Of a stretch of 64,000 nucleotides of DNA, positions 1 through 64,000 are shown piece after piece (the stretch's first letter is position 1; each line of letters opens with the position of its first letter). The translations under genes and the position numbers were made by a program. The notes beneath the pieces were generated by a model, which worked only from the letters and a program-made list of their open reading frames with translations, had not been told where the DNA came from and searched no databases. The stretch comes from an uncultured Chlorobiota bacterium (GTDB taxonomy: Bacteria; Bacteroidota; Ignavibacteria; UBA10030; UBA6906). The stretch covers positions 62,001 to 126,000 of the forward strand of contig CAADGV010000004.1 of NCBI GenBank assembly GCA_900696645.1. Direction: 5' to 3'.

Positions 1-488
1 ATTTCTACTATCGAATAAGCGGCGTGAAGATTATGATTCCGTCGCTTCGCGAACGGGTCGACGATATCAAGCCTCTCTTCAGTTACTTTCTGAGCAAATA
101 CACACCCCCGACAACTGCAGTGTCCTTCTCCGTTTCTGACGAACTCCTTGATGCTTTGCGACGCTACCGGTGGCCCGGTAATGTTCGCGAGCTTGAGAAT
201 TGCGTGAAACAGATACTTGCAAAGTCAAGCAACAACATGCTGAATGTGTCTGATCTTCCGTTCCCGCTTGAAAGTGCCCCCGCAGGCACAACGTGCCGCG
301 TCTGCCTCGGGACACAGTTTGCCAACTTCACGAGGTATTCTCAAGCTGAGACACAATTCAAACGGGCCTATTTATCGGTTCTGATGGAGCATGTCGGAAA
401 TAACATCCCGCTTGCAGCGAAGACGGCCGGGATGACACCCCAAGGACTTCGTAAAGCACTCAAAGCCTTGAGTTTGGACAAGCACTGA
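1..488 (+). CDS. Sigma-54-dependent transcriptional activator, C-terminal part (cut by window edge)
   Basis: This is the end of an NtrC-type activator that hydrolyses ATP to open sigma-54 promoters. The reading frame is open from the window edge (first full codon at base 3). It carries the late AAA+ signature YYRISG...IPSLRERVDDI and the sensor-II segment RWPGNVRELENCV. A Fis-like helix-turn-helix follows at the C-terminus (NNIPLAAKTAGMTPQGLRKALKAL). The N-terminal sensory region and Walker motifs lie outside the window, so the signal it responds to is unknown. RpoN is encoded at 13.2 kb and a candidate -24/-12 promoter lies 120 bases downstream, in front of the next gene. Family assignment is secure. 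Confidence 0.93.
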   Translation, partial: FYYRISGVKIMIPSLRERVDDIKPLFSYFLSKYTPPTTAVSFSVSDELLDALRRYRWPGNVRELENCVKQILAKSSNNMLNVSDLPFPLESAPAGTTCRVCLGTQFANFTRYSQAETQFKRAYLSVLMEHVGNNIPLAAKTAGMTPQGLRKALKALSLDKH

Positions 489-607
489 TTTCCACCATCC
501 GGCGCTCTGCGGAAACTTATGTTGCCAAGAAAGTAACCTGAGTTTCTTCACCACCCACTTCTATCCCCTTCTGCATTCAAAACAACACCATTTTCGCCGC
601 ATATCAC

Positions 608-622
608 TGGCACGTCGTTAGC
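608..622 (+). promoter_or_regulatory. Candidate sigma-54 (-24/-12) promoter
   Basis: The bases read TGGCACGTCGTTAGC. They match the consensus TGGCACG-N4-TTGC with the invariant GG and GC ten bases apart and one mismatch in the -12 element. The site ends 28 bases before the zinc-ribbon gene start, where a transcription start about 12 bases downstream would be expected. An activator gene lies immediately upstream and rpoN is in the same window. No experimental proof. Confidence 0.55.
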
Positions 623-649
623 GGGAGCTAACCTGATTCCACATTTTGC

Positions 650-916
650 ATGTCTCTTTCCCCAAGAAGAGCGGTGATTCATAGCGCGGCCAATAAGGAT
701 CGGGATGTTGTTGTACGAAGCCGGTACAAGCTCTGTCCGCACTGCGGCAATTTCTCCGAGTTCTCGGCGGAACATATATTCTGTATTGTTTGTGGCGTCA
801 AGTTGCTTGAAGAATGCAAGCAATGTCGGGAGCCGATCATCTATCCAACGGCCCGATACTGTCCGGCTTGCGGAACGCAGTTGGTAAGAAACGGGAGTGA
901 TCCAAAACCTTCATAA
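650..916 (+). CDS. Small double zinc-ribbon protein
   Basis: This 88-residue soluble protein has two zinc ribbons. The first is formed by CPHCG and CIVCG and the second by CKQC and CPACG, with spacing typical of treble or ribbon zinc folds. The eight cysteines suggest binding of two zinc ions. No catalytic domain is present and the function is unknown; such proteins often act as adaptors or nucleic-acid binders. The ATG has no clear Shine-Dalgarno sequence, as is common in this lineage. It lies just behind a sigma-54 activator and a sigma-54-type promoter, which suggests that it is a local target of that activator. Confidence 0.7.
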   Translation: MSLSPRRAVIHSAANKDRDVVVRSRYKLCPHCGNFSEFSAEHIFCIVCGVKLLEECKQCREPIIYPTARYCPACGTQLVRNGSDPKPS

Positions 917-1090
917 CTCCCAAGGGTTTGCAGCGGGAATATCTATTGCTCAACTAATTTGTTCAACGCTTAGAAAGGGGGTATTGACGCACTTTGTATG
1001 ACACGTAAACCTAATTCTTCGGTTGAGATCCCCCGTCTCACTAACGAGAGAGAGACTCAACATACTATTCATAATTCAGGAAACATAGCT

Positions 1091-3787
1091 ATGAGAATCT
1101 TCTTTTTGTGTTTTGTCGTTGCCCTCATAGTCCTTGCTGAAACTACACCGGCGACAGGACAACCGATGGGCCCGAATCACCAACGCCCCGCCATTGCGGC
1201 ACCGGACATCACAATGCCGATTTTTTCAGGGTCCAATACGGGCAAACAAGTAGTTCAACCAATGCCAAACTCCATGTTGACTCTCTCTTCGTCACTCTTG
1301 AATGGAGGGAATAGGCTCGTGGCAACTCAGAACGCCGACGGGGGTTGGGGTTGGCCGCTGACAGGCGGGAGCGCGCTGAACACGGTGGGTCCAATCGCCA
1401 TGGGGATGGCTCATGCGTACGAATATACAGGAAGCACATCGCAGAAAAACGGTCTGGCAAAAGCGGGGATGTACCTTCTCGCAAAAACAAACAACTTCTC
1501 GCCTTCGGATGGCTACCTTGCAACAAAGTTGGATAAAATCTTTGGTGGAACGACATACACAAATCATGTCAGGAACAATTTTTATAATAAACTCGCCGCG
1601 GGAACATATAACCGAAACGGAGCAGGAATCCTGTTCAACACTGCAAGTTATGTTCAATCGATCAGAACTGCCAGGGCCAATCAATCAATACCAAACCTGG
1701 CTGCATGGGATATTGGGATGGGTCTCGTGGGAGCGGCAGCGTGCGGTGCACCCACGGTAGACTGGGTTGGCGGAACAAAAGCGGAAATAGACGAGTTGAA
1801 TGGAAACGATTATTACGACGTAATTGGCCTAGCCGGTGCACTTTACGGGCTGGCGTACGTTAACGAGGAATTCGATCCCACTTCGGGACAGCATGCTGCG
1901 GCAAACAGCATTTCAGATCTCGCTGCAACCCTCGCCAGCTACCAAATCAGCGGGGGTGGATTTACTTGGAACTCGAACTACATGAGTTCGGGAGATGAGA
2001 CTATTCAAGAGACTGCTTACTCGATCCTCGCACTAAATCAGGTGAATCGTACAGCATTTCTCACGAACATCCAAGGCGCGGCTGACTATATGATTGGTAC
2101 TCAGCTTGGTACAGGAGGGTGGAAGAACTGGTCAGGAGACGTTGAAAACAATGAGATCACAGGTGAAGCACTCTGGGGGATCGGCGTTGCTTGGGCCACA
2201 GTCACAGTTACCGTCAATGATCACAACGGCGCTGGCATCTTCGGAGCTTCTGTCAGATGGGCAGATGGCTCTTGGCATGGTGTGGGAATCACTGGTATGG
2301 ATGGAACACTATCATTCAACATCCCGAACCCAAACTGGGGAAAAATCGCAGTGACCTATCATCAAGGGACTGTTGAGAAATCGAAGGCCCAGTGCATAGC
2401 TGAAAGCTATACGTGGCAAACAGTCCTCGCAAGAATCAGACTCCTGAAGAACGATTGTTCAACAGTCATTTCAGAGCCTGTTGGCGGCACGGTTTCTCAG
2501 GGAGGGGGCTATTGGGAGACAATTGGTAATACGGGGGCCTTGGGTCATGTAGATTGGGAAGTTTTCAGCGACCGCACTTACAAATTCCGAATGAAGTATC
2601 ACCAAGCCTCTCAAGAAGCATTCTTTACTATCCCCGCTGGTGGCGGCAATGCAGATTTCCCAACTTCGCTCGTCCAAATAAACTACAATGGGTTGATTGA
2701 AATGAACTTCGGCAGCTGGGGCAACTACTATACGAATCCCATGTACCTGCTTCCGGTTAATCATCCATTGTATTTCTCTAATGGGGGCGGACGAACTGGT
2801 CCGATCAATCTGACCCCAACTGCTTGCGGCACAGTCACAAATTCTTATGTGTCTCTGAAGGTGTTAGATGAGGCTAACAAGGGCGTCCAAGGTGGTAAGG
2901 CTACACCTGCATACGCTGGCGTGTGGGGCACGACCCTCGCAGGTCAAACGGATGCAAATGGAAACCTCTTTTCACCAATTCCCCCCGGTTTCACAAAGAT
3001 TAGCATGACTGTTAACCAAGGAACCGTCGAACAGTCACTCGCCCAATTGACCGCTTCCAACTACACTTGGAAAACACAAATCCTCCGTATCTGGTTGAAA
3101 GATCATAGCGGCAACGCTATAACCTCAGGGGGAACTCTTCGTCAAGGTGGAGGATATTGGTACGACTGGGGCAGTCTGAATGCCTCTGGCTATCGGGACA
3201 TCCAGCTGTTTCCAAGCACTTACAAATTCGAGGTCACCTACAAATACACTTCAGAGACCAAGTTTCCAGTCGTGGTAGCAAATGCCGGCGTAGAGAACTA
3301 CTACTTCCAGACCGGACAGGTATTCGGATCTTGCATCACCGAATACTCGACAGGGGCTTGGAGAACATTTACCAATGGGATGGAATTGATGCCTGGGACA
3401 TATCCCTTCAAGTCCCCATCTCAATCCGGAACCATCGTCGCGGGCGCAGTCACCAACCTTACGTGTCCATTGCCAAAACCAGGACAAGACGGCACTGCTG
3501 CAATTCCAACTGAGTTTGCCCTGTATCCGAATTATCCAAATCCTTTCAACCCTTCCACTACAATTCGGGTAGCACTTCCGGTTGACGCAAGCGTGAGCCT
3601 CGTTGTGTACAACACGCTCGGCCAAAAAGTGGCGGAGTTGATGAGCGGAACCGTAGCAGCCGGGTATCATGATGTTACGTTTGATGCCAGCAACCTCGCA
3701 AGCGGACTGTACATCTACAGAATCGCTGCCCAAGGAATTGTCGGCAAGGAATTCAACAGCGTCCAGAAAATGTTGTTGATGAAGTAA
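1091..3787 (+). CDS. T9SS cargo protein with alpha-toroid (prenyltransferase/squalene-cyclase-like) domain
   Basis: This is a secreted protein of about 898 residues. I start it at the ATG at 1091, which opens a clear signal peptide (MRIFFLCFVVALIVLA); an in-frame ATG at 998 would bury that signal. Residues about 66-370 contain QNxDGGWGW, GGGFTW and QLGTGGW repeats, typical of alpha/alpha toroids of the prenyltransferase, squalene-cyclase or pectate-lyase type. Residues about 370-800 hold beta-rich repeats, including two copies of a QGGGYW...YKF module. Residues about 803-898 are a type A T9SS sorting domain (YPNYPNPFNPSTTIRVALP, GLYIYRI, ending MLLMK). It is probably exported by T9SS and anchored or released at the surface. 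The enzymatic role, if any, is unknown. The next gene shares the same module. Confidence 0.8.
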   Translation: MRIFFLCFVVALIVLAETTPATGQPMGPNHQRPAIAAPDITMPIFSGSNTGKQVVQPMPNSMLTLSSSLLNGGNRLVATQNADGGWGWPLTGGSALNTVGPIAMGMAHAYEYTGSTSQKNGLAKAGMYLLAKTNNFSPSDGYLATKLDKIFGGTTYTNHVRNNFYNKLAAGTYNRNGAGILFNTASYVQSIRTARANQSIPNLAAWDIGMGLVGAAACGAPTVDWVGGTKAEIDELNGNDYYDVIGLAGALYGLAYVNEEFDPTSGQHAAANSISDLAATLASYQISGGGFTWNSNYMSSGDETIQETAYSILALNQVNRTAFLTNIQGAADYMIGTQLGTGGWKNWSGDVENNEITGEALWGIGVAWATVTVTVNDHNGAGIFGASVRWADGSWHGVGITGMDGTLSFNIPNPNWGKIAVTYHQGTVEKSKAQCIAESYTWQTVLARIRLLKNDCSTVISEPVGGTVSQGGGYWETIGNTGALGHVDWEVFSDRTYKFRMKYHQASQEAFFTIPAGGGNADFPTSLVQINYNGLIEMNFGSWGNYYTNPMYLLPVNHPLYFSNGGGRTGPINLTPTACGTVTNSYVSLKVLDEANKGVQGGKATPAYAGVWGTTLAGQTDANGNLFSPIPPGFTKISMTVNQGTVEQSLAQLTASNYTWKTQILRIWLKDHSGNAITSGGTLRQGGGYWYDWGSLNASGYRDIQLFPSTYKFEVTYKYTSETKFPVVVANAGVENYYFQTGQVFGSCITEYSTGAWRTFTNGMELMPGTYPFKSPSQSGTIVAGAVTNLTCPLPKPGQDGTAAIPTEFALYPNYPNPFNPSTTIRVALPVDASVSLVVYNTLGQKVAELMSGTVAAGYHDVTFDASNLASGLYIYRIAAQGIVGKEFNSVQKMLLMK

Positions 3788-3845
3788 CGCTCGGGCATGC
3801 CGACTGACGCGGTGTGTCATAAGCATCCGATCCGGCAAGAAAAAA

Positions 3846-3877
3846 CGTAGGGCACTCCATACAAGGAGTGCCCTACG
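3846..3877 (+). terminator. Perfect hairpin terminator after the 1091 gene
   Basis: A 13-bp perfect stem (CGTAGGGCACTCC and its complement) closes a 6-base loop. It is preceded by AAAAA and followed by CTGTTTTC, so it could act in either direction. It lies 58 bases after the stop codon. The rest of 3788-4147 shows no gene, only a weak promoter-like site that I rejected. Confidence 0.8.
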
Positions 3878-4147
3878 CTGTTTTCTGAGACAGTGAGCAG
3901 GAAACTCCAGTTCTCAGGTAAGAAACTCTGGTTTCTCTGTTCGTATTCAAGGCGGCAAAAAGCTCAATCAAATGGCGCTAATTACTTATTGAGTTAGCGG
4001 CACAGCTTTTGGTCACCCTTCAAAGGATGCAAACATCCCGTTCAATCCAGTTGCAGCGGGGCGAGATCTCTTCAACATTTCTTCTTTTGTCTCGTGAGCT
4101 TGCTTAAAAAATCAAACCTCCACATTACATTCGAGGGGAGTATCATC

Positions 4148-6613
4148 ATGAAAAGAAACAACTACGCTCTCGCTACCTTTGCCATGTTTCTCCTGCTGCT
4201 TACTACAATATGCGGGACTTTCGCACAAACGATTTCCGTTACGGTTTGCCTCAAAGCAAGCGATGGAACAACCGGTTTGCAGGGAGCAACTATTGAATAT
4301 GCGCCCGGAGGCACGTGGTACACATTCGGAACCACGGGTCCGGACGGGTGTACAACACTCGGGCTTGATGCAAACTATACTAATGTGAAGATCAGGATAG
4401 CGTACAACCAAGCAAGTCGGGAGTTGATTCAGAACATCCAAACGAATCCAAACTACGGTTTTCAAACCAGCGAGACGTTCGTTCAAGTTATTGATCACCT
4501 TGGCAATCCAATTTCCGGAGCACTTGTTAGTCAAGGGGGCGGGTACTGGTATGATCATGGCTATACTGGCACTGACGGCAAACTCATGCTGCAGATGTTC
4601 TTACCCCAAAACTATAAATTTAAGGCAACAGTTAACCATACTGCTTTGACCCTTGAAAACCAGCCCATGCCTGTAGTCTATCAAACCGGCCTAGTTAAGC
4701 GCGACAATGTTTACGTAGGAACAATCAGATCTGGCCTCATTGGCGGTTGGCAATATTTATGGCCGACCCCCGGTACAGGTGTGGAGATGTTGCCCGGAAC
4801 GTACTCAATTCAATACAATCCGGCTCCAGCAGGAGGTACGCCGGAGGAGGTTACCGTTGTTGCCGGACAGACAAAGACTATTCCTTGGGGAAGCGCCGTC
4901 ACCTCTTACACATTGATGTATCTCGCAGGTTCGGGCGGTACAATCACCGGTACGACCCCGCAGACAGTGAATTCAGGAGGAAATGGAACAGAAGTAACGG
5001 CAACGCCGAATGTAGGTTATCACTTCGTTAGTTGGAGCGACGGTGTCTTGACCGCGTCCCGCACCGAACTGAACGTGACAACAGATGTGACTGTTGCAGC
5101 CACCTTCGCCATCAACACCTACACCCTGACATACAACGCGGGCACAGGCGGCACAATCACAGGCACATCACCGCAAACGGTGAACTACAACGAAAGCGGG
5201 ACTGAAGTAACGGCCACGCCTGATGCAGGCCATCACTTCGTTGACTGGAGCGACGCTATGCTGACCGCATCGCGAACGGATGCAAACGTCACAGCAGATC
5301 TCACCGTGACTGCAAACTTTGCTCTCAATACGTATGAACTGACGGTCATATCAGCGCTGGGCGGTTCCATTACAACACCTGCATCATTACCGGCAACCGT
5401 GGAACACGGCGTCCCTACACCGATAACAGTAACGCCTGTGTCAGGTTACACGTTCAATGGGTGGACAGTTGAAACAGGTGCGGCAACCATCGCTGATGCG
5501 TTACAGCCAAACACAACCGTAACGTTGACCTCAGGCGATGCCACTGTTAAGGCAACGTTCACGGCTCTTCCCGGAAGCGTTTGTGGTACAGTGAAAGAAG
5601 GCACAGTTCCGCTGGAGAATGTAAAGGTCGAGCTTCGCGACGGGAATGGCGAATTGGTAGACTGGCTTTACACCAATACTGCCGGGTACTACTGTTTCAA
5701 CACCGTCAATCCGGACAACTATCAAGTTCTCATCGTCAAGCCGCTCGGCTACGCCATTGATCCGAACTATCAGAACATAGCCCTAACGCCCGCAGAGACT
5801 AAAACGGTGAATTTCCTTCTCACAAATGTCGTCTTGTGCAACAGGGCAAGGGATTTCTCTTATTGGAAGCATCAATTCGAAACGCACAGATGTCGCAGGC
5901 ACAATTGGCAGGAAACCCTGGAAAAACTTAACGGCTACATTGCAGCCGTGCACCAGTACTACACCCCTCACTTCCCGATATTTGCGAACCTGACGGACAA
6001 GGATGATTGGGAAGATCTCTTCACGATGCGCAGCAATCACCCGATGCGAAAGAAGGCAATCAAGCAACTAGCCGCACTCGTGATGAACTTCGTTTCGTTG
6101 AAGATCGGGCAAAACACTATCGTCACCAGAGACAATAAAACAGCAGGTGATGTCTTGACGTACGTGTCCCAACTCGTCACCAACAGCAACCCGAATGATG
6201 ATAACCTCGCCCGTCAACTGGCGAAAAAAGTCAATGATGGAGATAAAATTGCTTCCGGAATCGTGCCTGATGGATCGATTCTCTACAAAGGAGGAAACGG
6301 CTATCGACAGATCAACTGGGGCTTTGACGTTCCAAGGGAGTATGCTCTCGAGCAGAACTACCCGAACCCGTTCAACCCGACGACGATTATCAGATTTGCT
6401 GTGCCTGTTGACGGAAGTGTGAGCCTTGTAGTATTCAACACTCTTGGCCAACAAGTTGCAGAATTGATGAACGGAACGGTGAAGCCCGGAACGTATGAGG
6501 TTCAATTCGATGCATCGAATATTGCCAGTGGCTTGTACTTCTGCAGAGTTGTCGCAAGAGGGTCGGATGGAAGTACGTTCAGTAACGTCCGGAAAATGCT
6601 GATGATGAAGTAA
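4148..6613 (+). CDS. T9SS cargo protein with InlB-type B-repeats and a YWKHQF module
   Basis: This is a secreted protein of about 821 residues. The ATG at 4148 is preceded by a strong Shine-Dalgarno sequence (GAGGGGAG, 7 bases upstream) and opens a signal peptide ending TTICGTFAQ. The middle holds one QGGGYW module (about residues 110-230). Three divergent InlB B-repeat-like units follow (YTLTYNAGTGGTITG...TATPDAGHHFVDWSD, about 254-474), then a carboxypeptidase-regulatory/SdrD B-like domain (about 476-556). Next is a helical, basic module beginning YWKHQFETHRCRRHNW (about 566-715) that recurs in the gene at 45.8 kb. The end is a T9SS sorting domain (QNYPNPFNPTTIIRF...MLMMK). It is likely an adhesive or structural surface protein. 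Confidence 0.85.
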   Translation: MKRNNYALATFAMFLLLLTTICGTFAQTISVTVCLKASDGTTGLQGATIEYAPGGTWYTFGTTGPDGCTTLGLDANYTNVKIRIAYNQASRELIQNIQTNPNYGFQTSETFVQVIDHLGNPISGALVSQGGGYWYDHGYTGTDGKLMLQMFLPQNYKFKATVNHTALTLENQPMPVVYQTGLVKRDNVYVGTIRSGLIGGWQYLWPTPGTGVEMLPGTYSIQYNPAPAGGTPEEVTVVAGQTKTIPWGSAVTSYTLMYLAGSGGTITGTTPQTVNSGGNGTEVTATPNVGYHFVSWSDGVLTASRTELNVTTDVTVAATFAINTYTLTYNAGTGGTITGTSPQTVNYNESGTEVTATPDAGHHFVDWSDAMLTASRTDANVTADLTVTANFALNTYELTVISALGGSITTPASLPATVEHGVPTPITVTPVSGYTFNGWTVETGAATIADALQPNTTVTLTSGDATVKATFTALPGSVCGTVKEGTVPLENVKVELRDGNGELVDWLYTNTAGYYCFNTVNPDNYQVLIVKPLGYAIDPNYQNIALTPAETKTVNFLLTNVVLCNRARDFSYWKHQFETHRCRRHNWQETLEKLNGYIAAVHQYYTPHFPIFANLTDKDDWEDLFTMRSNHPMRKKAIKQLAALVMNFVSLKIGQNTIVTRDNKTAGDVLTYVSQLVTNSNPNDDNLARQLAKKVNDGDKIASGIVPDGSILYKGGNGYRQINWGFDVPREYALEQNYPNPFNPTTIIRFAVPVDGSVSLVVFNTLGQQVAELMNGTVKPGTYEVQFDASNIASGLYFCRVVARGSDGSTFSNVRKMLMMK

Positions 6614-6648
6614 CGGGAACGGTTATCCCGCAACTCCGCTGTACACAG

Positions 6649-6679
6649 AACAAGGCATGCCTCAACAGCATGCCTTGTT
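6649..6679 (+). terminator. Hairpin terminator after the 4148 gene
   Basis: A 12-bp perfect stem (AACAAGGCATGC and complement) closes a 7-base loop and is followed by TGTTGTATTC. It lies 36 bases after the stop codon and before the phosphomutase gene. Confidence 0.75.
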
Positions 6680-6715
6680 TGTTGTATTCTGACTCATTGC
6701 ATCTCTTCGCTTGCT

Positions 6716-6805
6716 TCCCTAAATTGAAATCCAACAATACAGGGCAAATTCCAAACTCCCACAACCAAATTCCAAATCCCAAAACTCGAATCCCAAAACC
6801 TCTTT
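6716..6805. repeat. AAATTCCAAA-rich low-complexity element
   Basis: The stretch before the phosphomutase gene repeats CAAATTCCAAA and AATCCCAAAA words. A similar element, built of the same words and partly self-complementary, lies at 41200-41305. The words resemble dispersed extragenic repeats I know from environmental genomes. This one supplies the whole upstream region of the next gene, which has no visible Shine-Dalgarno sequence. Confidence 0.45.
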
Positions 6806-8188
6806 ATGTCTCTCATGATCTCCATCTCCGGCATCCGCGGGATTGTCGGGGAAAGTCTTACGCCCGAAGTGGTTGTGAAATACGCGGCAGCATTTGGCGA
6901 GTATTGCAAGAGAGTCAATCCCAAAAGCCCCGAAGTTGTGCTGGGGCGGGATGGAAGAATCACAGGCAAAATCATCGCAAACATCGTCTCTTCCACCCTC
7001 CTATCCACCGGCGTGAATGTTCGTGCCATCGGCATTTGCCCGACGCCGACGGTCGCCCTCGCCGTCGAGAAACTCGGAGCAACCGGCGGAATCTCCGTTA
7101 CCGCCAGCCACAATCCGATGCAGTGGAACGGACTGAAATTCTTCGCTTCAACAGGATTGTTTCTTGATGCGGAGGAAAATAAGGGAGTCTGGAAGATTGC
7201 CGACAACAATGCGGCAACATTTGCTTCGTGGGAGAAGATCGGCACGCATACGGCCGATGATTCGTGGATTCGCAAACATCTTGATGCGGTGCTTGCTCTC
7301 CCTTATCTCGATATAAAAAAGATCAGAAAACGAAGGCTGAAAGTTGTGCTGGATGCAGTCAATTCTGCGGGCGGCATCATCACGCCTATTCTTCTGCGGG
7401 AACTTGGTTGCGAAGTCATCGAAATGAACTGCGACGTGAGCGGCGTATTCGCCCACACGCCGGAGCCGATTCCCGAAAACCTCACCGATTTGTGCGATCG
7501 GGTCAAGACGGAGAAGGCAGATATCGGCATTGCGGTTGACCCTGATGTTGACCGGCTTGTTCTCATTACTGAAAAAGGCGAACCATTCGGCGAGGAATAT
7601 ACAATTGCCTCGGCAGTCAAGTTCGTATTGGAAAAGGAAAAGCAGGCGGGTCGTACATACACACAATCTGTTGTTGTCAATCTCTCAACCACTCGCGCCA
7701 TTGATGATATCGCTGCGCAGTGTGGCGCGCAAGTCCACCGTACGCCCGTTGGCGAAATCAACGTCGCCAAACAGATGAAGAACATCGGCTCAATTATCGG
7801 AGGCGAGGGAAGCGGCGGCGTTATCTTCCCTGCTGTACATACGGGTCGGGACGCCATTGTTGGAATTGGATTGATTCTGCAATTGCTCGCCGAGTTCGGC
7901 GGAACTGTTTCCGAACTCAAATCGAGTCTGCCTCAATATCAAATAGCAAAAGGCAAGATTGAGTTGGGCAAAATCTCACCCGACGAGGCACTGGAGAGAA
8001 TCCGGCGGTCGGTTGGCGTTGATGCACGCGTCAACACCGATGACGGTCTGCGCATTGATTTTCCTGACTACTGGGTTCATCTTCGCAAATCCAACACCGA
8101 GCCGATTGTACGCGTGATTGCCGAGGCACGAACAATGAAACAGGCCGCGGAGATTGTTCAGCAGTTCAAGCAACAAGTTCTGACGTGA
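6806..8188 (+). CDS. glmM: Phosphoglucosamine mutase / phosphohexomutase
   Basis: This 460-residue enzyme belongs to the alpha-D-phosphohexomutase superfamily. It interconverts hexose 6- and 1-phosphates, most likely glucosamine phosphate for cell-wall precursors. The phosphoserine loop TASHNP contains Ser101, the metal loop is DPDVDR, the sugar-specificity loop is GGEGSGG and the phosphate-binding loop is SNTEPIVRV. The GGEGSGG loop resembles archaeal-type or phosphomannomutase members more than the GEQSGH loop of classical GlmM, so mannose or glucose phosphate remains a possible substrate. It overlaps the next gene by 4 bases. No ribosome-binding site is visible; an alternative ATG lies at 6815. 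Confidence 0.85.
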   Translation: MSLMISISGIRGIVGESLTPEVVVKYAAAFGEYCKRVNPKSPEVVLGRDGRITGKIIANIVSSTLLSTGVNVRAIGICPTPTVALAVEKLGATGGISVTASHNPMQWNGLKFFASTGLFLDAEENKGVWKIADNNAATFASWEKIGTHTADDSWIRKHLDAVLALPYLDIKKIRKRRLKVVLDAVNSAGGIITPILLRELGCEVIEMNCDVSGVFAHTPEPIPENLTDLCDRVKTEKADIGIAVDPDVDRLVLITEKGEPFGEEYTIASAVKFVLEKEKQAGRTYTQSVVVNLSTTRAIDDIAAQCGAQVHRTPVGEINVAKQMKNIGSIIGGEGSGGVIFPAVHTGRDAIVGIGLILQLLAEFGGTVSELKSSLPQYQIAKGKIELGKISPDEALERIRRSVGVDARVNTDDGLRIDFPDYWVHLRKSNTEPIVRVIAEARTMKQAAEIVQQFKQQVLT

Positions 8189-10065
8189 ACGCGCCTGCAA
8201 AAGCTCTTCTTGCTGCACTCTCAGCCGGACTCGCCGCCTGGCTTGCCAACCCTTTGACAACCCAACAGGTGGGAAGCCGCTTCCGACTATCTTCAAATCA
8301 CCCCGTCGCTGACGTCTTCACTCCCCTTTCACGATCTACAGTTGAATTCGACGGATTTCTGGAAAGAAGATACAAGGCGAATATCAGCAACTGGCTTCTT
8401 GCAAAAAGCGAAGATACATTGCTTTCGTGCTATACACGGCGTCCGGGCGCCTATGCATGGCAGGGTGAGCATGTCGGCAAGTGGATTCACGCGGCAACGC
8501 TTGCATGGGCTACTACCCGCAATGCCGAATTGCGTAACAAACTCAATCGTGTTGTGGCAACACTTCTCTCAACACAACTTGATGACGGTTACCTCGGCAC
8601 CTACCCGATTGGTTTCCATTGGAGCAGGAGGAATGAATACAAATGGGACGTGTGGGTTCACAAGTACAATCTTATCGGATTGCTGACGTATGCAGAGTTT
8701 ACCAGATCCGAAGAAGCAATGAAGGCAGCCAAGCGAATAGGCGATCTGTTGATTTTCACATTCGGGCCGCGAGGGAAATTAAGCCTCAACAAACAAGGGC
8801 CGCACAGCGGCATGGTATCCGGCAGCATTCTTGAACCTGTTCTCCTCCTTTATCGCGCAACATCCGATCCGCGCTATCTCCAGTTCGCTTTCCATATTGC
8901 TGAACAATGGGAATTGCCGAACGGAAACAGGCTCATCAGTTCTCTCTCTCAAGGCATCTCCGTTCGCAATGCGGCAAATGGCAAAGCGTACGAGATGCTT
9001 TCCTGCCTCGTCGGGCTGTGTGAGTTGTTCAGAGCGACCGGAGATTCGACGTACCTCAATCCCGTCCTGAACGCTTGGCAGGACATCAAACAGCATCAAC
9101 TTCTTCCGACCGGCAGCGGAAGCCGTGGCGAGTTTTGGCTGAAAGAGAGTGACGCATGCGGTGACGCGTGCGACGGATTGGGCGAAGTATGTGTTACCGT
9201 CACGTGGATGCAATTGAACCAGCAACTGCTCAGACTGACCGGCGATGTTCGCTACGCGGATGAATTGGAACGATCCCTCTACAATCATCTTGCTTCCGCC
9301 CAGAAGCCTGATGGCTCTGCATGGTCGTACTTCACAAATTTGCAAGGGAAAAAATCCTATTCACCAAAACAAACCTGCTGTTCTTCAAGCGGCCCGAGAG
9401 GATGGGCTTCCCTGCCGATGTACACGTACATGCAGGCGCATGATGGTATTGTTGTTAATTTCTTCTCAACCGGCAAAGCAACAACAACCCTCCGTTCGGG
9501 AGAATCTGTGACAATCAATCAAACGACAGACTATCCGGAGAGCGGAGATATTCGACTTGCTGCAAAGGCATCAAAGCCGATCGATTTTGCGGTTTACGTT
9601 CGTATTCCATCATGGTCTCAACAGGAAGATAAGCCGTCCCAATCCGGAGAATATTTGCGGTTCAGTTCGGACGAGAATGGAGTTGTGGATATTCGGCTAC
9701 GTCTGAAAATCCCGACTTATCTTGAGAGAAATCTGCTTAACCCGACTACCGCGGCAATTGTCCGAGGCCCGCAAGTTCTGGCAATCGACGAGAAGTTCAA
9801 TTCGCCGCCAACACTTTCAAATCCTACGAATGTTCACGGATTTCCCCCGTTTGTTGAACCTTTACACGGGTCAGTTGACATCGACCGCCAGCCTGTTTAC
9901 AAATTGCTGACAAATCGTTATTATGCCAACGCAAAACCGGATCGTCCCGATGCGATCGTGCTCATGCTCAGCCCATTCTCATCAGCCGGAGCAGAGGGTA
10001 CTTTCTATAGAGTGTGGCTCCCGTTGTCCGCAAATAGTCACGCGCAAACACATTCTCAGCAATAA
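8185..10065 (+). CDS. GH127-family glycoside hydrolase (beta-L-arabinofuranosidase-like, DUF1680)
   Basis: This is a 626-residue (alpha/alpha)-barrel glycosidase. In GH127, a zinc-bound cysteine acts as nucleophile with three further ligands. The pattern is kept here as Glu334-x-Cys336 (GEVC) and adjacent Cys398-Cys399 (QTCCSSSG). A GEF motif at about residue 316 may supply the acid/base. Early signatures QLDDGYLGTY and VWVHKYNLIGLL fit the family. The first 22 residues are hydrophobic and may be a signal peptide or anchor. It starts with GTG, overlapping the mutase stop (GTGA), so translation is probably coupled. Substrate is unproven: beta-L-arabinofuranosides are characteristic, but GH127-like clades have other specificities. 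Confidence 0.85.
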   Translation: MNAPAKALLAALSAGLAAWLANPLTTQQVGSRFRLSSNHPVADVFTPLSRSTVEFDGFLERRYKANISNWLLAKSEDTLLSCYTRRPGAYAWQGEHVGKWIHAATLAWATTRNAELRNKLNRVVATLLSTQLDDGYLGTYPIGFHWSRRNEYKWDVWVHKYNLIGLLTYAEFTRSEEAMKAAKRIGDLLIFTFGPRGKLSLNKQGPHSGMVSGSILEPVLLLYRATSDPRYLQFAFHIAEQWELPNGNRLISSLSQGISVRNAANGKAYEMLSCLVGLCELFRATGDSTYLNPVLNAWQDIKQHQLLPTGSGSRGEFWLKESDACGDACDGLGEVCVTVTWMQLNQQLLRLTGDVRYADELERSLYNHLASAQKPDGSAWSYFTNLQGKKSYSPKQTCCSSSGPRGWASLPMYTYMQAHDGIVVNFFSTGKATTTLRSGESVTINQTTDYPESGDIRLAAKASKPIDFAVYVRIPSWSQQEDKPSQSGEYLRFSSDENGVVDIRLRLKIPTYLERNLLNPTTAAIVRGPQVLAIDEKFNSPPTLSNPTNVHGFPPFVEPLHGSVDIDRQPVYKLLTNRYYANAKPDRPDAIVLMLSPFSSAGAEGTFYRVWLPLSANSHAQTHSQQ

Positions 10066-10080
10066 CAGCTTTTTATAACA

Positions 10081-10587
10081 ATGGCAGAACTTGAACCCTG
10101 GCTGCGCGGGCCGGTTGCAGGCATTAGTACATTTCTGCAACCAACTGCACATTCTCTTATACAGGCCCGGGAAGATCTTCCCCGCATTGTTCGTGGTCTG
10201 TCAGACGAACAACTTTGGGCGACTCCGGGCGGGGCAGCTTCGATCGGATTTCATCTCAAACATCTCGCAGGAAGTCTTGACAGGTTGTACGCTTATGCGC
10301 GAGGCGAGAAACTCAGCGAAACTCAACAAGCCGCGCTTCGCTCAGAGAAAGAGCCCGATAGCCGTAATGTTGAAGAACTTCTCGCATCGGCAACGGCGCA
10401 AATCGAAAAAGCGCTGCAACAGATTCGTGCGACAAACATCGACACTCTTGATGACATATGTCCGGTCGGGCGCGCAGGCATTCCCTCTACACGGTTGGGC
10501 CTGCTCTGCCACGGCGCCGAACACGTGCAGCGCCACATTGGCGCAATCATTGCCACAGCGAAAGTTGTGAGAGAGTACATCCGATAA
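10081..10587 (+). CDS. DinB-family protein
   Basis: This 168-residue four-helix-bundle protein has the DinB/YfiT layout. Histidine ligands are in FHLKHLAGS (residues about 60) and in HGAEHVQRHIG near the C-terminus, a typical His-triad metal site. Many members are thiol-dependent transferases in low-molecular-weight thiol metabolism, others are uncharacterised. It follows the GH127 gene by 15 bases and is probably in the same transcript. No Shine-Dalgarno sequence is seen. Confidence 0.8.
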   Translation: MAELEPWLRGPVAGISTFLQPTAHSLIQAREDLPRIVRGLSDEQLWATPGGAASIGFHLKHLAGSLDRLYAYARGEKLSETQQAALRSEKEPDSRNVEELLASATAQIEKALQQIRATNIDTLDDICPVGRAGIPSTRLGLLCHGAEHVQRHIGAIIATAKVVREYIR

Positions 10588-10615
10588 CTCAACATACGAT
10601 TGTAACACTATTGAT

Positions 10616-11014
10616 ATGAAGGATGCAATTCGAGAATATCTGAAGAACAAAGGATGCGCCGAACACATTGTGAAAGGCGGCTTGCAGGGTTTGGTCGAAA
10701 TGTGGGAAACCATTGTAACGGAAATCTCCCACGGGTACGATCTGACATTTGAAGATTATCTGGGCGATATGGACACGCGTCAGCTTCTCGAAGAAGTGAA
10801 ACCGCTCGCAACCACAGCAGCCCACAAGTCACTCATCAGGAAGCTCGGACGCATTGATGCCATCATGAGAACCCTTGTTGAGTCAACGCAGCAAGCCCTG
10901 CCCGGCGAACACATCGCACAGGAACAAAATTGGATTCCGGCCAGACATTGGTGGTACTTCAGCAAACCCAAATACCTTGGCCCCGATTTGCGGGAGGAAA
11001 TGGAAAATCTGTAG
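10616..11014 (+). CDS. Conserved-looking hypothetical protein
   Basis: I do not recognise this 132-residue soluble protein. It is mostly helical, acidic and aromatic toward the C-terminus (RHWWYFSKPKYLG). There is no signal peptide, membrane segment or known motif. It follows the DinB gene by 28 bases on the same strand and its codon use looks like its neighbours, so it is probably real. Confidence 0.6.
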   Translation: MKDAIREYLKNKGCAEHIVKGGLQGLVEMWETIVTEISHGYDLTFEDYLGDMDTRQLLEEVKPLATTAAHKSLIRKLGRIDAIMRTLVESTQQALPGEHIAQEQNWIPARHWWYFSKPKYLGPDLREEMENL

Positions 11015-11091
11015 GCTTTGTTCCTCGCATCAAATCTTGTATCTTAGCGTCAGTTCTACGTGACTCACACCCACTTCGAATCGGAACCAAC

Positions 11092-11364
11092 ATGACACTC
11101 TGCAAAGTCACCGGCACGATTGTCGCGACACAGAAGAAAGAGCAGCTTAGAGACAAGAAGATTCTGCTGTGCCAACCGATCTCGCTCGACGGGAAAGCAA
11201 TCGGACGCGACGTTCTCGCCCTCGACAGTGTCGATGCGGGAGTCGGAGACACCGTGCTTGTGGTGCAGGAAGGCGCCGCAGCCGCGCAAATACTCAAGCG
11301 TACCGACGTGCCGGTTCACAGCATTGTGGTTGCCGTTGTTGACGGACTGGATGTTGTGGAGTAA
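11092..11364 (+). CDS. EutN/CcmL-family bacterial microcompartment vertex protein
   Basis: This 90-residue protein matches the EutN/CcmL fold throughout. It opens CKVTGTIVATQKKEQL, has a middle segment DSVDAGVGDTVLVVQEGAAA, and closes VHSIVVAVVDGLDVVE. Family members form pentamers that cap the vertices of protein microcompartment shells. The ATG at 11092 gives the conserved N-terminus. No shell hexamer (BMC-domain) gene or enzymatic core gene is present anywhere in the window, so this is an orphan vertex protein between unrelated genes. It ends 6 bases before dprA. Confidence 0.88.
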   Translation: MTLCKVTGTIVATQKKEQLRDKKILLCQPISLDGKAIGRDVLALDSVDAGVGDTVLVVQEGAAAAQILKRTDVPVHSIVVAVVDGLDVVE

Positions 11365-11370
11365 GTAAAG

Positions 11371-12498
11371 ATGCGGATCGATCTTCGGGAACTCCTTACC
11401 CTCTCCATCATTCCCGGTGTCGGCTCGACCCGGCTCATCAATCTCCTCTCCCACTTCAACGATTCGCATCGTGTTGTTACTGCCTCCGCAAAAGATCTCG
11501 TGCGTGTTCAGGGAATTGAAAAGAAGACGGCCCTCTCCGTTGTAAATTTCTTCCGCGATTCGGGTGCCGCACATGCACAGCGGTATGTCGACGACCAGCT
11601 TTCCCGTCTCAACAAAGCGGAAGCACGCATCGTGACGTTTTGGGACAAGGAATATCCTGCCAACCTTAAAAACATCTTCGACCCTCCCGCATTTGTTTTC
11701 GTGCGGGGAAAAATTCTGGACGAAGACAAGTATTCCGTAGCTTTAGTCGGCACACGCAGCGCGACACCGTACGGAATTCGCATGGCGGAAAAATTCGCCG
11801 AGGGATTTGCTTCACTCGGTATTACAACAATCAGCGGACTGGCCCGGGGCATTGACACCGTTGCCCATTCGTCAACGCTTAAGGAACGGGGCAGGACGAT
11901 TGCCGTTTTGGGCTCAGGTGTGGATTCCATCTATCCTTCGGAAAACAAAGAACTCGCCAGCCGAATTGCCCGCTCAGGCGCGTTAATCTCCGAGTTCCTC
12001 ATGGGCGCAAAGCCTGACGCCCAGAATTTTCCCCGACGCAACCGCATCATCAGCGGCATTTCGCTCGGTACGGTCATTGTCGAAACAGGAATCGAGGGCG
12101 GCGCTATGCTTACTGCCTCACTTGCTTTCGATCAGAATCGGGAAGTGTTTGCTATTCCGGCGGCAATACAGGATAAGCGAAAATGCGGAACGCATCTACT
12201 TATCAAACAGGGAAAGGCATCGCTTGTCGAAACTGTTGATGATGTCATAGCTATTCTGGCGGCGCAACTTAAACCCGTGATTGGAAAGGTCACATCCGCA
12301 AAACACACTCCGCTACCCGAGCTCACCGTATTCGAACAGAAACTCATTGACGCTATCGGTGAACAGCCGATACACATTGACGCCCTCGCCGGACGCGCAG
12401 GATTCTCTACTTCCGATACACTTGTTCATCTTCTTTCTCTGGAGTTCAAAGGTGTTGTGAGGCAACAACGGGGGAAGATGTTCGTCCGCATCTCGTAA
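11371..12498 (+). CDS. dprA: DNA-processing protein DprA
   Basis: This 375-residue protein loads RecA onto incoming single-stranded DNA during natural transformation. An N-terminal helix-hairpin region (IPGVGSTRLINLL) is followed by the Rossmann-fold core with ALVGTRSATPYG, SGLARGIDTVAH, GSGVDSIYPSEN and FPRRNRIISG. A C-terminal winged-helix (DML1-like) domain ends the protein. The length is normal. The loop usually written NxGTNxLI reads KCGTHLLI here, a mild divergence. It sits directly after the EutN-like gene. The assignment is secure. Confidence 0.95.
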   Translation: MRIDLRELLTLSIIPGVGSTRLINLLSHFNDSHRVVTASAKDLVRVQGIEKKTALSVVNFFRDSGAAHAQRYVDDQLSRLNKAEARIVTFWDKEYPANLKNIFDPPAFVFVRGKILDEDKYSVALVGTRSATPYGIRMAEKFAEGFASLGITTISGLARGIDTVAHSSTLKERGRTIAVLGSGVDSIYPSENKELASRIARSGALISEFLMGAKPDAQNFPRRNRIISGISLGTVIVETGIEGGAMLTASLAFDQNREVFAIPAAIQDKRKCGTHLLIKQGKASLVETVDDVIAILAAQLKPVIGKVTSAKHTPLPELTVFEQKLIDAIGEQPIHIDALAGRAGFSTSDTLVHLLSLEFKGVVRQQRGKMFVRIS

Positions 12499-12613
12499 GC
12501 TGTTTCTCGTACTGACGTAGCTCACAAAAAGAGGGCCAGAAGCTAAAAGCACTTTTCTCTTTGCTTGAATTTGGCTATTTTGATTGCAGTTACAGCAATG
12601 GCGGAAAGGATGT

Positions 12614-13165
12614 ATGCTCATAATCGGCGAAGTTGTGGTGGATGATGCTGTTACTGGAACGGATTTCTGCTGCGACCTGAAGCAATGCAAAGGGGCGTGC
12701 TGTACGTTGGAGGGTGGTCGAGGGGCTCCGTTGGAGGACGACGAAGCGCTGGAAATTGAGAAGGCCTACCCCATCGTCAAGAAATACCTCGACGAGGAGA
12801 ACATCCGGACAATCGCTGCGAGGGGTCTGTACGAGGGAACGAAAGGTGATTTCTCAACTACCTGTATAGAACGTCGGGCATGTGTCTTTGTGTATTATGA
12901 TGAAGGCATCGCCCGTTGCAGTTTCGAGAAGGCATTCCTGAACGGAGAGATTGATTGGCGCAAACCGGTTTCGTGCCACCTGTTTCCGATCAGGGTTCGC
13001 AGCGACGGAGGCAAGCTCCTCAGGTATGAACAAATAGAAGAATGCGCGCCGGGCCGTTTGCGCGGCAGTAAAGAACAGGTAGCCCTGGTTGATTTTTTGA
13101 AGGAGCCTCTCGTACGCAAATACGGGGAAGCGTGGTATCGCAAGCTTGTTACATCCAAACCATAA
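12614..13165 (+). CDS. DUF3109 (YkgJ-like) cysteine-rich protein
   Basis: This 183-residue protein has the DUF3109 pattern: CDLKQCKGACC near residues 20-30, then CIERRACVF, CSFEKAF, CHLFPIR and EECAPG. The cysteines are thought to bind a metal or iron-sulfur cluster. Function is unknown. I choose the ATG at 12614 because GGAAAGG lies 5 bases upstream; an upstream in-frame start at 12584 has none. It precedes rpoN by 25 bases. Confidence 0.85.
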   Translation: MLIIGEVVVDDAVTGTDFCCDLKQCKGACCTLEGGRGAPLEDDEALEIEKAYPIVKKYLDEENIRTIAARGLYEGTKGDFSTTCIERRACVFVYYDEGIARCSFEKAFLNGEIDWRKPVSCHLFPIRVRSDGGKLLRYEQIEECAPGRLRGSKEQVALVDFLKEPLVRKYGEAWYRKLVTSKP

Positions 13166-13190
13166 GTAGGATTTCTGTTTTGTCAACTCG

Positions 13191-14666
13191 ATGCTGAATC
13201 TTTCACTCCAACATAAAATGATGATGAAGCTGTCGCCTCAACAGGTACAATACCTGAAGATGCTGCAGCTTCCGACATTGGCCCTCGAACAGAAGATAAA
13301 GGCCGAGTTGGAGATGAATCCGCTTCTCGAGGAAGGGATTGAGGACGAAGTAGAAGTCACCGAAGATCAGCTGGAACAAGAAAAAGTAGAATCCGCTTCA
13401 GAGGAAGTTGCTGAAGAGGCTGTCAAGGCGGAAGAGGCAGCCAAAGCAACAAAAGAAGAAGAGTACACGCTCGACGATTATCTTAAAGATGAATACACCG
13501 GACACAAAGCAGCCGAGCCGTTCGACGCTGAAGAGAAAGAAGAAATGCCGCTCGCTGATTCCGTGCCACTATACCATCGTCTGCTCGAACAGTTCACGTT
13601 GCTCGAATTGGATGACGAAGAAGCTCTCGTCGGACCGGAGATAATCGGCAATTTAGATGAAGACGGGTATTTGCGGCGGGCTTTGAGTTCTATAGTTCAA
13701 GACCTGAACCTGTCACACGGAACCAATATCGAACTCAAAAAGGCCGAAAGCGTGTTGTGTAAAATTCAACGCCTCGATCCGGTCGGTGTCGGGGCACGCA
13801 CGTTGCAGGAGTGTTTGATCGTCCAAGTCGAAATGAAGGAGATGGATGATCACTACCTCAAGCTGCTCACGCTGCAGGTGTTGAAAGAGTTTTATGAAGA
13901 CTTCACTATGCGGCACTTCGAGGATCTTGCAAAAAAGCTGAATATCACCCTCGACGATTTGAAGCGGGTTATTGACGTTATCCAACATCTCAACCCGAAA
14001 CCGGGTGAAGGTGAGTTCACCGCACACGAGAACTATGTTGTTCCCGATTTCATCGTCACCCAATCCGATGACGATTTTGTGATCACTCTGAACGACAGAA
14101 ACATCCCCCCTCTTCGCATCAACAAGCAGTACAAGAATTTGATGTCGAAGAGGAAGAAAGACGGCGTGCCGACGGAAGCAAAGGATTTTATCCGGCAGCG
14201 ATTTGAGGCGGCGAAGTGGTTTATCAGTTCCATTCACCAACGGCGCGAAACTATGCTGAAGGTGATGCGCACAATCGTGGAAAAACAACGGGAGTTTTTC
14301 GAGACCGGAGAAGGGCTGAAGCCGATGATTTACAAGGATATTTCTGAAGTTATTCAAATGGATATTTCCACAATCAGCCGCGTCGTCAACAGCAAGTTTG
14401 TGCAGACGGACTACGGTGTGTTTTCGCTGCGTCATTTTTTCAGCGACTCCATCAGCACCACCGATGGCGAAGAAATCTCCAATAAAGAAGTAAAAAAGAA
14501 ATTGCGGGAATTGATCGACGCGGAGGATCCGCTCAAGCCCCTCAGCGACGATAAGCTGGCAAAACTTCTGAATGATCAAGGCCTGAACATAGCCCGCCGG
14601 ACGGTTGCAAAATACCGTGAAGCAATGCTGATTCCAGTGGCACGACTCCGACGGCGGCTCACATAG
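13191..14666 (+). CDS. rpoN: RNA polymerase sigma-54 factor
   Basis: This 491-residue sigma-54 factor directs RNA polymerase to -24/-12 promoters that need an ATP-dependent activator. Region I is glutamine- and leucine-rich ([20 protein letters not shown]) and binds the activator. An acidic linker follows (residues about 45-110), then the core-binding domain. The DNA-binding domain carries the RpoN box [10 protein letters not shown] near the C-terminus. The window also holds a sigma-54 activator (1-488) and a promoter candidate at 608-622, so the regulon is active nearby. hslV follows after 35 bases. Confidence 0.97.
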
Positions 14667-14701
14667 ATACCTCACCTTCATTTTCTGCGGAGTATTCCTC
14701 C

Positions 14702-15238
14702 ATGTCTCATATAATTCGTTCCACGACTGTCATCGGCTTAACATGGCAGGGAAAGAGCGTCATGGGCTCTGACGGACAGGTAACCGTCGGCAATGCCGTG
14801 ATGAAGCATAGCGCGAAGAAAGTCAGGAAGCTGTACAATAACACCGTTCTTGCAGGCTTTGCGGGCGCGGCAGCCGATGCGTTCACCCTCTTCACCAAAT
14901 TCGAAGATTATCTTGAAAAACACCGCGGCAATCTTGAACGGTCGGCGGTGGAATTGGCCAAGGAGTGGCGGACTGACAAATACCTTCGCCATCTTGAAGC
15001 ACTTCTCGCGGTGCTGAACAACGAAAAATCCCTTGTCATCTCCGGCACCGGTGAACTCATCGAGCCTGACGATGGCATTGTTGCAATCGGTTCGGGGGGA
15101 AGCTATGCACTCGCGGCCGCGAGAATGCTTGTGAAGCACTCGCATCTCTCTGCCCGTGAAGTTGTCGAAGAATCCCTGCGTACTGCGGGCAGCATCTGCA
15201 TCTACACAAACACCAATCTGACACTTGAAGAACTCTGA
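14702..15238 (+). CDS. hslV: ATP-dependent protease subunit HslV
   Basis: This is the 178-residue proteasome-like peptidase of the HslUV complex. The catalytic threonine is exposed after removal of a short leader (before TTVIGL, residue 8). GSDGQVT, the active-site lysine in KVRKLYN and [14 protein letters not shown] are typical. HslV forms a double hexamer that degrades unfolded proteins fed by HslU. GGAG lies about 10 bases upstream of the ATG. It is directly followed by hslU. Confidence 0.97.
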
Positions 15239-15242
15239 AGGA

Positions 15243-16643
15243 ATGAACGACAAACCACAGCCTGCATCTGAACAGCGTGCACGGGAATTAACTCCGCGTG
15301 AAATTGTACGCGAGTTGGACAAATACATTATCGGTCAACAAAACGCAAAAAAATCCGTGGCAATTGCATTGCGCAACCGGTGGCGGCGATTGCAGGTCCG
15401 CTCCGGGCTGCGCGAGGAGATCATGCCCAACAACATTATTTTGATCGGCCCGACAGGTGTCGGTAAAACGGAAATCGCCCGCAGGCTGGCAAAACTCTCG
15501 GACGCACCGTTCATCAAGGTGGAAGCGTCGAAATTCACGGAGGTAGGCTACGTTGGCCGCGATGTCGAATCAATTATTCGCGACCTTACCGAATACGCAG
15601 TCAACATGGTCAAAGCCGAGAAGCGCGCCGAGGTGAACGACAAGGCAAAGGAGATGAGCGAGGAACGCATCCTCGATATTCTCATCCCTCCTTCACGGAA
15701 GCGTCACGCTGTTCCGGCGGAGGCGCCGCTCGTCAATGCCGACGAGCAGGAGGATAACAAAGCAACCCGTGAAAAATTCCGGCAGAAGCTCCGTGATGGC
15801 AAACTCGAAGACAAGATCATTGAGCTTGATGTTTCCGCATCCAACGATGCCCCCCTGATGCAGGTTATCGGCCCGATGAACCTTGAAGAGATGGGCGTGA
15901 ACCTGCAAGAAATGTTCGGCGGGCTGATGCCGAAGAAGATGAAGAAGCGCAAAGTCAGTGTGGCTGAGGCCCGGGTTATTCTCGCAAATGAAGAAGCAAA
16001 GAAACTCATTGACCAAGATGCTGCCATCAAGCAGGCGCTTCTCAGGGTAGAAAACTCAGGCATCGTGTTTCTGGACGAGATTGACAAGATTGCCGGGTCA
16101 AAATCAACATCCGGGCCCGATGTGTCACGCGAAGGTGTTCAGCGCGACTTGTTGCCTGTTGTCGAAGGCTCGAATGTCATGACAAAGTATGGAATGGTTC
16201 GTACCGACCATATTCTGTTTATTGCGTCGGGGGCGTTTCATATGTCGAAGCCCTCTGATCTCATTCCTGAACTTCAGGGACGATTTCCGATTCGTGTTGA
16301 GTTAAGCAGTCTCACCGAAGACGATTTCGTCAAAATTCTCACCATACCTCAAAATGCCTTAATCAAACAATACGCGGCGCTGATCGAAACGGAGGGAGTG
16401 GAAGTAGAGTTTTCCGACGACGGAATCAGGGAAATTGCAAGGATCGCAAGCGAAGTGAATGAGAACGTCGAGAATATTGGCGCGCGCAGGCTCCACACCA
16501 TCATGACGTCACTTCTCGACGATATCCTCTTCGACGCGCCGGATGACCTTCGGGAGAAGAAGATTCTCATCAATCGTGAGCTTGTGCAATCGAAGCTCAT
16601 GAGTATTGCCAAGAATCGGGATTTGAGCCGGTATATTCTCTGA
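15243..16643 (+). CDS. hslU: ATP-dependent protease ATPase subunit HslU
   Basis: This AAA+ unfoldase partners with HslV. Walker A is [15 protein letters not shown], the pore loop is GYVGRD, and Walker B is FLDEIDKIA. An intermediate domain lies between them, and the C-terminal tail LSRYIL docks into HslV. I start at ATG 15243; GAAGGA sits directly against it, and an upstream TTG at 15225 would overlap hslV by 14 bases. The protein has 466 residues, normal for the family. Confidence 0.97.
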
Positions 16644-16875
16644 CGAAACGGCCATTGTATCTTTCAAGAAGGTTCAACCTGCCGCGGACGACCCCCTCAT
16701 TCCATGCGGAAATCGAAGGTGGAGAAGAGCGGGAGCAGGAGGATTTGACGCATCTCACACGGAAAACATATTACTTGAAAATAGTTGTGAATTCAATATA
16801 TTGACATGAGTTATCGCTGTCGAATCAGAACGTCGGCGACTCTGCACCAAGAAAACTTTCATACAGGGGAGAATC

Positions 16876-17526
16876 ATGGAGACACACAAGACTGTGTCTG
16901 GGGTACAATACGCGCCACCAGTCCACAACGTACGCTCTGAACCGAACGGAATCGCCAGATTCTCGAACAGGGTTCAGGGACTGGCGTACGGAGGCGCAGC
17001 AGCACTGGTTGTCATTATCGGACTCCGGTCCATTTATGGACGCAATATTCCCACGTGGTTGGTGATTGGTGCCCTTCTCCTGGAGGCGTGCCTCCTCCTC
17101 ATGATTGCCGCCGTGTACTACCTGACACCTGAAGATAAAGGTGGCGCCGCTCCATCCACAGAAACCCAGATCCTTTCCGGCGAGAAAGAAATTCTCAACC
17201 TCTTGAAGAAAGATGTCATCCCCGGAGAAAACGAGATGATTCGTGTGCAGCGGGAGATGTCGGGAAATCAACGGGAAATAGTCAGTGTCCTCCGCCATGA
17301 AATACTCGCGGGTCAGCGGGAGATGTACACTTCATTGCGCGAAGATTTGCTGAACAGCGAGGCCGAATCTCTCCGGGTACTGCAGCAGATTGAATCCAAC
17401 ATCAACAAGATTGTGGAACGGGAAATAGAACGGGTTGTGCAAGAGAAAGTTCAGGATGTCTTCACATCAATGGTGCGACAGGAAGTGCATAAGTCGCTTG
17501 AGTCGCATCGCAACAAGGTTGCGTAG
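16876..17526 (+). CDS. GldL/PorL-like inner-membrane protein (two TM helices, coiled coil)
   Basis: This 216-residue protein has two membrane helices (about 36-55 and 61-83) and then a long charged coiled coil (about 95-210). The first helix reads GLAYGGAAALVVIIGL and resembles the FAYGMGAAVVIVGA segment of GldL. The second carries a buried glutamate, Glu70, in ALLLEACLLL, matching the conserved transmembrane glutamate of GldL, the proton-conducting partner of GldM in the T9SS motor. Similarity outside these helices is not evident, so this is a divergent homologue at best. AGGGGAG lies just upstream. It heads a four-gene operon with a GldM-like protein and two barrel proteins. Confidence 0.6.
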   Translation: METHKTVSGVQYAPPVHNVRSEPNGIARFSNRVQGLAYGGAAALVVIIGLRSIYGRNIPTWLVIGALLLEACLLLMIAAVYYLTPEDKGGAAPSTETQILSGEKEILNLLKKDVIPGENEMIRVQREMSGNQREIVSVLRHEILAGQREMYTSLREDLLNSEAESLRVLQQIESNINKIVEREIERVVQEKVQDVFTSMVRQEVHKSLESHRNKVA

Positions 17527-17562
17527 TCTTGTGAAGTATACTGATACCGGGGAAAAGATCCG

Positions 17563-18903
17563 ATGAAACAGAAAACATCATTCTATTTCGTGTTGTACCT
17601 CGTCGCGCTTGTGAGCTTGTTGGATGTCATCTCCGAACGCGATGAAGCACAGCGGGAAATTGCAGAAATCCTTGTCCGCAGAATTTCGACGGCGCCCGAT
17701 TTGCAAGTCCCGGACACGCTCATCTGGTTTGCGAAAGACAGCAGTCGATCGCTGATCAGGGTTCGCGGACTCGTTTCGGAAGCCGAGAAAGCAAGCATCC
17801 TCTACGAACTGAAATCCCTCAACGGTGGATTTCCGGCCGGCCTCTCACCCATGATCATCAAAGATTCTGACGGAAACGGAATTATCATGGGGACAATGCC
17901 CGAAAAGGGGACCTACACACTTCAAGCATCAGCCGAAGTCAGCCGCGAGTTGCCAAATGATCTCCCGGAATCCGTTCTCGATCTCATCAAGCGACAAATC
18001 GGAAATGAAATTCCGCTCAAGAGTAATCCCGCCACCTTCACCTTGAGAGTGGAGCCTGAATTGGCAGCTCCGCCGAAGCTGACACTCACGGTAGAGCCTC
18101 CGAAAGACGAAAGATGGATTGTCGGGTCGCCGTATGCAAAGAGCATCTATGTTGGCGGACCGGATCCACGCATCGTTAGCTTCTCGGTGTCTGATCCGAG
18201 GTTCACAATTGTGCGGGATATCGGCCGCATACGTCTTGAGTGGAACAATCCTATTGTGACAAACAGCCCGATTAATGTGACCGTTTCCGCACGCGCAAAC
18301 CGCGGAGCGGCCCCTGATCTGGAGAATGCCACGACGAGTTTCACCTTATCGGTTGCCCCACCCCGATGGGATCCTGAGCCGCCAATTGAAGCATATTGGG
18401 AGGTACCATTCACATTTGCGAGCGGTGTTCGCGGCCTTGACGCCAGCAAGTTCACCGTTGAGATCCTGGCTAACGGCACGACACCGCTCAGGCGCATATC
18501 GGCAATCGAGTTTCCGGTTGTTTTCAAGCCTGAGCGTACCTGGACAAGCTTGACATTCCGCGTCCTGTCTGTTGTAAATACCGAGATGCTGAGAAAAGAA
18601 ATCCCGGTGAAGAAGCCAATCCCGCCACAGATCAAATGGGTCGGATCAACCTGGCAAGGAAACGAATACGTTATCAAGTTCTCCAGCATCGATGTGGGCA
18701 ATGGCGATGTTGTAGTTGACAACTGCACCGTCATCCAACCGGAGGGAATCGTGTCGAGACTTGATTCTCGCCGTGGCAAACAGTTTACCCTGACCGTTCA
18801 GAACTTGCAGGCGACACGTCCGAGCGCTATCAAACTCAAGGTTACCGTGACCGGCATCGGTGGTTCACGGACAGATCAGGTAACCCAGGCAATACTCTAT
18901 TGA
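17563..18903 (+). CDS. GldM/PorM-like single-pass membrane protein with periplasmic beta domains
   Basis: This 446-residue protein has one N-terminal helix (about 6-22, SFYFVLYLVALVSLLDVIS) preceded by lysines. The helix and following ERDE compare well with the GldM N-terminus (MYLVxxAMLALNxSKE). A short helical stretch follows, then several Ig-like beta domains to the end (about 90-446), as in GldM's periplasmic shaft. Direct adjacency to a GldL-like gene (36-base gap, Shine-Dalgarno GGGGAAAAG) supports a GldLM-type motor. The key GldM arginine near the helix start is not obvious; Lys4 might replace it. Homology is inferred by eye only. Confidence 0.55.
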   Translation: MKQKTSFYFVLYLVALVSLLDVISERDEAQREIAEILVRRISTAPDLQVPDTLIWFAKDSSRSLIRVRGLVSEAEKASILYELKSLNGGFPAGLSPMIIKDSDGNGIIMGTMPEKGTYTLQASAEVSRELPNDLPESVLDLIKRQIGNEIPLKSNPATFTLRVEPELAAPPKLTLTVEPPKDERWIVGSPYAKSIYVGGPDPRIVSFSVSDPRFTIVRDIGRIRLEWNNPIVTNSPINVTVSARANRGAAPDLENATTSFTLSVAPPRWDPEPPIEAYWEVPFTFASGVRGLDASKFTVEILANGTTPLRRISAIEFPVVFKPERTWTSLTFRVLSVVNTEMLRKEIPVKKPIPPQIKWVGSTWQGNEYVIKFSSIDVGNGDVVVDNCTVIQPEGIVSRLDSRRGKQFTLTVQNLQATRPSAIKLKVTVTGIGGSRTDQVTQAILY

Positions 18904-18922
18904 CAACTATTGTAGAAGAGAA

Positions 18923-20347
18923 ATGAAAACACTTGTGTTTGTGTGGCTTATTGTTGCGCCAGTTGCGGGATTGGGCGCTTGGGAGATGGATAGTGTGCAG
19001 TCCAATGACATCAACCGGTCAGTATCTCTCGCTTCCGGCAACTTTATCGCTGCCACGTTGACTGAACTTCCGGTGCAACAATCGTCCGGACGATCTCCAC
19101 TTCACGATTCGCTAAAGGCTACCATGAATCGGATCGAGCGACTCCAAAGTGTGCTCGACAAAGTAACCTTCGGACCGCAATCGTACTACTTCACGCGGCT
19201 TCGCTCGTGGAGTATTCCGCTTGCAGATGTTCTGAACGACTCGATTGCACAGTACTTTTTTGAAGTGCTTGATAACGATTCAAGCTTCATCGAAAGCCGC
19301 GGCGATATTCAGGTAATCGCAACTCCCGAACCCTCAACAGACCTCGTGGCCATGTATTTCTCCGGCAACGGAAAAGAAATGAAGGGACAACGCCTGCGTG
19401 AAGCGCTCGAGAAGAAGAAGGAACGGCAGATGTACAGTCAGATCCTTGAAAGCCGCGAGTACAGTGAAGACAAGGAACTGATTGACAGGAATTTCCGCAT
19501 TGTTGAGAACGACGGGCCGCATCTGATCAAAGAGGCAGACAGTGTGATTGTTCCGTTTGATCGGTACAGCTATGTCAGCGTCGACCATCGAACTGAAACT
19601 ATTCTGACTATTCGGATACCCGACAACATCCGCGTGAGGTTCGGGAATTTATGGGGGGCTGAAGTCAAGCTGGGCAATGATGAGTATGGTTTACCATTCT
19701 GGAGTTCCGGAAATGTTGCATTGCTTGCAATCTACAATCAGGTTAAGGTCGGTGTTCACATCCCGTTCAAATGGGGCGCACCCGGAACGACAGGCCTGAC
19801 CTCCTTCCTGAAGCCACGGGTCCTGAACGGAACGGTTGGCGTTTCGGGTGAATTCGACTGGGCGTTCGCCGGAGGGTCGTTCCTGATCGGGTTTCCACGA
19901 ACCGATGTTAACGGCACGTATTCGACGAACAGAGATACGGTGTACTCACTTCAGGTTGCCGGCACCGTATGGTATTCGTTTACCTTCAATACCAATAATA
20001 AAGCAAATCTATTCCGTATCAAGACGGGAGCAGGGATTGAGCAAATCGGAATTGATTTTCTGCGGAGAACGCCCGGCGGGGCTATCAGGGAGGTACGAGC
20101 TGTGGAAGACAGGTTCGTCTGGAGCCCGTTCTTCAGAGTTGACTATATGAACCAGCAGTTCGACAGGCGTTTCGGAGGAGGGGCACACTATTTCCGTGAG
20201 CGCATCTTCGCAACACTTTGGATGGAGATTCTGCCGGAACAACTTCGTGTTGAGCTCAAATACTCAACTAATGTCGCCAGCAGCCGCGATAGCTGGGAGA
20301 TCCCGTATATATTCGCGTTCTCAATACCATACACGTTTAGCCTGTAA
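18923..20347 (+). CDS. Outer-membrane barrel-like protein, paralogue A
   Basis: This 474-residue exported protein has a signal peptide (about residues 1-19) and an N-terminal region with a coiled segment (about 155-190). Its C-terminal half is rich in alternating aromatic beta strands ending ...PYTFSL, as expected for an outer-membrane barrel. It is paralogous to the next gene: both share RFGNxWGxxxxxGxDExGxxFWSxGN, R-LNGT-GV-GEF and TNRD. The family is not recognised. Being last-but-one in a GldL/GldM-like operon, it may be the outer-membrane partner of that motor. A short AGAAGAG precedes the ATG. Confidence 0.6.
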   Translation: MKTLVFVWLIVAPVAGLGAWEMDSVQSNDINRSVSLASGNFIAATLTELPVQQSSGRSPLHDSLKATMNRIERLQSVLDKVTFGPQSYYFTRLRSWSIPLADVLNDSIAQYFFEVLDNDSSFIESRGDIQVIATPEPSTDLVAMYFSGNGKEMKGQRLREALEKKKERQMYSQILESREYSEDKELIDRNFRIVENDGPHLIKEADSVIVPFDRYSYVSVDHRTETILTIRIPDNIRVRFGNLWGAEVKLGNDEYGLPFWSSGNVALLAIYNQVKVGVHIPFKWGAPGTTGLTSFLKPRVLNGTVGVSGEFDWAFAGGSFLIGFPRTDVNGTYSTNRDTVYSLQVAGTVWYSFTFNTNNKANLFRIKTGAGIEQIGIDFLRRTPGGAIREVRAVEDRFVWSPFFRVDYMNQQFDRRFGGGAHYFRERIFATLWMEILPEQLRVELKYSTNVASSRDSWEIPYIFAFSIPYTFSL

Positions 20348-20364
20348 CGGGGAGATTTGAAACC

Positions 20365-21675
20365 ATGAGGAAAGCGATCATAAAACACGTATTCGTTCTA
20401 TCAGCATTTGTCTGCTGCGGAGTATCCACCGGGGCTCTGGCACAATCGAACGGAGAGCCAACTCCTGAGATGAAACTCATCAGTGATATCGAAAACGCAC
20501 GCCTCAATCAACAATCACTGGAGCGCATTCTCGGTGAGTTGAACATGGTTGACAGCGCGTACGCCCCTTCGTTCCCGCGTTGGCAAGTGGATGAGCCAAA
20601 CCTGAAGCTGCGCGTCTATGCAGCCTTTCGGAACAGGGGATTGAGATTCTCGACGGAGGATGCCATCACCGTCATCGCCAATCCCGATTCACAATCCATT
20701 TCCGAGATAAAGATCGGGGATGTTTCGTATGGAAAGATCTACATTCAGACTCTTCTTGCCCGTGATCTCAAATCCGATTTGTTGAGTCAAGCGGCGCATA
20801 GCGAACCCCCGTACGGCTTCCTGGATCTCTATGAGGAAGTCTCCAACCCGCTCGCCCGCCCAAGCAAGCCCGACTGGGTTGCTGCCGAATTCTCACTCTT
20901 CGGAGGCTCTTTGCGTTTTGGAAACAATTGGGGGATCGCAGCACGAATCGGGGAGGATGAATTGGGGTACACCTTCTGGTCGGTCGGGAATATGAGAGTC
21001 ATGCTCTCCTACAAATCACTCAAATTGGGTGCATGGGTTCCCATCAACGGCGGGCTGCACAGAGACGACAAGGATGAAGTTAGTCAAGAAGAGAGTTCAT
21101 CCCGTTTGCTTAATGGAACGTTCGGTGTCGTCGGGGAATTCGAGTTTGAGTGGAATTTGATCAGAATCAAATCGGACTTTTTCCCCTACGCTGCAATAGG
21201 AGGGAAATTCGGCTTCGGAACGTTGCCGGGAAGACGCGAAACATTCTATACTCCAAATCGTGACAGCTTGAGATACATCTCTGTATCTGCCCAAGCCTAT
21301 TACGCGTTTGATGTTCTGTTTGATGAGAAACAGCAGAATCTCAATGTGCATCTCGGCGTCAGCTATCACAAAGTGAATTTGGGCAAAGCACTGCCTGTCG
21401 GTGGAGTAGAAGATAAAATGGTTGTGTTCGAAGCCGGACCCCCTGAAACGTTTATCGATCCGTATGTTCGTATTGAGTACAGGTATGCCCGTCTCGATCG
21501 ATTCAGGGTTACAGCACAGTACAGCAATCTTTTGATGCTTGTCGGTTGGGCTGAGATTGTGCCTCCGTTCATCTACGTTGAAGTTAAATACTCTGCCCCG
21601 GCGTTCCGCAACAGGCGGCCCTGGGAACACAAGAGCTACCTGTACGCGACTGCAGGCTTCAAATTCGATTTTTGA
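20365..21675 (+). CDS. Outer-membrane barrel-like protein, paralogue B
   Basis: This 436-residue exported protein has a signal peptide ending STGALAQ and an N-terminal helical segment. The C-terminal beta-rich half ends KFDF, with the terminal Phe typical of outer-membrane proteins. It shares the central block RFGNNWGIAARIGEDELG and the LNGTFGVVGEFE block with the preceding protein, showing a gene duplication followed by strong divergence. It is 18 bases downstream of paralogue A and closes the operon, which ends in a hairpin at 21691. Confidence 0.6.
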   Translation: MRKAIIKHVFVLSAFVCCGVSTGALAQSNGEPTPEMKLISDIENARLNQQSLERILGELNMVDSAYAPSFPRWQVDEPNLKLRVYAAFRNRGLRFSTEDAITVIANPDSQSISEIKIGDVSYGKIYIQTLLARDLKSDLLSQAAHSEPPYGFLDLYEEVSNPLARPSKPDWVAAEFSLFGGSLRFGNNWGIAARIGEDELGYTFWSVGNMRVMLSYKSLKLGAWVPINGGLHRDDKDEVSQEESSSRLLNGTFGVVGEFEFEWNLIRIKSDFFPYAAIGGKFGFGTLPGRRETFYTPNRDSLRYISVSAQAYYAFDVLFDEKQQNLNVHLGVSYHKVNLGKALPVGGVEDKMVVFEAGPPETFIDPYVRIEYRYARLDRFRVTAQYSNLLMLVGWAEIVPPFIYVEVKYSAPAFRNRRPWEHKSYLYATAGFKFDF

Positions 21676-21690
21676 TCTGCTCTGTTCAAA

Positions 21691-21718
21691 GGGCTACAGA
21701 ACATAAATTCTGTAGCCC
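21691..21718 (+). terminator. Hairpin terminator of the GldL/M-like operon
   Basis: An 11-bp perfect stem (GGGCTACAGAA and complement) closes a 6-base loop and is followed by ATCTCTTGTTCC. It lies 15 bases after the stop codon. Confidence 0.7.
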
Positions 21719-21808
21719 ATCTCTTGTTCCTTCCGCCTTACTTTCCTGCTGAATTCACCCGAACCGACCATTCAATCCAGCAATAGGTTCCGCCCTCGAC
21801 AAATACGA

Positions 21809-21837
21809 AGGCGCTTCACAATACAGCTAAAGCGCCT
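21809..21837 (-). terminator. Possible terminator for the FadL/PorV-like gene
   Basis: An 8-bp stem (AGGCGCTT and complement) with a 13-base loop lies 30 bases past the - strand stop codon at 21867. The tail is only weakly T-rich. Confidence 0.4.
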
Positions 21838-21866
21838 ATAGAAAACTGATGTTATGAGGACGGAGA

Positions 21867-23252
21867 TTAGAATCTGAAGCGCGTGCCCACGGCAACTGAG
21901 CCATGAGTCACGCCGTCACCTCCCCAAAGCAATTCCATATTTTCTGTCGCAACATCCAGATCGAAGAAGCCAAGATTGAATCCGAAACCTAACGCATAGT
22001 TCAGTCGGTCCGTACCTCCAAATGATACTCCGCTTCGCAACGGTAGAAACTTCAGCAGCTTCCATTCAAAGCCAATCGAGAACCGGCTGTGGAGTGTTGT
22101 GCCCGGAGCATCAACCAGTCCTTGGTTGTAATCAGTCGCTAACAACAACTCTCCCGGTATCCAGGTTGAGATCTTATCCATCTGCATTGCCACTCCGACC
22201 CGGAATGTTGTCGGCAGATGCGATGAGAACGGCTTCCCCTCACGTTTATGTCCCTTGAGGGCGTTCTCGATAATATTTCCGTTCGCTACTTCACGCGGAT
22301 CGTTGATACTCAGACTCGTGTCGGCGTATGTTTCCTCGATCTTTCCTTCCCAATTTACTTTCCCGATATCGGTAATACTCATACCAACGGTCATGAAGTT
22401 GCCGATGCCGCCTGCGATTCCGAAATCGAACCCGGTGCCGTTTCCATACACCGGCATTCCGAAGGGCAGCACTGTAAAACCACTGTTGCGTGCAGTCGGG
22501 TCAACGCCGACAAGGCGCGAATGGTAGCCGATCCGGCCTGTTAGAGTTCCGTTGTCGGATGTAGCAAGAGATGTGTTGAATTTCTGTATCTCGTAGTATC
22601 CGTAGCCCTGAACAATCTTTGCAGCGGCACCGACGGAGAGCCATTGCATAAACTCAGGATGTGGGATCGTTCCTCCGAACGAAAGGGCGTATTCGCGCAG
22701 CCACGATACTCTGGCTCCCGTCTGACTGAAGTCATACGCTGAGCCGGGCGTGTTCCCATAGAGCCCGAATCTGACGTAGTCACTTGGCACGCTCACAAGA
22801 CCTGCGATTTGGTCCGTGATCGTCACCGCAAACCCGCCTACTGATGGGATCTGGTAAGAAACACCCGCGAGACGCACGCTGGCATCTACGGTCACCTCGC
22901 CGACATCGTTGCGGAAAGCGTCGAGGATGCGTTGTTTGTCCGCTTCTTGCAGATGTTTACCGACACGACCCTCACCGGTTTCTACTCCGACAAAATAGTC
23001 TCTGTACAATCCCAGAGTCATGAAGTCACTCCCCGCGTGAATCCCAAACGGTGCAAAGCTCAGCGTCAGCATATCTTCCTTCATAGCAAGAAGAGCCGGA
23101 TTGATGCTCACCGCATCCATTCCTCTTGAAGCAGCAACATAACTGCGGGCCATACCCATTCCTCTAACATTTGCCCTATCTCCGCCTGCAAACGAACTAC
23201 CTGCTCCGATCACTAAGAGAGTAACGGCTGCATATACGATTCGTGCTCTCAC
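21867..23252 (-). CDS. FadL/PorV-like outer-membrane beta-barrel protein
   Basis: This 461-residue exported barrel has a signal peptide (about 1-21) and the N-terminal signature RGMGMARSYVAASRGMDAVSINPALLA. That signature is typical of the FadL/PorV/TraF-like superfamily in Bacteroidota. The end, VAVGTRFRF, is a barrel-type C-terminus. It may be a transporter or a T9SS attachment factor like PorV. I place the start at GTG 23252: it overlaps the upstream lipoprotein stop as GTGA and GGGAGG lies about 9 bases before it. An in-frame GTG at 23282 lacks this support. Translation is probably coupled to the lipoprotein. Confidence 0.75.
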   Translation of the reverse strand: MRARIVYAAVTLLVIGAGSSFAGGDRANVRGMGMARSYVAASRGMDAVSINPALLAMKEDMLTLSFAPFGIHAGSDFMTLGLYRDYFVGVETGEGRVGKHLQEADKQRILDAFRNDVGEVTVDASVRLAGVSYQIPSVGGFAVTITDQIAGLVSVPSDYVRFGLYGNTPGSAYDFSQTGARVSWLREYALSFGGTIPHPEFMQWLSVGAAAKIVQGYGYYEIQKFNTSLATSDNGTLTGRIGYHSRLVGVDPTARNSGFTVLPFGMPVYGNGTGFDFGIAGGIGNFMTVGMSITDIGKVNWEGKIEETYADTSLSINDPREVANGNIIENALKGHKREGKPFSSHLPTTFRVGVAMQMDKISTWIPGELLLATDYNQGLVDAPGTTLHSRFSIGFEWKLLKFLPLRSGVSFGGTDRLNYALGFGFNLGFFDLDVATENMELLWGGDGVTHGSVAVGTRFRF

Positions 23253-25303
23253 TTTCCTACCCTCCCCGAAACTGTTGTCCACACTCGCACCTTTACCTGA
23301 TGATGTGTCTTGAATTGAACAGTGGAACTCCCTCCCGCTGTGTTCAGGCCGACGGTATATGCGACAAACTCAGCCGGATTGAATTGAGATAGATCGTTGG
23401 CGCTCAACTCAATAACTGTTGTGCTTCTACTCGGTGCAACAACATCGCCGCCGCCATTTACTTGCGCTGCGTTTAAGTGGACTAAGTGTCCTTGATGCGG
23501 AAGTGTAAGCAGATTCTGTAACGACAGGTTAAGCAGTGATGTCTTGAACGTAAGCTCAGCAGGAGTCCCGTTTTCCAACTCAATGTACACGTTACCCTTA
23601 TTATAGCGATCCAAGAAAGATTGATCGAACGTTACGCCTCTCCTTCCGTTGCCGGAAGTGTCGCCGATAACAAGCGTATCACGAACGGTTCCTCCCACAA
23701 TCCCGATATTGAGCGGCACATCCACATTTGCAGAGCCTGCGAGCGCACTCTTGCTCCCAACCGCCGCGACTCCCGCGATGGTTGGGACATACACATCGTG
23801 TGGATTGACCAGAAATCTGCCATACACTCGAAGAGAATCCGGGAACCTAGCAGACAACTGGCTCAGGAACTGCCCCACCTCCGCTCCATTGAATACAATT
23901 TCGTCTCCGCCCGGTGTAATTCGCCGTTGCGAAGCCGGAACGGCAAGAAAAACGGAATCGCCCGATACCTTTCGCGCTCCAACACGGAAGTAAGCATCTG
24001 CCGGAAATCCGACTGAGGATGACGTGACAAGGCGAAATTGTGCCGACGGAAGAATCAGCTGTCCGGAGAACTTCTGTGCTGCTGTTCCGAAGTTCAGGAC
24101 CATTTTTGTGTCGATATCGACCCACGTCGGTTTCACAACGCCGACCGCCGAGTCAACGACAACGATGGAAGTGTTGGTTACCGATATATGAATCTTGTCC
24201 GTTTCCGAAATGGTAACAGGTTGGCCCTGATTTGGCGTGATTGATACCGACCCCCCGATATCGAGAGAACTGATCAACGAATTATCGGCAGACTTGATTC
24301 TCGTATTTGCGAGGTCAAGATTCATTGAGCCGTTTCCACTCGCAGGAAGGAATAGACTATCCTCGTATTGAACATACGCCGATCCGATTCTCCGATACAA
24401 CTGATCAAACCGGAATGTGAACACCATCGGAACAGCAACTTCGTTCCTGATTGCAAAATTCAGACTCCCACTTTTAATATGTACTTCTTTGACGAGCGTT
24501 GAATCGTCCATTCGAAGTCGGGCACTATCATTGTCCGCAAGTCTTTGCTGGGGAATATGAGCGAGGGTGGCCTGTCGTGCCTTGAGGTTGCTTGTTGAGA
24601 TTGTTGCGGTGAGCAACTCACCGGCAGGAATCATTACCGGCACTACACTGCCAGGAGTGTGGAAGTTTAATCCCGTCATCCGGTAGTCGCTCGAGAAACT
24701 CTTTGATCCAAGATCATCCGATGCGATACGATAGCTGTGTGCCGGGATGACATCCGTGAAATGGAATATCGCAATAATGGTACCGCTCAGGTCTGTTAAC
24801 TGTATTGGTGAAAGTACCTCCAGTGGCACCGGGAGATTGTTATCCACTCTTAGCGAGATGGTACCGCTCTTCAGAGTGATTGTTTCGAAGGCATCGAGTC
24901 TTGAACGCATATCGGCAAAGTGCAACACCGTATCAGGAATCGGAATGGTGTAGCCTTGCGGAAGCCAGGGAATCTCCAGAGGAATTGTCTGGTCGGGCGA
25001 GGAAACAGAAAACGCACCCAACTGCATCTGAACAGAGGTGTCTTTCGGACTCAGAGTGAGGAAATCACTGACAAACGTCGGAGGTACCGAAGCCGACTTT
25101 GATACAGAGATCTGGCTGCCCTCGCCTCTCTTCAGCAGCGACGTATCCTTCGAAATCAGATCACCGAGGGTGTAGGTGCGGCTGCTGAGCGGAAATGTCG
25201 CGGTTGCATCCCATGTCGGTAAGATAGGTGACAGCGGTTCCTTGAAACAATTCAGCGAAACAACTGCTGTGAAAATTAGAAGAATTCTCGGCACGTATTT
25301 CAT
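23249..25303 (-). CDS. Large lipoprotein of unknown function
   Basis: This is a 684-residue predicted lipoprotein. The ATG at 25303 has GGGGGAG upstream and opens a signal with lipobox SLNC (Cys about residue 19). The rest is almost entirely beta-rich with repeating segments of about 100-120 residues, and no enzymatic motif. I do not recognise the family. Its 3' end overlaps the barrel gene by 4 bases. A coupled lipoprotein plus barrel suggests that the two form an outer-membrane complex, possibly in transport or surface attachment. Confidence 0.75.
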   Translation of the reverse strand: MKYVPRILLIFTAVVSLNCFKEPLSPILPTWDATATFPLSSRTYTLGDLISKDTSLLKRGEGSQISVSKSASVPPTFVSDFLTLSPKDTSVQMQLGAFSVSSPDQTIPLEIPWLPQGYTIPIPDTVLHFADMRSRLDAFETITLKSGTISLRVDNNLPVPLEVLSPIQLTDLSGTIIAIFHFTDVIPAHSYRIASDDLGSKSFSSDYRMTGLNFHTPGSVVPVMIPAGELLTATISTSNLKARQATLAHIPQQRLADNDSARLRMDDSTLVKEVHIKSGSLNFAIRNEVAVPMVFTFRFDQLYRRIGSAYVQYEDSLFLPASGNGSMNLDLANTRIKSADNSLISSLDIGGSVSITPNQGQPVTISETDKIHISVTNTSIVVVDSAVGVVKPTWVDIDTKMVLNFGTAAQKFSGQLILPSAQFRLVTSSSVGFPADAYFRVGARKVSGDSVFLAVPASQRRITPGGDEIVFNGAEVGQFLSQLSARFPDSLRVYGRFLVNPHDVYVPTIAGVAAVGSKSALAGSANVDVPLNIGIVGGTVRDTLVIGDTSGNGRRGVTFDQSFLDRYNKGNVYIELENGTPAELTFKTSLLNLSLQNLLTLPHQGHLVHLNAAQVNGGGDVVAPSRSTTVIELSANDLSQFNPAEFVAYTVGLNTAGGSSTVQFKTHHQVKVRVWTTVSGRVGK

Positions 25304-25604
25304 GTCTCCCCCGAAGATGAGCAACAAATAGAAATTTCATACATCTTGGGAATTGCAAGACAGATGCCAACATGATACCTCTTGCACGCCCGTCACAATT
25401 CGTCGCGAAACAACTTAAATCAGCCGATTCAGTGAAGTTGAATACACAGAATGGAGACAGGTGATGCTGATATGTAGTTCATCAGTGGCATCGATTCTTC
25501 AAACGCATGGAGATTGACGAATTCAAAAAGCCGCAAGAATTGGGTGATGTGTATGCAGAAGAACACTCATACTGCTCTTCACAACATGCAGGCAGAAATG
25601 AAGA

Positions 25605-25633
25605 CGCCCGATTCTCGTCGTGAGAATCGGGCG
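25605..25633 (-). terminator. Hairpin terminator after the DUF3467 gene
   Basis: A 12-bp perfect stem (CGCCCGATTCTC and complement) closes a 5-base loop. On the - strand it is followed by TCTTCATTTC. It lies 31 bases past the DUF3467 stop. The remainder of 25304-25663 shows no gene. Confidence 0.75.
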
Positions 25634-25663
25634 GGCACTACAGCAGCATAGGACAAAAACCGA

Positions 25664-25990
25664 TCAGTGCACTTTCTCGTCCTTGACAACGGGCTGAAAT
25701 CCGAATCCTCCCGGCGCGTCACCATGGATCTTTATCTCGCCAAACTTGCTTTCGAACTTGCCGATGTTATCCTCGAGGGCATGCATGAGCAATTTGGCGT
25801 GTTGGGCAGTCATGATGAGACGAGCCAACACCTTTGCTTTGGGAACCCCGGGCAGTACTCTCGTAAAGTCAATAACAAATTCTGCCGGTGAGTGGGTAAT
25901 TATGGCAAGGTTCGAGTAGATTCCCTCCGCCTCTTTTTCACCCAACTCAATGTTTATTTGCTGTCCGCCGGGTTGCTGTGGATCATTCAT
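25664..25990 (-). CDS. DUF3467 family protein
   Basis: This 108-residue protein matches DUF3467 along its whole length: AEGIYSNLAIITHSPAEF, then DFTRVLPGVPKAKVLARLIM and QHAKLLMHALEDNI. The family is small, soluble, common in Bacteroidota and of unknown function. I start at ATG 25990, which gives the usual length and has AGAAAGAAAA upstream. It probably shares a transcript with the TPR lipoprotein. Confidence 0.85.
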   Translation of the reverse strand: MNDPQQPGGQQINIELGEKEAEGIYSNLAIITHSPAEFVIDFTRVLPGVPKAKVLARLIMTAQHAKLLMHALEDNIGKFESKFGEIKIHGDAPGGFGFQPVVKDEKVH

Positions 25991-26030
25991 AGATTTTCTT
26001 TCTTGTGTGGTGAGCCGCATCTTCTGCGGG

Positions 26031-27206
26031 TTACTCTCCCTTAAGCAATTTGTCGGCTGTGTCGAAAGCAGCCTTCGCTTCTTTTGTCATGTTCAGATTT
26101 GCGTACAGCCTGCCAAGTGCCTGATAAATTGTCGGGTCGTCTTTCTTGAACTCCGTCACCTTCTCAAAATATGTGACAGCTGACTTGAACTTATCTTTGT
26201 ACCTTAGGTCGGCTTTCTCCTTCCCTTTGCTGTCTTCCACTTTCTTGTCCGATTCCGCCTTCAATGCAACGCCCCAGTTTTGATATGCAACCCCGACATT
26301 GTACACGCCATCTTGGTACATATCATCCTTGTTGTCAGGCTCGATCTCGATCATTTTCTGGAATTGAGTAATGCCATCTTCAAAACGATCTTTCTTGATC
26401 AGGTACAGGCCGTATGCATAGCGGCAAAGCCTGTTGAACTTATCCTGTTTGATGCAATCCGAGGTCAATTCAAGAATCTTGTCATCCTGCTTTGAAAGTT
26501 CATACGCGGTAATGAGACTTCTAATGTTCTCCGGATCCTTGGGATCCGCTTCATATGCTTTGAGCAGGGCATCAGCTGCCAGACGATATTCGGCAATGGC
26601 ACCGCTTTCATCCTTTGCATCAGCCTTGGCGTTTCCTTGATTCATGTGCAAGTCGCCGAGAACACGTGCGGCTTCCGTCCGGCGCGGGTCTTTCTGCAAG
26701 CATGTTTTCAGAAAAGAGATCGCCTGGTTATTATCCTTCTTCGCATAAGAAGCCAACCCTGCAACGTAATAAGTACTTGCGCTATCCGGCGCCATTACAA
26801 TGGCAGTCTTGAACAGGCTCACTGCTTTGTCATATTTGGCAGGATCGTCTCTGCCTTCGTTGTATGCTGCAATTCCTTCATTGTAGTTGCTTGCCCACGC
26901 CGCAAGTCTGTACCGATCGATCTCGGTCTTGTGTGAGTTTCCGGCCGCAAGGGCCTTAGTAAAGGCTTCATCCATCCCGATGTGATCTTTGAGTTCGGAT
27001 CGAACCTGTCCGAGCATGTACCACGCTTCTTCGTTCTTGTCGTTCTTTGCAACTTCCTTCATCAGGCTCTCTTCAGCCTTTTTCCAATCCCTTTGTTGCA
27101 TGGCAAGCTTGGCAGTTGTGATTTCAGCGGAACCGCATTGAAAACCGGTTACGCTTACGTACACCACAGCAAGCACAAGAGCGACCAGGGGAGTTAGTTG
27201 TTTCAT
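26031..27206 (-). CDS. Tetratricopeptide-repeat lipoprotein
   Basis: This 391-residue protein starts at ATG 27206, with TAGGAGA upstream. The signal peptide has a lipobox-like GFQC. The mature part is a run of TPR units with typical spacing (WKKAEESLMKEVAKN, EEAWYMLGQVRSE, STYYVAGLASYAKKDNNQAISFL, TIYQALGRLYANLNMTKEAKAAF). TPR lipoproteins act as protein-interaction scaffolds in the periplasm or at the outer membrane. No catalytic domain is seen. The DUF3467 gene follows 40 bases downstream. An upstream in-frame start at 27320 would add 38 residues before the signal and is unlikely. Confidence 0.8.
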   Translation of the reverse strand: MKQLTPLVALVLAVVYVSVTGFQCGSAEITTAKLAMQQRDWKKAEESLMKEVAKNDKNEEAWYMLGQVRSELKDHIGMDEAFTKALAAGNSHKTEIDRYRLAAWASNYNEGIAAYNEGRDDPAKYDKAVSLFKTAIVMAPDSASTYYVAGLASYAKKDNNQAISFLKTCLQKDPRRTEAARVLGDLHMNQGNAKADAKDESGAIAEYRLAADALLKAYEADPKDPENIRSLITAYELSKQDDKILELTSDCIKQDKFNRLCRYAYGLYLIKKDRFEDGITQFQKMIEIEPDNKDDMYQDGVYNVGVAYQNWGVALKAESDKKVEDSKGKEKADLRYKDKFKSAVTYFEKVTEFKKDDPTIYQALGRLYANLNMTKEAKAAFDTADKLLKGE

Positions 27207-27492
27207 GATATCTCCTACTAAAAAGTAATGTAGATGTGTAATGTTGGCAGGCAACGTGACGCAAAAATATACCCAAACACCACCTGAAAAACAAGGAACG
27301 GTTCGTTGACTTTCCTTCACCTTTTGGTTAAGTTTTTTCAGATATGTGTTGGATTTGAATGCAAGGCAGGGTTACCTCTACAACATCCTTGAGTGAGACC
27401 TTCCTTCCTCCGTTTGTTCTTTTCGTATTGAGATGTGATGCCCCGGTTTTCGGCCTTACCGCTTAATCTGACATTTACAGTGTGATCGAATT

Positions 27493-27906
27493 GTGGATTG
27501 TGTGTTTTGTAAAATTGCCGCGCATCAACTCCCGGCTGAGATTCTGTATGAGACCGAGAATGTAGTTGCGATTCTCGATATCAACCCCATACATTACGGA
27601 CATGCCCTCGTGATTCCCAAGACACATTGCACAGATTTCCTGCATGTGCGGGAAGTAGACCTTCACGATGTGCTTCACGTAACTCAAATTGTGGCAAGGG
27701 CCATGGTGGAATCATTAGAACTTGAGGGCTTCAATATTTTCTCGAACAACGGTAAAGCAGCAGGACAATCGGTGTTTCATTTCCACATGCACGTAACGCC
27801 ACGTTATCCCGATGACGACATCAAGTTTGTGCTCACGTTAAAGACATACGACGGCAATGCAATGGCAACTTATGCGGAGAAAATTCGACGACACATCACC
27901 AACTAA
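27493..27906 (+). CDS. HIT-family nucleotide hydrolase
   Basis: This 137-residue protein has the histidine-triad motif [10 protein letters not shown] and the N-terminal zinc-type CVFCKIA. HIT enzymes hydrolyse nucleoside phosphoramidates or dinucleotides. Start codon is GTG at 27493; no strong Shine-Dalgarno sequence. It is divergent from the TPR gene (287 bases, no other feature seen) and 33 bases upstream of icd. Confidence 0.92.
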
Positions 27907-27938
27907 TTCCGGCTAACCCACAACAGGAGAAACGAGCA

Positions 27939-29192
27939 ATGGCAACATACAAGAAACTGACGCCGCCGACGAGCGGGCAAAAAATCTCAATAGTCAACGG
28001 AAAGCTCAATGTTCCAGACGATCCTATTGTCCCCTTTATTGAAGGAGACGGAACAGGGCCTGATATCTGGCGAGCTTCGCAGATTGTGTTTGACGCTGCC
28101 GTCTCGAAAGCATACGGAGGCAAAAAGAAGATTGTGTGGTTCGAAGTGTATGCCGGCGAAAAATCCAACGTTGTGTACGGAGAAAATACATGGCTCCCCG
28201 AAGACACGCTTGAAGCAATCAAGGAATATACCGTGGGAATCAAGGGCCCGTTGACAACACCGGTGGGTGGCGGAATCCGTTCTATCAACGTAGCATTGCG
28301 CCAGTTGCTTGATTTGTACGTGTGTTTGCGGCCGGTTCAGTACTTCAAAGGTGTACCTTCACCCGTCAAACAACCCGAACTGATCAACATGGTAATCTTC
28401 CGGGAGAATACCGAGGATATTTACGCCGGTATTGAGTGGAAGGCAGGAACACCTGAAGCACAAAAAGTTGTGAAGTGGCTTCAAACAGAGATGGGAGTAA
28501 CGAAAATCAGATTTCCGGAAACATCAAGCATCGGAGTGAAACCTGTCTCACAGCAAGGAACCGAGCGCCTCGTGCGAGCCGCAATACAGTATGCGGTAAA
28601 CAACAAGCGCAAGTCGGTTACGTTTGTTCATAAAGGCAATATCATGAAGTTCACGGAAGGCAGCTTCAGAGATTGGGGATACGAGCTTGCAAAGCGCGAG
28701 TTTGGCGATACGACTGTCTCGTGGGACGATTGCGGCGGGAATCCGCCCGCAGGAAAAATCCTTATCAAGGATGTGATCGCCGACGCGTTCTTGCAGCAGA
28801 TTCTGACTCGTCCGGCGGAATACGATGTCATTGCGACGCTTAATCTCAACGGAGACTATATCTCCGATGCTCTTGCCGCCCAGGTTGGCGGGATTGGAAT
28901 TGCTCCCGGTGGAAACATCAACTACGAGAATGGTTATGCCGTGTTCGAAGCTACACATGGTACGGCACCGAAGTATGCGGGGCTGGACAAGGTCAATCCC
29001 GGCTCGGTGATTCTTAGCGGCGAAATGATGTTCCGTTACTTCGGTTGGACGAAGGCCGCTGATTTGATTGTAACCGCCCTCGAAAAAACCATCCAGTCGA
29101 AAGTCGTCACTTACGATTTCGCCCGGCTGATGGATAATGCAAGAGAGGTGAAATGTTCCGAATTCGGAAAGGCAATCATTTCAAACATGTAA
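27939..29192 (+). CDS. icd: NADP-dependent isocitrate dehydrogenase
   Basis: This 417-residue TCA-cycle enzyme converts isocitrate to 2-oxoglutarate. The phosphate/substrate segment [20 protein letters not shown] and the metal-site region GDYISD are present. HGTAPKYAG carries the Lys-Tyr pair that selects NADP over NAD in the E. coli enzyme. CAGGAG lies before the ATG. A strong hairpin terminator follows. Confidence 0.96.
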
Positions 29193-29219
29193 ACATCTCC
29201 ACACTCTCTCCTTTGTTAG

Positions 29220-29256
29220 AGGCGTTTCCCGGAACCGGAAATACTGGGAAACGCCT
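29220..29256 (+). terminator. Hairpin terminator after icd
   Basis: An 11-bp perfect stem (AGGCGTTTCCC and complement) with a 15-base loop is followed by TTGCTTTC. It lies 27 bases after the icd stop. The remaining 29257-29530 shows no convincing gene. Confidence 0.75.
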
Positions 29257-29530
29257 TTGCTTTCATCTCCCCACCCCTGTTTGATAAATACAACCCATAA
29301 CACATCCCGCCTTTTGTCCACTCATCGTTCGTCGAATACAGGAAGATCAGACAACGTGCTGATTGCAGTTCTACAAACCGCGGCCTGCATCAGCCTCACC
29401 GAGACGAAAATCATGCCTTCAGTTGTCATATCCGCTTCCCGGAAATGGCACACCGTTGGTTGGAGAGAGAACATCAAAACAGGATTCTATCAATCAGATT
29501 CAACCATCATTAATACAGAAAGGTAATAAC

Positions 29531-30025
29531 GTGAGAACACTTTCGTATCTTATAGCGTTTGTCGTTGCTGCGGCTTTCTTAGGATGTCAGGACAGCAACA
29601 GTCCGATTGCGCCTGAACACGCATCAACGACTCCGACATTTGTAAAAGGTGCATCCGTTCCCGGAAGTTTGCTTATTCTGAACGCCGAAGTGAGTTCGGG
29701 TTACGGTAACGTCCATGAGATCGTTTATGACCTTGCGGGATCGATTCGGTACTCGCTTGTGACTGAAGACGGTGGAAAAAGCATTCTTGAACTCTCCATT
29801 GACGCTACGTTAACGGAAAAGAACGCAAACGGGGAAGTCAAGAAGATTCAATCGGAAACAACGGATTACTTCGAGTCGCTGGAAGAGGTGACATTCTTCT
29901 CCAAAGAATATGCAGTTGATGGTACATCAAGCAGCCTGAAACTGCTCATCGAATTCCAACTTAGCGGCAGTCACATTCACGTGCAGAAGGTTGCCCTGGT
30001 TGATTCCAACGGAGCTGCAGGATAA
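29531..30025 (+). CDS. Small lipoprotein of unknown function
   Basis: This 164-residue lipoprotein starts at GTG 29531, with GAAAGG upstream. The signal has lipobox FLGC (Cys about residue 18). The mature region is beta-rich and acidic, and no domain is recognised. A good terminator follows and it stands alone between two terminators, so it is a single-gene transcript. Confidence 0.7.
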   Translation: MRTLSYLIAFVVAAAFLGCQDSNSPIAPEHASTTPTFVKGASVPGSLLILNAEVSSGYGNVHEIVYDLAGSIRYSLVTEDGGKSILELSIDATLTEKNANGEVKKIQSETTDYFESLEEVTFFSKEYAVDGTSSSLKLLIEFQLSGSHIHVQKVALVDSNGAAG

Positions 30026-30050
30026 TCAGCAGGATATAGACAAGCAAAAG

Positions 30051-30084
30051 AACGTCCCGGCGCTACTCTGTGCGTCGGGACGTT
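30051..30084 (+). terminator. Hairpin terminator after the small lipoprotein gene
   Basis: A 9-bp stem (AACGTCCCG and complement) with an inner 3-bp stem is followed by TGGTTTTTTG, a clear T-run. Confidence 0.85.
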
Positions 30085-30110
30085 TGGTTTTTTGACAGTG
30101 GAGAAGAGTC

Positions 30111-30842
30111 TCAGGATATCTTGTACGAGGGAATCTCTTTCGGCAGAATAATTGCCATCAGGATGTAACCGAGCAATACAATTCCGCCGGACGCAAAGGC
30201 ACCGATAAGAAACAGGATTCTGATGATGGTAGAGTCAATCCCGAAGTACTCGCCCAACCCTCCGCACACACCAAACAACTTGCTGTCTTTGAAGGATCGA
30301 TAAAGACGACGAGGCTGTTGAGACTGCTCCTCAGAAAATGATGGTACAGCGTCACCGGTTGCCTGGTCGGGCGCAACAGTTGACGACTTGGTAAGTGAGT
30401 TCCTGCCTCCCCACAAAAATGCAACCCCGGCAAGTATCAACAAAACGGGAACAAGCAAATCGGGGCCAAACCACCACCAGTTTTGCCAGAATGAGAACCC
30501 CATGTTGTGAAGGAAGAGTACAATCCCAATCGCCATCAACAAGATGCCCCAAAAGAGGCTGTTCTTTTTCGACGATGACGTGTCTGCGCCCGGCGTTGAC
30601 GAGGTGGTTGCCGGGTCTGTGTTCGAGAAGGCCGCCATCGTAAACGGCTCTTTGGGAACCACAATCATTGCCGCAATATACAACACGATGCCTGAGCCGC
30701 CCATGAGCGTAAGCAGAACCCATGCAATACGAACGAGGGTCGGATCGAGGTTGAAGTATTTCGCCAATCCGCCGCACACACCGTCGATCATTCGGTCTGA
30801 TCGGGATTTATATAATCGCTTTACACCGGTTGATTCTGACAT
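30111..30842 (-). CDS. PspC-domain membrane protein (two PspC domains)
   Basis: This 243-residue protein has a PspC domain at each end: RMIDGVCGGLAKYFNLDPTLVRI near the N-terminus and KLFGVCGGLGEYFGIDSTIIRI near the C-terminus, each with a following membrane helix. Two further helices with LiaF-like character lie between them (about 95-145). PspC proteins take part in envelope stress responses. CAGGAGG precedes the ATG. No psp operon partners are adjacent. Confidence 0.9.
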   Translation of the reverse strand: MSESTGVKRLYKSRSDRMIDGVCGGLAKYFNLDPTLVRIAWVLLTLMGGSGIVLYIAAMIVVPKEPFTMAAFSNTDPATTSSTPGADTSSSKKNSLFWGILLMAIGIVLFLHNMGFSFWQNWWWFGPDLLVPVLLILAGVAFLWGGRNSLTKSSTVAPDQATGDAVPSFSEEQSQQPRRLYRSFKDSKLFGVCGGLGEYFGIDSTIIRILFLIGAFASGGIVLLGYILMAIILPKEIPSYKIS

Positions 30843-30917
30843 GGTCTGCCTCCTGTTGTATGGTGATTTCTACGTTGTGGTACGCAATGCCGATTGGCAA
30901 GTTGCATCCGGAAACAG

Positions 30918-30943
30918 AAAAGCCGGTCCATCGACCGGCTTTT
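30918..30943 (-). terminator. Hairpin terminator of the pyrH-frr transcript
   Basis: An 11-bp perfect stem (AAAAGCCGGTC and complement) with a 4-base loop ends in TTTTCTGTTT on the - strand. It lies 30 bases after the frr stop. Confidence 0.85.
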
Positions 30944-30972
30944 GATAAAGGATGACAAACTACGACAAGGCG

Positions 30973-31530
30973 TTACACTTCCATGATTTCTTTCTCTTTG
31001 TGCGCCAGAAGTGTGTCGATATCCTTGACAAATTTGTCTGTCAGTTTCTGGGTTTCCTGCTCGCCCCGCTTGCGGTCATCTTCCGACAAATGCTCAGATT
31101 TCTCCGACTTCTTGAGATGTTCAATCGCATCCCTGCGAATGTTGCGAATCGCGACCTTTCCCTCCTCACCAAATTTCTTTGCCAATTTTACAAGCTCACG
31201 ACGGCGCTCTTCATTAAGCGGAGGAATCGGAACGCGTATCAAGTCTGCATCTTTCACGGGATTCAATCCAATGTTTGCAGCTTGAATTGCCTTCACAATC
31301 GGATCGAGCATGCTCTTGTCCCACGGGGTAACGGTAAGGGTGTGGATATCAGCAACGCTGACATTGCCCACTTGATTGAGAGGTGTCAACGTTCCGTAGT
31401 AGTCAACTTTGATGGAGTCGAGAAGTGTTGTCGTTGCCTTGCCGGTTCGAATTCTGATGAGTTCCTGGCGCACAACGTCTGTGGCTTTCGCCATTCGTGT
31501 TTCGGTATCTTTAAGGATCTCTTTAATCAT
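30973..31530 (-). CDS. frr: Ribosome-recycling factor
   Basis: This 185-residue factor splits post-termination ribosomes together with EF-G. The conserved motifs RIRTGKATTTLLDSIKVDYYG and LNEERRRELVKLAKKFGEE are present and the length is standard. It follows pyrH by 21 bases. Confidence 0.97.
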   Translation of the reverse strand: MIKEILKDTETRMAKATDVVRQELIRIRTGKATTTLLDSIKVDYYGTLTPLNQVGNVSVADIHTLTVTPWDKSMLDPIVKAIQAANIGLNPVKDADLIRVPIPPLNEERRRELVKLAKKFGEEGKVAIRNIRRDAIEHLKKSEKSEHLSEDDRKRGEQETQKLTDKFVKDIDTLLAHKEKEIMEV

Positions 31531-31551
31531 GGTGTAGCCTTCGTTGTTGTT

Positions 31552-32280
31552 CTACGATGAAGCAAGTTCATGAACTCTCGTTCCGATCTCCTCTCCCGTC
31601 ATCAAGCGCTGCAGATTGCCGGGCTTGTTCATGTTGAAGACAAGTATAGGCAATTTGTTTTCCCGGCACAGTGTAATTGCGGTCATATCCATCACGTTGA
31701 GGTTTCTCTTCAGGACATCGATGTAGGAGATTTCGGGGAACTTGATGGCGCCGGGATTTTTTTCGGGATCGGAATCATAGACGCCGTCTACGCGGGTTCC
31801 CTTAATAATAACATCAGCCTCGATTTCCACGGCACGCAATGCTGCCGCTGTATCGGTGGTGAAATACGGATTTCCTGTTCCCGCTCCGAAAATGACAATT
31901 CTGTTTTTCTCAAGATGTCTCACTGCTCGCCGGCGAATAAACGGTTCCGCAATCACCTCCATTCTGATTGCAGAGATGAGTCGGGTAACCAAATCCTGAT
32001 GCTCAAGGGCACTCTGCAACGCCAGCGCGTTAATAAGTGTCGCAAGCATCCCCATATGATCCCCGGTTACCTTGTCAATATTGTCCGAGGAGTTTGAAAC
32101 ACCCCGGTAAATATTTCCTCCACCAATCACAATTCCTACTTGAGCGCCGAGGTCGTACACGGATTTGATTTCGAGAGCATACTGTTTCAGCACAGCCGAA
32201 TCGATGCCGAACTGCTTGTCTCCCATCAATGCCTCGCCACTCAACTTCAACAGGATACGTTTGTATTTGAGTTTACTCAT
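31552..32280 (-). CDS. pyrH: Uridylate kinase
   Basis: This 242-residue bacterial UMP kinase makes UDP from UMP. It shows the amino-acid kinase fold motifs [32 protein letters not shown] and [12 protein letters not shown]. It is the first gene of a short pyrH-frr unit separated from tsf by a terminator. Confidence 0.97.
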
Positions 32281-32305
32281 GTGGAGTGTTCAATTGATGT
32301 CATAC

Positions 32306-32330
32306 AAAAATGTCCCCTTGAAGGGGACAC
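32306..32330 (-). terminator. Intrinsic terminator between tsf and pyrH
   Basis: On the - strand GTGTCCCC pairs with GGGGACA across a 5-base loop, followed at once by TTTTTGT. It splits the usual rpsB-tsf-pyrH-frr run into two units or partly attenuates the second. Confidence 0.8.
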
Positions 32331-32335
32331 TCACA

Positions 32336-33199
32336 TTACTTCGTTTCTTCGCCAAGGTGATAGCGCCGGAAGCGCTTGATCGTAATCGGCTGACCCGACG
32401 ATTTGCTTGCCTCGGCAAGGAAATCCTTGATGGTCTTTCCGGAATCCTTGATGAACGTTTGCTCCATCAGCGCTACTTCCTGATAATACTTTTCAAGGCG
32501 ACCGAGAGCAATCTTCTCGACGATTTGCGCCGGTTTCCCTTCGTTGGCGGCTTGTGTCTTGTAGATATCAAGTTCGCGTTCAATCACTGATCTTTCAATC
32601 TGATCGCGAGAGATGACGAGCGGGTTCATTGCCGCTACTTGCATTGCGACGTCACGTCCGGCACCGGTTGCCGCTGCATCAGTTCCTATGCCCGTCATTT
32701 CAACCAGCACGCCGATTTTATTTCCGAGGTGAGTGTAAGCGCTCACGCTTCCTTCGGAAGAATCCACAACGTTGAACCGCCGGATTTCAACCTTCTCCCC
32801 CACCTTGGCCAGCAAGTCGTTGTACAACTCTGTAACCGTCTTGCCTTTTACGGTCACATGCATCAACGCTTCAACCGAAGCGGGACGATGTGTCTCGACT
32901 GCTTCGGCAATTGCATGTGCAAAGGCCGCAAAGTCATCACTACGGCCAACAAAGTCGGTTTCGCAATTGACTTCTACAATGACGCCGCTTTTTCCGTTTG
33001 CTGCAACGCGTGTAACAATCATGCCTTCTTTGGCGGCTCTGTCTGCACGCTTTGCTCCTGACGCGGCCCCTTTCTTACGAAGGTACTCGATGGCTGCATT
33101 CATGTCCCCGCTCGATGCCTCAAGCGCCCGTTTGCAGTCCATCATTCCTGCACCGGTTTTCTCGCGGAGATTCTTGATCATTTCACTGGTGATTTCCAT
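32336..33199 (-). CDS. tsf: Translation elongation factor Ts
   Basis: This 287-residue factor exchanges GDP on EF-Tu. The N-terminal UBA-like domain (LREKTGAGMMDCKRALEASSGD) and the signature GVIVEVNCETDFVGRSDDF are present. It follows rpsB by 35 bases. Confidence 0.97.
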   Translation of the reverse strand: MEITSEMIKNLREKTGAGMMDCKRALEASSGDMNAAIEYLRKKGAASGAKRADRAAKEGMIVTRVAANGKSGVIVEVNCETDFVGRSDDFAAFAHAIAEAVETHRPASVEALMHVTVKGKTVTELYNDLLAKVGEKVEIRRFNVVDSSEGSVSAYTHLGNKIGVLVEMTGIGTDAAATGAGRDVAMQVAAMNPLVISRDQIERSVIERELDIYKTQAANEGKPAQIVEKIALGRLEKYYQEVALMEQTFIKDSGKTIKDFLAEASKSSGQPITIKRFRRYHLGEETK

Positions 33200-33234
33200 A
33201 ACTACCGTTCAGCTTTCCTTTTGATAAATCAAAA

Positions 33235-33996
33235 TCAGTTAAGCGACGCTTTTTCTTCCGCTTCTTTGCTCTTTGCTTCCGCTTCTACTGCCATCTCCAT
33301 TTGTCGCGCAGCAGCCCGTTCCTTGCCCTCGAGAATTGCGTCGGCAAATGCCTTGGTGATGACTTGAATTGACTTCATCGCATCGTCGTTCGCTGGAATC
33401 ACATAATCAATATTGTCCGGATCGCAATTGGTATCAACGATTGCAAAAACCGGAATGCCAAGCCGGTTTGCTTCCTTCACACTAATCGCTTCTTTCTTCA
33501 CATCGACGACAAACAATGCGCCGGGTAAACGCGTCATTTCAACAACGCCTGAGAGAACACTGTTCAGCTTTTCCTTTTCACGCGTGAGGAAGAGGCCTTC
33601 CTTCTTTGTGATTTTGTCAAAAGTGCCGTCACTTTCCATTTTTTCGATGTTGGTGAGACGTTTCACGCTTTTGCGAATCGTCGTGAAGTTGGTCAGTGAA
33701 CCGCCGAGCCAACGCTCGTCCACGTAAAACTGGCCGCAACGGACCGCTTCTGCTCTGATGATTTCGCTTGCCTGCTTCTTCGTCCCGACAAACAACACAC
33801 GCTTCCCTTCGGCAACAACTCTGGCGATGGCGTTGCACGCTTCTTCAAGAAGGTCGCGGGATTTCATGAGGTCAATAATATGAATCCCGTTCCGTTCCAT
33901 GAATATGTACGGCTTCATCTTGGGATTCCAACGGCGGGTGAGGTGTCCGAAGTGACACCCTGCTGCCAACAACTCGGCAACTTCTACGCGAGGCAT
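33235..33996 (-). CDS. rpsB: 30S ribosomal protein S2
   Basis: This 253-residue protein has the S2 signatures [20 protein letters not shown] and [12 protein letters not shown]. The ATG at 33996 is preceded by AAGGAA and gives the standard N-terminus; upstream in-frame codons to 34053 overlap a structured leader. The C-terminus is a short acidic, alanine-rich tail. Confidence 0.97.
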
Positions 33997-34043
33997 GTGG
34001 TATTCCTTATTTTGTGTTTTTCTTCTGCCCTTGTCGTCTTTCA

Positions 34044-34081
34044 TTGGGATCACGCTCCGTATCGGAGCGGGACACTCCCAA
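34044..34081 (-). promoter_or_regulatory. Two-part hairpin in the rpsB leader
   Basis: On the - strand an outer TTGGGA/TCCCAA stem encloses an inner perfect CGCTCCG/CGGAGCG stem with a 3-base loop. It ends 47 bases before the S2 start and lies in the rpsI-rpsB gap. There is no T-run, so it is not a normal terminator. Ribosomal-protein leaders often bind their own product; S2 autoregulation here is an inference. Confidence 0.45.
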
Positions 34082-34135
34082 CAAAATCAAAAGGCATGTT
34101 TATTTACAACAACAACGGTGAATCTCTGAATCAGA

Positions 34136-34531
34136 TTAGCGCTTCGAGAACTGGAAGCGTTTGCGTGCTTTCTTCTGACCGTACTTCTTGCGTTCGACCA
34201 TGCGCGGGTCACGCGTAAGCAAGCGGGCAGTTCGCAATGATGCACGATTGTCCTCACTCATTTCAACAAGCGCACGGGCGATAGCAAGCTTGACAGCTCC
34301 GGCCTGCCCTGTCGAACCTCCGCCTTCAACATTCACTTTTGCATCGTATTTTCCGGTGGTTTGCGTTGCTTCAAAGGGCTTCATCACATCAGCCCGAAGC
34401 GTCTCGAGGGGGAAGTATTGCTCAACAGGTTTTCTGTTAATGGTAATTTTCCCCGAACCGGGCAGCAAAATGGCCCGCGCTACGGCTGTTTTTCTGCGAC
34501 CAACTGCGTTTGTTGCGTGTGCGTGTTGCAT
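34136..34531 (-). CDS. rpsI: 30S ribosomal protein S9
   Basis: This 131-residue protein shows [10 protein letters not shown], the [19 protein letters not shown] region and the basic C-terminus [12 protein letters not shown] that reaches the P-site tRNA. It follows rplM by 21 bases, the conserved pairing. Confidence 0.98.
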
Positions 34532-34552
34532 TCTTTTTCTACACTCCTGAGA

Positions 34553-34990
34553 TTAGTTGAGCTTGTATGCTTCGGGGCGTTGGGCGAGATGCGGGTGCTC
34601 GGCGCCTGCATACACTTTCATTTTCTTGATGATCTTCCGTCCGAGCCGGTTGTGCGGCAACATGCCCTTCACTGCATGCTCGAACACGCGCTCCGGATGC
34701 TTGCGAATCAAATCCTGGAACTTCTCGAATGTTGCTCCACCAGGGTAGCCCGTGTAGTGGAAGTACTCTTTCAACTCGCTTCGTTTTCCGGTGAGCTTTA
34801 CATTCGCCGCGTTGACCACCACAACGAAGTCGCCCAAATCGGCGTTCGGCGTGAACATCGGCTTGTGCTTGCCGCGAAGAAGCTTCGCAACCTGCGTAGC
34901 CACTCGACCGAGGGTCTGTCCGTTTGCATCAACGAGATGCCATTTCTGCGTCGTGTCCGACGTTTTGAAGAACTTTGTTGCCTTTTCCAC
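34553..34990 (-). CDS. rplM: 50S ribosomal protein L13
   Basis: This 145-residue protein has [16 protein letters not shown] and [16 protein letters not shown], typical of L13. Start is GTG with AGGAG about 10 bases upstream. It follows lipA by about 100 bases in which no other signal is seen. Confidence 0.98.
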
Positions 34991-35093
34991 TTGGAGTAAC
35001 TCCTGATGAAATGCGGTGAGAAGCTGGGTTCAAAAGTTGTTCAATTTAGGCAAAATGGAGCAGAGAGTCAATGAAGCTATTGATTAAAGGTGC

Positions 35094-35972
35094 TTAATCA
35101 ACGTGCTTTTCAGCATGATAGGAACTCCGAACAAGCGGCCCGGATTCCACATGCTTAAAGCCCATCGCCTTTCCTCGTGTCCTGTACATCGCAAACTCAT
35201 TGAGAGTCACGAAGCGGTCAACCGGAAGATGTTGTTTTGTCGGCTGCAGGTATTGCCCGATTGTCATGATGTCGCAGCCCCATGAATGCAAATCCGACAT
35301 CACCTGAAGAACTTCATCGGCAGTTTCGCCAAGTCCCACCATAATGCCGCTCTTCGTCACCATTCCTGCTTCCTTCGACCATTTGATTACTTGAAGCGAC
35401 CGTTCATACTTCGCTTGAGGGCGAACCTTTCTGTACAGTCGCGGAACCGTTTCGGTATTATGATTGAGAATGTCGGGCTTCCCGGCAAGTACAATATCGA
35501 GCGCCCATTTCTCTCCCTGAAAATCAGGAATCAGCACTTCAATCGTGATTTCGGGATTGACAGCTCGCGCTTGCCGGATTGTTTCTGCAAAAATCTCCGC
35601 GCCACCATCGGAGAGTTCATCACGATTGACTGAAGTGATGACAGCGTGCTTGACGCCCATAATGCGGATCGCATCAGCAACACGGGCAGGTTCATCCTTG
35701 TCCAGCCACGTTGGCCGACCCGTCTTCACATTACAGAACCCGCACGAACGTGTACACACGTCTCCCAAAATCATAAAGGTAGCGGTTCCTGCGTTCCAAC
35801 ATTCCGACATGTTTGGACAGCGGGCTTCTTCGCACACCGTGTGAAGATTGTGGCCAGTAATCAGATTCTTGAGACGTGCGTATTCCTCGCCGGAAGGAAT
35901 CTTGATCTTCAACCAATCCGGACGTGAGGGCCGTTGCTGCTGTTCCTGTGCCGGTATTTCTTGAATGATCAT
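35094..35972 (-). CDS. lipA: Lipoyl synthase
   Basis: This 292-residue radical-SAM enzyme inserts two sulfurs into protein-bound octanoate. The auxiliary cluster cysteines are Cys47, Cys52 and Cys58 ([12 protein letters not shown]). The radical-SAM cluster is CTRSCGFC (Cys73, 77, 80), and the C-terminal RSSYHA is present. The ATG lies 2 bases after the E2 stop, so it is probably translationally coupled to the protein it modifies. No lipB or lplA gene is in the window. Confidence 0.97.
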
Positions 35973-35974
35973 AT

Positions 35975-37294
35975 TCAGAATGAAAGACTCGTGTCGAAAT
36001 TCTCCAACCCCTTCACAATCTCTTCGAGAAACATCCCTCCGAGCGCCCCATCAACGATACGATGGTCGAAGGATAGCGTGAAGAACGCCATCGAGCGAAT
36101 CGCAATCATATCATCAACAACCATCACACGTTTCTTGATGGCGCCTGTTCCGAGAATCGCCACTTGCGGCTGGCTGATGATCGGTGTGCCGATGAGTGTT
36201 CCGAACACTCCGAAGTTGGAGATTGTGAATGTGCCGCCTTGAATATCGTCGGGTGTCAGCTTCTTGTTGCGAGTGCGTGTAGCAAGATCGTTGACGGCGC
36301 GGGCAAAACCGAGAAAATTCTTCTCTTCGGCATTCTTGATGACGGGAACGATCAGTCCGTTCTCAGCCGCAACAGCGAGGCCGAGATTGATGAAGTTCTT
36401 CTTGATAATCTTATCCCCTTCAATCGACGTGTTGACGAGAGGATACTTTTTCAATGCATTCACTACCGCCTGCACAATGTACGGAGTGTATGTGAGCTTG
36501 AAGCCTTCCTTTGTCTCAAATGAGGCCGCGTGGGCTGCACGATGTTTCACAACCTCCGTCATATCCACTTCGTGAATGGCAGCGACATGCGGAGAGGTAT
36601 GCACACTCTTGACCATGTGCTCCGCCATTTTCTGCAGAACATTACTCATCTGAATAATGTCGTGTTGCGGAGCCGGATACTTAGCCCGCAGTTCAGGCAC
36701 ATCAACTGTCTTGCCTGCAATCGCCATTGACGGTGCGGTGGGCGCTGTCTTTGCAGAAGTGGGCTTCGGCGTTGTGAGCGCGCCGCTTTTTTTTGCATTA
36801 ACGTAAGTAAGAATATCTTTCTTTGAGACACGTCCTCCGTCGCCCGTACCCGGGATCAACTCCAATTCCTGCATCGCAATTCCTTCTTCACGCGCAATGT
36901 TCAACACGAGCGGAGAATAAAATCTTCCCGATGCTGGCGCTGACAGGGTCTGAGCGGCTGGTGCAGCAGCAACTGCAGGCGCGGGTGTTGACGCAACAGC
37001 TTGTGGTGCAGGAGCAGCGGGCTTCGGTTCTTCCGTAACAGCAACCGCTCCGCCTTCTGTATCAAGAAACGCAATCACCGTTCTCACCGGAACTGTGGTT
37101 TGTTCCTGGACAACGATTTCCGTAAGCGTTCCTGATGCCGGCGAGGGAATTTCGGAATCCACTTTGTCGGTGGAGATTTCCAAAATCGTCTCGTCTTTCT
37201 TCACTTTGTCGCCGACCTTCTTGTGCCATTTCACAATGGTACCTTCGGCGATGCTCTCGCCCATCTGGGGCATGACGACTTCTACACGTGCCAT
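35975..37294 (-). CDS. 2-oxoacid dehydrogenase E2 (dihydrolipoamide acyltransferase)
   Basis: This is a 439-residue core subunit. It has one lipoyl domain (Lys44 in [12 protein letters not shown]), an Ala/Pro linker (about 80-120) and an E3/E1-binding domain ([11 protein letters not shown]...[13 protein letters not shown], about 128-165). The catalytic domain ends with [10 protein letters not shown]. It transfers an acyl group to CoA; whether acetyl, branched-chain or succinyl cannot be decided from sequence alone. AAGGAAG precedes the ATG. Its first 38 bases are repeated 1,091 bases upstream beyond the TIR gene. Confidence 0.93.
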
Positions 37295-37295
37295 A
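37255..37295. repeat. 41-bp direct repeat, copy 1 (E2 gene start)
   Basis: This copy covers the first 40 bases of the intact E2 gene plus one base upstream. It is identical over 41 bases to 38346-38386. The two copies bracket the TIR gene and lie exactly 1,091 bases apart. Confidence 0.95.
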
Positions 37296-37392
37296 GTTAC
37301 TTCCTTTTATTCTTTTCCTTTTACTACTTGTATCCGATTCTCTCGTTTCCGCCGCGTGCGGCATATTTCCCTTCCGCCTACGTCGGCACCCT

Positions 37393-38301
37393 TTAGGGTT
37401 TCTTGTCGTGGCCCGGCTCTTCTGTCGGAGAGGGATTTAGCACTTGCGCACCAACCGTAACGGTTACCGCATCAGATGCGCTTCCAGTAGTGTTGCTACA
37501 AATAATATTGTAAGTGGCGGTATGAGTTAAGTTTCCAGTGGAGAAAGATCCGGACAGGGCACGACTGCCAGTCCAACCATTCGATCCACCGTAGCTAGAA
37601 CAGGAAATGGCATTGCTGGATGACCAGCGAATGGTCGTAACTCCATTATAAGGAACATAAGCATTGTCTGCAAAGATTTTGACAGACGGCTTTACACCTT
37701 CATCTTGGATAGACATTTTGTGAATAATCCACACCACCACGAACACAGTCATACTCGCGAGCACAATAATCGTCAACACAAGTAGAACATTCTTCCAAGA
37801 AAATTCTTTTGACTGGCCGGGCAGCAGCCCAACTTCTGGTACAACAATGCGAGGCGGCTGCTCAGTCCGGAGCGCCATCTTAATCTGGTTGCATATCTCG
37901 AAGAGCGCTTTATCCTGTTGCCATTTTTCCATGCTCTCGAGCGGATTTTGCGGATCATGTGTTGCCTGATAATCAGTTAGCTCGGTTTCATCGAACATGC
38001 AATAGGAAATCGGGACCCAAATAATTTTCAGCCCTCGACTTTCAGCGGCTTTGAGTAATTGCGGAATCTCTTGGGCAGTGACAAACTCCGACGCAAGAAA
38101 ATTCTGGCTCACGAGCATCACTGCAATATCGGCTTTGTTGAGCTCCTTTTCGATTTCCTCTTTCCATTTCGCCCCAACGTGAATCTTAGTATCATCCCAC
38201 GCGGAGATGAGATTATTGCGCAGAAGCGGCTTCAGCGTCTTTTGAAGGCGCTCAAGCCATTCCTTGTCTTGATGACAATAGCTGATGAACACATTAGGCA
38301 T
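37393..38301 (-). CDS. TIR-domain membrane protein with extracytoplasmic Ig-like domain
   Basis: This 302-residue protein begins with a bacterial TIR domain (about 1-145: MPNVFISYCHQDKEW, then ADIAVMLVSQNFLASEF). Glu78 is the candidate NADase glutamate. A membrane helix follows (about 173-195). The outer part (about 205-290) is an Ig-like domain with two cysteines, SSSNAISC and YNIIC. The expected topology is TIR inside, Ig outside. Bacterial TIR proteins often serve in antiphage defence by depleting NAD. It is inserted between E1 beta and E2 and bracketed by 41-bp repeats of the E2 start. It looks more AT-rich than its neighbours. The start lacks a good Shine-Dalgarno sequence. Confidence 0.85.
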   Translation of the reverse strand: MPNVFISYCHQDKEWLERLQKTLKPLLRNNLISAWDDTKIHVGAKWKEEIEKELNKADIAVMLVSQNFLASEFVTAQEIPQLLKAAESRGLKIIWVPISYCMFDETELTDYQATHDPQNPLESMEKWQQDKALFEICNQIKMALRTEQPPRIVVPEVGLLPGQSKEFSWKNVLLVLTIIVLASMTVFVVVWIIHKMSIQDEGVKPSVKIFADNAYVPYNGVTTIRWSSSNAISCSSYGGSNGWTGSRALSGSFSTGNLTHTATYNIICSNTTGSASDAVTVTVGAQVLNPSPTEEPGHDKKP

Positions 38302-38325
38302 CGCGCACCGTTTGCACTATACGAA

Positions 38326-38385
38326 TCAGTTTTCTCTCTCGAAGTTCTCGCCCATCTGGGGCATGACGACTTCTACACGTGCCAT
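38326..38385 (-). pseudogene. Truncated 5' copy of the E2 gene (19 codons)
   Basis: The first 13 codons ([13 protein letters not shown]) are identical to the intact E2 gene. The frame then diverges to NFEREN and stops. It lies where E2 would be expected, directly after E1 beta and before the TIR gene. I read it as the scar of the event that brought in the TIR gene. Confidence 0.85.
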
Positions 38386-38386
38386 A
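38346..38386. repeat. 41-bp direct repeat, copy 2 (truncated E2 start)
   Basis: This is identical to 37255-37295. Outside these 41 bases the two flanks differ completely. Confidence 0.95.
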
Positions 38387-38412
38387 ATAACATTCCTTGA
38401 TTCACATGATTT

Positions 38413-38489
38413 TTCAACACGAAGACGCAAAGGCACACAAAGGTTCACGAAGGGAAACTTCGAGTCTTAGCGTCTTCGCGGTTTTCTTT
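38413..38489. repeat. Inverted-repeat extragenic element between E1 beta and the E2 scar
   Basis: The sequence has CGAAGACGC at 38420-38428 and its complement GCGTCTTCG at 38470-38478, with AAGGCACACAAAGG-type words between. It resembles dispersed repeats seen in many environmental bacterial genomes. The ends are uncertain. Confidence 0.45.
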
Positions 38490-39467
38490 CTAAAAATTTG
38501 CCAACTCTCTCAAAACCGTTACTACCTTCTGTGTATTCGGCAAAACAAAATCCTCCAGCGTCGGCGCAAACGGAACCGGAACATCCAACGCACCCAACCG
38601 CTTGATCGGTGCGTCGAGATATTGGAACACATTATCTGCAATCAGTGCAGCAACCTCAGCGCCGATTCCACCGGTCACGTTGTCCTCATGAACAATCAAC
38701 ACTTTGCCGGTCGCTTTCACGGCTGCGAAGATTGCCTCCTTGTCAAGCGGGGCGAGCGTTCGCAAATCCAATACCATCACATCAATACCATCCTCTTTGG
38801 CGAGAGTTTCGGCGGCCTCAAGTGATTGATGCACAGTAGAACCATATGTAATGATGGCAATGTCGCTGCCATTGCGTTTCACATCTGCTTTGCCAATCTC
38901 AACGATATGATCGCCTTCGGGAACTTCTCCTTTGATGCGGCGGTAGAGATACTTCGACTCCAGATAAAGCACGGGATTATTGTCCCGCACGGCCGCCTTC
39001 ATCAGTCCTTTTGCATCAGCAGGAGTTGACGGCGCAACGATTTTCAGTCCGGGGAAATGATGAAACCACGCCTCCGTGCTTGACGAATGATACGGCCCGC
39101 CGCGTATGTAACCGCCGTTCGGCAGACGAATCACCATCGGTGCAGGAAGATTCCAGCGATAGTGAATCTTCGCGCAGTTGGTGATAATTTGATTGAAGCC
39201 GCACGAGACGAAATCTGCAAATTGAATCTCAACAATCGGTCGCATGCCAACAACTGCCGCACCCGCCGCAGCGCCGATGATTGCGGCCTCCGAAAGAACG
39301 GAATCAATCACCCGTTCTTCGCCAAAATGCTTTTGAAATCCCTTCGTTGCCTTGAACGCGCCGCCGTAGGCCCCAATGTCCTCGCCAATCAGGAAGACGG
39401 ACTCGTCACGTTCCATCTCCTCCCACATGCCTCTGGAGAGGGCTTCGATGTAGGTCAGGGTTGGCAT
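38490..39467 (-). CDS. 2-oxoacid dehydrogenase E1 beta subunit
   Basis: This 325-residue subunit carries the transketolase-like motifs of E1 beta: LTYIEALSRGMWEEM, GEDIGAYGGAFKATKG, SEAAIIGAAAGAA, GGYIRGGPYHSSS and LIVHEDNVTGGIGAEV. It pairs with the E1 alpha at 40210 to bind thiamine diphosphate. I start at ATG 39467, the conserved N-terminus; it lies one base after the toxin stop (TGAGATG), with no Shine-Dalgarno sequence. Its translation may therefore depend on ribosomes finishing the toxin gene. Confidence 0.92.
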   Translation of the reverse strand: MPTLTYIEALSRGMWEEMERDESVFLIGEDIGAYGGAFKATKGFQKHFGEERVIDSVLSEAAIIGAAAGAAVVGMRPIVEIQFADFVSCGFNQIITNCAKIHYRWNLPAPMVIRLPNGGYIRGGPYHSSSTEAWFHHFPGLKIVAPSTPADAKGLMKAAVRDNNPVLYLESKYLYRRIKGEVPEGDHIVEIGKADVKRNGSDIAIITYGSTVHQSLEAAETLAKEDGIDVMVLDLRTLAPLDKEAIFAAVKATGKVLIVHEDNVTGGIGAEVAALIADNVFQYLDAPIKRLGALDVPVPFAPTLEDFVLPNTQKVVTVLRELANF

Positions 39468-39468
39468 C

Positions 39469-39795
39469 TCATTTAATGATTGCTCTGAAAATGCTTCTGA
39501 ACTTGCGAAGTTCCGATTTCGATAGTCTTCCAAGTGAGGTAATAACCGTGCTTTGTCGAAGCGTTGCAATCCGATCCACCTTCACGACTGATGGGACACG
39601 AAGTCCATTCGCCCGAGTTGGCTTAAGTATGAATTCGTTCTCGGATAACCTCGTTTCGATCACTGAACTCACCGCGCATACAATCACATCGTGATAACGA
39701 TCCTGTGTGAGTCCAACGACAACAGCAGGACGTACTTTCCGCACCGGCACATCCGCGAACGGAAACGGGACTATGATGATGTCACCAGTCTTCAA
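39469..39795 (-). CDS. PemK/MazF-family toxin
   Basis: This 108-residue protein starts MKTGDIIIVPFPFADVPVRKVRPAVVV, the standard start of MazF/PemK endoribonucleases, and continues with VDRIATLRQSTV. Family members cut mRNA and stop growth. It overlaps the upstream antitoxin gene by 4 bases (ATGA) and sits between the E1 alpha and E1 beta genes. Confidence 0.88.
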   Translation of the reverse strand: MKTGDIIIVPFPFADVPVRKVRPAVVVGLTQDRYHDVIVCAVSSVIETRLSENEFILKPTRANGLRVPSVVKVDRIATLRQSTVITSLGRLSKSELRKFRSIFRAIIK

Positions 39796-40004
39796 GACTT
39801 TCTTGCCAAAAGGTCCTGATAAATGTCCTCGCGTTCATCATTCCAGAAAGAGAATGCCTCACTCTGGGATGTGAACGTCCGCATATCCTCATCGTCCTCG
39901 ATTTCTTCCAAGAATGTGATGACGACTCTGTACTTCTTTTTCCCGGGAAGTTTTTCGAGTAAGCGAACGCGTTCGCCATCATAAATTCCTCTTACCGAAA
40001 GCAT
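39792..40004 (-). CDS. Antitoxin of the MazF-type pair
   Basis: This 70-residue protein starts at ATG 40004 behind a strong AAAGGAGG. It opens MLSVRGIYDGERVRLLEKLP and ends with an acidic, aromatic tail (FSFWNDEREDIYQDLL) typical of toxin-neutralising regions. The assignment rests on size, position just before the toxin and this layout. It probably binds and inhibits the toxin and may repress its promoter. Confidence 0.75.
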   Translation of the reverse strand: MLSVRGIYDGERVRLLEKLPGKKKYRVVITFLEEIEDDEDMRTFTSQSEAFSFWNDEREDIYQDLLARKS

Positions 40005-40209
40005 GATCGCCTCCTTTACTATATTCGATTTTGCCATTTCCTAATTATCCCCCGCATCTGGCTCTTTGTTAGCCTTCTCTCACTGCCCATTTCAACTTGA
40101 CGCTCAAGATTGGGATAGCCGGATGCATGTAAGTGTCAGAATTCAGCGTCAGTATCCAATTACGAAATTTGATTCTTCTGCACTGAAAAGCAACACTCAC
40201 ATTGCCACA

Positions 40210-41166
40210 TCACTCCGCAAACACCCCCTCCACCGCCTGCTCTCCCGGCGGATACGGTTGCGCCACCGCATAGTCAACCGCCTCCTGAATCTCCGCAAGA
40301 ATCTTCTCTTGCATTTCTTTCTTGAGTGAATCGGAGAGGACGCTGGCTGACTTCAATTTCTTCTCATACAACTCAACGGGATCTTTCTTCCTCCATTCTT
40401 CGACCATCCCTTTCGGAACGTATGACGCGTCGTCGGAAAGCGAGTGACCGTGCATCCGCATCGTTACCGTCTCGATAAGGGTCGGGCCTTCACCCTTGCG
40501 CGCCCGTTCAACAGCTTGCTGGCACGTTGCGTACACAAGTTCGACATCTGTGCCGTCAATCGTGAAGCCGGGAATTCCGTACCCGACTGCACGGTCAGAA
40601 AGTTTCTTCGCCGCAAACTGTTTGTGATTGGGGGTGGAATACGCAAACTGATTATTCTCGATGATCATGATGAACGGAAGTTTCATCACCGAGGCCATAT
40701 TCATCCCGTCATGAAACTCGCCGAGGTTGCAGCCGCCGTCGCCGATGTAGTTGATCACAACAGCGTTTTCCTTTCGCATCTTCGACGCAAGCGCAACACC
40801 GCACGCCATCGGGATCATTGCGGCAAGGTGGCTCACGTTGCCGTAGATTCTTCTCGACGGATCGGCATAATGTCCAGTGCCGTCACGACCACGAGCAAGC
40901 CCCTCTCCTCTTCCAAGTTGCATCAGGAAGATGTTGCGTAACGTTTGTCCCTTCACAAGATGCGCCCCCAAATCACGATGCATCGGAAAGAGGTAATCCT
41001 GCTCTTCAAGCGCGAACGCGCTGCCGACCGCCGTCGCCTCGTTTCCGTATCCGGTGAACGCGCCGCCGACCATCTTCCCCTGTTTGTAGAGTTTGATGAT
41101 GGCGTTGTCTACTTCGCGGGAGAGAAGAAGATAGCGGTAGAGGCGTATTCTGTTTTCAGCATTCAT
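40210..41166 (-). CDS. 2-oxoacid dehydrogenase E1 alpha subunit
   Basis: This 318-residue subunit shows the thiamine-diphosphate motif GDGGCNLGEFHDGMNMAS...ENN, plus HRDLGAHLVKG and GRDGTGHYADPSRRIYG. The late MHGHSLSDDASYV loop is the usual one. The ATG at 41166 gives the conserved start. Together with E1 beta it forms a split heterotetrameric E1, separate from the fused E1 upstream. The 205 bases after it (to the antitoxin) show no other feature. Confidence 0.92.
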   Translation of the reverse strand: MNAENRIRLYRYLLLSREVDNAIIKLYKQGKMVGGAFTGYGNEATAVGSAFALEEQDYLFPMHRDLGAHLVKGQTLRNIFLMQLGRGEGLARGRDGTGHYADPSRRIYGNVSHLAAMIPMACGVALASKMRKENAVVINYIGDGGCNLGEFHDGMNMASVMKLPFIMIIENNQFAYSTPNHKQFAAKKLSDRAVGYGIPGFTIDGTDVELVYATCQQAVERARKGEGPTLIETVTMRMHGHSLSDDASYVPKGMVEEWRKKDPVELYEKKLKSASVLSDSLKKEMQEKILAEIQEAVDYAVAQPYPPGEQAVEGVFAE

Positions 41167-41199
41167 TGCGAAGTAAGCTCCGAATCGCAATTTCCAAGC

Positions 41200-41305
41200 T
41201 CCAAGGAAATTTCAAAATCAAAATTCCAAATAATCCTCCTCCCGGAAAATTGAATTTTGGCATTTGGAGCTTCTTTGGATTCTTAGAGCTTGAATATTGG
41301 AGTTT
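41200..41305. repeat. AATTCCAAA-rich quasi-palindromic element
   Basis: CCAAGCTCCAAG...AAAATTCCAAA on the left is roughly complementary to TTTTGGCATTTGGAGCTTCTTTGG on the right. It shares words with 6716-6805 and fills the gap between the fused E1 and E1 alpha genes. Confidence 0.5.
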
Positions 41306-41310
41306 CAAAT

Positions 41311-43407
41311 CTAGTACTTAACTAACTCTTCCAGCGCCTTCACAATATCCGCCTCTTGCGGCAGCATTGCGTTTTCCAGTTCGGGTCCGTACGGGACGGG
41401 AGAATCCTTCGCCGCAACACGCTGAATCGGTGCATCAAGTCGCTCAAAAGCTTCGTTCGCGATGATGGCGGCAATCTCGGCACCGAAGCCGCTCGTAAGC
41501 GTGTCCTCGTGAACAATGAGAACCTTGCCGGTCTTTCGAACCGAATTCAGGATCGTTTCTTTGTCAAGAGGAATGAGGGTTCTCAAGTCAATTACTTCAA
41601 CACTTGCGCCTGTCTTTTCCTGAATCTTGTTCGCCGCATCGAGTGAACGCTGCACCAACATCCCCCACGTGATAATTGTGATATCGTCGCCAGCACGTTT
41701 CACTTTTGCAAGGCCGAACGGAATCAGGTAATCCGCATCGGGTTCCGGCGATGATGCAAACCCTTGACGATACAGCCCTTTATGCTCACAGAAAATGACA
41801 GGATTATCTTCACGACATGCTGTCTTCAGCAATCCTTTCGCATCTGCAGCGTTTGATGGGAACACAACGTGGACTCCGGGAATGTGTGTGAAGAATCCGT
41901 CAATGGATTGGCTGTGATATAACCCGCCATGAATGTAGCCACCCACAGCAACGCGAATCACCATCGGGCATGCCCACTCGTTATAGGAACGGAAACGCAA
42001 CATCGCCACTTCGTCGCGAATTTGCATGAACGCCGGCCAGATGTAGTCGCCGAACTGGATTTCAACAACGGGCTTGAAATCGCCACGAATCGCCAGGCCG
42101 AACGCCGTGCCGACAATGCTTGCCTCGGCCAGCGGAGAGTTGAAGACGCGATCCTCGCCAAACTTCGCCGTCAGTCCTTTTGTGGCCGTGAAGACACCGC
42201 CTTTGTTCCCTGCAACATCCTCTCCGTAAATCACCATCTTAGGATTGAATGCGAGTTCCTCTGCGAGAGCGTGGTTGATGGCGTCGACCAACACAATCTT
42301 GTTGCCTTTGTGCTCAGGTTCTGTAAAGCCGTCTTTCGGAACGACGACGCGGGGCGAGTACACGTACTTCTCCAAATCGTTCACGTCGGGGAGCGGTTGT
42401 TCTTCTGCCGATTCTGCTGCCTTGTCAATTCGTTCCTGAATTTCCTTTTTGATTCGTTCGAAATCCGAATCCTTCAGAATCTTCATCTCCGCCAACAATT
42501 TCTCGAACCTCGGAATCGGGTCTTTCTTGCGATCTTCCTCCAACTCCTCGTTGCTCCGGTATTTCTTCTGATCGTCTGATGAAGAATGGGCAAGAAGGCG
42601 GACCGTGTCGGCCTCAATGACGCTGGGGCCTTGCCCGTTGCGCGCCTTCGAAACTGCGTCTGCAGCGACTTCATACATCTCTTTGAAATCGCATCCGTCG
42701 ACGCGATAGCGGTTCAGTCCTTTGTATCCGGCAACCAGGCCGTACACGGATTCGCCCGCCATCTGATCCTTTATAGGGACTGAGATGGCAAACTTGTTAT
42801 TCTGAATGAGAAAGATAACAGGGAACTTCCCCCGTGCAGCCCAGTTCACCGCTTCGTGAAACTCACCCTGACTCGTGGTCCCTTCGCCTGATGAAACGTA
42901 AACGACTTCATCCTTTCCATCTTTTACGGCACCCATCGCTGTTCCAACTGCTTCGAGAAATTGCGTGCCTGTCGGCGATGATTGCGCAATGATACGTTGC
43001 TTCTTGTGTCCGTAGTGGAACGGCATGGCAAAACCATTGCTGCTCGGCCCGCCTTTGCGGTGCAGCGCCTCAAGCATAATCTCTTCGATCGTGTAACCAA
43101 ACTGCAACGAGAACGCAAGATCGCGATAGTACGGATACGCCCAGTCATAACCGGGCTTCATTGCAAGCGCCGTCGCCGTCTGCGCAACCTCATGCCCCGA
43201 TCCGCCGATGTGGAAGAATACTTTGCCCTGCTTCAGCAAAACAAGAATTTTGTTGTCAAGCAAACGCGCAGCAACACAGTTCTTGTACGTGTTGGTAAGT
43301 TGGTCGTTTGTCAAGCTCGCCAGCGCGTTGCCCGCGACAACTGCCGGACGGGAGCCGTTTGAGCCCTTGGGCGTTGTTTCAGTCTTAACATTCTTGATGG
43401 TTGACAC
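41311..43407 (-). CDS. Fused E1 alpha-beta 2-oxoacid dehydrogenase (branched-chain type)
   Basis: This is a single chain of about 698 residues with an alpha part and a beta part. The alpha part has GGSGHEVAQTATAL, GEGTTSQGEFHEAVNWAA...NNKFAIS and AHSSSDDQKKYR. The beta part has IYGEDVAGNKGGVF, SPLAEASIVGTAFGLA, GGYIHGGLYHSQS and HEDTLTSGFGAE. Such fusions are typical of branched-chain 2-oxoacid E1 in Bacteroidota relatives. I prefer GTG 43407, which has AGGAAG 6 bases upstream, over GTG 43422. It follows lpdA by about 49 bases. Confidence 0.9.
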   Translation of the reverse strand: MSTIKNVKTETTPKGSNGSRPAVVAGNALASLTNDQLTNTYKNCVAARLLDNKILVLLKQGKVFFHIGGSGHEVAQTATALAMKPGYDWAYPYYRDLAFSLQFGYTIEEIMLEALHRKGGPSSNGFAMPFHYGHKKQRIIAQSSPTGTQFLEAVGTAMGAVKDGKDEVVYVSSGEGTTSQGEFHEAVNWAARGKFPVIFLIQNNKFAISVPIKDQMAGESVYGLVAGYKGLNRYRVDGCDFKEMYEVAADAVSKARNGQGPSVIEADTVRLLAHSSSDDQKKYRSNEELEEDRKKDPIPRFEKLLAEMKILKDSDFERIKKEIQERIDKAAESAEEQPLPDVNDLEKYVYSPRVVVPKDGFTEPEHKGNKIVLVDAINHALAEELAFNPKMVIYGEDVAGNKGGVFTATKGLTAKFGEDRVFNSPLAEASIVGTAFGLAIRGDFKPVVEIQFGDYIWPAFMQIRDEVAMLRFRSYNEWACPMVIRVAVGGYIHGGLYHSQSIDGFFTHIPGVHVVFPSNAADAKGLLKTACREDNPVIFCEHKGLYRQGFASSPEPDADYLIPFGLAKVKRAGDDITIITWGMLVQRSLDAANKIQEKTGASVEVIDLRTLIPLDKETILNSVRKTGKVLIVHEDTLTSGFGAEIAAIIANEAFERLDAPIQRVAAKDSPVPYGPELENAMLPQEADIVKALEELVKY

Positions 43408-43455
43408 GAATCGCTTCCTCACATTTGAATATTAGGATTCTCTTCCGAACGGCAT

Positions 43456-44853
43456 TCAGATATTAATCGCTTCCCCATACGCCGCCGCCGCCGCTTCCAT
43501 CACGGCTTCGCTCAACGTCGGATGGGCATGAATGGTATGGAAGATGGATTTTCCTGTTGCTTCGAGCTTCTTTGCAAGCGCCAGCTCCGCAATCATCTCG
43601 GTGGCTTCGCTGCCCATGATGTGTGCGCCGAGAAGCTCGCCGTATTTCGCGTCGAAAATCAGCTTCACCATTCCTTCTGTCTCGCCGATGGCAATTGCCT
43701 TGCCGAGCGGGCGGAACGGAAATTTGCCAATCTTCACTTCGTAGCCCTCGGCCCTTGCCTTTTCTTCAGTCATGCCGACGCTCGCGATTTGCGGTTGACA
43801 ATAGGTACAACCGGGAATCGCTGAGTAATCAATCGGCTCGGGGTTCATTCCCTTGATTGCTTCCACGCAGTGAATGCCCTCCGCACTCGCAACATGCGCA
43901 AGCCACGGCGCGCCGATCACATCGCCGACGGCGTACACGCCGGGCACGTTTGTGCGGTAGTGTTGATCGACTTTGATGTGATTGCGTTCAACAGCAACGC
44001 CGACTTTTTCCAACCCAAATCCCTCAACGTTGCCCTGCACGCCGATAGCCATCAACGCAACATCTCCCTTCAACTCTTTCTTCCCTTCCGGAGTGTTCAC
44101 CACAACTGTTACGTCGGTGGGAGAATTCTTCACGCTTTCGACTTTGGTGTCGGTCAGGATTTCGATGCCCTGTTTTTTGAAACTCCGCTCCATCTCCTTC
44201 GTCAATTCTCGATCTTCAATCGGAAGAATGCCGGGCATCATCTCAACAACGGTGACTTTTGTGCCGAGGGCATTGTAGAAGTAGGCAAACTCAATCCCGA
44301 TGGCTCCGGCGCCGACCACGATCATGCTTCCCGGCTGCTCGCTGAGCGACATCGCTTCGGTACTCGTGATGATGCGTTTGCGGTCGATTGTCACGCCGGG
44401 AATCGAGCGGGCACGGGCTCCAGTCGCCACGATGATATGCCTTGAACTGACCTTGAATGCCGCCCCTTCTTTGGGCTTCACCTGAATTCCGCTGCTGCCT
44501 GCCAACGTTCCGTACCCGGACATGTAATCAATCTTGTTCTTCTTCATCAAGAACTCAACGCCTTTGGAGATTTTGTCCGAGATGCCGCGGCTGCGCTGGA
44601 TGATCTTCCCGAAATCAAACTTCAAATTGTCATACGAAATCCCCCACTCGCTCGCCTTCTTGAACTGATGAAGAATCTCTGCATTCTTCAACAACGCTTT
44701 CGTGGGAATACATCCCCAGTTGAGGCAGATGCCGCCGAGTTTCTCTGCCTCAATAATGCCGGTGTTGAATCCGAGTTGCGCGGCACGAATTGCCGCCGTG
44801 TACCCGCCGGGTCCTCCTCCTAGAACAACAACATCAAATGATTTTTCTGCCAT
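43456..44853 (-). CDS. lpdA: Dihydrolipoyl dehydrogenase (E3)
   Basis: This 465-residue flavoprotein reoxidises the lipoyl arm of E2 with NAD. The FAD motif GGGPGGYTAAIRAAQLG, the redox disulfide GGICLNWGCIPTKALL, the NAD motif VGAGAIGIEFAYF and the C-terminal catalytic HAHPTLSE are all present. It is the first gene of the dehydrogenase cluster; AGAGGAA precedes the ATG. Confidence 0.97.
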   Translation of the reverse strand: MAEKSFDVVVLGGGPGGYTAAIRAAQLGFNTGIIEAEKLGGICLNWGCIPTKALLKNAEILHQFKKASEWGISYDNLKFDFGKIIQRSRGISDKISKGVEFLMKKNKIDYMSGYGTLAGSSGIQVKPKEGAAFKVSSRHIIVATGARARSIPGVTIDRKRIITSTEAMSLSEQPGSMIVVGAGAIGIEFAYFYNALGTKVTVVEMMPGILPIEDRELTKEMERSFKKQGIEILTDTKVESVKNSPTDVTVVVNTPEGKKELKGDVALMAIGVQGNVEGFGLEKVGVAVERNHIKVDQHYRTNVPGVYAVGDVIGAPWLAHVASAEGIHCVEAIKGMNPEPIDYSAIPGCTYCQPQIASVGMTEEKARAEGYEVKIGKFPFRPLGKAIAIGETEGMVKLIFDAKYGELLGAHIMGSEATEMIAELALAKKLEATGKSIFHTIHAHPTLSEAVMEAAAAAYGEAINI

Positions 44854-44910
44854 AAGTTCCTCTAATCAGGGAAGCGATTTGACAAATCGCCCTACTCGTA
44901 CACAACAAAA

Positions 44911-44930
44911 AAGGGAATTGCGGTTCCCTT
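44911..44930 (-). terminator. Terminator-like hairpin in the lpdA leader
   Basis: On the - strand AAGGGAA pairs with TTCCCTT over a 6-base loop, followed by TTTTGTTG (the T-run continues from the stem). It lies 58 bases before the lpdA start, on the coding strand, with no gene directly upstream needing it. It may be an attenuator. The rest of 44854-45213 shows only the ompA terminator. Confidence 0.5.
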
Positions 44931-45140
44931 CTTGATATCACTGAAGATTGGTATAAGAACGAATCCCCAAATTGTCTCCTGTTCGATTGCTTATGGGAGA
45001 AATCACCATTACAGGAGAGAAATGACGTAACTTTCGGGGAACAAAGTGGCAAAAATATACCCAAAGCGGGCTTGAAAGTCAACGAAACTGCCGGGTTTGA
45101 GAATCCACGAACGAAGGAAAGTTAGTCTGACGGGTCAAAA

Positions 45141-45164
45141 CGGGACGCTATTGTTGGCGTCCCG
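45141..45164 (-). terminator. Hairpin terminator after the OmpA-like gene
   Basis: An 8-bp perfect stem (CGGGACGC and complement) with an 8-base loop is flanked by AAAA and ATTTTC, so it can act on either strand. It lies 49 bases past the - strand stop. Confidence 0.75.
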
Positions 45165-45213
45165 ATTTTCTTATCTCAAAACGGAAAGGCTAAGCCGCGA
45201 GTACGAAATGTGT

Positions 45214-45654
45214 TTATTTCTTGACAATCTCGACGCGTCTGTTCTTTGCCCGCCCCTCTTCAGACTTGTTGTCAGCAATGGGCTTTTCCTGTCCCCAGCC
45301 TTTTGCCGAGAGCCGTGACTTGTCAATCCCTTTGGCGATGATAGCATTCATCACCGATTTGGCGCGATTTTCGGAGAGGGTTTTGTTGGACGCGGCTGAT
45401 CCGACATTGTCGGTATGGCCTTCGATGCTGACGTTCAAAGTTTCGTCATCGTTTAACAGCTCAACCACCTGATCAATAATGTACTGCGATTCGGGCTTGA
45501 TATCTGCTTTGGCAGTTTCAAAATTGATCTGGAGGGTGACAAAGCCCTTCGTTTCCATTTCATCCCTCAGTGTTTCCGAATCTGAGCAGGAAGAAAGGAT
45601 GAGCATACAAAGCATCATACCGGCGATTGATAAGGAAACGATTCTATGATTCAC
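45214..45654 (-). CDS. OmpA-family peptidoglycan-binding lipoprotein
   Basis: This 146-residue lipoprotein starts at GTG 45654 behind CAGGAG. The lipobox is LSSC. The mature part is one OmpA-like domain: LQINFETAKADIKPES, then GHTDNVGSAASNKTLSENRAKSV and GQEKPIADNKSEEGRAKNRRVEI. It tethers the outer membrane to peptidoglycan. It lacks a barrel, so it is Pal-like in design. Confidence 0.92.
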   Translation of the reverse strand: MNHRIVSLSIAGMMLCMLILSSCSDSETLRDEMETKGFVTLQINFETAKADIKPESQYIIDQVVELLNDDETLNVSIEGHTDNVGSAASNKTLSENRAKSVMNAIIAKGIDKSRLSAKGWGQEKPIADNKSEEGRAKNRRVEIVKK

Positions 45655-45798
45655 GGCCGACTCCTGTTGTAATGTTGAATGAATTGTTTGCAGAACCGGA
45701 AAGAGATACAGGGAAACCCTGCTCTGAGAATAGCAAATCATGAAGTCAGTTGCAACACAAAACGGCAAGCGGTGTGTGCAGGAAATCCCGACAAGAAG

Positions 45799-45827
45799 AA
45801 ATCCCGCCCTTTTGCAAGGCGGGATTT
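45799..45827 (-). terminator. Hairpin terminator after the 1.0-kilo-residue T9SS cargo gene
   Basis: A 10-bp perfect stem (AAATCCCGCC and complement) closes a 9-base loop and is followed on the - strand by CTTCTTGT. It lies 19 bases past the stop. Confidence 0.75.
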
Positions 45828-45845
45828 CTCAGGAAGTGAATCAGC

Positions 45846-48845
45846 TTAGCGTATTAGCGTCAGTTTTCTTGTTTGAACCAGACTTCCTGAGTGAAGTCTG
45901 TAGAAATAGACTCCGCTGGCCAAATTCCTGGCGTCAAGAACGGTTTCATATCTGCCGGCATTCAAGTGCCCGTCCACCAGCGTCTGCACTTCCCTGCCGA
46001 GAATGTCGTACACTGACAGTCGTGTGTGACCCGCAACCGGAAGTGAAAACGTTATCGTTGTTGTAGGATTGAACGGATTGGGATAATTCTGCATGAGGGA
46101 AAATTCCTCAGGAACATCAAATCCCCAACTGATGGCCATGCTTTCTCCCTTGTACAAGATGTTACCGGGCGGAATGATGCCCGAATTGATCTTGACTTTG
46201 TTGTTCACCTTCATTGCGAGGTCACGGGCAAGAGCATCATTGGATGCTATGCCGTCGGTGACAAGAATCGAAATATACGTCAAAACATCACCCGCCGTCC
46301 GATTGTCTTTCGTTACGATTGTATGCTGCCCGATTTTCAACGAAACAAAGTTCATTACAAGGGCTGCAAGCTGCTTCTTCGCCTTGTCGAGCATCGACGG
46401 ATGTCGGCGAAGACTCAACACATCATCCCAATCATCTATTGCCAACAGGTTTGCAAACACATCGAAATGCGGAGTGTAGTGCTGGTGTACAGCTGCTATG
46501 TAGGAATTCAATTGAATGAGCGTCTCATCCCATCGATGGCGACGGCAGCGATGCTCATCGAACTGATGCTTCCAATACCCGACACTTCGTGCCCGGTTTG
46601 CGATGACGGCTGCAGTCAACGTGAAGTTAACTGTGACGGAACCTCCGGCAGGAAGCGAAAACGCTTGCGGATTTGCATCGACCGCATAGCCGAGCGGCTC
46701 GATGATTATCACTTGGTAGTCGATACCGGAAGGTACATCTGTGAACGCATATCCTCCCGAAGCATCCGACATCACAGCGGGGAAATCCTCAATCGAGGCA
46801 CCGTCAGCATCGAGCAGTTTCACGGTTACATTCGCCATACCTCCGCCGGTCGATTTGCTGATGACACCTGAAATCGTCCCGTTCGGAACAGACGCGATCG
46901 AAACTGCAAGACTGCTCGAAGCTCCGGTGAAGCAGTTGTTGCGAGGCGTGACGCTGACATCTCCTGAAACAGCACCCCAATTAACTGTGATCGATGTTGT
47001 TCCTTGTCCTGATGCAATGCTCGCTCCCAACGGGATAGTCCACTCATATTCTTGCGCGCCTGCCACATCGGCAATCGAGTAGCCGAGGCCAAGTTGTCCC
47101 GATGTTACAGTTGTCGGACCGGAGATGGAGCCTGCCGCAGCTACGTTGGGAATGACTGTCACAGCCAGCGTGCCGGAGGCTGCGCTGTTTCCTTTAGCGT
47201 CTGTCACAGTCACGGAGTAACTTCCATCTCCGGAGACGGCAATTGATTGTGTTGTCGCGCCGGTTGACCACAAATAAGTTGCAGCCGAGCTCGATGTAAG
47301 CGTTACAACTCCACCTTCACAGAGTGTAGTCGAGCCGCTTGCGGTAATTGTCGGACTTGCGGCATTGTTTCTCAGCAGTACATCGTCGAGCCGGTATGCA
47401 CCGCTGGCAGAACTTCGGAATCTGATTCTCAGATTGGAAGCAGCAGGAATTGTGCCGCTTGCCGTTCTGTAGTACCACCCGGTTGAACCGGACACAGTTG
47501 GTAGTCCGGTGAATGTCAATCCTGAATAGCTCAAGCCATCGGTGCTTACTTCCGCAATGAAGTCCGAGCCGTCCAACGAAAGGGCGTCTTTTCGAATTCC
47601 GAAAGAGAGTTCGAGATCATTCAACCCTACAGTATTGATTCCGGAAATCTCAAACGACGCGTTGGCACCTGAGGCGAAAAACACATTTGCGCCTCCCGAT
47701 GCTCCTGAATAGCCCGTCGAGAAAGAGGAAATCCGAAGGTCTGACGTACCGCTGAATGAGAGGTTGTCGTTATCAAAACCACCCGCAGAGACATGCGCGG
47801 CTATCGAAGTGTTTGCCGATACACTCCCCATCGTTTCATGAAATACAACTTGGAAGGGAATAGGCATCACGCCTGTCCCGCTAACAGGAATGTTCTGTGT
47901 TGCCGCGCCTGTGCTTGCACACGAGATGTTGCCGGAGAACGGACCTTCGAGTGCAGGCGAGAAGCGCACCTCGATTGCTGTTGCGCTGACAACAACCCCC
48001 GAGCGCGCAAGAACAATCGGGCTTGACGAGAATGGATCAACGCCGGTTCGGATTTCAAATCCGGCGGACGGCGTTATCGTAATATCATCTATCAGTTCAG
48101 TTCCGCTAACAACAAAACTCGATGAGGGAGATGACCCGCCAACCGATGCGCTGCCGAAACTTCCACTGAACGATGATGTGTTTAAAAGAATGGTTGCACC
48201 ACCGGTCAACTCAAACGTTCCGATGATTGTAATGTTTCCCTGCAACCCTCCGGTACCTCCCGTTCCTTCGGCGTTGAATCCGTACAGCCTGAATTCGGCA
48301 GTGCCGGTGAGTTCCTCGTACTCGACACCGAGTCCGAGAACATTGCCCGTCCAATTGACATCTGTGTCAGGTGTGGTCAGAATTCCGGATGAATGTGTCA
48401 GCCCTGCATTCAACACTGTGAAGTTGGTAAGTGGATTGGTGTACCCGTCATCGCTTCCCCGCCATTGCCATTGTCTCGGGCCGGTTGCGCTGCGGCCAAT
48501 TCCAAATGAAATCGATGTGACGGTAAACTTGTATCCCGGGACTGCCGTTACGGTTACGCCGATGTACTTGGCAAGGTCAACAGAGCCTGTAAAGAGATCA
48601 CTGCCGTTTGTTGCACCTGTCGGCCAGTTACTTCCTCTGAAGTTCCCGGAGCTGGAGGAACTTGATATGCCTTCCTTTACAAGACTTCCCGCCGAAATGC
48701 CTGCATACGAAGTCCCGTTGTAGGCAAACGAGGTTACATTGTTTCCGTCGCCCGCAAGATTGTATGTTGCGGTGAACGGCGTTTGTCCCCTTGCCAATCC
48801 CATCCCCAACAATAAAGCAAGTGTGGCCCAAGCGATCTTTTGCAT
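45846..48845 (-). CDS. T9SS cargo protein with YWKHQF module
   Basis: This is a 999-residue secreted protein. The ATG at 48845 has GGAGGG upstream and opens a signal peptide ending GLARGQ. Several beta domains follow: an N-terminal anchor-type domain (about 20-220), two Ig/choice-of-anchor-like domains, and a PKD-like domain (about 570-650). A carboxypeptidase-regulatory/SdrD B-like domain (NGTISGVISKSTGGGMANV, about 653-748) comes next. The basic helical module GYWKHQFDEHRCRRHRW (about 752-902) also occurs in the gene at 4148. The end is a T9SS sorting domain (QNYPNPFNPTTTITFSLP). Function is probably surface attachment or matrix. Confidence 0.85.
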   Translation of the reverse strand: MQKIAWATLALLLGMGLARGQTPFTATYNLAGDGNNVTSFAYNGTSYAGISAGSLVKEGISSSSSSGNFRGSNWPTGATNGSDLFTGSVDLAKYIGVTVTAVPGYKFTVTSISFGIGRSATGPRQWQWRGSDDGYTNPLTNFTVLNAGLTHSSGILTTPDTDVNWTGNVLGLGVEYEELTGTAEFRLYGFNAEGTGGTGGLQGNITIIGTFELTGGATILLNTSSFSGSFGSASVGGSSPSSSFVVSGTELIDDITITPSAGFEIRTGVDPFSSSPIVLARSGVVVSATAIEVRFSPALEGPFSGNISCASTGAATQNIPVSGTGVMPIPFQVVFHETMGSVSANTSIAAHVSAGGFDNDNLSFSGTSDLRISSFSTGYSGASGGANVFFASGANASFEISGINTVGLNDLELSFGIRKDALSLDGSDFIAEVSTDGLSYSGLTFTGLPTVSGSTGWYYRTASGTIPAASNLRIRFRSSASGAYRLDDVLLRNNAASPTITASGSTTLCEGGVVTLTSSSAATYLWSTGATTQSIAVSGDGSYSVTVTDAKGNSAASGTLAVTVIPNVAAAGSISGPTTVTSGQLGLGYSIADVAGAQEYEWTIPLGASIASGQGTTSITVNWGAVSGDVSVTPRNNCFTGASSSLAVSIASVPNGTISGVISKSTGGGMANVTVKLLDADGASIEDFPAVMSDASGGYAFTDVPSGIDYQVIIIEPLGYAVDANPQAFSLPAGGSVTVNFTLTAAVIANRARSVGYWKHQFDEHRCRRHRWDETLIQLNSYIAAVHQHYTPHFDVFANLLAIDDWDDVLSLRRHPSMLDKAKKQLAALVMNFVSLKIGQHTIVTKDNRTAGDVLTYISILVTDGIASNDALARDLAMKVNNKVKINSGIIPPGNILYKGESMAISWGFDVPEEFSLMQNYPNPFNPTTTITFSLPVAGHTRLSVYDILGREVQTLVDGHLNAGRYETVLDARNLASGVYFYRLHSGSLVQTRKLTLIR

Positions 48846-49239
48846 ATACCCTCCGTGAAGATTTGTGAGAAATAGTGGATTGTAGTGGAACCGTTGTGGT
48901 ATAAGATCGAATGCAATCTGATTGTCAAGAGAATCCAGAACGTGAAGGCGCATTACGCCGCCAGCTTGAACGACTCTGATCGCCTGACAAACAGCTTAAC
49001 AGCAAACAGAATGTATGGATGCAGCGGGTTCAGCTACCCCGGGCAAACGACAATTGATTGACAAACGTGAGTTGTGAAAAGGAAGAAAGAAGAAAGGCTC
49101 GATCAGAAGGCGCATCGCCATCGAGTAGAGAACATCTGAAGAATGTGAAGAACGGCAACATGTTGACAAGTTCGCAGGTCGTGGACAATGTCAGAACTAC
49201 ATGCTGCCGTTAATATAAAAACGGCCGGACAAATGTCAA

Positions 49240-49272
49240 GCGGCAAGTTCATTTTTTTCTCTGACTTGCCGC
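49240..49272 (-). terminator. Possible terminator after the propeller cargo gene
   Basis: A 9-bp perfect stem (GCGGCAAGT and complement) with a 15-base T-rich loop lies 9 bases past the - strand stop. The tail is short in T. Bases 48846-49239 show no gene or clear signal. Confidence 0.5.
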
Positions 49273-49281
49273 CGGAATCCG

Positions 49282-51372
49282 CTATTTCAACAAGATCATC
49301 GTTTTGGTCTGCCGGCGCCCGGCCGCGTCGAGAGTATAGTAGTACACGCCGCTTGCCAGACCCGTGGCATTGAAGACTGCTTCGTATCGGCCGGCCGGCA
49401 GCATTTCGTCCACCAACGTGGCAACTTCGCTGCCGAGCAGATTGTACACCCGCAGGGATGTATAGCCACGCATCTCAACAAAGAATCTGATCGTCGTAGT
49501 CGGATTGAACGGATTGGGATAGTTCTGCTCAACCGCAAAACGGCCGGGAACGTTTACTCCCATTTCTTTGACTGATGTCAATTGCGAAAAGGGCCTTCGC
49601 CATGCCCCGTTGCCGTTCGTCCCTGTCATCAAATCGCTTCCGCTGATTATAAGCGATTGAATTGACGTGTTAGTAAGTCCGGTGTTTGCAGGAGCCCAGT
49701 TTGCCCCCGTATTTGTGGAAACGAAAACACCGAGCGACGTGCCCGCAACAATTGTTGAGCCCGATGCCAAAAGAGTCCGGACATTTGTTCCCGTCAGTCC
49801 TGAATTTGATGAAGCCCAGTTTGTTCCGCTGTTTGTGGAAATGAAGACTCCGCCATTCGAAGTTCCCGCAAAGATTGCCGTGCCGTTTGATGCAAGAGTC
49901 TGCACAACTAACGATGTCAATCCGGTATTCGAGACAGCCCAGTTCTGACCGGTGTTTGATGAAATGAAGATTCCTCCGTTTGTTCCCGCAAGAACGTTCG
50001 AACCGGCAAGAAGCAATGCGCTGACAGTCGCGTTCGTCAAACCCGAATTCGATGCAGCCCAGTTTGCTCCGCCGTTCGTTGAACGGTAAATGCCGCTACT
50101 CTGACTGATCCCGGCAATGATCGTCGTGCCCGTTACCGCCAATGCTCGTACGTCTCCTGAAAATGCAAGGCCTGTTCCCGAGAAGCTCCACGTTGCGCCA
50201 CCATCGGTCGAGCGATGCACACCTCCTGCCGATGTAACAGTTCCGAGAAGCATGTCGGTCCCGTTTTGCGCCAAGGAAAAGACTCCTCCTCCAAAATTCT
50301 TCACCGGAAGCCACATTGTTCCGTTGTTCGTGGTTCGATATAACGCCCCGTCCGAATTGCCAGCAAAGAGGTTTGGCCCGTTTACAAGAAATGCATTTAC
50401 AAATGTATTGATATAACCATCGTTCCTCTCAACCCAATTTGCACCGAGATCAGTCGAACGATAGATGCCGGCTTTGTCTCCGTTGTTTCCCATCCCCACA
50501 ACAAGAGTTGTTCCAAGAACACCAAGCGAGCGCGTGTTGTTTGTTGGCGGGATGCCGGCATTCGCGCTGTTCCACGTTAAGCCCGCATCAGTTGAACGCA
50601 TTACGCCGCCGAGTGTCGCTTGAAATGCATCGGTGCCGATGACAGCAAGAGCAAGAGTAATGTCAATTCCTCCTCCGCTCCAATTCGCCCCATCGTTCGT
50701 CGAACGGAATACGCCGCCACCTTGAGTGCCTGCAAGGAGAACCCCGTTTACAACGGCAAGAGTATTGATAAGCGGACTTGTTAAACCGGCATTCGACTGC
50801 GTCCATGTGGTGCCGTTGTTTGTTGATCGATAAACTCCTCCCGAACTCGTTCCAGCGAAGAGGATGGATCCGATGGACGCGAATGATGAAATACCGAAAG
50901 CGTTGTTCCCCAAACCCGCGGTGTCAAGCTGCCAGCCCGTCCCTGCATCCGTCGAACGGTAAAGTCCGAAGCCGGTACCGGCAAACACTGACCCATTAAA
51001 CACGAAAACTGCGGGCACGGAGCTGTTCACCATTCCGGTTGCGGATAATGACCACGAATTTCCGTCATTTGTTGATTTGTAGACGCGCGAAGATGTACCT
51101 GCGTAAAGATTCGCTCCGTCGGTGGCCAATGACCGCACTTGTGTGCCCATCGGCAAACCCGATCCCGACCATACCCAATTATCGCCGTTGTTCGTTGACT
51201 TGAATACTCCACCTGCAAAGGATCCAGCATAAATTGTCGAGCCGACAGAAACGAACGACATCGGGTAGCCTCCTTCGGGGCCGGAGGTTTGAACCCATTG
51301 CGCCCCGGCTGATTTGACGAGGAGAGAGAATGCAAACAGCAACGCAGCGCGTATTGCAGAATGCTTCGACAT
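49282..51372 (-). CDS. T9SS cargo protein with Asp-box (BNR/sortilin-like) beta-propeller
   Basis: This 696-residue secreted protein has a signal peptide ending KSAGAQ. Thirteen Asp-box repeats of the form (I/V)Y(R/K)STNxGxxW follow (about 25-600), as in sialidase-like or sortilin-like propellers. It has no sialidase catalytic signature that I can see, so a binding role is likelier. A T9SS sorting domain (QNYPNPFNPTTTIRFFV...MILLK) ends it. The start is ATG 51372 with AAGGAG upstream. A perfect palindrome lies 77 bases before the start, and a response regulator gene sits further upstream. Confidence 0.87.
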   Translation of the reverse strand: MSKHSAIRAALLFAFSLLVKSAGAQWVQTSGPEGGYPMSFVSVGSTIYAGSFAGGVFKSTNNGDNWVWSGSGLPMGTQVRSLATDGANLYAGTSSRVYKSTNDGNSWSLSATGMVNSSVPAVFVFNGSVFAGTGFGLYRSTDAGTGWQLDTAGLGNNAFGISSFASIGSILFAGTSSGGVYRSTNNGTTWTQSNAGLTSPLINTLAVVNGVLLAGTQGGGVFRSTNDGANWSGGGIDITLALAVIGTDAFQATLGGVMRSTDAGLTWNSANAGIPPTNNTRSLGVLGTTLVVGMGNNGDKAGIYRSTDLGANWVERNDGYINTFVNAFLVNGPNLFAGNSDGALYRTTNNGTMWLPVKNFGGGVFSLAQNGTDMLLGTVTSAGGVHRSTDGGATWSFSGTGLAFSGDVRALAVTGTTIIAGISQSSGIYRSTNGGANWAASNSGLTNATVSALLLAGSNVLAGTNGGIFISSNTGQNWAVSNTGLTSLVVQTLASNGTAIFAGTSNGGVFISTNSGTNWASSNSGLTGTNVRTLLASGSTIVAGTSLGVFVSTNTGANWAPANTGLTNTSIQSLIISGSDLMTGTNGNGAWRRPFSQLTSVKEMGVNVPGRFAVEQNYPNPFNPTTTIRFFVEMRGYTSLRVYNLLGSEVATLVDEMLPAGRYEAVFNATGLASGVYYYTLDAAGRRQTKTMILLK

Positions 51373-51448
51373 GTGATACTCCTTAAATGTGAATGAAGGG
51401 ATGGGATTCTGATTGGAAGAAATGTATTACGAAACGGAGGGTTGGTTC

Positions 51449-51468
51449 AATGACTCAAGTGAGTCATT
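51449..51468. promoter_or_regulatory. Operator-like 20-bp palindrome, copy 1
   Basis: AATGACTCA-AG-TGAGTCATT is a perfect inverted repeat with 9-bp arms. It lies upstream of the propeller cargo gene. A near copy lies at 52227-52246 upstream of the response regulator. The 2-base centre argues for DNA binding by a dimer, not an RNA hairpin. Confidence 0.55.
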
Positions 51469-51503
51469 CTTGCATTGTGGAATTTGACGGAGGGTAATTT
51501 GTA

Positions 51504-51552
51504 GAACGAATCTCCAATTCGTTCAGACAAGGATGGCGAGACGGAGTCTCGC
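51504..51552. repeat. REP-like double hairpin
   Basis: Two perfect hairpins stand side by side. The first is GAACGAAT with a 5-base loop (51504-51524). The second is GCGAGAC with loop GGA (51536-51552). They directly abut the stop codon of the response regulator. A second pair of similar design lies at 61212-61251. Confidence 0.55.
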
Positions 51553-51553
51553 G

Positions 51554-52186
51554 CTACACAAGGCCCTGCTTAATCGCCTTGGCGACAGCTTGCGACTTCG
51601 AGTGAACGTGAAGCTTTTCGTAGATGTGCTTGATGTGATTGCGGACGGTTTCGGGGCTGATGAACAGCTTGTCGCCAATCTCGCGGCTGTCTAAACCAAG
51701 AACAAGCTGCTGAAGGATTTCCGATTCCCGCTTCGTCAGCGAGTAATTCTCCTTACCGCTTGGCGCAAAGTGCTTGAACAGTTCGATAACACGGCGCGCA
51801 ATGTAGGGCGTCATCGGAGTCCCGCCTGCAGCAGCATCCTGAATTGCGCTCAAAACCTGAGTTGGCGGAGTCTTTTTCAGAATGTAGCCGTCGGCGCCGT
51901 TCACGATTGCACGAAACACATTTTCGTCATCATCAAACACCGTGAGCATGATGATGTAGGCGGAAGGCATGAGATGCTTCAATTCCGCGATGCCCTCTGT
52001 GCCCGACCTCCCCGGCAAATGAATATCCAGCAGAAGTACATCCGCTCCGGGCAAATCCGCAGCCGCTTCTTCGACGCTGGAAAACGACCCTGCACATGTG
52101 AATCCCTCAGTGAAATTGAGAACGTGAACGAGTCCCTCGCGGAAATCGTCATGATCCTCTATGATTGCTACCCTGATCGGCGTCAT
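51554..52186 (-). CDS. LuxR/NarL-family response regulator 1
   Basis: This 210-residue regulator has a receiver domain with phospho-acceptor Asp54 (LLLDIHLPG) and acidic pocket EDHDD. The NarL-type helix-turn-helix reads LTKRESEILQQLVLGL, then FISPETVRNHIKHIYEKL. I start at ATG 52186; the in-frame start at 52228 adds a non-conserved leader. It lies 56 bases after a HisKA_3 kinase gene on the same strand, so the two form a pair. Confidence 0.93.
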   Translation of the reverse strand: MTPIRVAIIEDHDDFREGLVHVLNFTEGFTCAGSFSSVEEAAADLPGADVLLLDIHLPGRSGTEGIAELKHLMPSAYIIMLTVFDDDENVFRAIVNGADGYILKKTPPTQVLSAIQDAAAGGTPMTPYIARRVIELFKHFAPSGKENYSLTKRESEILQQLVLGLDSREIGDKLFISPETVRNHIKHIYEKLHVHSKSQAVAKAIKQGLV

Positions 52187-52226
52187 GATGGTTGGATAGA
52201 AATTCGCAAAACGTGAGCGCGCATTC

Positions 52227-52246
52227 AATGACCCGTTTGAGTCATT
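52227..52246. promoter_or_regulatory. Operator-like 20-bp palindrome, copy 2
   Basis: AATGACCCGTTTGAGTCATT matches copy 1 at 16 of 20 positions, with both outer half-sites kept. It overlaps the kinase stop codon and lies 41 bases before the response regulator start. Confidence 0.5.
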
Positions 52247-55200
52247 CCTTCTTGCCTGTCGTTGACCCGGCTCGTTGAGCGGGCAGGCACCCCTTCAGCC
52301 TCACAATCGTTCCCGACGGGTTTGCCTGTTCGAAGAAAAGTTCTGCGTGAACTTCATCCGCCCTTTTCGTCATATTGCGCAAGCCGTGCCCGCGTTTTGT
52401 CAGAGTTAAAGATTCTTCAGGCGAAGGCATTCCCTTTCCATTGTCAGCAATGGCCAGTTCGTAACAACTGTCGGTCACAGCAAATTCAACGCGGATAGCT
52501 GAGGCGCCGGCATGTCGCACGGCATTCGACAACGCTTCTTTGAAGATGAGATAGATGTTCCGCCGAACATCTTCGGCCAGTGTGAAGCTTTCTACGTTTT
52601 CGGCAAGAGCAACCTCATATTTGATTTGGTTTGTCCTGCAGAGATCGGCGGTGGTCAGACGTATGCGGGCAAGCAGACTTTCAAGTGTGTCGTGCTTCGG
52701 CGAAACCGACCACACGATGTCGCTCATTGCTTCCTCCGCTTCCGTCAGAAGAGAACTCGTTTTGTCGAGAAATTCTTTCGATTGTGCCGGAATATCCTTG
52801 AGTTGCCCCTTTACCGATTCAATAAAGAAACCGGCGCTACCGACAGTGGAGGCAAGATCATCATGTAAATCGCGGGCAATACGCTCACGTGTCCGCAGGC
52901 GTTCTTCCTGGATCTCCTTCTCCCGCTCAAGCTGGCGGATTCGTTTTTTCAGCTTCTGCGTCGAGATGAAGCGAACTGTTCCGCCAAACGTGACGACGCC
53001 CAAACCGGCCATCAATCCAATAAACCAACCGGTTCGCCAAAACGGGGGGACAATCGTGACATTGATCGATGTTGCTGCCTCATTCCATACACCATCGTTG
53101 TTACACACCTTCACCCGAAACACATACTCACCCGGGTCGAGATTTGTGTAACGCGCCTCCCTCCGTTTTCCGCAGAACACCCATCCCTTGTCGAACCCTT
53201 CCATCATGTACGCGTACCGGTTCTCCTGCGGATTGGTAAACTCGAGCCCGGCAAACTCGAACGAGAAAACCGATTCGTCGTACGACAAACTGACGTCTTC
53301 GGCTACCGAGATATCCTCATCGAGGTGTGCGGGCTGGTCGAATTTCTTGAAGCGTGTAAGCACGACTTTCGGCAGAACAGGATTATCCCTTACACTATCA
53401 GGAAAGAACGCATTGAAGCCATTCACGCCGCCGAAGAACATCTCTCCTTCCGGAGTCTGAAAAAAAGTGTTGGTATTGAATTCGGAGGATTGTAACCCGT
53501 CATGCACAGCATAGTTGCGGAACCGGGGGTTTTCAGGATCAGCGGCTGCCATCCTGGAGAGGCCTCGATTTGTGCTGATCCACAAATTCCGGTGATGGTC
53601 CATCAACACACCATAAACAAAATCATTCGGCAATCCGTCCGCACTCCCGTACCGTCGCCATGATTCCTTGATGGGGTCAAACCGGTTCAACCCATCTTCC
53701 GTCCCGATCCAAAGAATACCATCAGGGTCAATGCAGATCGTTTTCACGGAATTGTGTGAGATGGAATTTGCATTGCGGGGATGAGATTTGTACTGCTTGA
53801 CAAGGTGTCCCTCCGGGGAAAACCTCAACAGTCCGATTCCCAGCGACCCGCACCAAATGCCGTTCCGGTCGGCGGCAAAACACAGCGCGCTCGGCGCAAC
53901 GTAGGATGTATCTATACGATCGAGTGTAAGCACGTTTTCGACAACATCGCGTTTGCGATCATAGCGAAGCACGCTGGTGGCCGAGCCAATCCACACATCT
54001 CCCGACGAATCTTCACAGAAGGCAGTGATAATCCGGCCTCTTGTATCATCGCGAGTAATGCCGCGAAACTCATACTTTCTGAACCGATTCGTTGAAGCGT
54101 CAGAACGATACAGCCCTTTCATCGTTCCGATCCACACGAACCCGCGACTGTCTTCAAACAGCGCGAAGACACTATTGGCGCTACCTTCTCCTGAACCTGA
54201 GAATTCGTCGTAGAACCGTTTGACGTTTCCGTTTCTTCGGTCAAGAACAGCAACACCCTGATTGTACATTCCGAGCCACACACGATTGTTCCGGTCGACC
54301 ATCAGAGCTTTGAAGAAGTTGTCTCCCGTATCCTTCCTTCGTGATGGAGGGAGAAGAATGTGTTTGAACTTGTTGCGGTGAGGATCAATCTTGACAACCC
54401 CGGCCCCGTCATATCCAACCCAAATCAAACCGGAACGATCGCGGTAGATCGAAGCAACTTTGTCATAGAACGTATTTGTTGGAGAATGCGGAACAACCCG
54501 CGTGAACTCATCTCTTTTCTCGTCAAAAACATTCAGTCCGCCAGAAGTTGTACCAACCCACAATCTGCCTTCTTCGTCAGCACACAACGTTTTTATGAAA
54601 TCGCTGCTTACAGAACGGGGATTCTTCGGATCGTGCATCCATCGCCGCCACGAATTGTTGGCCTTTGAGTACGCATACAGGCCCGTTGCCGCAGCAGCAC
54701 TTCCCAGCCAGACTACGCCGGAGCCATCGACATAGAGAGTTGGTGATGCTGTAGGGTACCTCTCAGGAAAAGGAATCTTCACAAAACGTTTTGTTGAATA
54801 CTCGTATTGCATCAGCAGATCGGAACAGGTAAGCCACACATTTCCAGCTTCATCTGCACAATGTGCCCGCAACGCCAGGCCCTCGTCCTTCCGCCCGAAA
54901 TCAGCAGCACGGTATTCACGAAATGTGTCCGTCGATGGATTGAGCACTGTCAATCTCCTGCTTGAAGTTACCCAGATCTTGCCGTCGCCATCTTCAGCAA
55001 GAGAATAGATGAGGGTATTGAGACGGGCTGAACGATAGGAGGGATCGTCGGGGAGGTACGTGAACGTTTCCGTCCGACGGTCAAAGCGGTGAAGTCCCTC
55101 CAGCGTACCGACCCAGATCGTTCCGTGTCGATCTTCAAGCAATGACCAGACAGTATTGCTTCTCAGTGACGTGGAATCGCTCGCATCGTGCCGGTAGACT

Positions 55201-55424
55201 TTGAATGTGTATCCGTCAAACCGGTTCAGCCCGTCGGCAGTACCGAACCACATGAACCCTTGACTATCCTGCATGATGCACCAGATGGAGCTTTGCGAGA
55301 GGCCGTCTTCGACGGAGTAGGTTTGGATTCGGTGGTCGCGAATGTTGAATTGGGCTAATGTTTCTTGACGCGTAAAGAGAACGCCAACAAGCAGACTCGC
55401 CCGTGCAACCAGTGCCAGCGCCAT
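52242..55424 (-). CDS. Propeller-sensor histidine kinase 1 (Reg_prop, Y_Y_Y, HisKA_3)
   Basis: This is a kinase of about 1,060 residues. After a signal peptide (MALALVARASLLVGVLF) come Reg_prop repeats (QDSQGFMWFGTADGLNRFDG, EDRHGTIWVGTLEGLHRFD and more) forming two periplasmic propellers. A Y_Y_Y domain (NRYAYMMEGFDKGWV, YTNLDPGEYVFRVK) and one membrane helix follow. The coiled linker leads to HisKA_3 with phospho-accepting His854 (ARDLHDD) and a HATPase with NAVRHAGAS and GKGM...GHGLRNM. It senses an unknown, probably carbohydrate-like or envelope signal. Start 55424 is preferred over 55547 because the signal peptide then leads. Confidence 0.9.
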   Translation of the reverse strand: MALALVARASLLVGVLFTRQETLAQFNIRDHRIQTYSVEDGLSQSSIWCIMQDSQGFMWFGTADGLNRFDGYTFKVYRHDASDSTSLRSNTVWSLLEDRHGTIWVGTLEGLHRFDRRTETFTYLPDDPSYRSARLNTLIYSLAEDGDGKIWVTSSRRLTVLNPSTDTFREYRAADFGRKDEGLALRAHCADEAGNVWLTCSDLLMQYEYSTKRFVKIPFPERYPTASPTLYVDGSGVVWLGSAAAATGLYAYSKANNSWRRWMHDPKNPRSVSSDFIKTLCADEEGRLWVGTTSGGLNVFDEKRDEFTRVVPHSPTNTFYDKVASIYRDRSGLIWVGYDGAGVVKIDPHRNKFKHILLPPSRRKDTGDNFFKALMVDRNNRVWLGMYNQGVAVLDRRNGNVKRFYDEFSGSGEGSANSVFALFEDSRGFVWIGTMKGLYRSDASTNRFRKYEFRGITRDDTRGRIITAFCEDSSGDVWIGSATSVLRYDRKRDVVENVLTLDRIDTSYVAPSALCFAADRNGIWCGSLGIGLLRFSPEGHLVKQYKSHPRNANSISHNSVKTICIDPDGILWIGTEDGLNRFDPIKESWRRYGSADGLPNDFVYGVLMDHHRNLWISTNRGLSRMAAADPENPRFRNYAVHDGLQSSEFNTNTFFQTPEGEMFFGGVNGFNAFFPDSVRDNPVLPKVVLTRFKKFDQPAHLDEDISVAEDVSLSYDESVFSFEFAGLEFTNPQENRYAYMMEGFDKGWVFCGKRREARYTNLDPGEYVFRVKVCNNDGVWNEAATSINVTIVPPFWRTGWFIGLMAGLGVVTFGGTVRFISTQKLKKRIRQLEREKEIQEERLRTRERIARDLHDDLASTVGSAGFFIESVKGQLKDIPAQSKEFLDKTSSLLTEAEEAMSDIVWSVSPKHDTLESLLARIRLTTADLCRTNQIKYEVALAENVESFTLAEDVRRNIYLIFKEALSNAVRHAGASAIRVEFAVTDSCYELAIADNGKGMPSPEESLTLTKRGHGLRNMTKRADEVHAELFFEQANPSGTIVRLKGCLPAQRAGSTTGKKE

Positions 55425-55693
55425 GCGCTCCGAATCCGAGTTGAGTTGGGTAAAAGGTGGAAAGTGCGGAGCTAAAGTAGGGAGAGAAGCGAGCAAATGC
55501 AAGAACTGCCTTCTCGGCAGAATCCCCCGGTAACGATGAGGATTCACATCTTGGGGTCACTTTTTCCCTCAGCAAGGTCAGATTTACCCGGTCAGAACCA
55601 AGGCTTGCCAAAAGCGACATATTCTTGAAAGCAAAACAATGGCACGGTGTGGGAGTAGTCGATGGTCGGGAACACTCAGGAGGAAACCACTAA

Positions 55694-55882
55694 ATGAAAC
55701 GTAGTGAAAAAGCACTTCTTGCGCTTCTCTGCACAATTCTCTTGCTTGCCATTTTTTCGACACGAGTCTCGGGAACAACTACTCAGAACGATGCGCCGTC
55801 GAAGACAGTATTGGAATCTGAAAAGCGCGATGATAGTCCTCACCGTCATTCAAAAATGAAGGCGAATACTCTGTTTCCTTGA
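55694..55882 (+). CDS. Small secreted peptide of 62 residues
   Basis: This short gene has a strong AGGAGG 10 bases before its ATG. The peptide opens with a clear signal sequence (MKRSEKALLALLCTILLLAIF) and has a short polar, charged mature part of about 35 residues with HRH. It is the only + strand gene among four - strand two-component genes and ends 7 bases before response regulator 2. No family is recognised. It could be a peptide ligand, or a decayed remnant. Confidence 0.5.
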   Translation: MKRSEKALLALLCTILLLAIFSTRVSGTTTQNDAPSKTVLESEKRDDSPHRHSKMKANTLFP

Positions 55883-55889
55883 TCCGGCG

Positions 55890-56567
55890 CTACACCAACC
55901 CCCGGTCGAGCGCCACTCGAACTGCAAGCGCGCGCGAATGTACGTGCAGCTTCTTGTAGATATTCTTGATGTGAGTCTTGACGGTATGAGGTGAGATGAA
56001 GAGCTTCTTTGCAAGAGTTTGATAGGTTTCGCCGTGAACGAGTCCCTGCAACAATTCAAGTTCACGTTCGGATAGGTCGAACTCAACCGGCGCGGGCGCG
56101 GGAATGCTTACTTTTGAATTGCCTACAGATTTCTCGCGAAGAAACGACAATACTGTACGGGCAATTGATTGCGACATGGGCGCGCCGCCTGCATGCAATT
56201 CCCTGATGGCATCAACAACCTTCTCAATCGGGTCGTCTTTCAACAAATAACCGGCGGCACCGGCCTGGATTGCATGGAAGATTTTTACTTCGTCTTCAAA
56301 TACGGTAAACATCATGATCTCTGCTTCGGGGAATAACTCTTTGGCGGCTATTGTGGTTTCGATGCCGCTCATTCCCGGAAGCTCGATGTCCATAAGAACG
56401 ATGTCGGGAATCTGGCTGGGAGGCAGTTTGCGCAATCCTGAGAGCGCCCCCTCCCCTGACGCGTAAGTCGCAACAAGCTTGATGTCTTCGAAGAACTCGA
56501 ACTGTTCTTCGAAGCGTTTCCGCAATGATGAATTATCCTCAACAAATGCAACTTTTATGATATTCAT
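55890..56567 (-). CDS. LuxR/NarL-family response regulator 2
   Basis: This 225-residue regulator has a receiver with Asp60 (IVLMDIELPG) and pocket EDN. The helix-turn-helix reads LSERELELLQGLVHG, then FISPHTVKTHIKNIYKKL. It follows kinase 2 by 70 bases on the same strand and is paralogous to regulator 1, sharing the end pattern HVHS-A-AV--A---GLV. Confidence 0.93.
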   Translation of the reverse strand: MNIIKVAFVEDNSSLRKRFEEQFEFFEDIKLVATYASGEGALSGLRKLPPSQIPDIVLMDIELPGMSGIETTIAAKELFPEAEIMMFTVFEDEVKIFHAIQAGAAGYLLKDDPIEKVVDAIRELHAGGAPMSQSIARTVLSFLREKSVGNSKVSIPAPAPVEFDLSERELELLQGLVHGETYQTLAKKLFISPHTVKTHIKNIYKKLHVHSRALAVRVALDRGLV

Positions 56568-56637
56568 AGTGATTGAAGTTGCTGATTCATCAAAAAACCT
56601 TCAATACCCCAAAGGCGGTATTTCCGGTACGACTTGC

Positions 56638-59600
56638 TCACCTCGCAACGCCTTCGTCGGGAACACGAACGGGGATTTCGAATTTCGCCTCCGTGCCTCG
56701 TCCGCTTGACTCAACCGAAAACGAGCCACCCAATTCTTCCGCCCGCCTGCGCATATTGGTTACGCCGTTCCCTTCGAGTGAACCACCTGTCGTCCGTTGC
56801 ATGCCGGTACCATTATCCTTCACTGAAATACAGAATCTGTCGGGACTTGAGGAATTCAATGTCACGGATATGTACGATGCACGCGCATGCTTCATGCAGT
56901 TCGTCAGTGCTTCCTGCACAAAGCGGAAACAATTGAGAGCCTGTGTCGGGCTCAGTTCAATCGCTGGATTGCTCGAGAATTCAAAATTCAGTTCTGTCGC
57001 ATCCTGCAATTCCATTTGCCTGCGTGAGTATGCTTCGACTTCGGAAGCAAACCGGTCGAGAGTCATTGACTGGGTTTTCATTGCCCAGATTGTTTCGCGG
57101 AGTTGCAGCATACTTGATCGGGCATCCTGTTGCAGAGCTTTCAGCAGACGCTGTGCACGGGTTTCCGTGGGGGGCGAGTATTTTCCCACAAGATCAAGTC
57201 CTGAAATAATATTCACAAGCTGAGCCCCGACATGATCATGCAGGTCTCTGGAAATTCTCTCGCGTTCTTCCTGAATTGCCCGCTCACGTTCCAATTCCTC
57301 CACCTTCTTCCTCAATTTTCTGACCGAAACATACCGGACAATCCCTCCAAATGTTCCGGCCGCGAGAAGAACCATTGAACCAATAAACCACCACCGCTTC
57401 CAGAAAGGAGGCAGAATAGTGAACGAAATAGTCGCCGGAGAAGCCGAGATAACATTGTTGCCGTTGATTGCCAGAACGGAGAATGTATACTCGCCGTCAT
57501 TCAAGTTGCGGTAACGAACCTCCCGGTCTTTTGTTAGCCGCGACCAATCCTCTTCGAGCGGTTCAAGCCTGAAACGATAGCGAACATCTTCCTCATCCAG
57601 ATAGCTCAACCCGGCGAAACTGACGCTGATGTTGTTCTGGTAATGTTCGAGATGTATCGGCTGAGGATGCGGAAGTGTCCGAGTGAGCATATGAGAAAAT
57701 ACCCGCAACGTGTCATTCAGTAATCCTGTGATTCGGACACGGGGCGGAATCGTGTTCTGCTCGAGTTGGTCAAGGTCGATTTTAGAAACACCTCCCGTCG
57801 TTGCGATCCACAGCGAATTGTCCGAGGAACGATAGTCGGCTTGCGTAATGCTGGCGGCAGGAGTGGGCCGCAGCATTGACGAACCGAAGGATATCAACTC
57901 GCCTTCGCGGAGTTGGTGAAGCGAGCTTTCCGTCAGTATCCAGAGCGCATCGTTCAACCCTTTGACCTTTCCCATCCACAACACGGAGTTGCCCTGCAGC
58001 CCGGATTTTTCGTTAATCACAGCAACTCTTCCTTTGTGCATTCGTGCCAATCCTTTGCCTGTACCGAACCAGATTGTTTCCTCCTCCTCCAACACCGAGT
58101 AGATCTCGTGGGATGGAAGTCCCTGTTCCACGGAGAACTTCTCAAACACCCCATCCCGCAGACGCGAAGCGCCATTGTCGCGAGAAAGAAACCAAAGCGA
58201 GTTGTAGCCCTGAACAATTCCCTCGATCATCTGCGATGGCATCCCATCAGCTACGTCGAGACGACGCGTCCGGCCATTGGTCATGCGATACGTACCCGAC
58301 CCATACGAACCGCTCCAGCGCACGCCGGCTGAGTCGAAGCAAATAGCAGAAACTCCGCCGCCGACCCTTAGCCCGTCCTCGCGTCGAAGAATTCTTCGAA
58401 ACACATCACGCTCATAAGGCCCGTAGAGAAACTCAAAAGTCCCCACCAGAATTTTGCCTTGCGGGTTTTCGGCAATGGCCCGGACTTCGGCGAACGAACT
58501 GTTGCGCAACGAAAGCCGTCCCTCGCGATCCAGCATTCCCAGAAAGCTGTTGCCGCCAAGCCAGACGTTCTGTTTGGAATCACAAAACACAGCGGAGATG
58601 TTTGCGGTGGGAAGTCCCGATTCAATTGTGAAGAAACTGATATGATCGTGTGAAAGCCTTTTTGCGCCACCGCCGAAGGTTCCAAGCCACAACGAACCTT
58701 CATGATCACGAAGCATTGCCTGCAGGAATTCCGGGACAATTCCCTCTTCTTTCTTGTACAAACGCATCGAATCGCCGGAGATTCGGAAAAGCCCGATCCG
58801 CGTTGCAGCCCAGATTGTCGAGTCATTTTCTTCGGACATGCCGTACACAGTTGGCAGTGAGCCGGGAAGAGAGATGGTCTTTTTCAATCTGACGGAAGCC
58901 CCTTTGCCTTCTATCTCAATCACGCCTATGGAATTGAGTCCGCCCAACCATACCTCGCCGCCTTCCCGAACCAGAACACTTGAGGTGTTTCGACTAAAAT
59001 GGTGGGAAGCTTGCGGGGGGACTTCAATTGAGTGGGATTCAATGTGATGATTGTTGGTCGGTGTAATGCGGGTCAACTTTCCTTCACCGACATAGTAGAT
59101 CACGCCATTGTGCAGAAAAAGAAGCCCGGCATCGCCCGATGAACCTGTACTGTCCACTGAGACACTGTCTCCAAAGAGAACGCTCACGCCGCTTTGACTC
59201 TGAAGATAAATTCTCCCGAACTTGTCTTCTGTAATTCTGGAAACAACAGAATCAGGGAGACCATGTTGTGTGGAATACGTTCTGAATTGCCTTCCGTCGA
59301 AACTGCAAGCCCCTCCCTTGTAGGTGCCGAACCACATCGTTCCGTCGGAAGATTGAAAAATGCTGTATATCAGATTTGCCGACAGTCCGTCGAACGTGGA
59401 GTAGTTCTTGAAATGATGTCCGTCGTACACCGAAACGCCGCGATCAGTGCCGAACCACATGAACCCGTCACGATCCTGATACATCGAGAAGATGTAGTTG
59501 CTGGCAAGACCAGTTGCTCTGTTGTATGTTCTGAGAGCAAGCTGTTGCGGGAAGGAAAGGCTCGGCAAGACAAGATTCAAGAGAACAGCAGCAAGCAAGA

Positions 59601-59679
59601 TACCTTTGTGCCTCTTCGGCCTGTATACGCGACCATCATACGGCCGCAGGGCTTCGTTTGCAGACCTATGCCTCAGCAA
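56638..59679 (-). CDS. Propeller-sensor histidine kinase 2 (Reg_prop, Y_Y_Y, HisKA_3)
   Basis: This is a kinase of about 1,013 residues. An N-terminal hydrophobic segment (GILLAAVLLNLVLPSLSFP) is followed by Reg_prop repeats (YQDRDGFMWFGTDRGVSVYDG, SSDGTMWFGT) and a Y_Y_Y domain (VRYRFRLEPLEEDW, YRNLNDGEYTFSV). One membrane helix, a coiled linker, HisKA_3 with His814 (SRDLHDHVG) and a HATPase (TNCMKHARAS, NGTGM, GNGVTNM) complete it. The start is uncertain: the frame opens with TTG at 59679 and no in-frame ATG precedes the signal. It pairs with response regulator 2. Confidence 0.9.
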   Translation of the reverse strand: MLRHRSANEALRPYDGRVYRPKRHKGILLAAVLLNLVLPSLSFPQQLALRTYNRATGLASNYIFSMYQDRDGFMWFGTDRGVSVYDGHHFKNYSTFDGLSANLIYSIFQSSDGTMWFGTYKGGACSFDGRQFRTYSTQHGLPDSVVSRITEDKFGRIYLQSQSGVSVLFGDSVSVDSTGSSGDAGLLFLHNGVIYYVGEGKLTRITPTNNHHIESHSIEVPPQASHHFSRNTSSVLVREGGEVWLGGLNSIGVIEIEGKGASVRLKKTISLPGSLPTVYGMSEENDSTIWAATRIGLFRISGDSMRLYKKEEGIVPEFLQAMLRDHEGSLWLGTFGGGAKRLSHDHISFFTIESGLPTANISAVFCDSKQNVWLGGNSFLGMLDREGRLSLRNSSFAEVRAIAENPQGKILVGTFEFLYGPYERDVFRRILRREDGLRVGGGVSAICFDSAGVRWSGSYGSGTYRMTNGRTRRLDVADGMPSQMIEGIVQGYNSLWFLSRDNGASRLRDGVFEKFSVEQGLPSHEIYSVLEEEETIWFGTGKGLARMHKGRVAVINEKSGLQGNSVLWMGKVKGLNDALWILTESSLHQLREGELISFGSSMLRPTPAASITQADYRSSDNSLWIATTGGVSKIDLDQLEQNTIPPRVRITGLLNDTLRVFSHMLTRTLPHPQPIHLEHYQNNISVSFAGLSYLDEEDVRYRFRLEPLEEDWSRLTKDREVRYRNLNDGEYTFSVLAINGNNVISASPATISFTILPPFWKRWWFIGSMVLLAAGTFGGIVRYVSVRKLRKKVEELERERAIQEERERISRDLHDHVGAQLVNIISGLDLVGKYSPPTETRAQRLLKALQQDARSSMLQLRETIWAMKTQSMTLDRFASEVEAYSRRQMELQDATELNFEFSSNPAIELSPTQALNCFRFVQEALTNCMKHARASYISVTLNSSSPDRFCISVKDNGTGMQRTTGGSLEGNGVTNMRRRAEELGGSFSVESSGRGTEAKFEIPVRVPDEGVAR

Positions 59680-59837
59680 AATAGACCATGTTGTGTGAAA
59701 CAGATGAATCCCCCCAAGGAGAGATGATAGCTACACCAATTAATTGCTAACCGGTTTGAATTGCAAGAAACAGGATTGAAAAGTCGGCAATTCTGTTCTA
59801 TCTTGACAAAGGAAAACGAACAGTTCAGAGGATAAGA

Positions 59838-60257
59838 ATGGAAATCAGAACCGAACAATTCTCCGTCTCCACGAAAGGCGGCTCGGAAGTGCTCGACATA
59901 ACGCAACACGTCGGGAAGATACTCCTCCGGCACAAGATGCAGGAAGGAAATGTCACGGTTTTCGTTGTCGGATCGACGGCCTCGATTACGACAACGGAAT
60001 TCGAGCCCGGCTTGAGAAAAGACATTCCCGAAGCCCTCGACAAGCTTGCGCCCAAGAACCACCGCTACCATCACGATGATACGTGGCACGACGGCAACGG
60101 GCATTCGCATGTTCGTGCTGCAATGATGGGCTGCTCGATCACCATCCCTTTTGTGAATGGAACACTGATGCTCGGAACGTGGCAGCAAATTGTTCTCATC
60201 GATCACGACAACAGGCCGCGGGAGCGAACAATCGTCGTTCAGGCAATCGGACACTAA
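59838..60257 (+). CDS. YjbQ/UPF0047 family protein
   Basis: This 139-residue protein matches YjbQ: ITQHVGKIL, VVGSTASITTTEFEPGL, HRYHHDDTWHDGNGHSHVRAA and LGTWQQIVLIDHDNRPRERTI. The E. coli member has weak thiamine-phosphate synthase activity; the true role is unsettled. GAGGATAAG precedes the ATG. It converges with the next gene with one base between stops. Confidence 0.93.
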   Translation: MEIRTEQFSVSTKGGSEVLDITQHVGKILLRHKMQEGNVTVFVVGSTASITTTEFEPGLRKDIPEALDKLAPKNHRYHHDDTWHDGNGHSHVRAAMMGCSITIPFVNGTLMLGTWQQIVLIDHDNRPRERTIVVQAIGH

Positions 60258-60258
60258 C

Positions 60259-61062
60259 TTACTCGGGTAACTCTCCGTAGTCCAACTCCGAGCCGAAGAG
60301 GCTGTGCGGTATCAGAAAGACAATCAACGTTATCATCGCCGCCGCAAACACCCATGTCTTTGGTTGTTTGGATTTGAAGAGCGCAATTGCAGCAACAATC
60401 CACGCAACAAAAGCAATCAGAGTCTTGTTGTCGGTCAGATCAGTCCCGAAGGGAATGCCCGTCCAATATTCGCCGAAAGCGTACTTCTGAACAATCGGGC
60501 CGAGTATCATCCCCCCGACCGTCATCAGGCCGAGCGTCCAGAACGTAAGTCCCTTCAGGCTTGGCTTGCTGCTGAAGAATTCAATGCCTGCCCGGTTTGA
60601 AAACAGCATCGCTGCAAACATTGCTATCACGTGAGGAATGAGCGCACCCCCCGGCACATCCCCCTTGAAGCGAATTATTACAGTGCCGGACGAGGGGATC
60701 TGTGCGTGTGCCGAACCCTTCGTCAGATGCAGCTTGTATTCGAGTTTGCCTGCCGGAGGCTGGTGCGGAAGTTCTGCCACGAGTTCATTCGCCGTTCTTG
60801 TCATCGGCACCTCGGTCCATTCGTCCTTCGTTTTGAACCGCTTCCACTGCAACACTCCGGCTATTGATTCATCCGGCACAGGGATACTCACGAGGGCGTT
60901 GCCATCCCCGCCGTGACTCCGTAGCAAGTCGTATGTAACTGTGCGGCCGTCAATAACAACCTTTCCCGAAAGTGGATACGTCGGGCCGGTTGTCCGCTGG
61001 TAGTATGCGGCCGCGAGGGTTATGACTAACGATATGATCCAGAACAGTAGCGAGCGTGACAT
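60259..61062 (-). CDS. Membrane protein of unknown function
   Basis: This 267-residue protein has an N-terminal membrane helix (about 5-21) and a soluble beta-rich domain outside (about 30-130). Four further helices follow (about 138-158, 170-190, 210-228, 235-252). No known motif is seen. It stands alone, with stop codons almost touching YjbQ. Confidence 0.65.
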   Translation of the reverse strand: MSRSLLFWIISLVITLAAAYYQRTTGPTYPLSGKVVIDGRTVTYDLLRSHGGDGNALVSIPVPDESIAGVLQWKRFKTKDEWTEVPMTRTANELVAELPHQPPAGKLEYKLHLTKGSAHAQIPSSGTVIIRFKGDVPGGALIPHVIAMFAAMLFSNRAGIEFFSSKPSLKGLTFWTLGLMTVGGMILGPIVQKYAFGEYWTGIPFGTDLTDNKTLIAFVAWIVAAIALFKSKQPKTWVFAAAMITLIVFLIPHSLFGSELDYGELPE

Positions 61063-61211
61063 AAGAAACTGTGTTTTTTTTTGTTATCAGAATGCGGGAT
61101 TGATTCATCTCTTAAAGAAAGGTAAGAAAAACCTGATTGGGGAGGAAGGGGAGATTGATCGGGGCAACTCCATTGACTGATGCGAAGAGCCCGAGGATTC
61201 TCCGCCAAAGG

Positions 61212-61251
61212 TCGACGACTCGACTCGTCGAGCGGATGAGCCTCCGGCTCA
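61212..61251. repeat. REP-like double hairpin downstream of tRNA-Ser
   Basis: TCGACGA pairs with TCGTCGA over a 6-base loop (61212-61231). TGAGCC pairs with GGCTCA over TCC (61237-61251). The layout resembles 51504-51552. It could help end the tRNA transcript, but there is no T-run. Confidence 0.5.
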
Positions 61252-61301
61252 GAACCTCGAACCTGTGGTGGGGAAAATTCTATAAACTTATCTGGAAGGT
61301 G

Positions 61302-61384
61302 CGGAGAGCCGAGGATTCGAACCTCGAAGCCCTTGCGGGCGCCAGTTTTCAAGACTGGTGCAATAGCCGTTCTGCCAGCTCTCC
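61302..61384 (-). tRNA. tRNA-Ser (anticodon UGA)
   Basis: Read on the - strand, the 7-bp acceptor GGAGAGC pairs with GCTCTCC. The D stem is GCA/TGC, the anticodon stem CCAGT/ACTGG with loop CTTGAAA (anticodon TGA). The class II variable arm is GCCC-GCAA-GGGC and the T arm CGAGG-TTCGAAT-CCTCG. The discriminator is G and the CCA tail is not encoded. It reads UCA (and probably other UCN) serine codons. Confidence 0.97.
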
Positions 61385-61862
61385 AAAAATCTGAACCAAA
61401 TCTACTCAATTGGGAGGCTCGTTTCAAGAAGAAAATTGTGTTTTGCGTGGCATACGTCACGAACATCGTTTGTGGATTTCGTACGTTTGGTCTGACTCTT
61501 TCATCCCTCGTTGTACAAAGGTTCAATGCAGGCCTTCGATTTCTGCTGAACACAGAGAGAGCCGTTCCGGCAAAAAAAAAGACTTCAGGTTCTTTAAAAT
61601 AGGGAGAATGCAAGTTTCCTTCTGTGCTTCGCCGCGCGCAACACGAGTTTCGACGATCCTCCGCAAGAAGGCAAGTTTGTATTCTCCCGACCCATTTCAT
61701 ACCCGCTTCCAAGAAGTTCTTCCGCCAAAATAATCACAGATCTCACCACCTGTATACGATGTCCGCTCACTCTCACTTGATGCATGTCAAGTAATGCTAT
61801 GGTTTTTGCCGATATATTGATGATAGGGGCTCGTCTCATCACGTAATCGCGAAACAAAGGAC
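61385..61862. other. Gene-free interval before the polysaccharide cluster
   Basis: I see no convincing gene, RNA or hairpin in these 478 bases. A short A-run and an AT-rich stretch (61569-61605) could hold promoter elements for the tRNA or the glycosyltransferase, but no motif is clear. Confidence 0.5.
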
Positions 61863-62819
61863 ATGAATATTCAATCTCCCCTGCCATTAGTCAGTATCGG
61901 ACTGCCGGTGCATAACGGGGAGCGGTTTCTTGCATCCGCTATCGAGTCTATTCTCTCCCAAACCTATTCCCACCTTGAATTGATTATCTCCGACAATGCG
62001 TCGACGGATGGTACGCAGGCAATTTGCAGGGCATTTGCAGCTTTGGATAACCGCGTACACTATGTTCGGAACAAAACAAACGTCGGCGCGGCGAGAAACT
62101 ACAACGCAACAATCGAGCGCGCAACGGGAACGTACTTCAAGTGGGCGGCGCACGACGATCTCTGCAAGCCAACGCTCATTCAACGGTGTGTTGACCTTCT
62201 CGAAACACATCCCGAAGTAGTGCTGGCGTATGCGAAAACGACCATCATCGATGAATCCGGTAAAGTGATTAATGATCGATTTGAAGATCTATACAATCTT
62301 CGCTGGAAGAGAGCCTCGCGACGCTACAAAGCATTTACGAAAACTCCGTTGGATTGCAATCCCGTGTTCGGGGTTATGCGGTTGAGCGCCCTGAGAAAAA
62401 CTCCGGGCATCGGCCCGTACGAATCGTCGGACCGGGTGTTGTTAGGCGAACTCGCATTGTTGGGCGAGATTGCAGAAGTACCCGAACGGCTCTTCCTCCG
62501 GCGCTATCATTCGGATGTCTCGACTTTTGCCTGCAAATCAAAAAAGGAAATTGCCGCGTGGTTTGACCCCGAATCTAAAGGACGGTTCACAAGGCTGCGT
62601 CGATTCCGCGAGTACATCCGGTCCCTCTATCGAGTACCGCTTTCAATCGGGGAACGGTTTGTGTGCCTTGCGTATCTGATTCTGTTTTATGCACGGACTT
62701 ACACACAACCTGCCCGGTGGGGCCGGATCGTGAGACAAGAGAATGCAAAATTCTCCCTTGCAACATATCTGCAGCACAATCCCGCAAAAACCGTGCATGA
62801 AAAAGAGGAAATCTATTGA
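61863..62819 (+). CDS. Family 2 glycosyltransferase
   Basis: This 318-residue GT-A enzyme opens LVSIGLPVHNGERFLASAIES and LELIISDNASTDGT, with the metal-binding HDD (AAHDDLCKP) at about residue 99. It transfers a sugar from a nucleotide donor, probably to a growing surface polysaccharide. The C-terminal third is basic and may lie on the membrane (about 255-275 hydrophobic). It overlaps the next gene by 4 bases and leads a cluster of sugar-nucleotide genes. Confidence 0.9.
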   Translation: MNIQSPLPLVSIGLPVHNGERFLASAIESILSQTYSHLELIISDNASTDGTQAICRAFAALDNRVHYVRNKTNVGAARNYNATIERATGTYFKWAAHDDLCKPTLIQRCVDLLETHPEVVLAYAKTTIIDESGKVINDRFEDLYNLRWKRASRRYKAFTKTPLDCNPVFGVMRLSALRKTPGIGPYESSDRVLLGELALLGEIAEVPERLFLRRYHSDVSTFACKSKKEIAAWFDPESKGRFTRLRRFREYIRSLYRVPLSIGERFVCLAYLILFYARTYTQPARWGRIVRQENAKFSLATYLQHNPAKTVHEKEEIY

Positions 62820-63589
62820 AAGTGGGAATCCTCGCAGGCGGAGTCGGGAGCAGGCTTGCCGAAGAAACCGAAATAAAGCCCAAACCGATGGTGGAAATTG
62901 GCGGCAGGCCGATTCTGTGGCACATCATGATGCATTACTCGTACTACGGTTTCAATGACTTCGTCATTGCTGTCGGTTACAAAGGCGAGCAGATCAAGAA
63001 ATATGTTGTTGACTACTCATCTCTCACCGGAAACTTGAAAGTGAGTGTCCGAACACGGCACGTTGAGACGAGCGGGGGGTATCGGCCCGACTGGAACGTC
63101 GACCTCGTTGACACAGGAATCGCTACGCTGACCGGCGGACGGATTAAACGTCTGGCACCGTACTTCGACAACGAAACATTCATGCTGACGTGGGGCGATG
63201 GAGTCTCCGACGTGAATCTGAACAAGCTCATCGATTTTCACAAGAGTCACGGAAAACTCGCAACGCTGACTGCCGTCCGACCCCCTGCGCGGTTTGGCCA
63301 TCTTCAGTTCGAGGGCAACCGGGTTTCCTCGTTCGAGGAAAAGCCGCAAACATCCGAAGGTTGGATCAACGGCGCCTTCTTCGTCCTTGAGCCCGGCATC
63401 TTCGACTATATTGACGGAGACGATACTCAATGGGAAGGCGAACCGATGAAACGCCTCGCTGCCGACGGGCAACTCATGGCCTACAAACACGAATCGTTCT
63501 GGCAGTGCATGGATACACTGCGCGACAAGCGAATGCTGGATGAACTCTGGCGCCGTAACCAAGCCCCATGGAAGATCTGGAATGATTAG
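62816..63589 (+). CDS. rfbF: Glucose-1-phosphate cytidylyltransferase
   Basis: This 257-residue enzyme makes CDP-glucose, the entry point to CDP-linked dideoxy or branched sugars. Signatures are ILAGGVGSRLAEET, KPKPMVEIGGRPILWHIM, MLTWGDGVSDVN, GWINGAFFVLEPGIF and WQCMDTLRDK. The start is TTG at 62816, overlapping the previous stop (TTGA) with AGAGGA upstream. Confidence 0.95.
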   Translation: MKVGILAGGVGSRLAEETEIKPKPMVEIGGRPILWHIMMHYSYYGFNDFVIAVGYKGEQIKKYVVDYSSLTGNLKVSVRTRHVETSGGYRPDWNVDLVDTGIATLTGGRIKRLAPYFDNETFMLTWGDGVSDVNLNKLIDFHKSHGKLATLTAVRPPARFGHLQFEGNRVSSFEEKPQTSEGWINGAFFVLEPGIFDYIDGDDTQWEGEPMKRLAADGQLMAYKHESFWQCMDTLRDKRMLDELWRRNQAPWKIWND

Positions 63590-63601
63590 AGGGCACTGTT
63601 G

Positions 63602-64000
63602 ATGCGGGTATTAGTAACAGGACATCTCGGTTACATCGGAACAGTACTCGTTCCGAAGCTCCTTGAGCAGGGACATGAAGTTGTCGGCCTTGACAGCAAC
63701 CTGTTCAGGCGTTGCACGTTCTGTGAGGGAATTCGTGACATTCCGGAATTGCTGAAGGATGTGCGAGATATTCAACCGGAAAATCTCGACGGATTTGATG
63801 CAGTCATACATCTTGCAGCTCTCTCGAACGATCCGTTGGGAGATTTGAATCCCGAACTGACGCTCGACATTAATTATCGGGCTTCGGTTCGTCTTGCAGA
63901 GATGGCAAAAGAAGCTGGCGTGAAGCGTTTCATCTTCTCATCATCGTGCAGCAACTACGGAGCAAGCGACGGGCATTTGCTCGACGAGACATCTCCCGCA
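63602..64000 (+). CDS. NAD-dependent epimerase/dehydratase (cut by window edge)
   Basis: The first 133 residues of an extended short-chain dehydrogenase are visible. The Rossmann motif is VTGHLGYIG, with HLAALSNDP and FSSSCSNYGASD, where the catalytic Ser precedes the Tyr region. It likely acts on a nucleotide sugar made from CDP-glucose. AGAGGG precedes the ATG, 12 bases after rfbF. The rest lies outside the window. Confidence 0.88.
   Translation, partial: MRVLVTGHLGYIGTVLVPKLLEQGHEVVGLDSNLFRRCTFCEGIRDIPELLKDVRDIQPENLDGFDAVIHLAALSNDPLGDLNPELTLDINYRASVRLAEMAKEAGVKRFIFSSSCSNYGASDGHLLDETSPA

Follow-up and report, generated by a model that had tools for sequence, protein, structure and literature searches.

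How a gene for a TIR-domain protein came to lie between two copies of the start of the E2 gene in a pyruvate dehydrogenase operon is the question raised by this locus. The window (the whole stretch of 64,000 nucleotides analyzed) comes from the genome designated G000 (4.2 Mb, 46 contigs); G001 and G002 are its congeners, and the named relatives of the window's E2 belong to Ignavibacteria. Judging from sequence comparisons, we hold it reasonably probable that the insert is a TIR cassette, flanked by a long duplication of its host target at the E2 start and carrying no recombinase of its own.

Structure of the insert at the E2 start

On the minus strand, to which all coordinates of features below refer, the genes are arranged in the order of E1 alpha-beta, E1 alpha, an antitoxin-PemK pair, E1 beta, an E2 stub, the TIR gene, E2, and LipA. 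A perfect direct repeat of 41 bp, TCTCGCCCATCTGGGGCATGACGACTTCTACACGTGCCATA, occupies positions 37255–37295 and 38346–38386 with a period of 1,091 bp, and any extension leads to a mismatch. The repeat consists of the one base before the ATG of E2 and the first 13 E2 codons. Its downstream copy is the start of the intact E2 gene, which encodes the dihydrolipoamide acyltransferase (35975–37294; Pfam 2-oxoacid_dh, Biotin_lipoyl, and E3_binding), and its upstream copy is the start of a 19-codon stub (38326–38385). The unique part of the insert (37296–38345; 1,050 bp) has a GC content of 0.473, compared with 0.507 for the window, and contains the TIR gene (37393–38301; 302 amino acids). The upstream operon neighbor, E1 beta (38490–39467; Pfam Transket_pyr and Transketolase_C), is unaffected. 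The repeat and its spacing, the TIR gene between the copies, the intact E2, and the stub had all been described in the earlier note, and the sequence bears out each of them.

E2 remains whole, because the downstream copy holds its start codon and first 13 codons. The last bases of the insert just before the E2 ATG are AAGGAAG, and thus E2 retains a plausible ribosome-binding site. E2 would still be part of the operon transcript, and the upstream copy is left as the stub. The TIR gene is the only long open reading frame in the insert, and so the earlier statement that no recombinase is present holds within it. No inverted-repeat pair was found at the insert ends, and the duplication of 41 bp exceeds the target duplications of transposons; the insert is therefore unlike an insertion sequence, a transposon, or a MITE.

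The best ungapped score between the two flanks of the insert is 41, whereas the maximum for shuffled sequences is 10, which is far beyond chance. A search for the 41-bp sequence elsewhere, as proposed in the earlier note, located the E2-start sequence at only two places in the whole G000 genome, both at this locus, and the pattern is absent from the viral contigs. Direct repeats were scanned in 1.15 Mb and then in 1.9 Mb of G000 (approximately 45% of the genome), where comparable ones are very rare after exclusion of paralogues and dispersed repeats. Other long repeats in G000 (a 70-bp one on C21, and those on C26, C6, and C15) were discounted as being of the dispersed or regulatory type. The C21 repeat is a terminator-like sequence present three times (4490–4559, 5778–5847, and 20647–20716); two of its copies flank a quinone-reductase-like gene and may represent a dispersed repeat or another cassette.

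In G001 (L039), a TIR gene is found at the identical junction with a stub of equal length and homologous insert ends. Since this independent assembly has the same arrangement with diverged copies, the possibility that the repeat is an assembly artefact was rejected. The duplication is 41 bp and exact in G000 and comprises 45 aligned bases in G001. The left boundary of the insert is not sharp, as G001 keeps GAGAGCATC where G000 has GAGAACTTC.

Among the relatives with the junction covered, only G000 and G001 have a TIR-encoding insert between E1 beta and E2. In G002 and the other such relatives except G027, E2 comes immediately after E1 beta, and this absence of the TIR gene is what identifies the unique part as an insertion. 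The empty sites expected by the earlier note are thus present. The stub is also absent from G002 and the other relatives, and no other cargo between copies of the 41-bp repeat, which the note had suggested looking for, was found in the relatives examined. Among approximately 100 loci, a copy of the E2 start upstream of E2 is seen only in the window and G001, apart from some Balneolaceae, in which a copy approximately 350 bp upstream of E2 is read as a second lipoyl domain. In G027 (L052, 6987–7589), a nucleotidyltransferase-like gene, unrelated to the TIR gene and without repeats, lies between E1 beta and E2.

Accessory genes are also found at the E1 alpha–E1 beta junction and differ among genomes (window, 39469–40037; L042, 1600–2138; L039, 9351–10460; L040, 9959–10590): the antitoxin-PemK pair in G000 and G011, a RAMA/DUF4357 protein and a response regulator in G001, and an HNH protein in G002. 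A nucleotidyltransferase-like gene without repeats precedes E1 alpha in G001 (L039, 11558–11998). No long duplication above the shuffled background was found at these other inserts in the operon junctions (the PemK pair, the HNH gene, the RAMA/response regulator genes, and the nucleotidyltransferases). The PemK and antitoxin genes of G000 and G011 have diverged approximately as the host genes have, and therefore no recent transfer is indicated for them.

The TIR protein

The TIR domain is located at the N-terminus, where the matches to Pfam TIR_2 (1.6e-15) and the PADLOC model ThsB1 (2.3e-19) cover residues 1–145, in agreement with the earlier description of the cargo as a probable defence gene. 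Glu78 is at what we take to be the position of the catalytic glutamate in TIR NADases. The domain is followed by a predicted hydrophobic helix (approximately residues 169–196) and a C-terminal β-rich domain, which matches regions of open reading frames of approximately 1,000 amino acids in G004 and G019. An AlphaFold model built from two sequences had a pLDDT of 47 and was not taken into a fold search. The protein resembles ThsB of the Thoeris system in its TIR domain; it differs in the extra helix and the C-terminal domain, and no ThsA partner is adjacent to the gene, its neighbors being E1 beta, E2, and LipA. The gene is under purifying selection (dN/dS of approximately 0.36 between G000 and G001), and phage defence is a plausible role by analogy with the family.

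The TIR ATG is 24 bases downstream of the stub stop codon and has no evident Shine–Dalgarno sequence, and hence translation coupled to the stub is possible. We envisage a membrane-anchored defence NADase that would be translated from the operon message.

The nearest other TIR homologue in the genus is in G002 (L057, 9522–10373; 54% over the TIR domain). It has a different C-terminal part and sits among small antitoxin-like genes in an accessory region. No flanking repeats were found around the next TIR homologues (L057, L058, and L260). A TIR search of genome contigs gave pattern matches, of which none was confirmed, and on plasmids only distant TIR-domain matches were obtained.

Age of the cassette and its route to the site

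The divergence of the insert between G000 and G001 should be noted. At 4-fold degenerate sites, the TIR gene differs at 25 of 96 (0.26), as against 465 of 921 (0.505) in the five operon genes E1 beta, E2, E1 alpha, E1 alpha-beta, and LipA pooled (Fisher p = 4.8e-6). Its synonymous divergence is approximately half that of each of these large neighbors (p of 0.0014 or less for all five), although the TIR protein evolves faster than they do (dN of 0.148 versus 0.03–0.08). The divergence is not lowered in the flanking codons, namely codons 1–40 of E2 (6 of 14 sites, 0.43) and 281–320 of E1 beta (7 of 17, 0.41), each a small window and weak alone. The non-coding parts of the insert behave likewise: the left 46-bp end is approximately 85% identical and the right end is alignable nearly throughout, whereas the host spacer before the stub is not alignable. 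The two repeat copies show no difference in G000, and 4 differences among the 40 bases counted from the ATG in G001; the copies group by genome (CGT/CGA at codon 3 and GTC/GTA at codon 7), with no site grouping by position, although this grouping rests on two parsimony-informative sites.

The low 4-fold divergence of the TIR gene and the likeness of the copies within each genome suggest that the cassette probably postdates the split of the two species, having been moved or re-inserted to leave a host-derived target duplication. The simplest reading of these comparisons places the entry or exchange of the cassette after the divergence of the hosts, with host-type copies left each time; it would probably have reached the two congeners separately or passed between them once their chromosomes had diverged. 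The same site in two species is unexpected for random insertion, however, and fits this reading only if the cassette was exchanged by homologous recombination or if the site is preferred.

The shared site, the homologous insert ends, and the equal stub length would also follow from a single ancestral insertion with target duplication before the species split, inherited vertically, with later gene conversion equalizing the G000 copies. Over a distance of 1 kb, conversion is in principle plausible and would explain the likeness of the copies, but it does not explain the reduced synonymous divergence of a gene whose protein changes faster, nor the alignable non-coding ends beside a spacer that cannot be aligned. 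Since an unexplained slow synonymous rate has to be added to conversion, we regard an ancestral insertion as unlikely, while giving it more weight than the other alternatives. The proposal of the earlier note that the cassette was trans-mobilised, in this case by a resident integrase, fares less well and appears improbable to us. The shared site, the host-type copies on both sides, and the restored gene end would suit such an enzyme, tyrosine-recombinase genes are available (six in G000 and four in G001), and 5′-end integration inside an operon has a precedent in the SpyCI islands (PMC3430984). The insert itself, however, has no integrase; those of the two genomes are on contigs other than that of the insert; neither an att-like architecture nor an integrase-bearing relative was found, and no inverted repeat for recombinase arms was recognized by eye in the core. 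Besides the absence of the E2-start pattern noted above, no TIR relative was found in viral contigs or phage records, and the HEPN-MNT modules with the same footprint described below have unrelated targets and repeat lengths. The idea that the stub remains from a duplicated lipoyl domain of E2, inside which the TIR gene landed, draws on several relatives whose E2 has two lipoyl domains, such as G006. It is largely refuted and hardly credible, as the closest relatives have one lipoyl domain, and the similarity is limited to 41–45 bp and is far above that between tandem lipoyl domains.

For the favored reading, an insertion leaving a long duplication of its target, the joining may have occurred by illegitimate or homology-assisted recombination of the incoming DNA with the target at two staggered positions, which could lie on sister chromosomes, for instance. 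Duplications at gene ends would survive since the host gene is kept whole, and recombination between the repeat copies could cleanly remove the cassette.

Recurrence and relation to known insertions

The G000 scan revealed one further gene-end case of the same layout, in which a HEPN-MNT pair (C5, 255–1261; L067) is bracketed by the repeated 3′ end of glgA (89 of 97 positions identical). No HEPN-MNT pair lies within 590 bp downstream of the G001 glgA. The glgA remnant in G000 resembles the G001 glgA end slightly more than the resident gene end does, and is therefore not a simple copy of its own glgA end, which suggests that this duplication may be partly donor-borne.

Long direct repeats bracket 8 of 29 HEPN loci examined in the class, as against 39 of 1897 control points (2%; 28 of 662 in 20 of the same neighborhoods and 11 of 1235 in E2 loci), with a combined p of 2e-7 that is approximate, as are the other p-values here, because the control points overlap and are not independent. 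By a stricter criterion (at least 40 matches and 90% identity), the counts are 6 of 29 and 10 of 1628. In the same-genome neighborhoods alone, whose controls cover 20 of the 29 loci, they are 3 of 20 and 28 of 662 (p = 0.057). The repeats at L288, L293, and L294 may be dispersed or paralogous. In addition to the 97-bp glgA case, the candidate duplications comprise 68 bp of the 3′ end of a gene for 477 amino acids (L286), 45 bp from the 3′ end of a response regulator (L309, the same as L277), approximately 130 bp that take in the start of a YefM-like antitoxin gene (L291), 127 bp of intergenic sequence (L311, the same as L279), and 103 bp after a PIN-toxin-like gene (L296, the same as L267). 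Their targets are unrelated and all six concern HEPN-MNT modules, while the TIR cassette is known at a single target only.

This anatomy recalls insertion with long target duplication, for which Nobusato, Uchiyama, Ohashi, and Kobayashi (2000) are the source according to the review PMC3874152. In PMC1643837, PMC3031569, and PMC3874152, it is cited for restriction-modification genes of H. pylori, and the last puts the length of the duplications on the order of 100 bp. A repeat-flanked restriction-modification cluster of Helicobacter has a history departing from that of the core genome (PMC4978471). The shared features are an accessory unit without a recombinase, a directly duplicated stretch of host DNA measuring tens to approximately 100 bp, and an empty site in relatives, which here have a single target copy and no insert; variation in duplication length and target is contributed by the HEPN-MNT candidates. 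The differences from the published cases are the TIR or HEPN-MNT cargo, the host group Ignavibacteria, and the use of both 5′ and 3′ gene ends. Because its cargo is a TIR gene and not a restriction-modification complex, the locus would best be filed, by sequence and analogy, as a variant of insertion with long target duplication with new cargo in a new phylum.

The closest precedent for 5′-end insertion in an operon is SpyCI at the 5′ end of Streptococcus pyogenes mutL (PMC3430984, PMC4689407). Unlike the 1.05-kb, single-gene TIR unit without an integrase, SpyCI are phage-like islands that encode an integrase and whose excision is proven, and the insert lacks the site-specific recombinase that an integrase-borne genomic island carries. 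Of the earlier suggestion of an integrated element that restores its target gene, insertion and restoration thus stand and the age fits mobility, but a classical site-specific island fits less well than insertion with long target duplication, given the anatomy and the recurrence with duplications of 45 to approximately 130 bp at unrelated HEPN-MNT targets. Searches of open-licence literature turned up no description of such TIR or HEPN-MNT modules.

More speculatively, Ignavibacteria and related lineages might host a general mobility route, enzyme-less or using an unknown enzyme, for defence and toxin modules of one or two genes, such as TIR and HEPN-MNT. Such modules would insert at the ends of genes in core operons with a long duplication of the target, keep the host gene whole, pass from one species to another at a shared site, and perhaps be lost again when the two copies recombine. 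The movement of single defence genes and toxin-antitoxin pairs that have neither a transposase nor an integrase is a long-standing problem; as the footprint is here placed in time relative to the divergence of the hosts, occurs again with other cargo and at other targets, and is counted against controls, it is systematically testable in genomes. The TIR locus is a natural example of an insertion in a core metabolic operon that leaves the target gene preserved, and it looks like one instance of a recurrent, poorly understood movement of tiny defence genes that carry no enzyme of their own.
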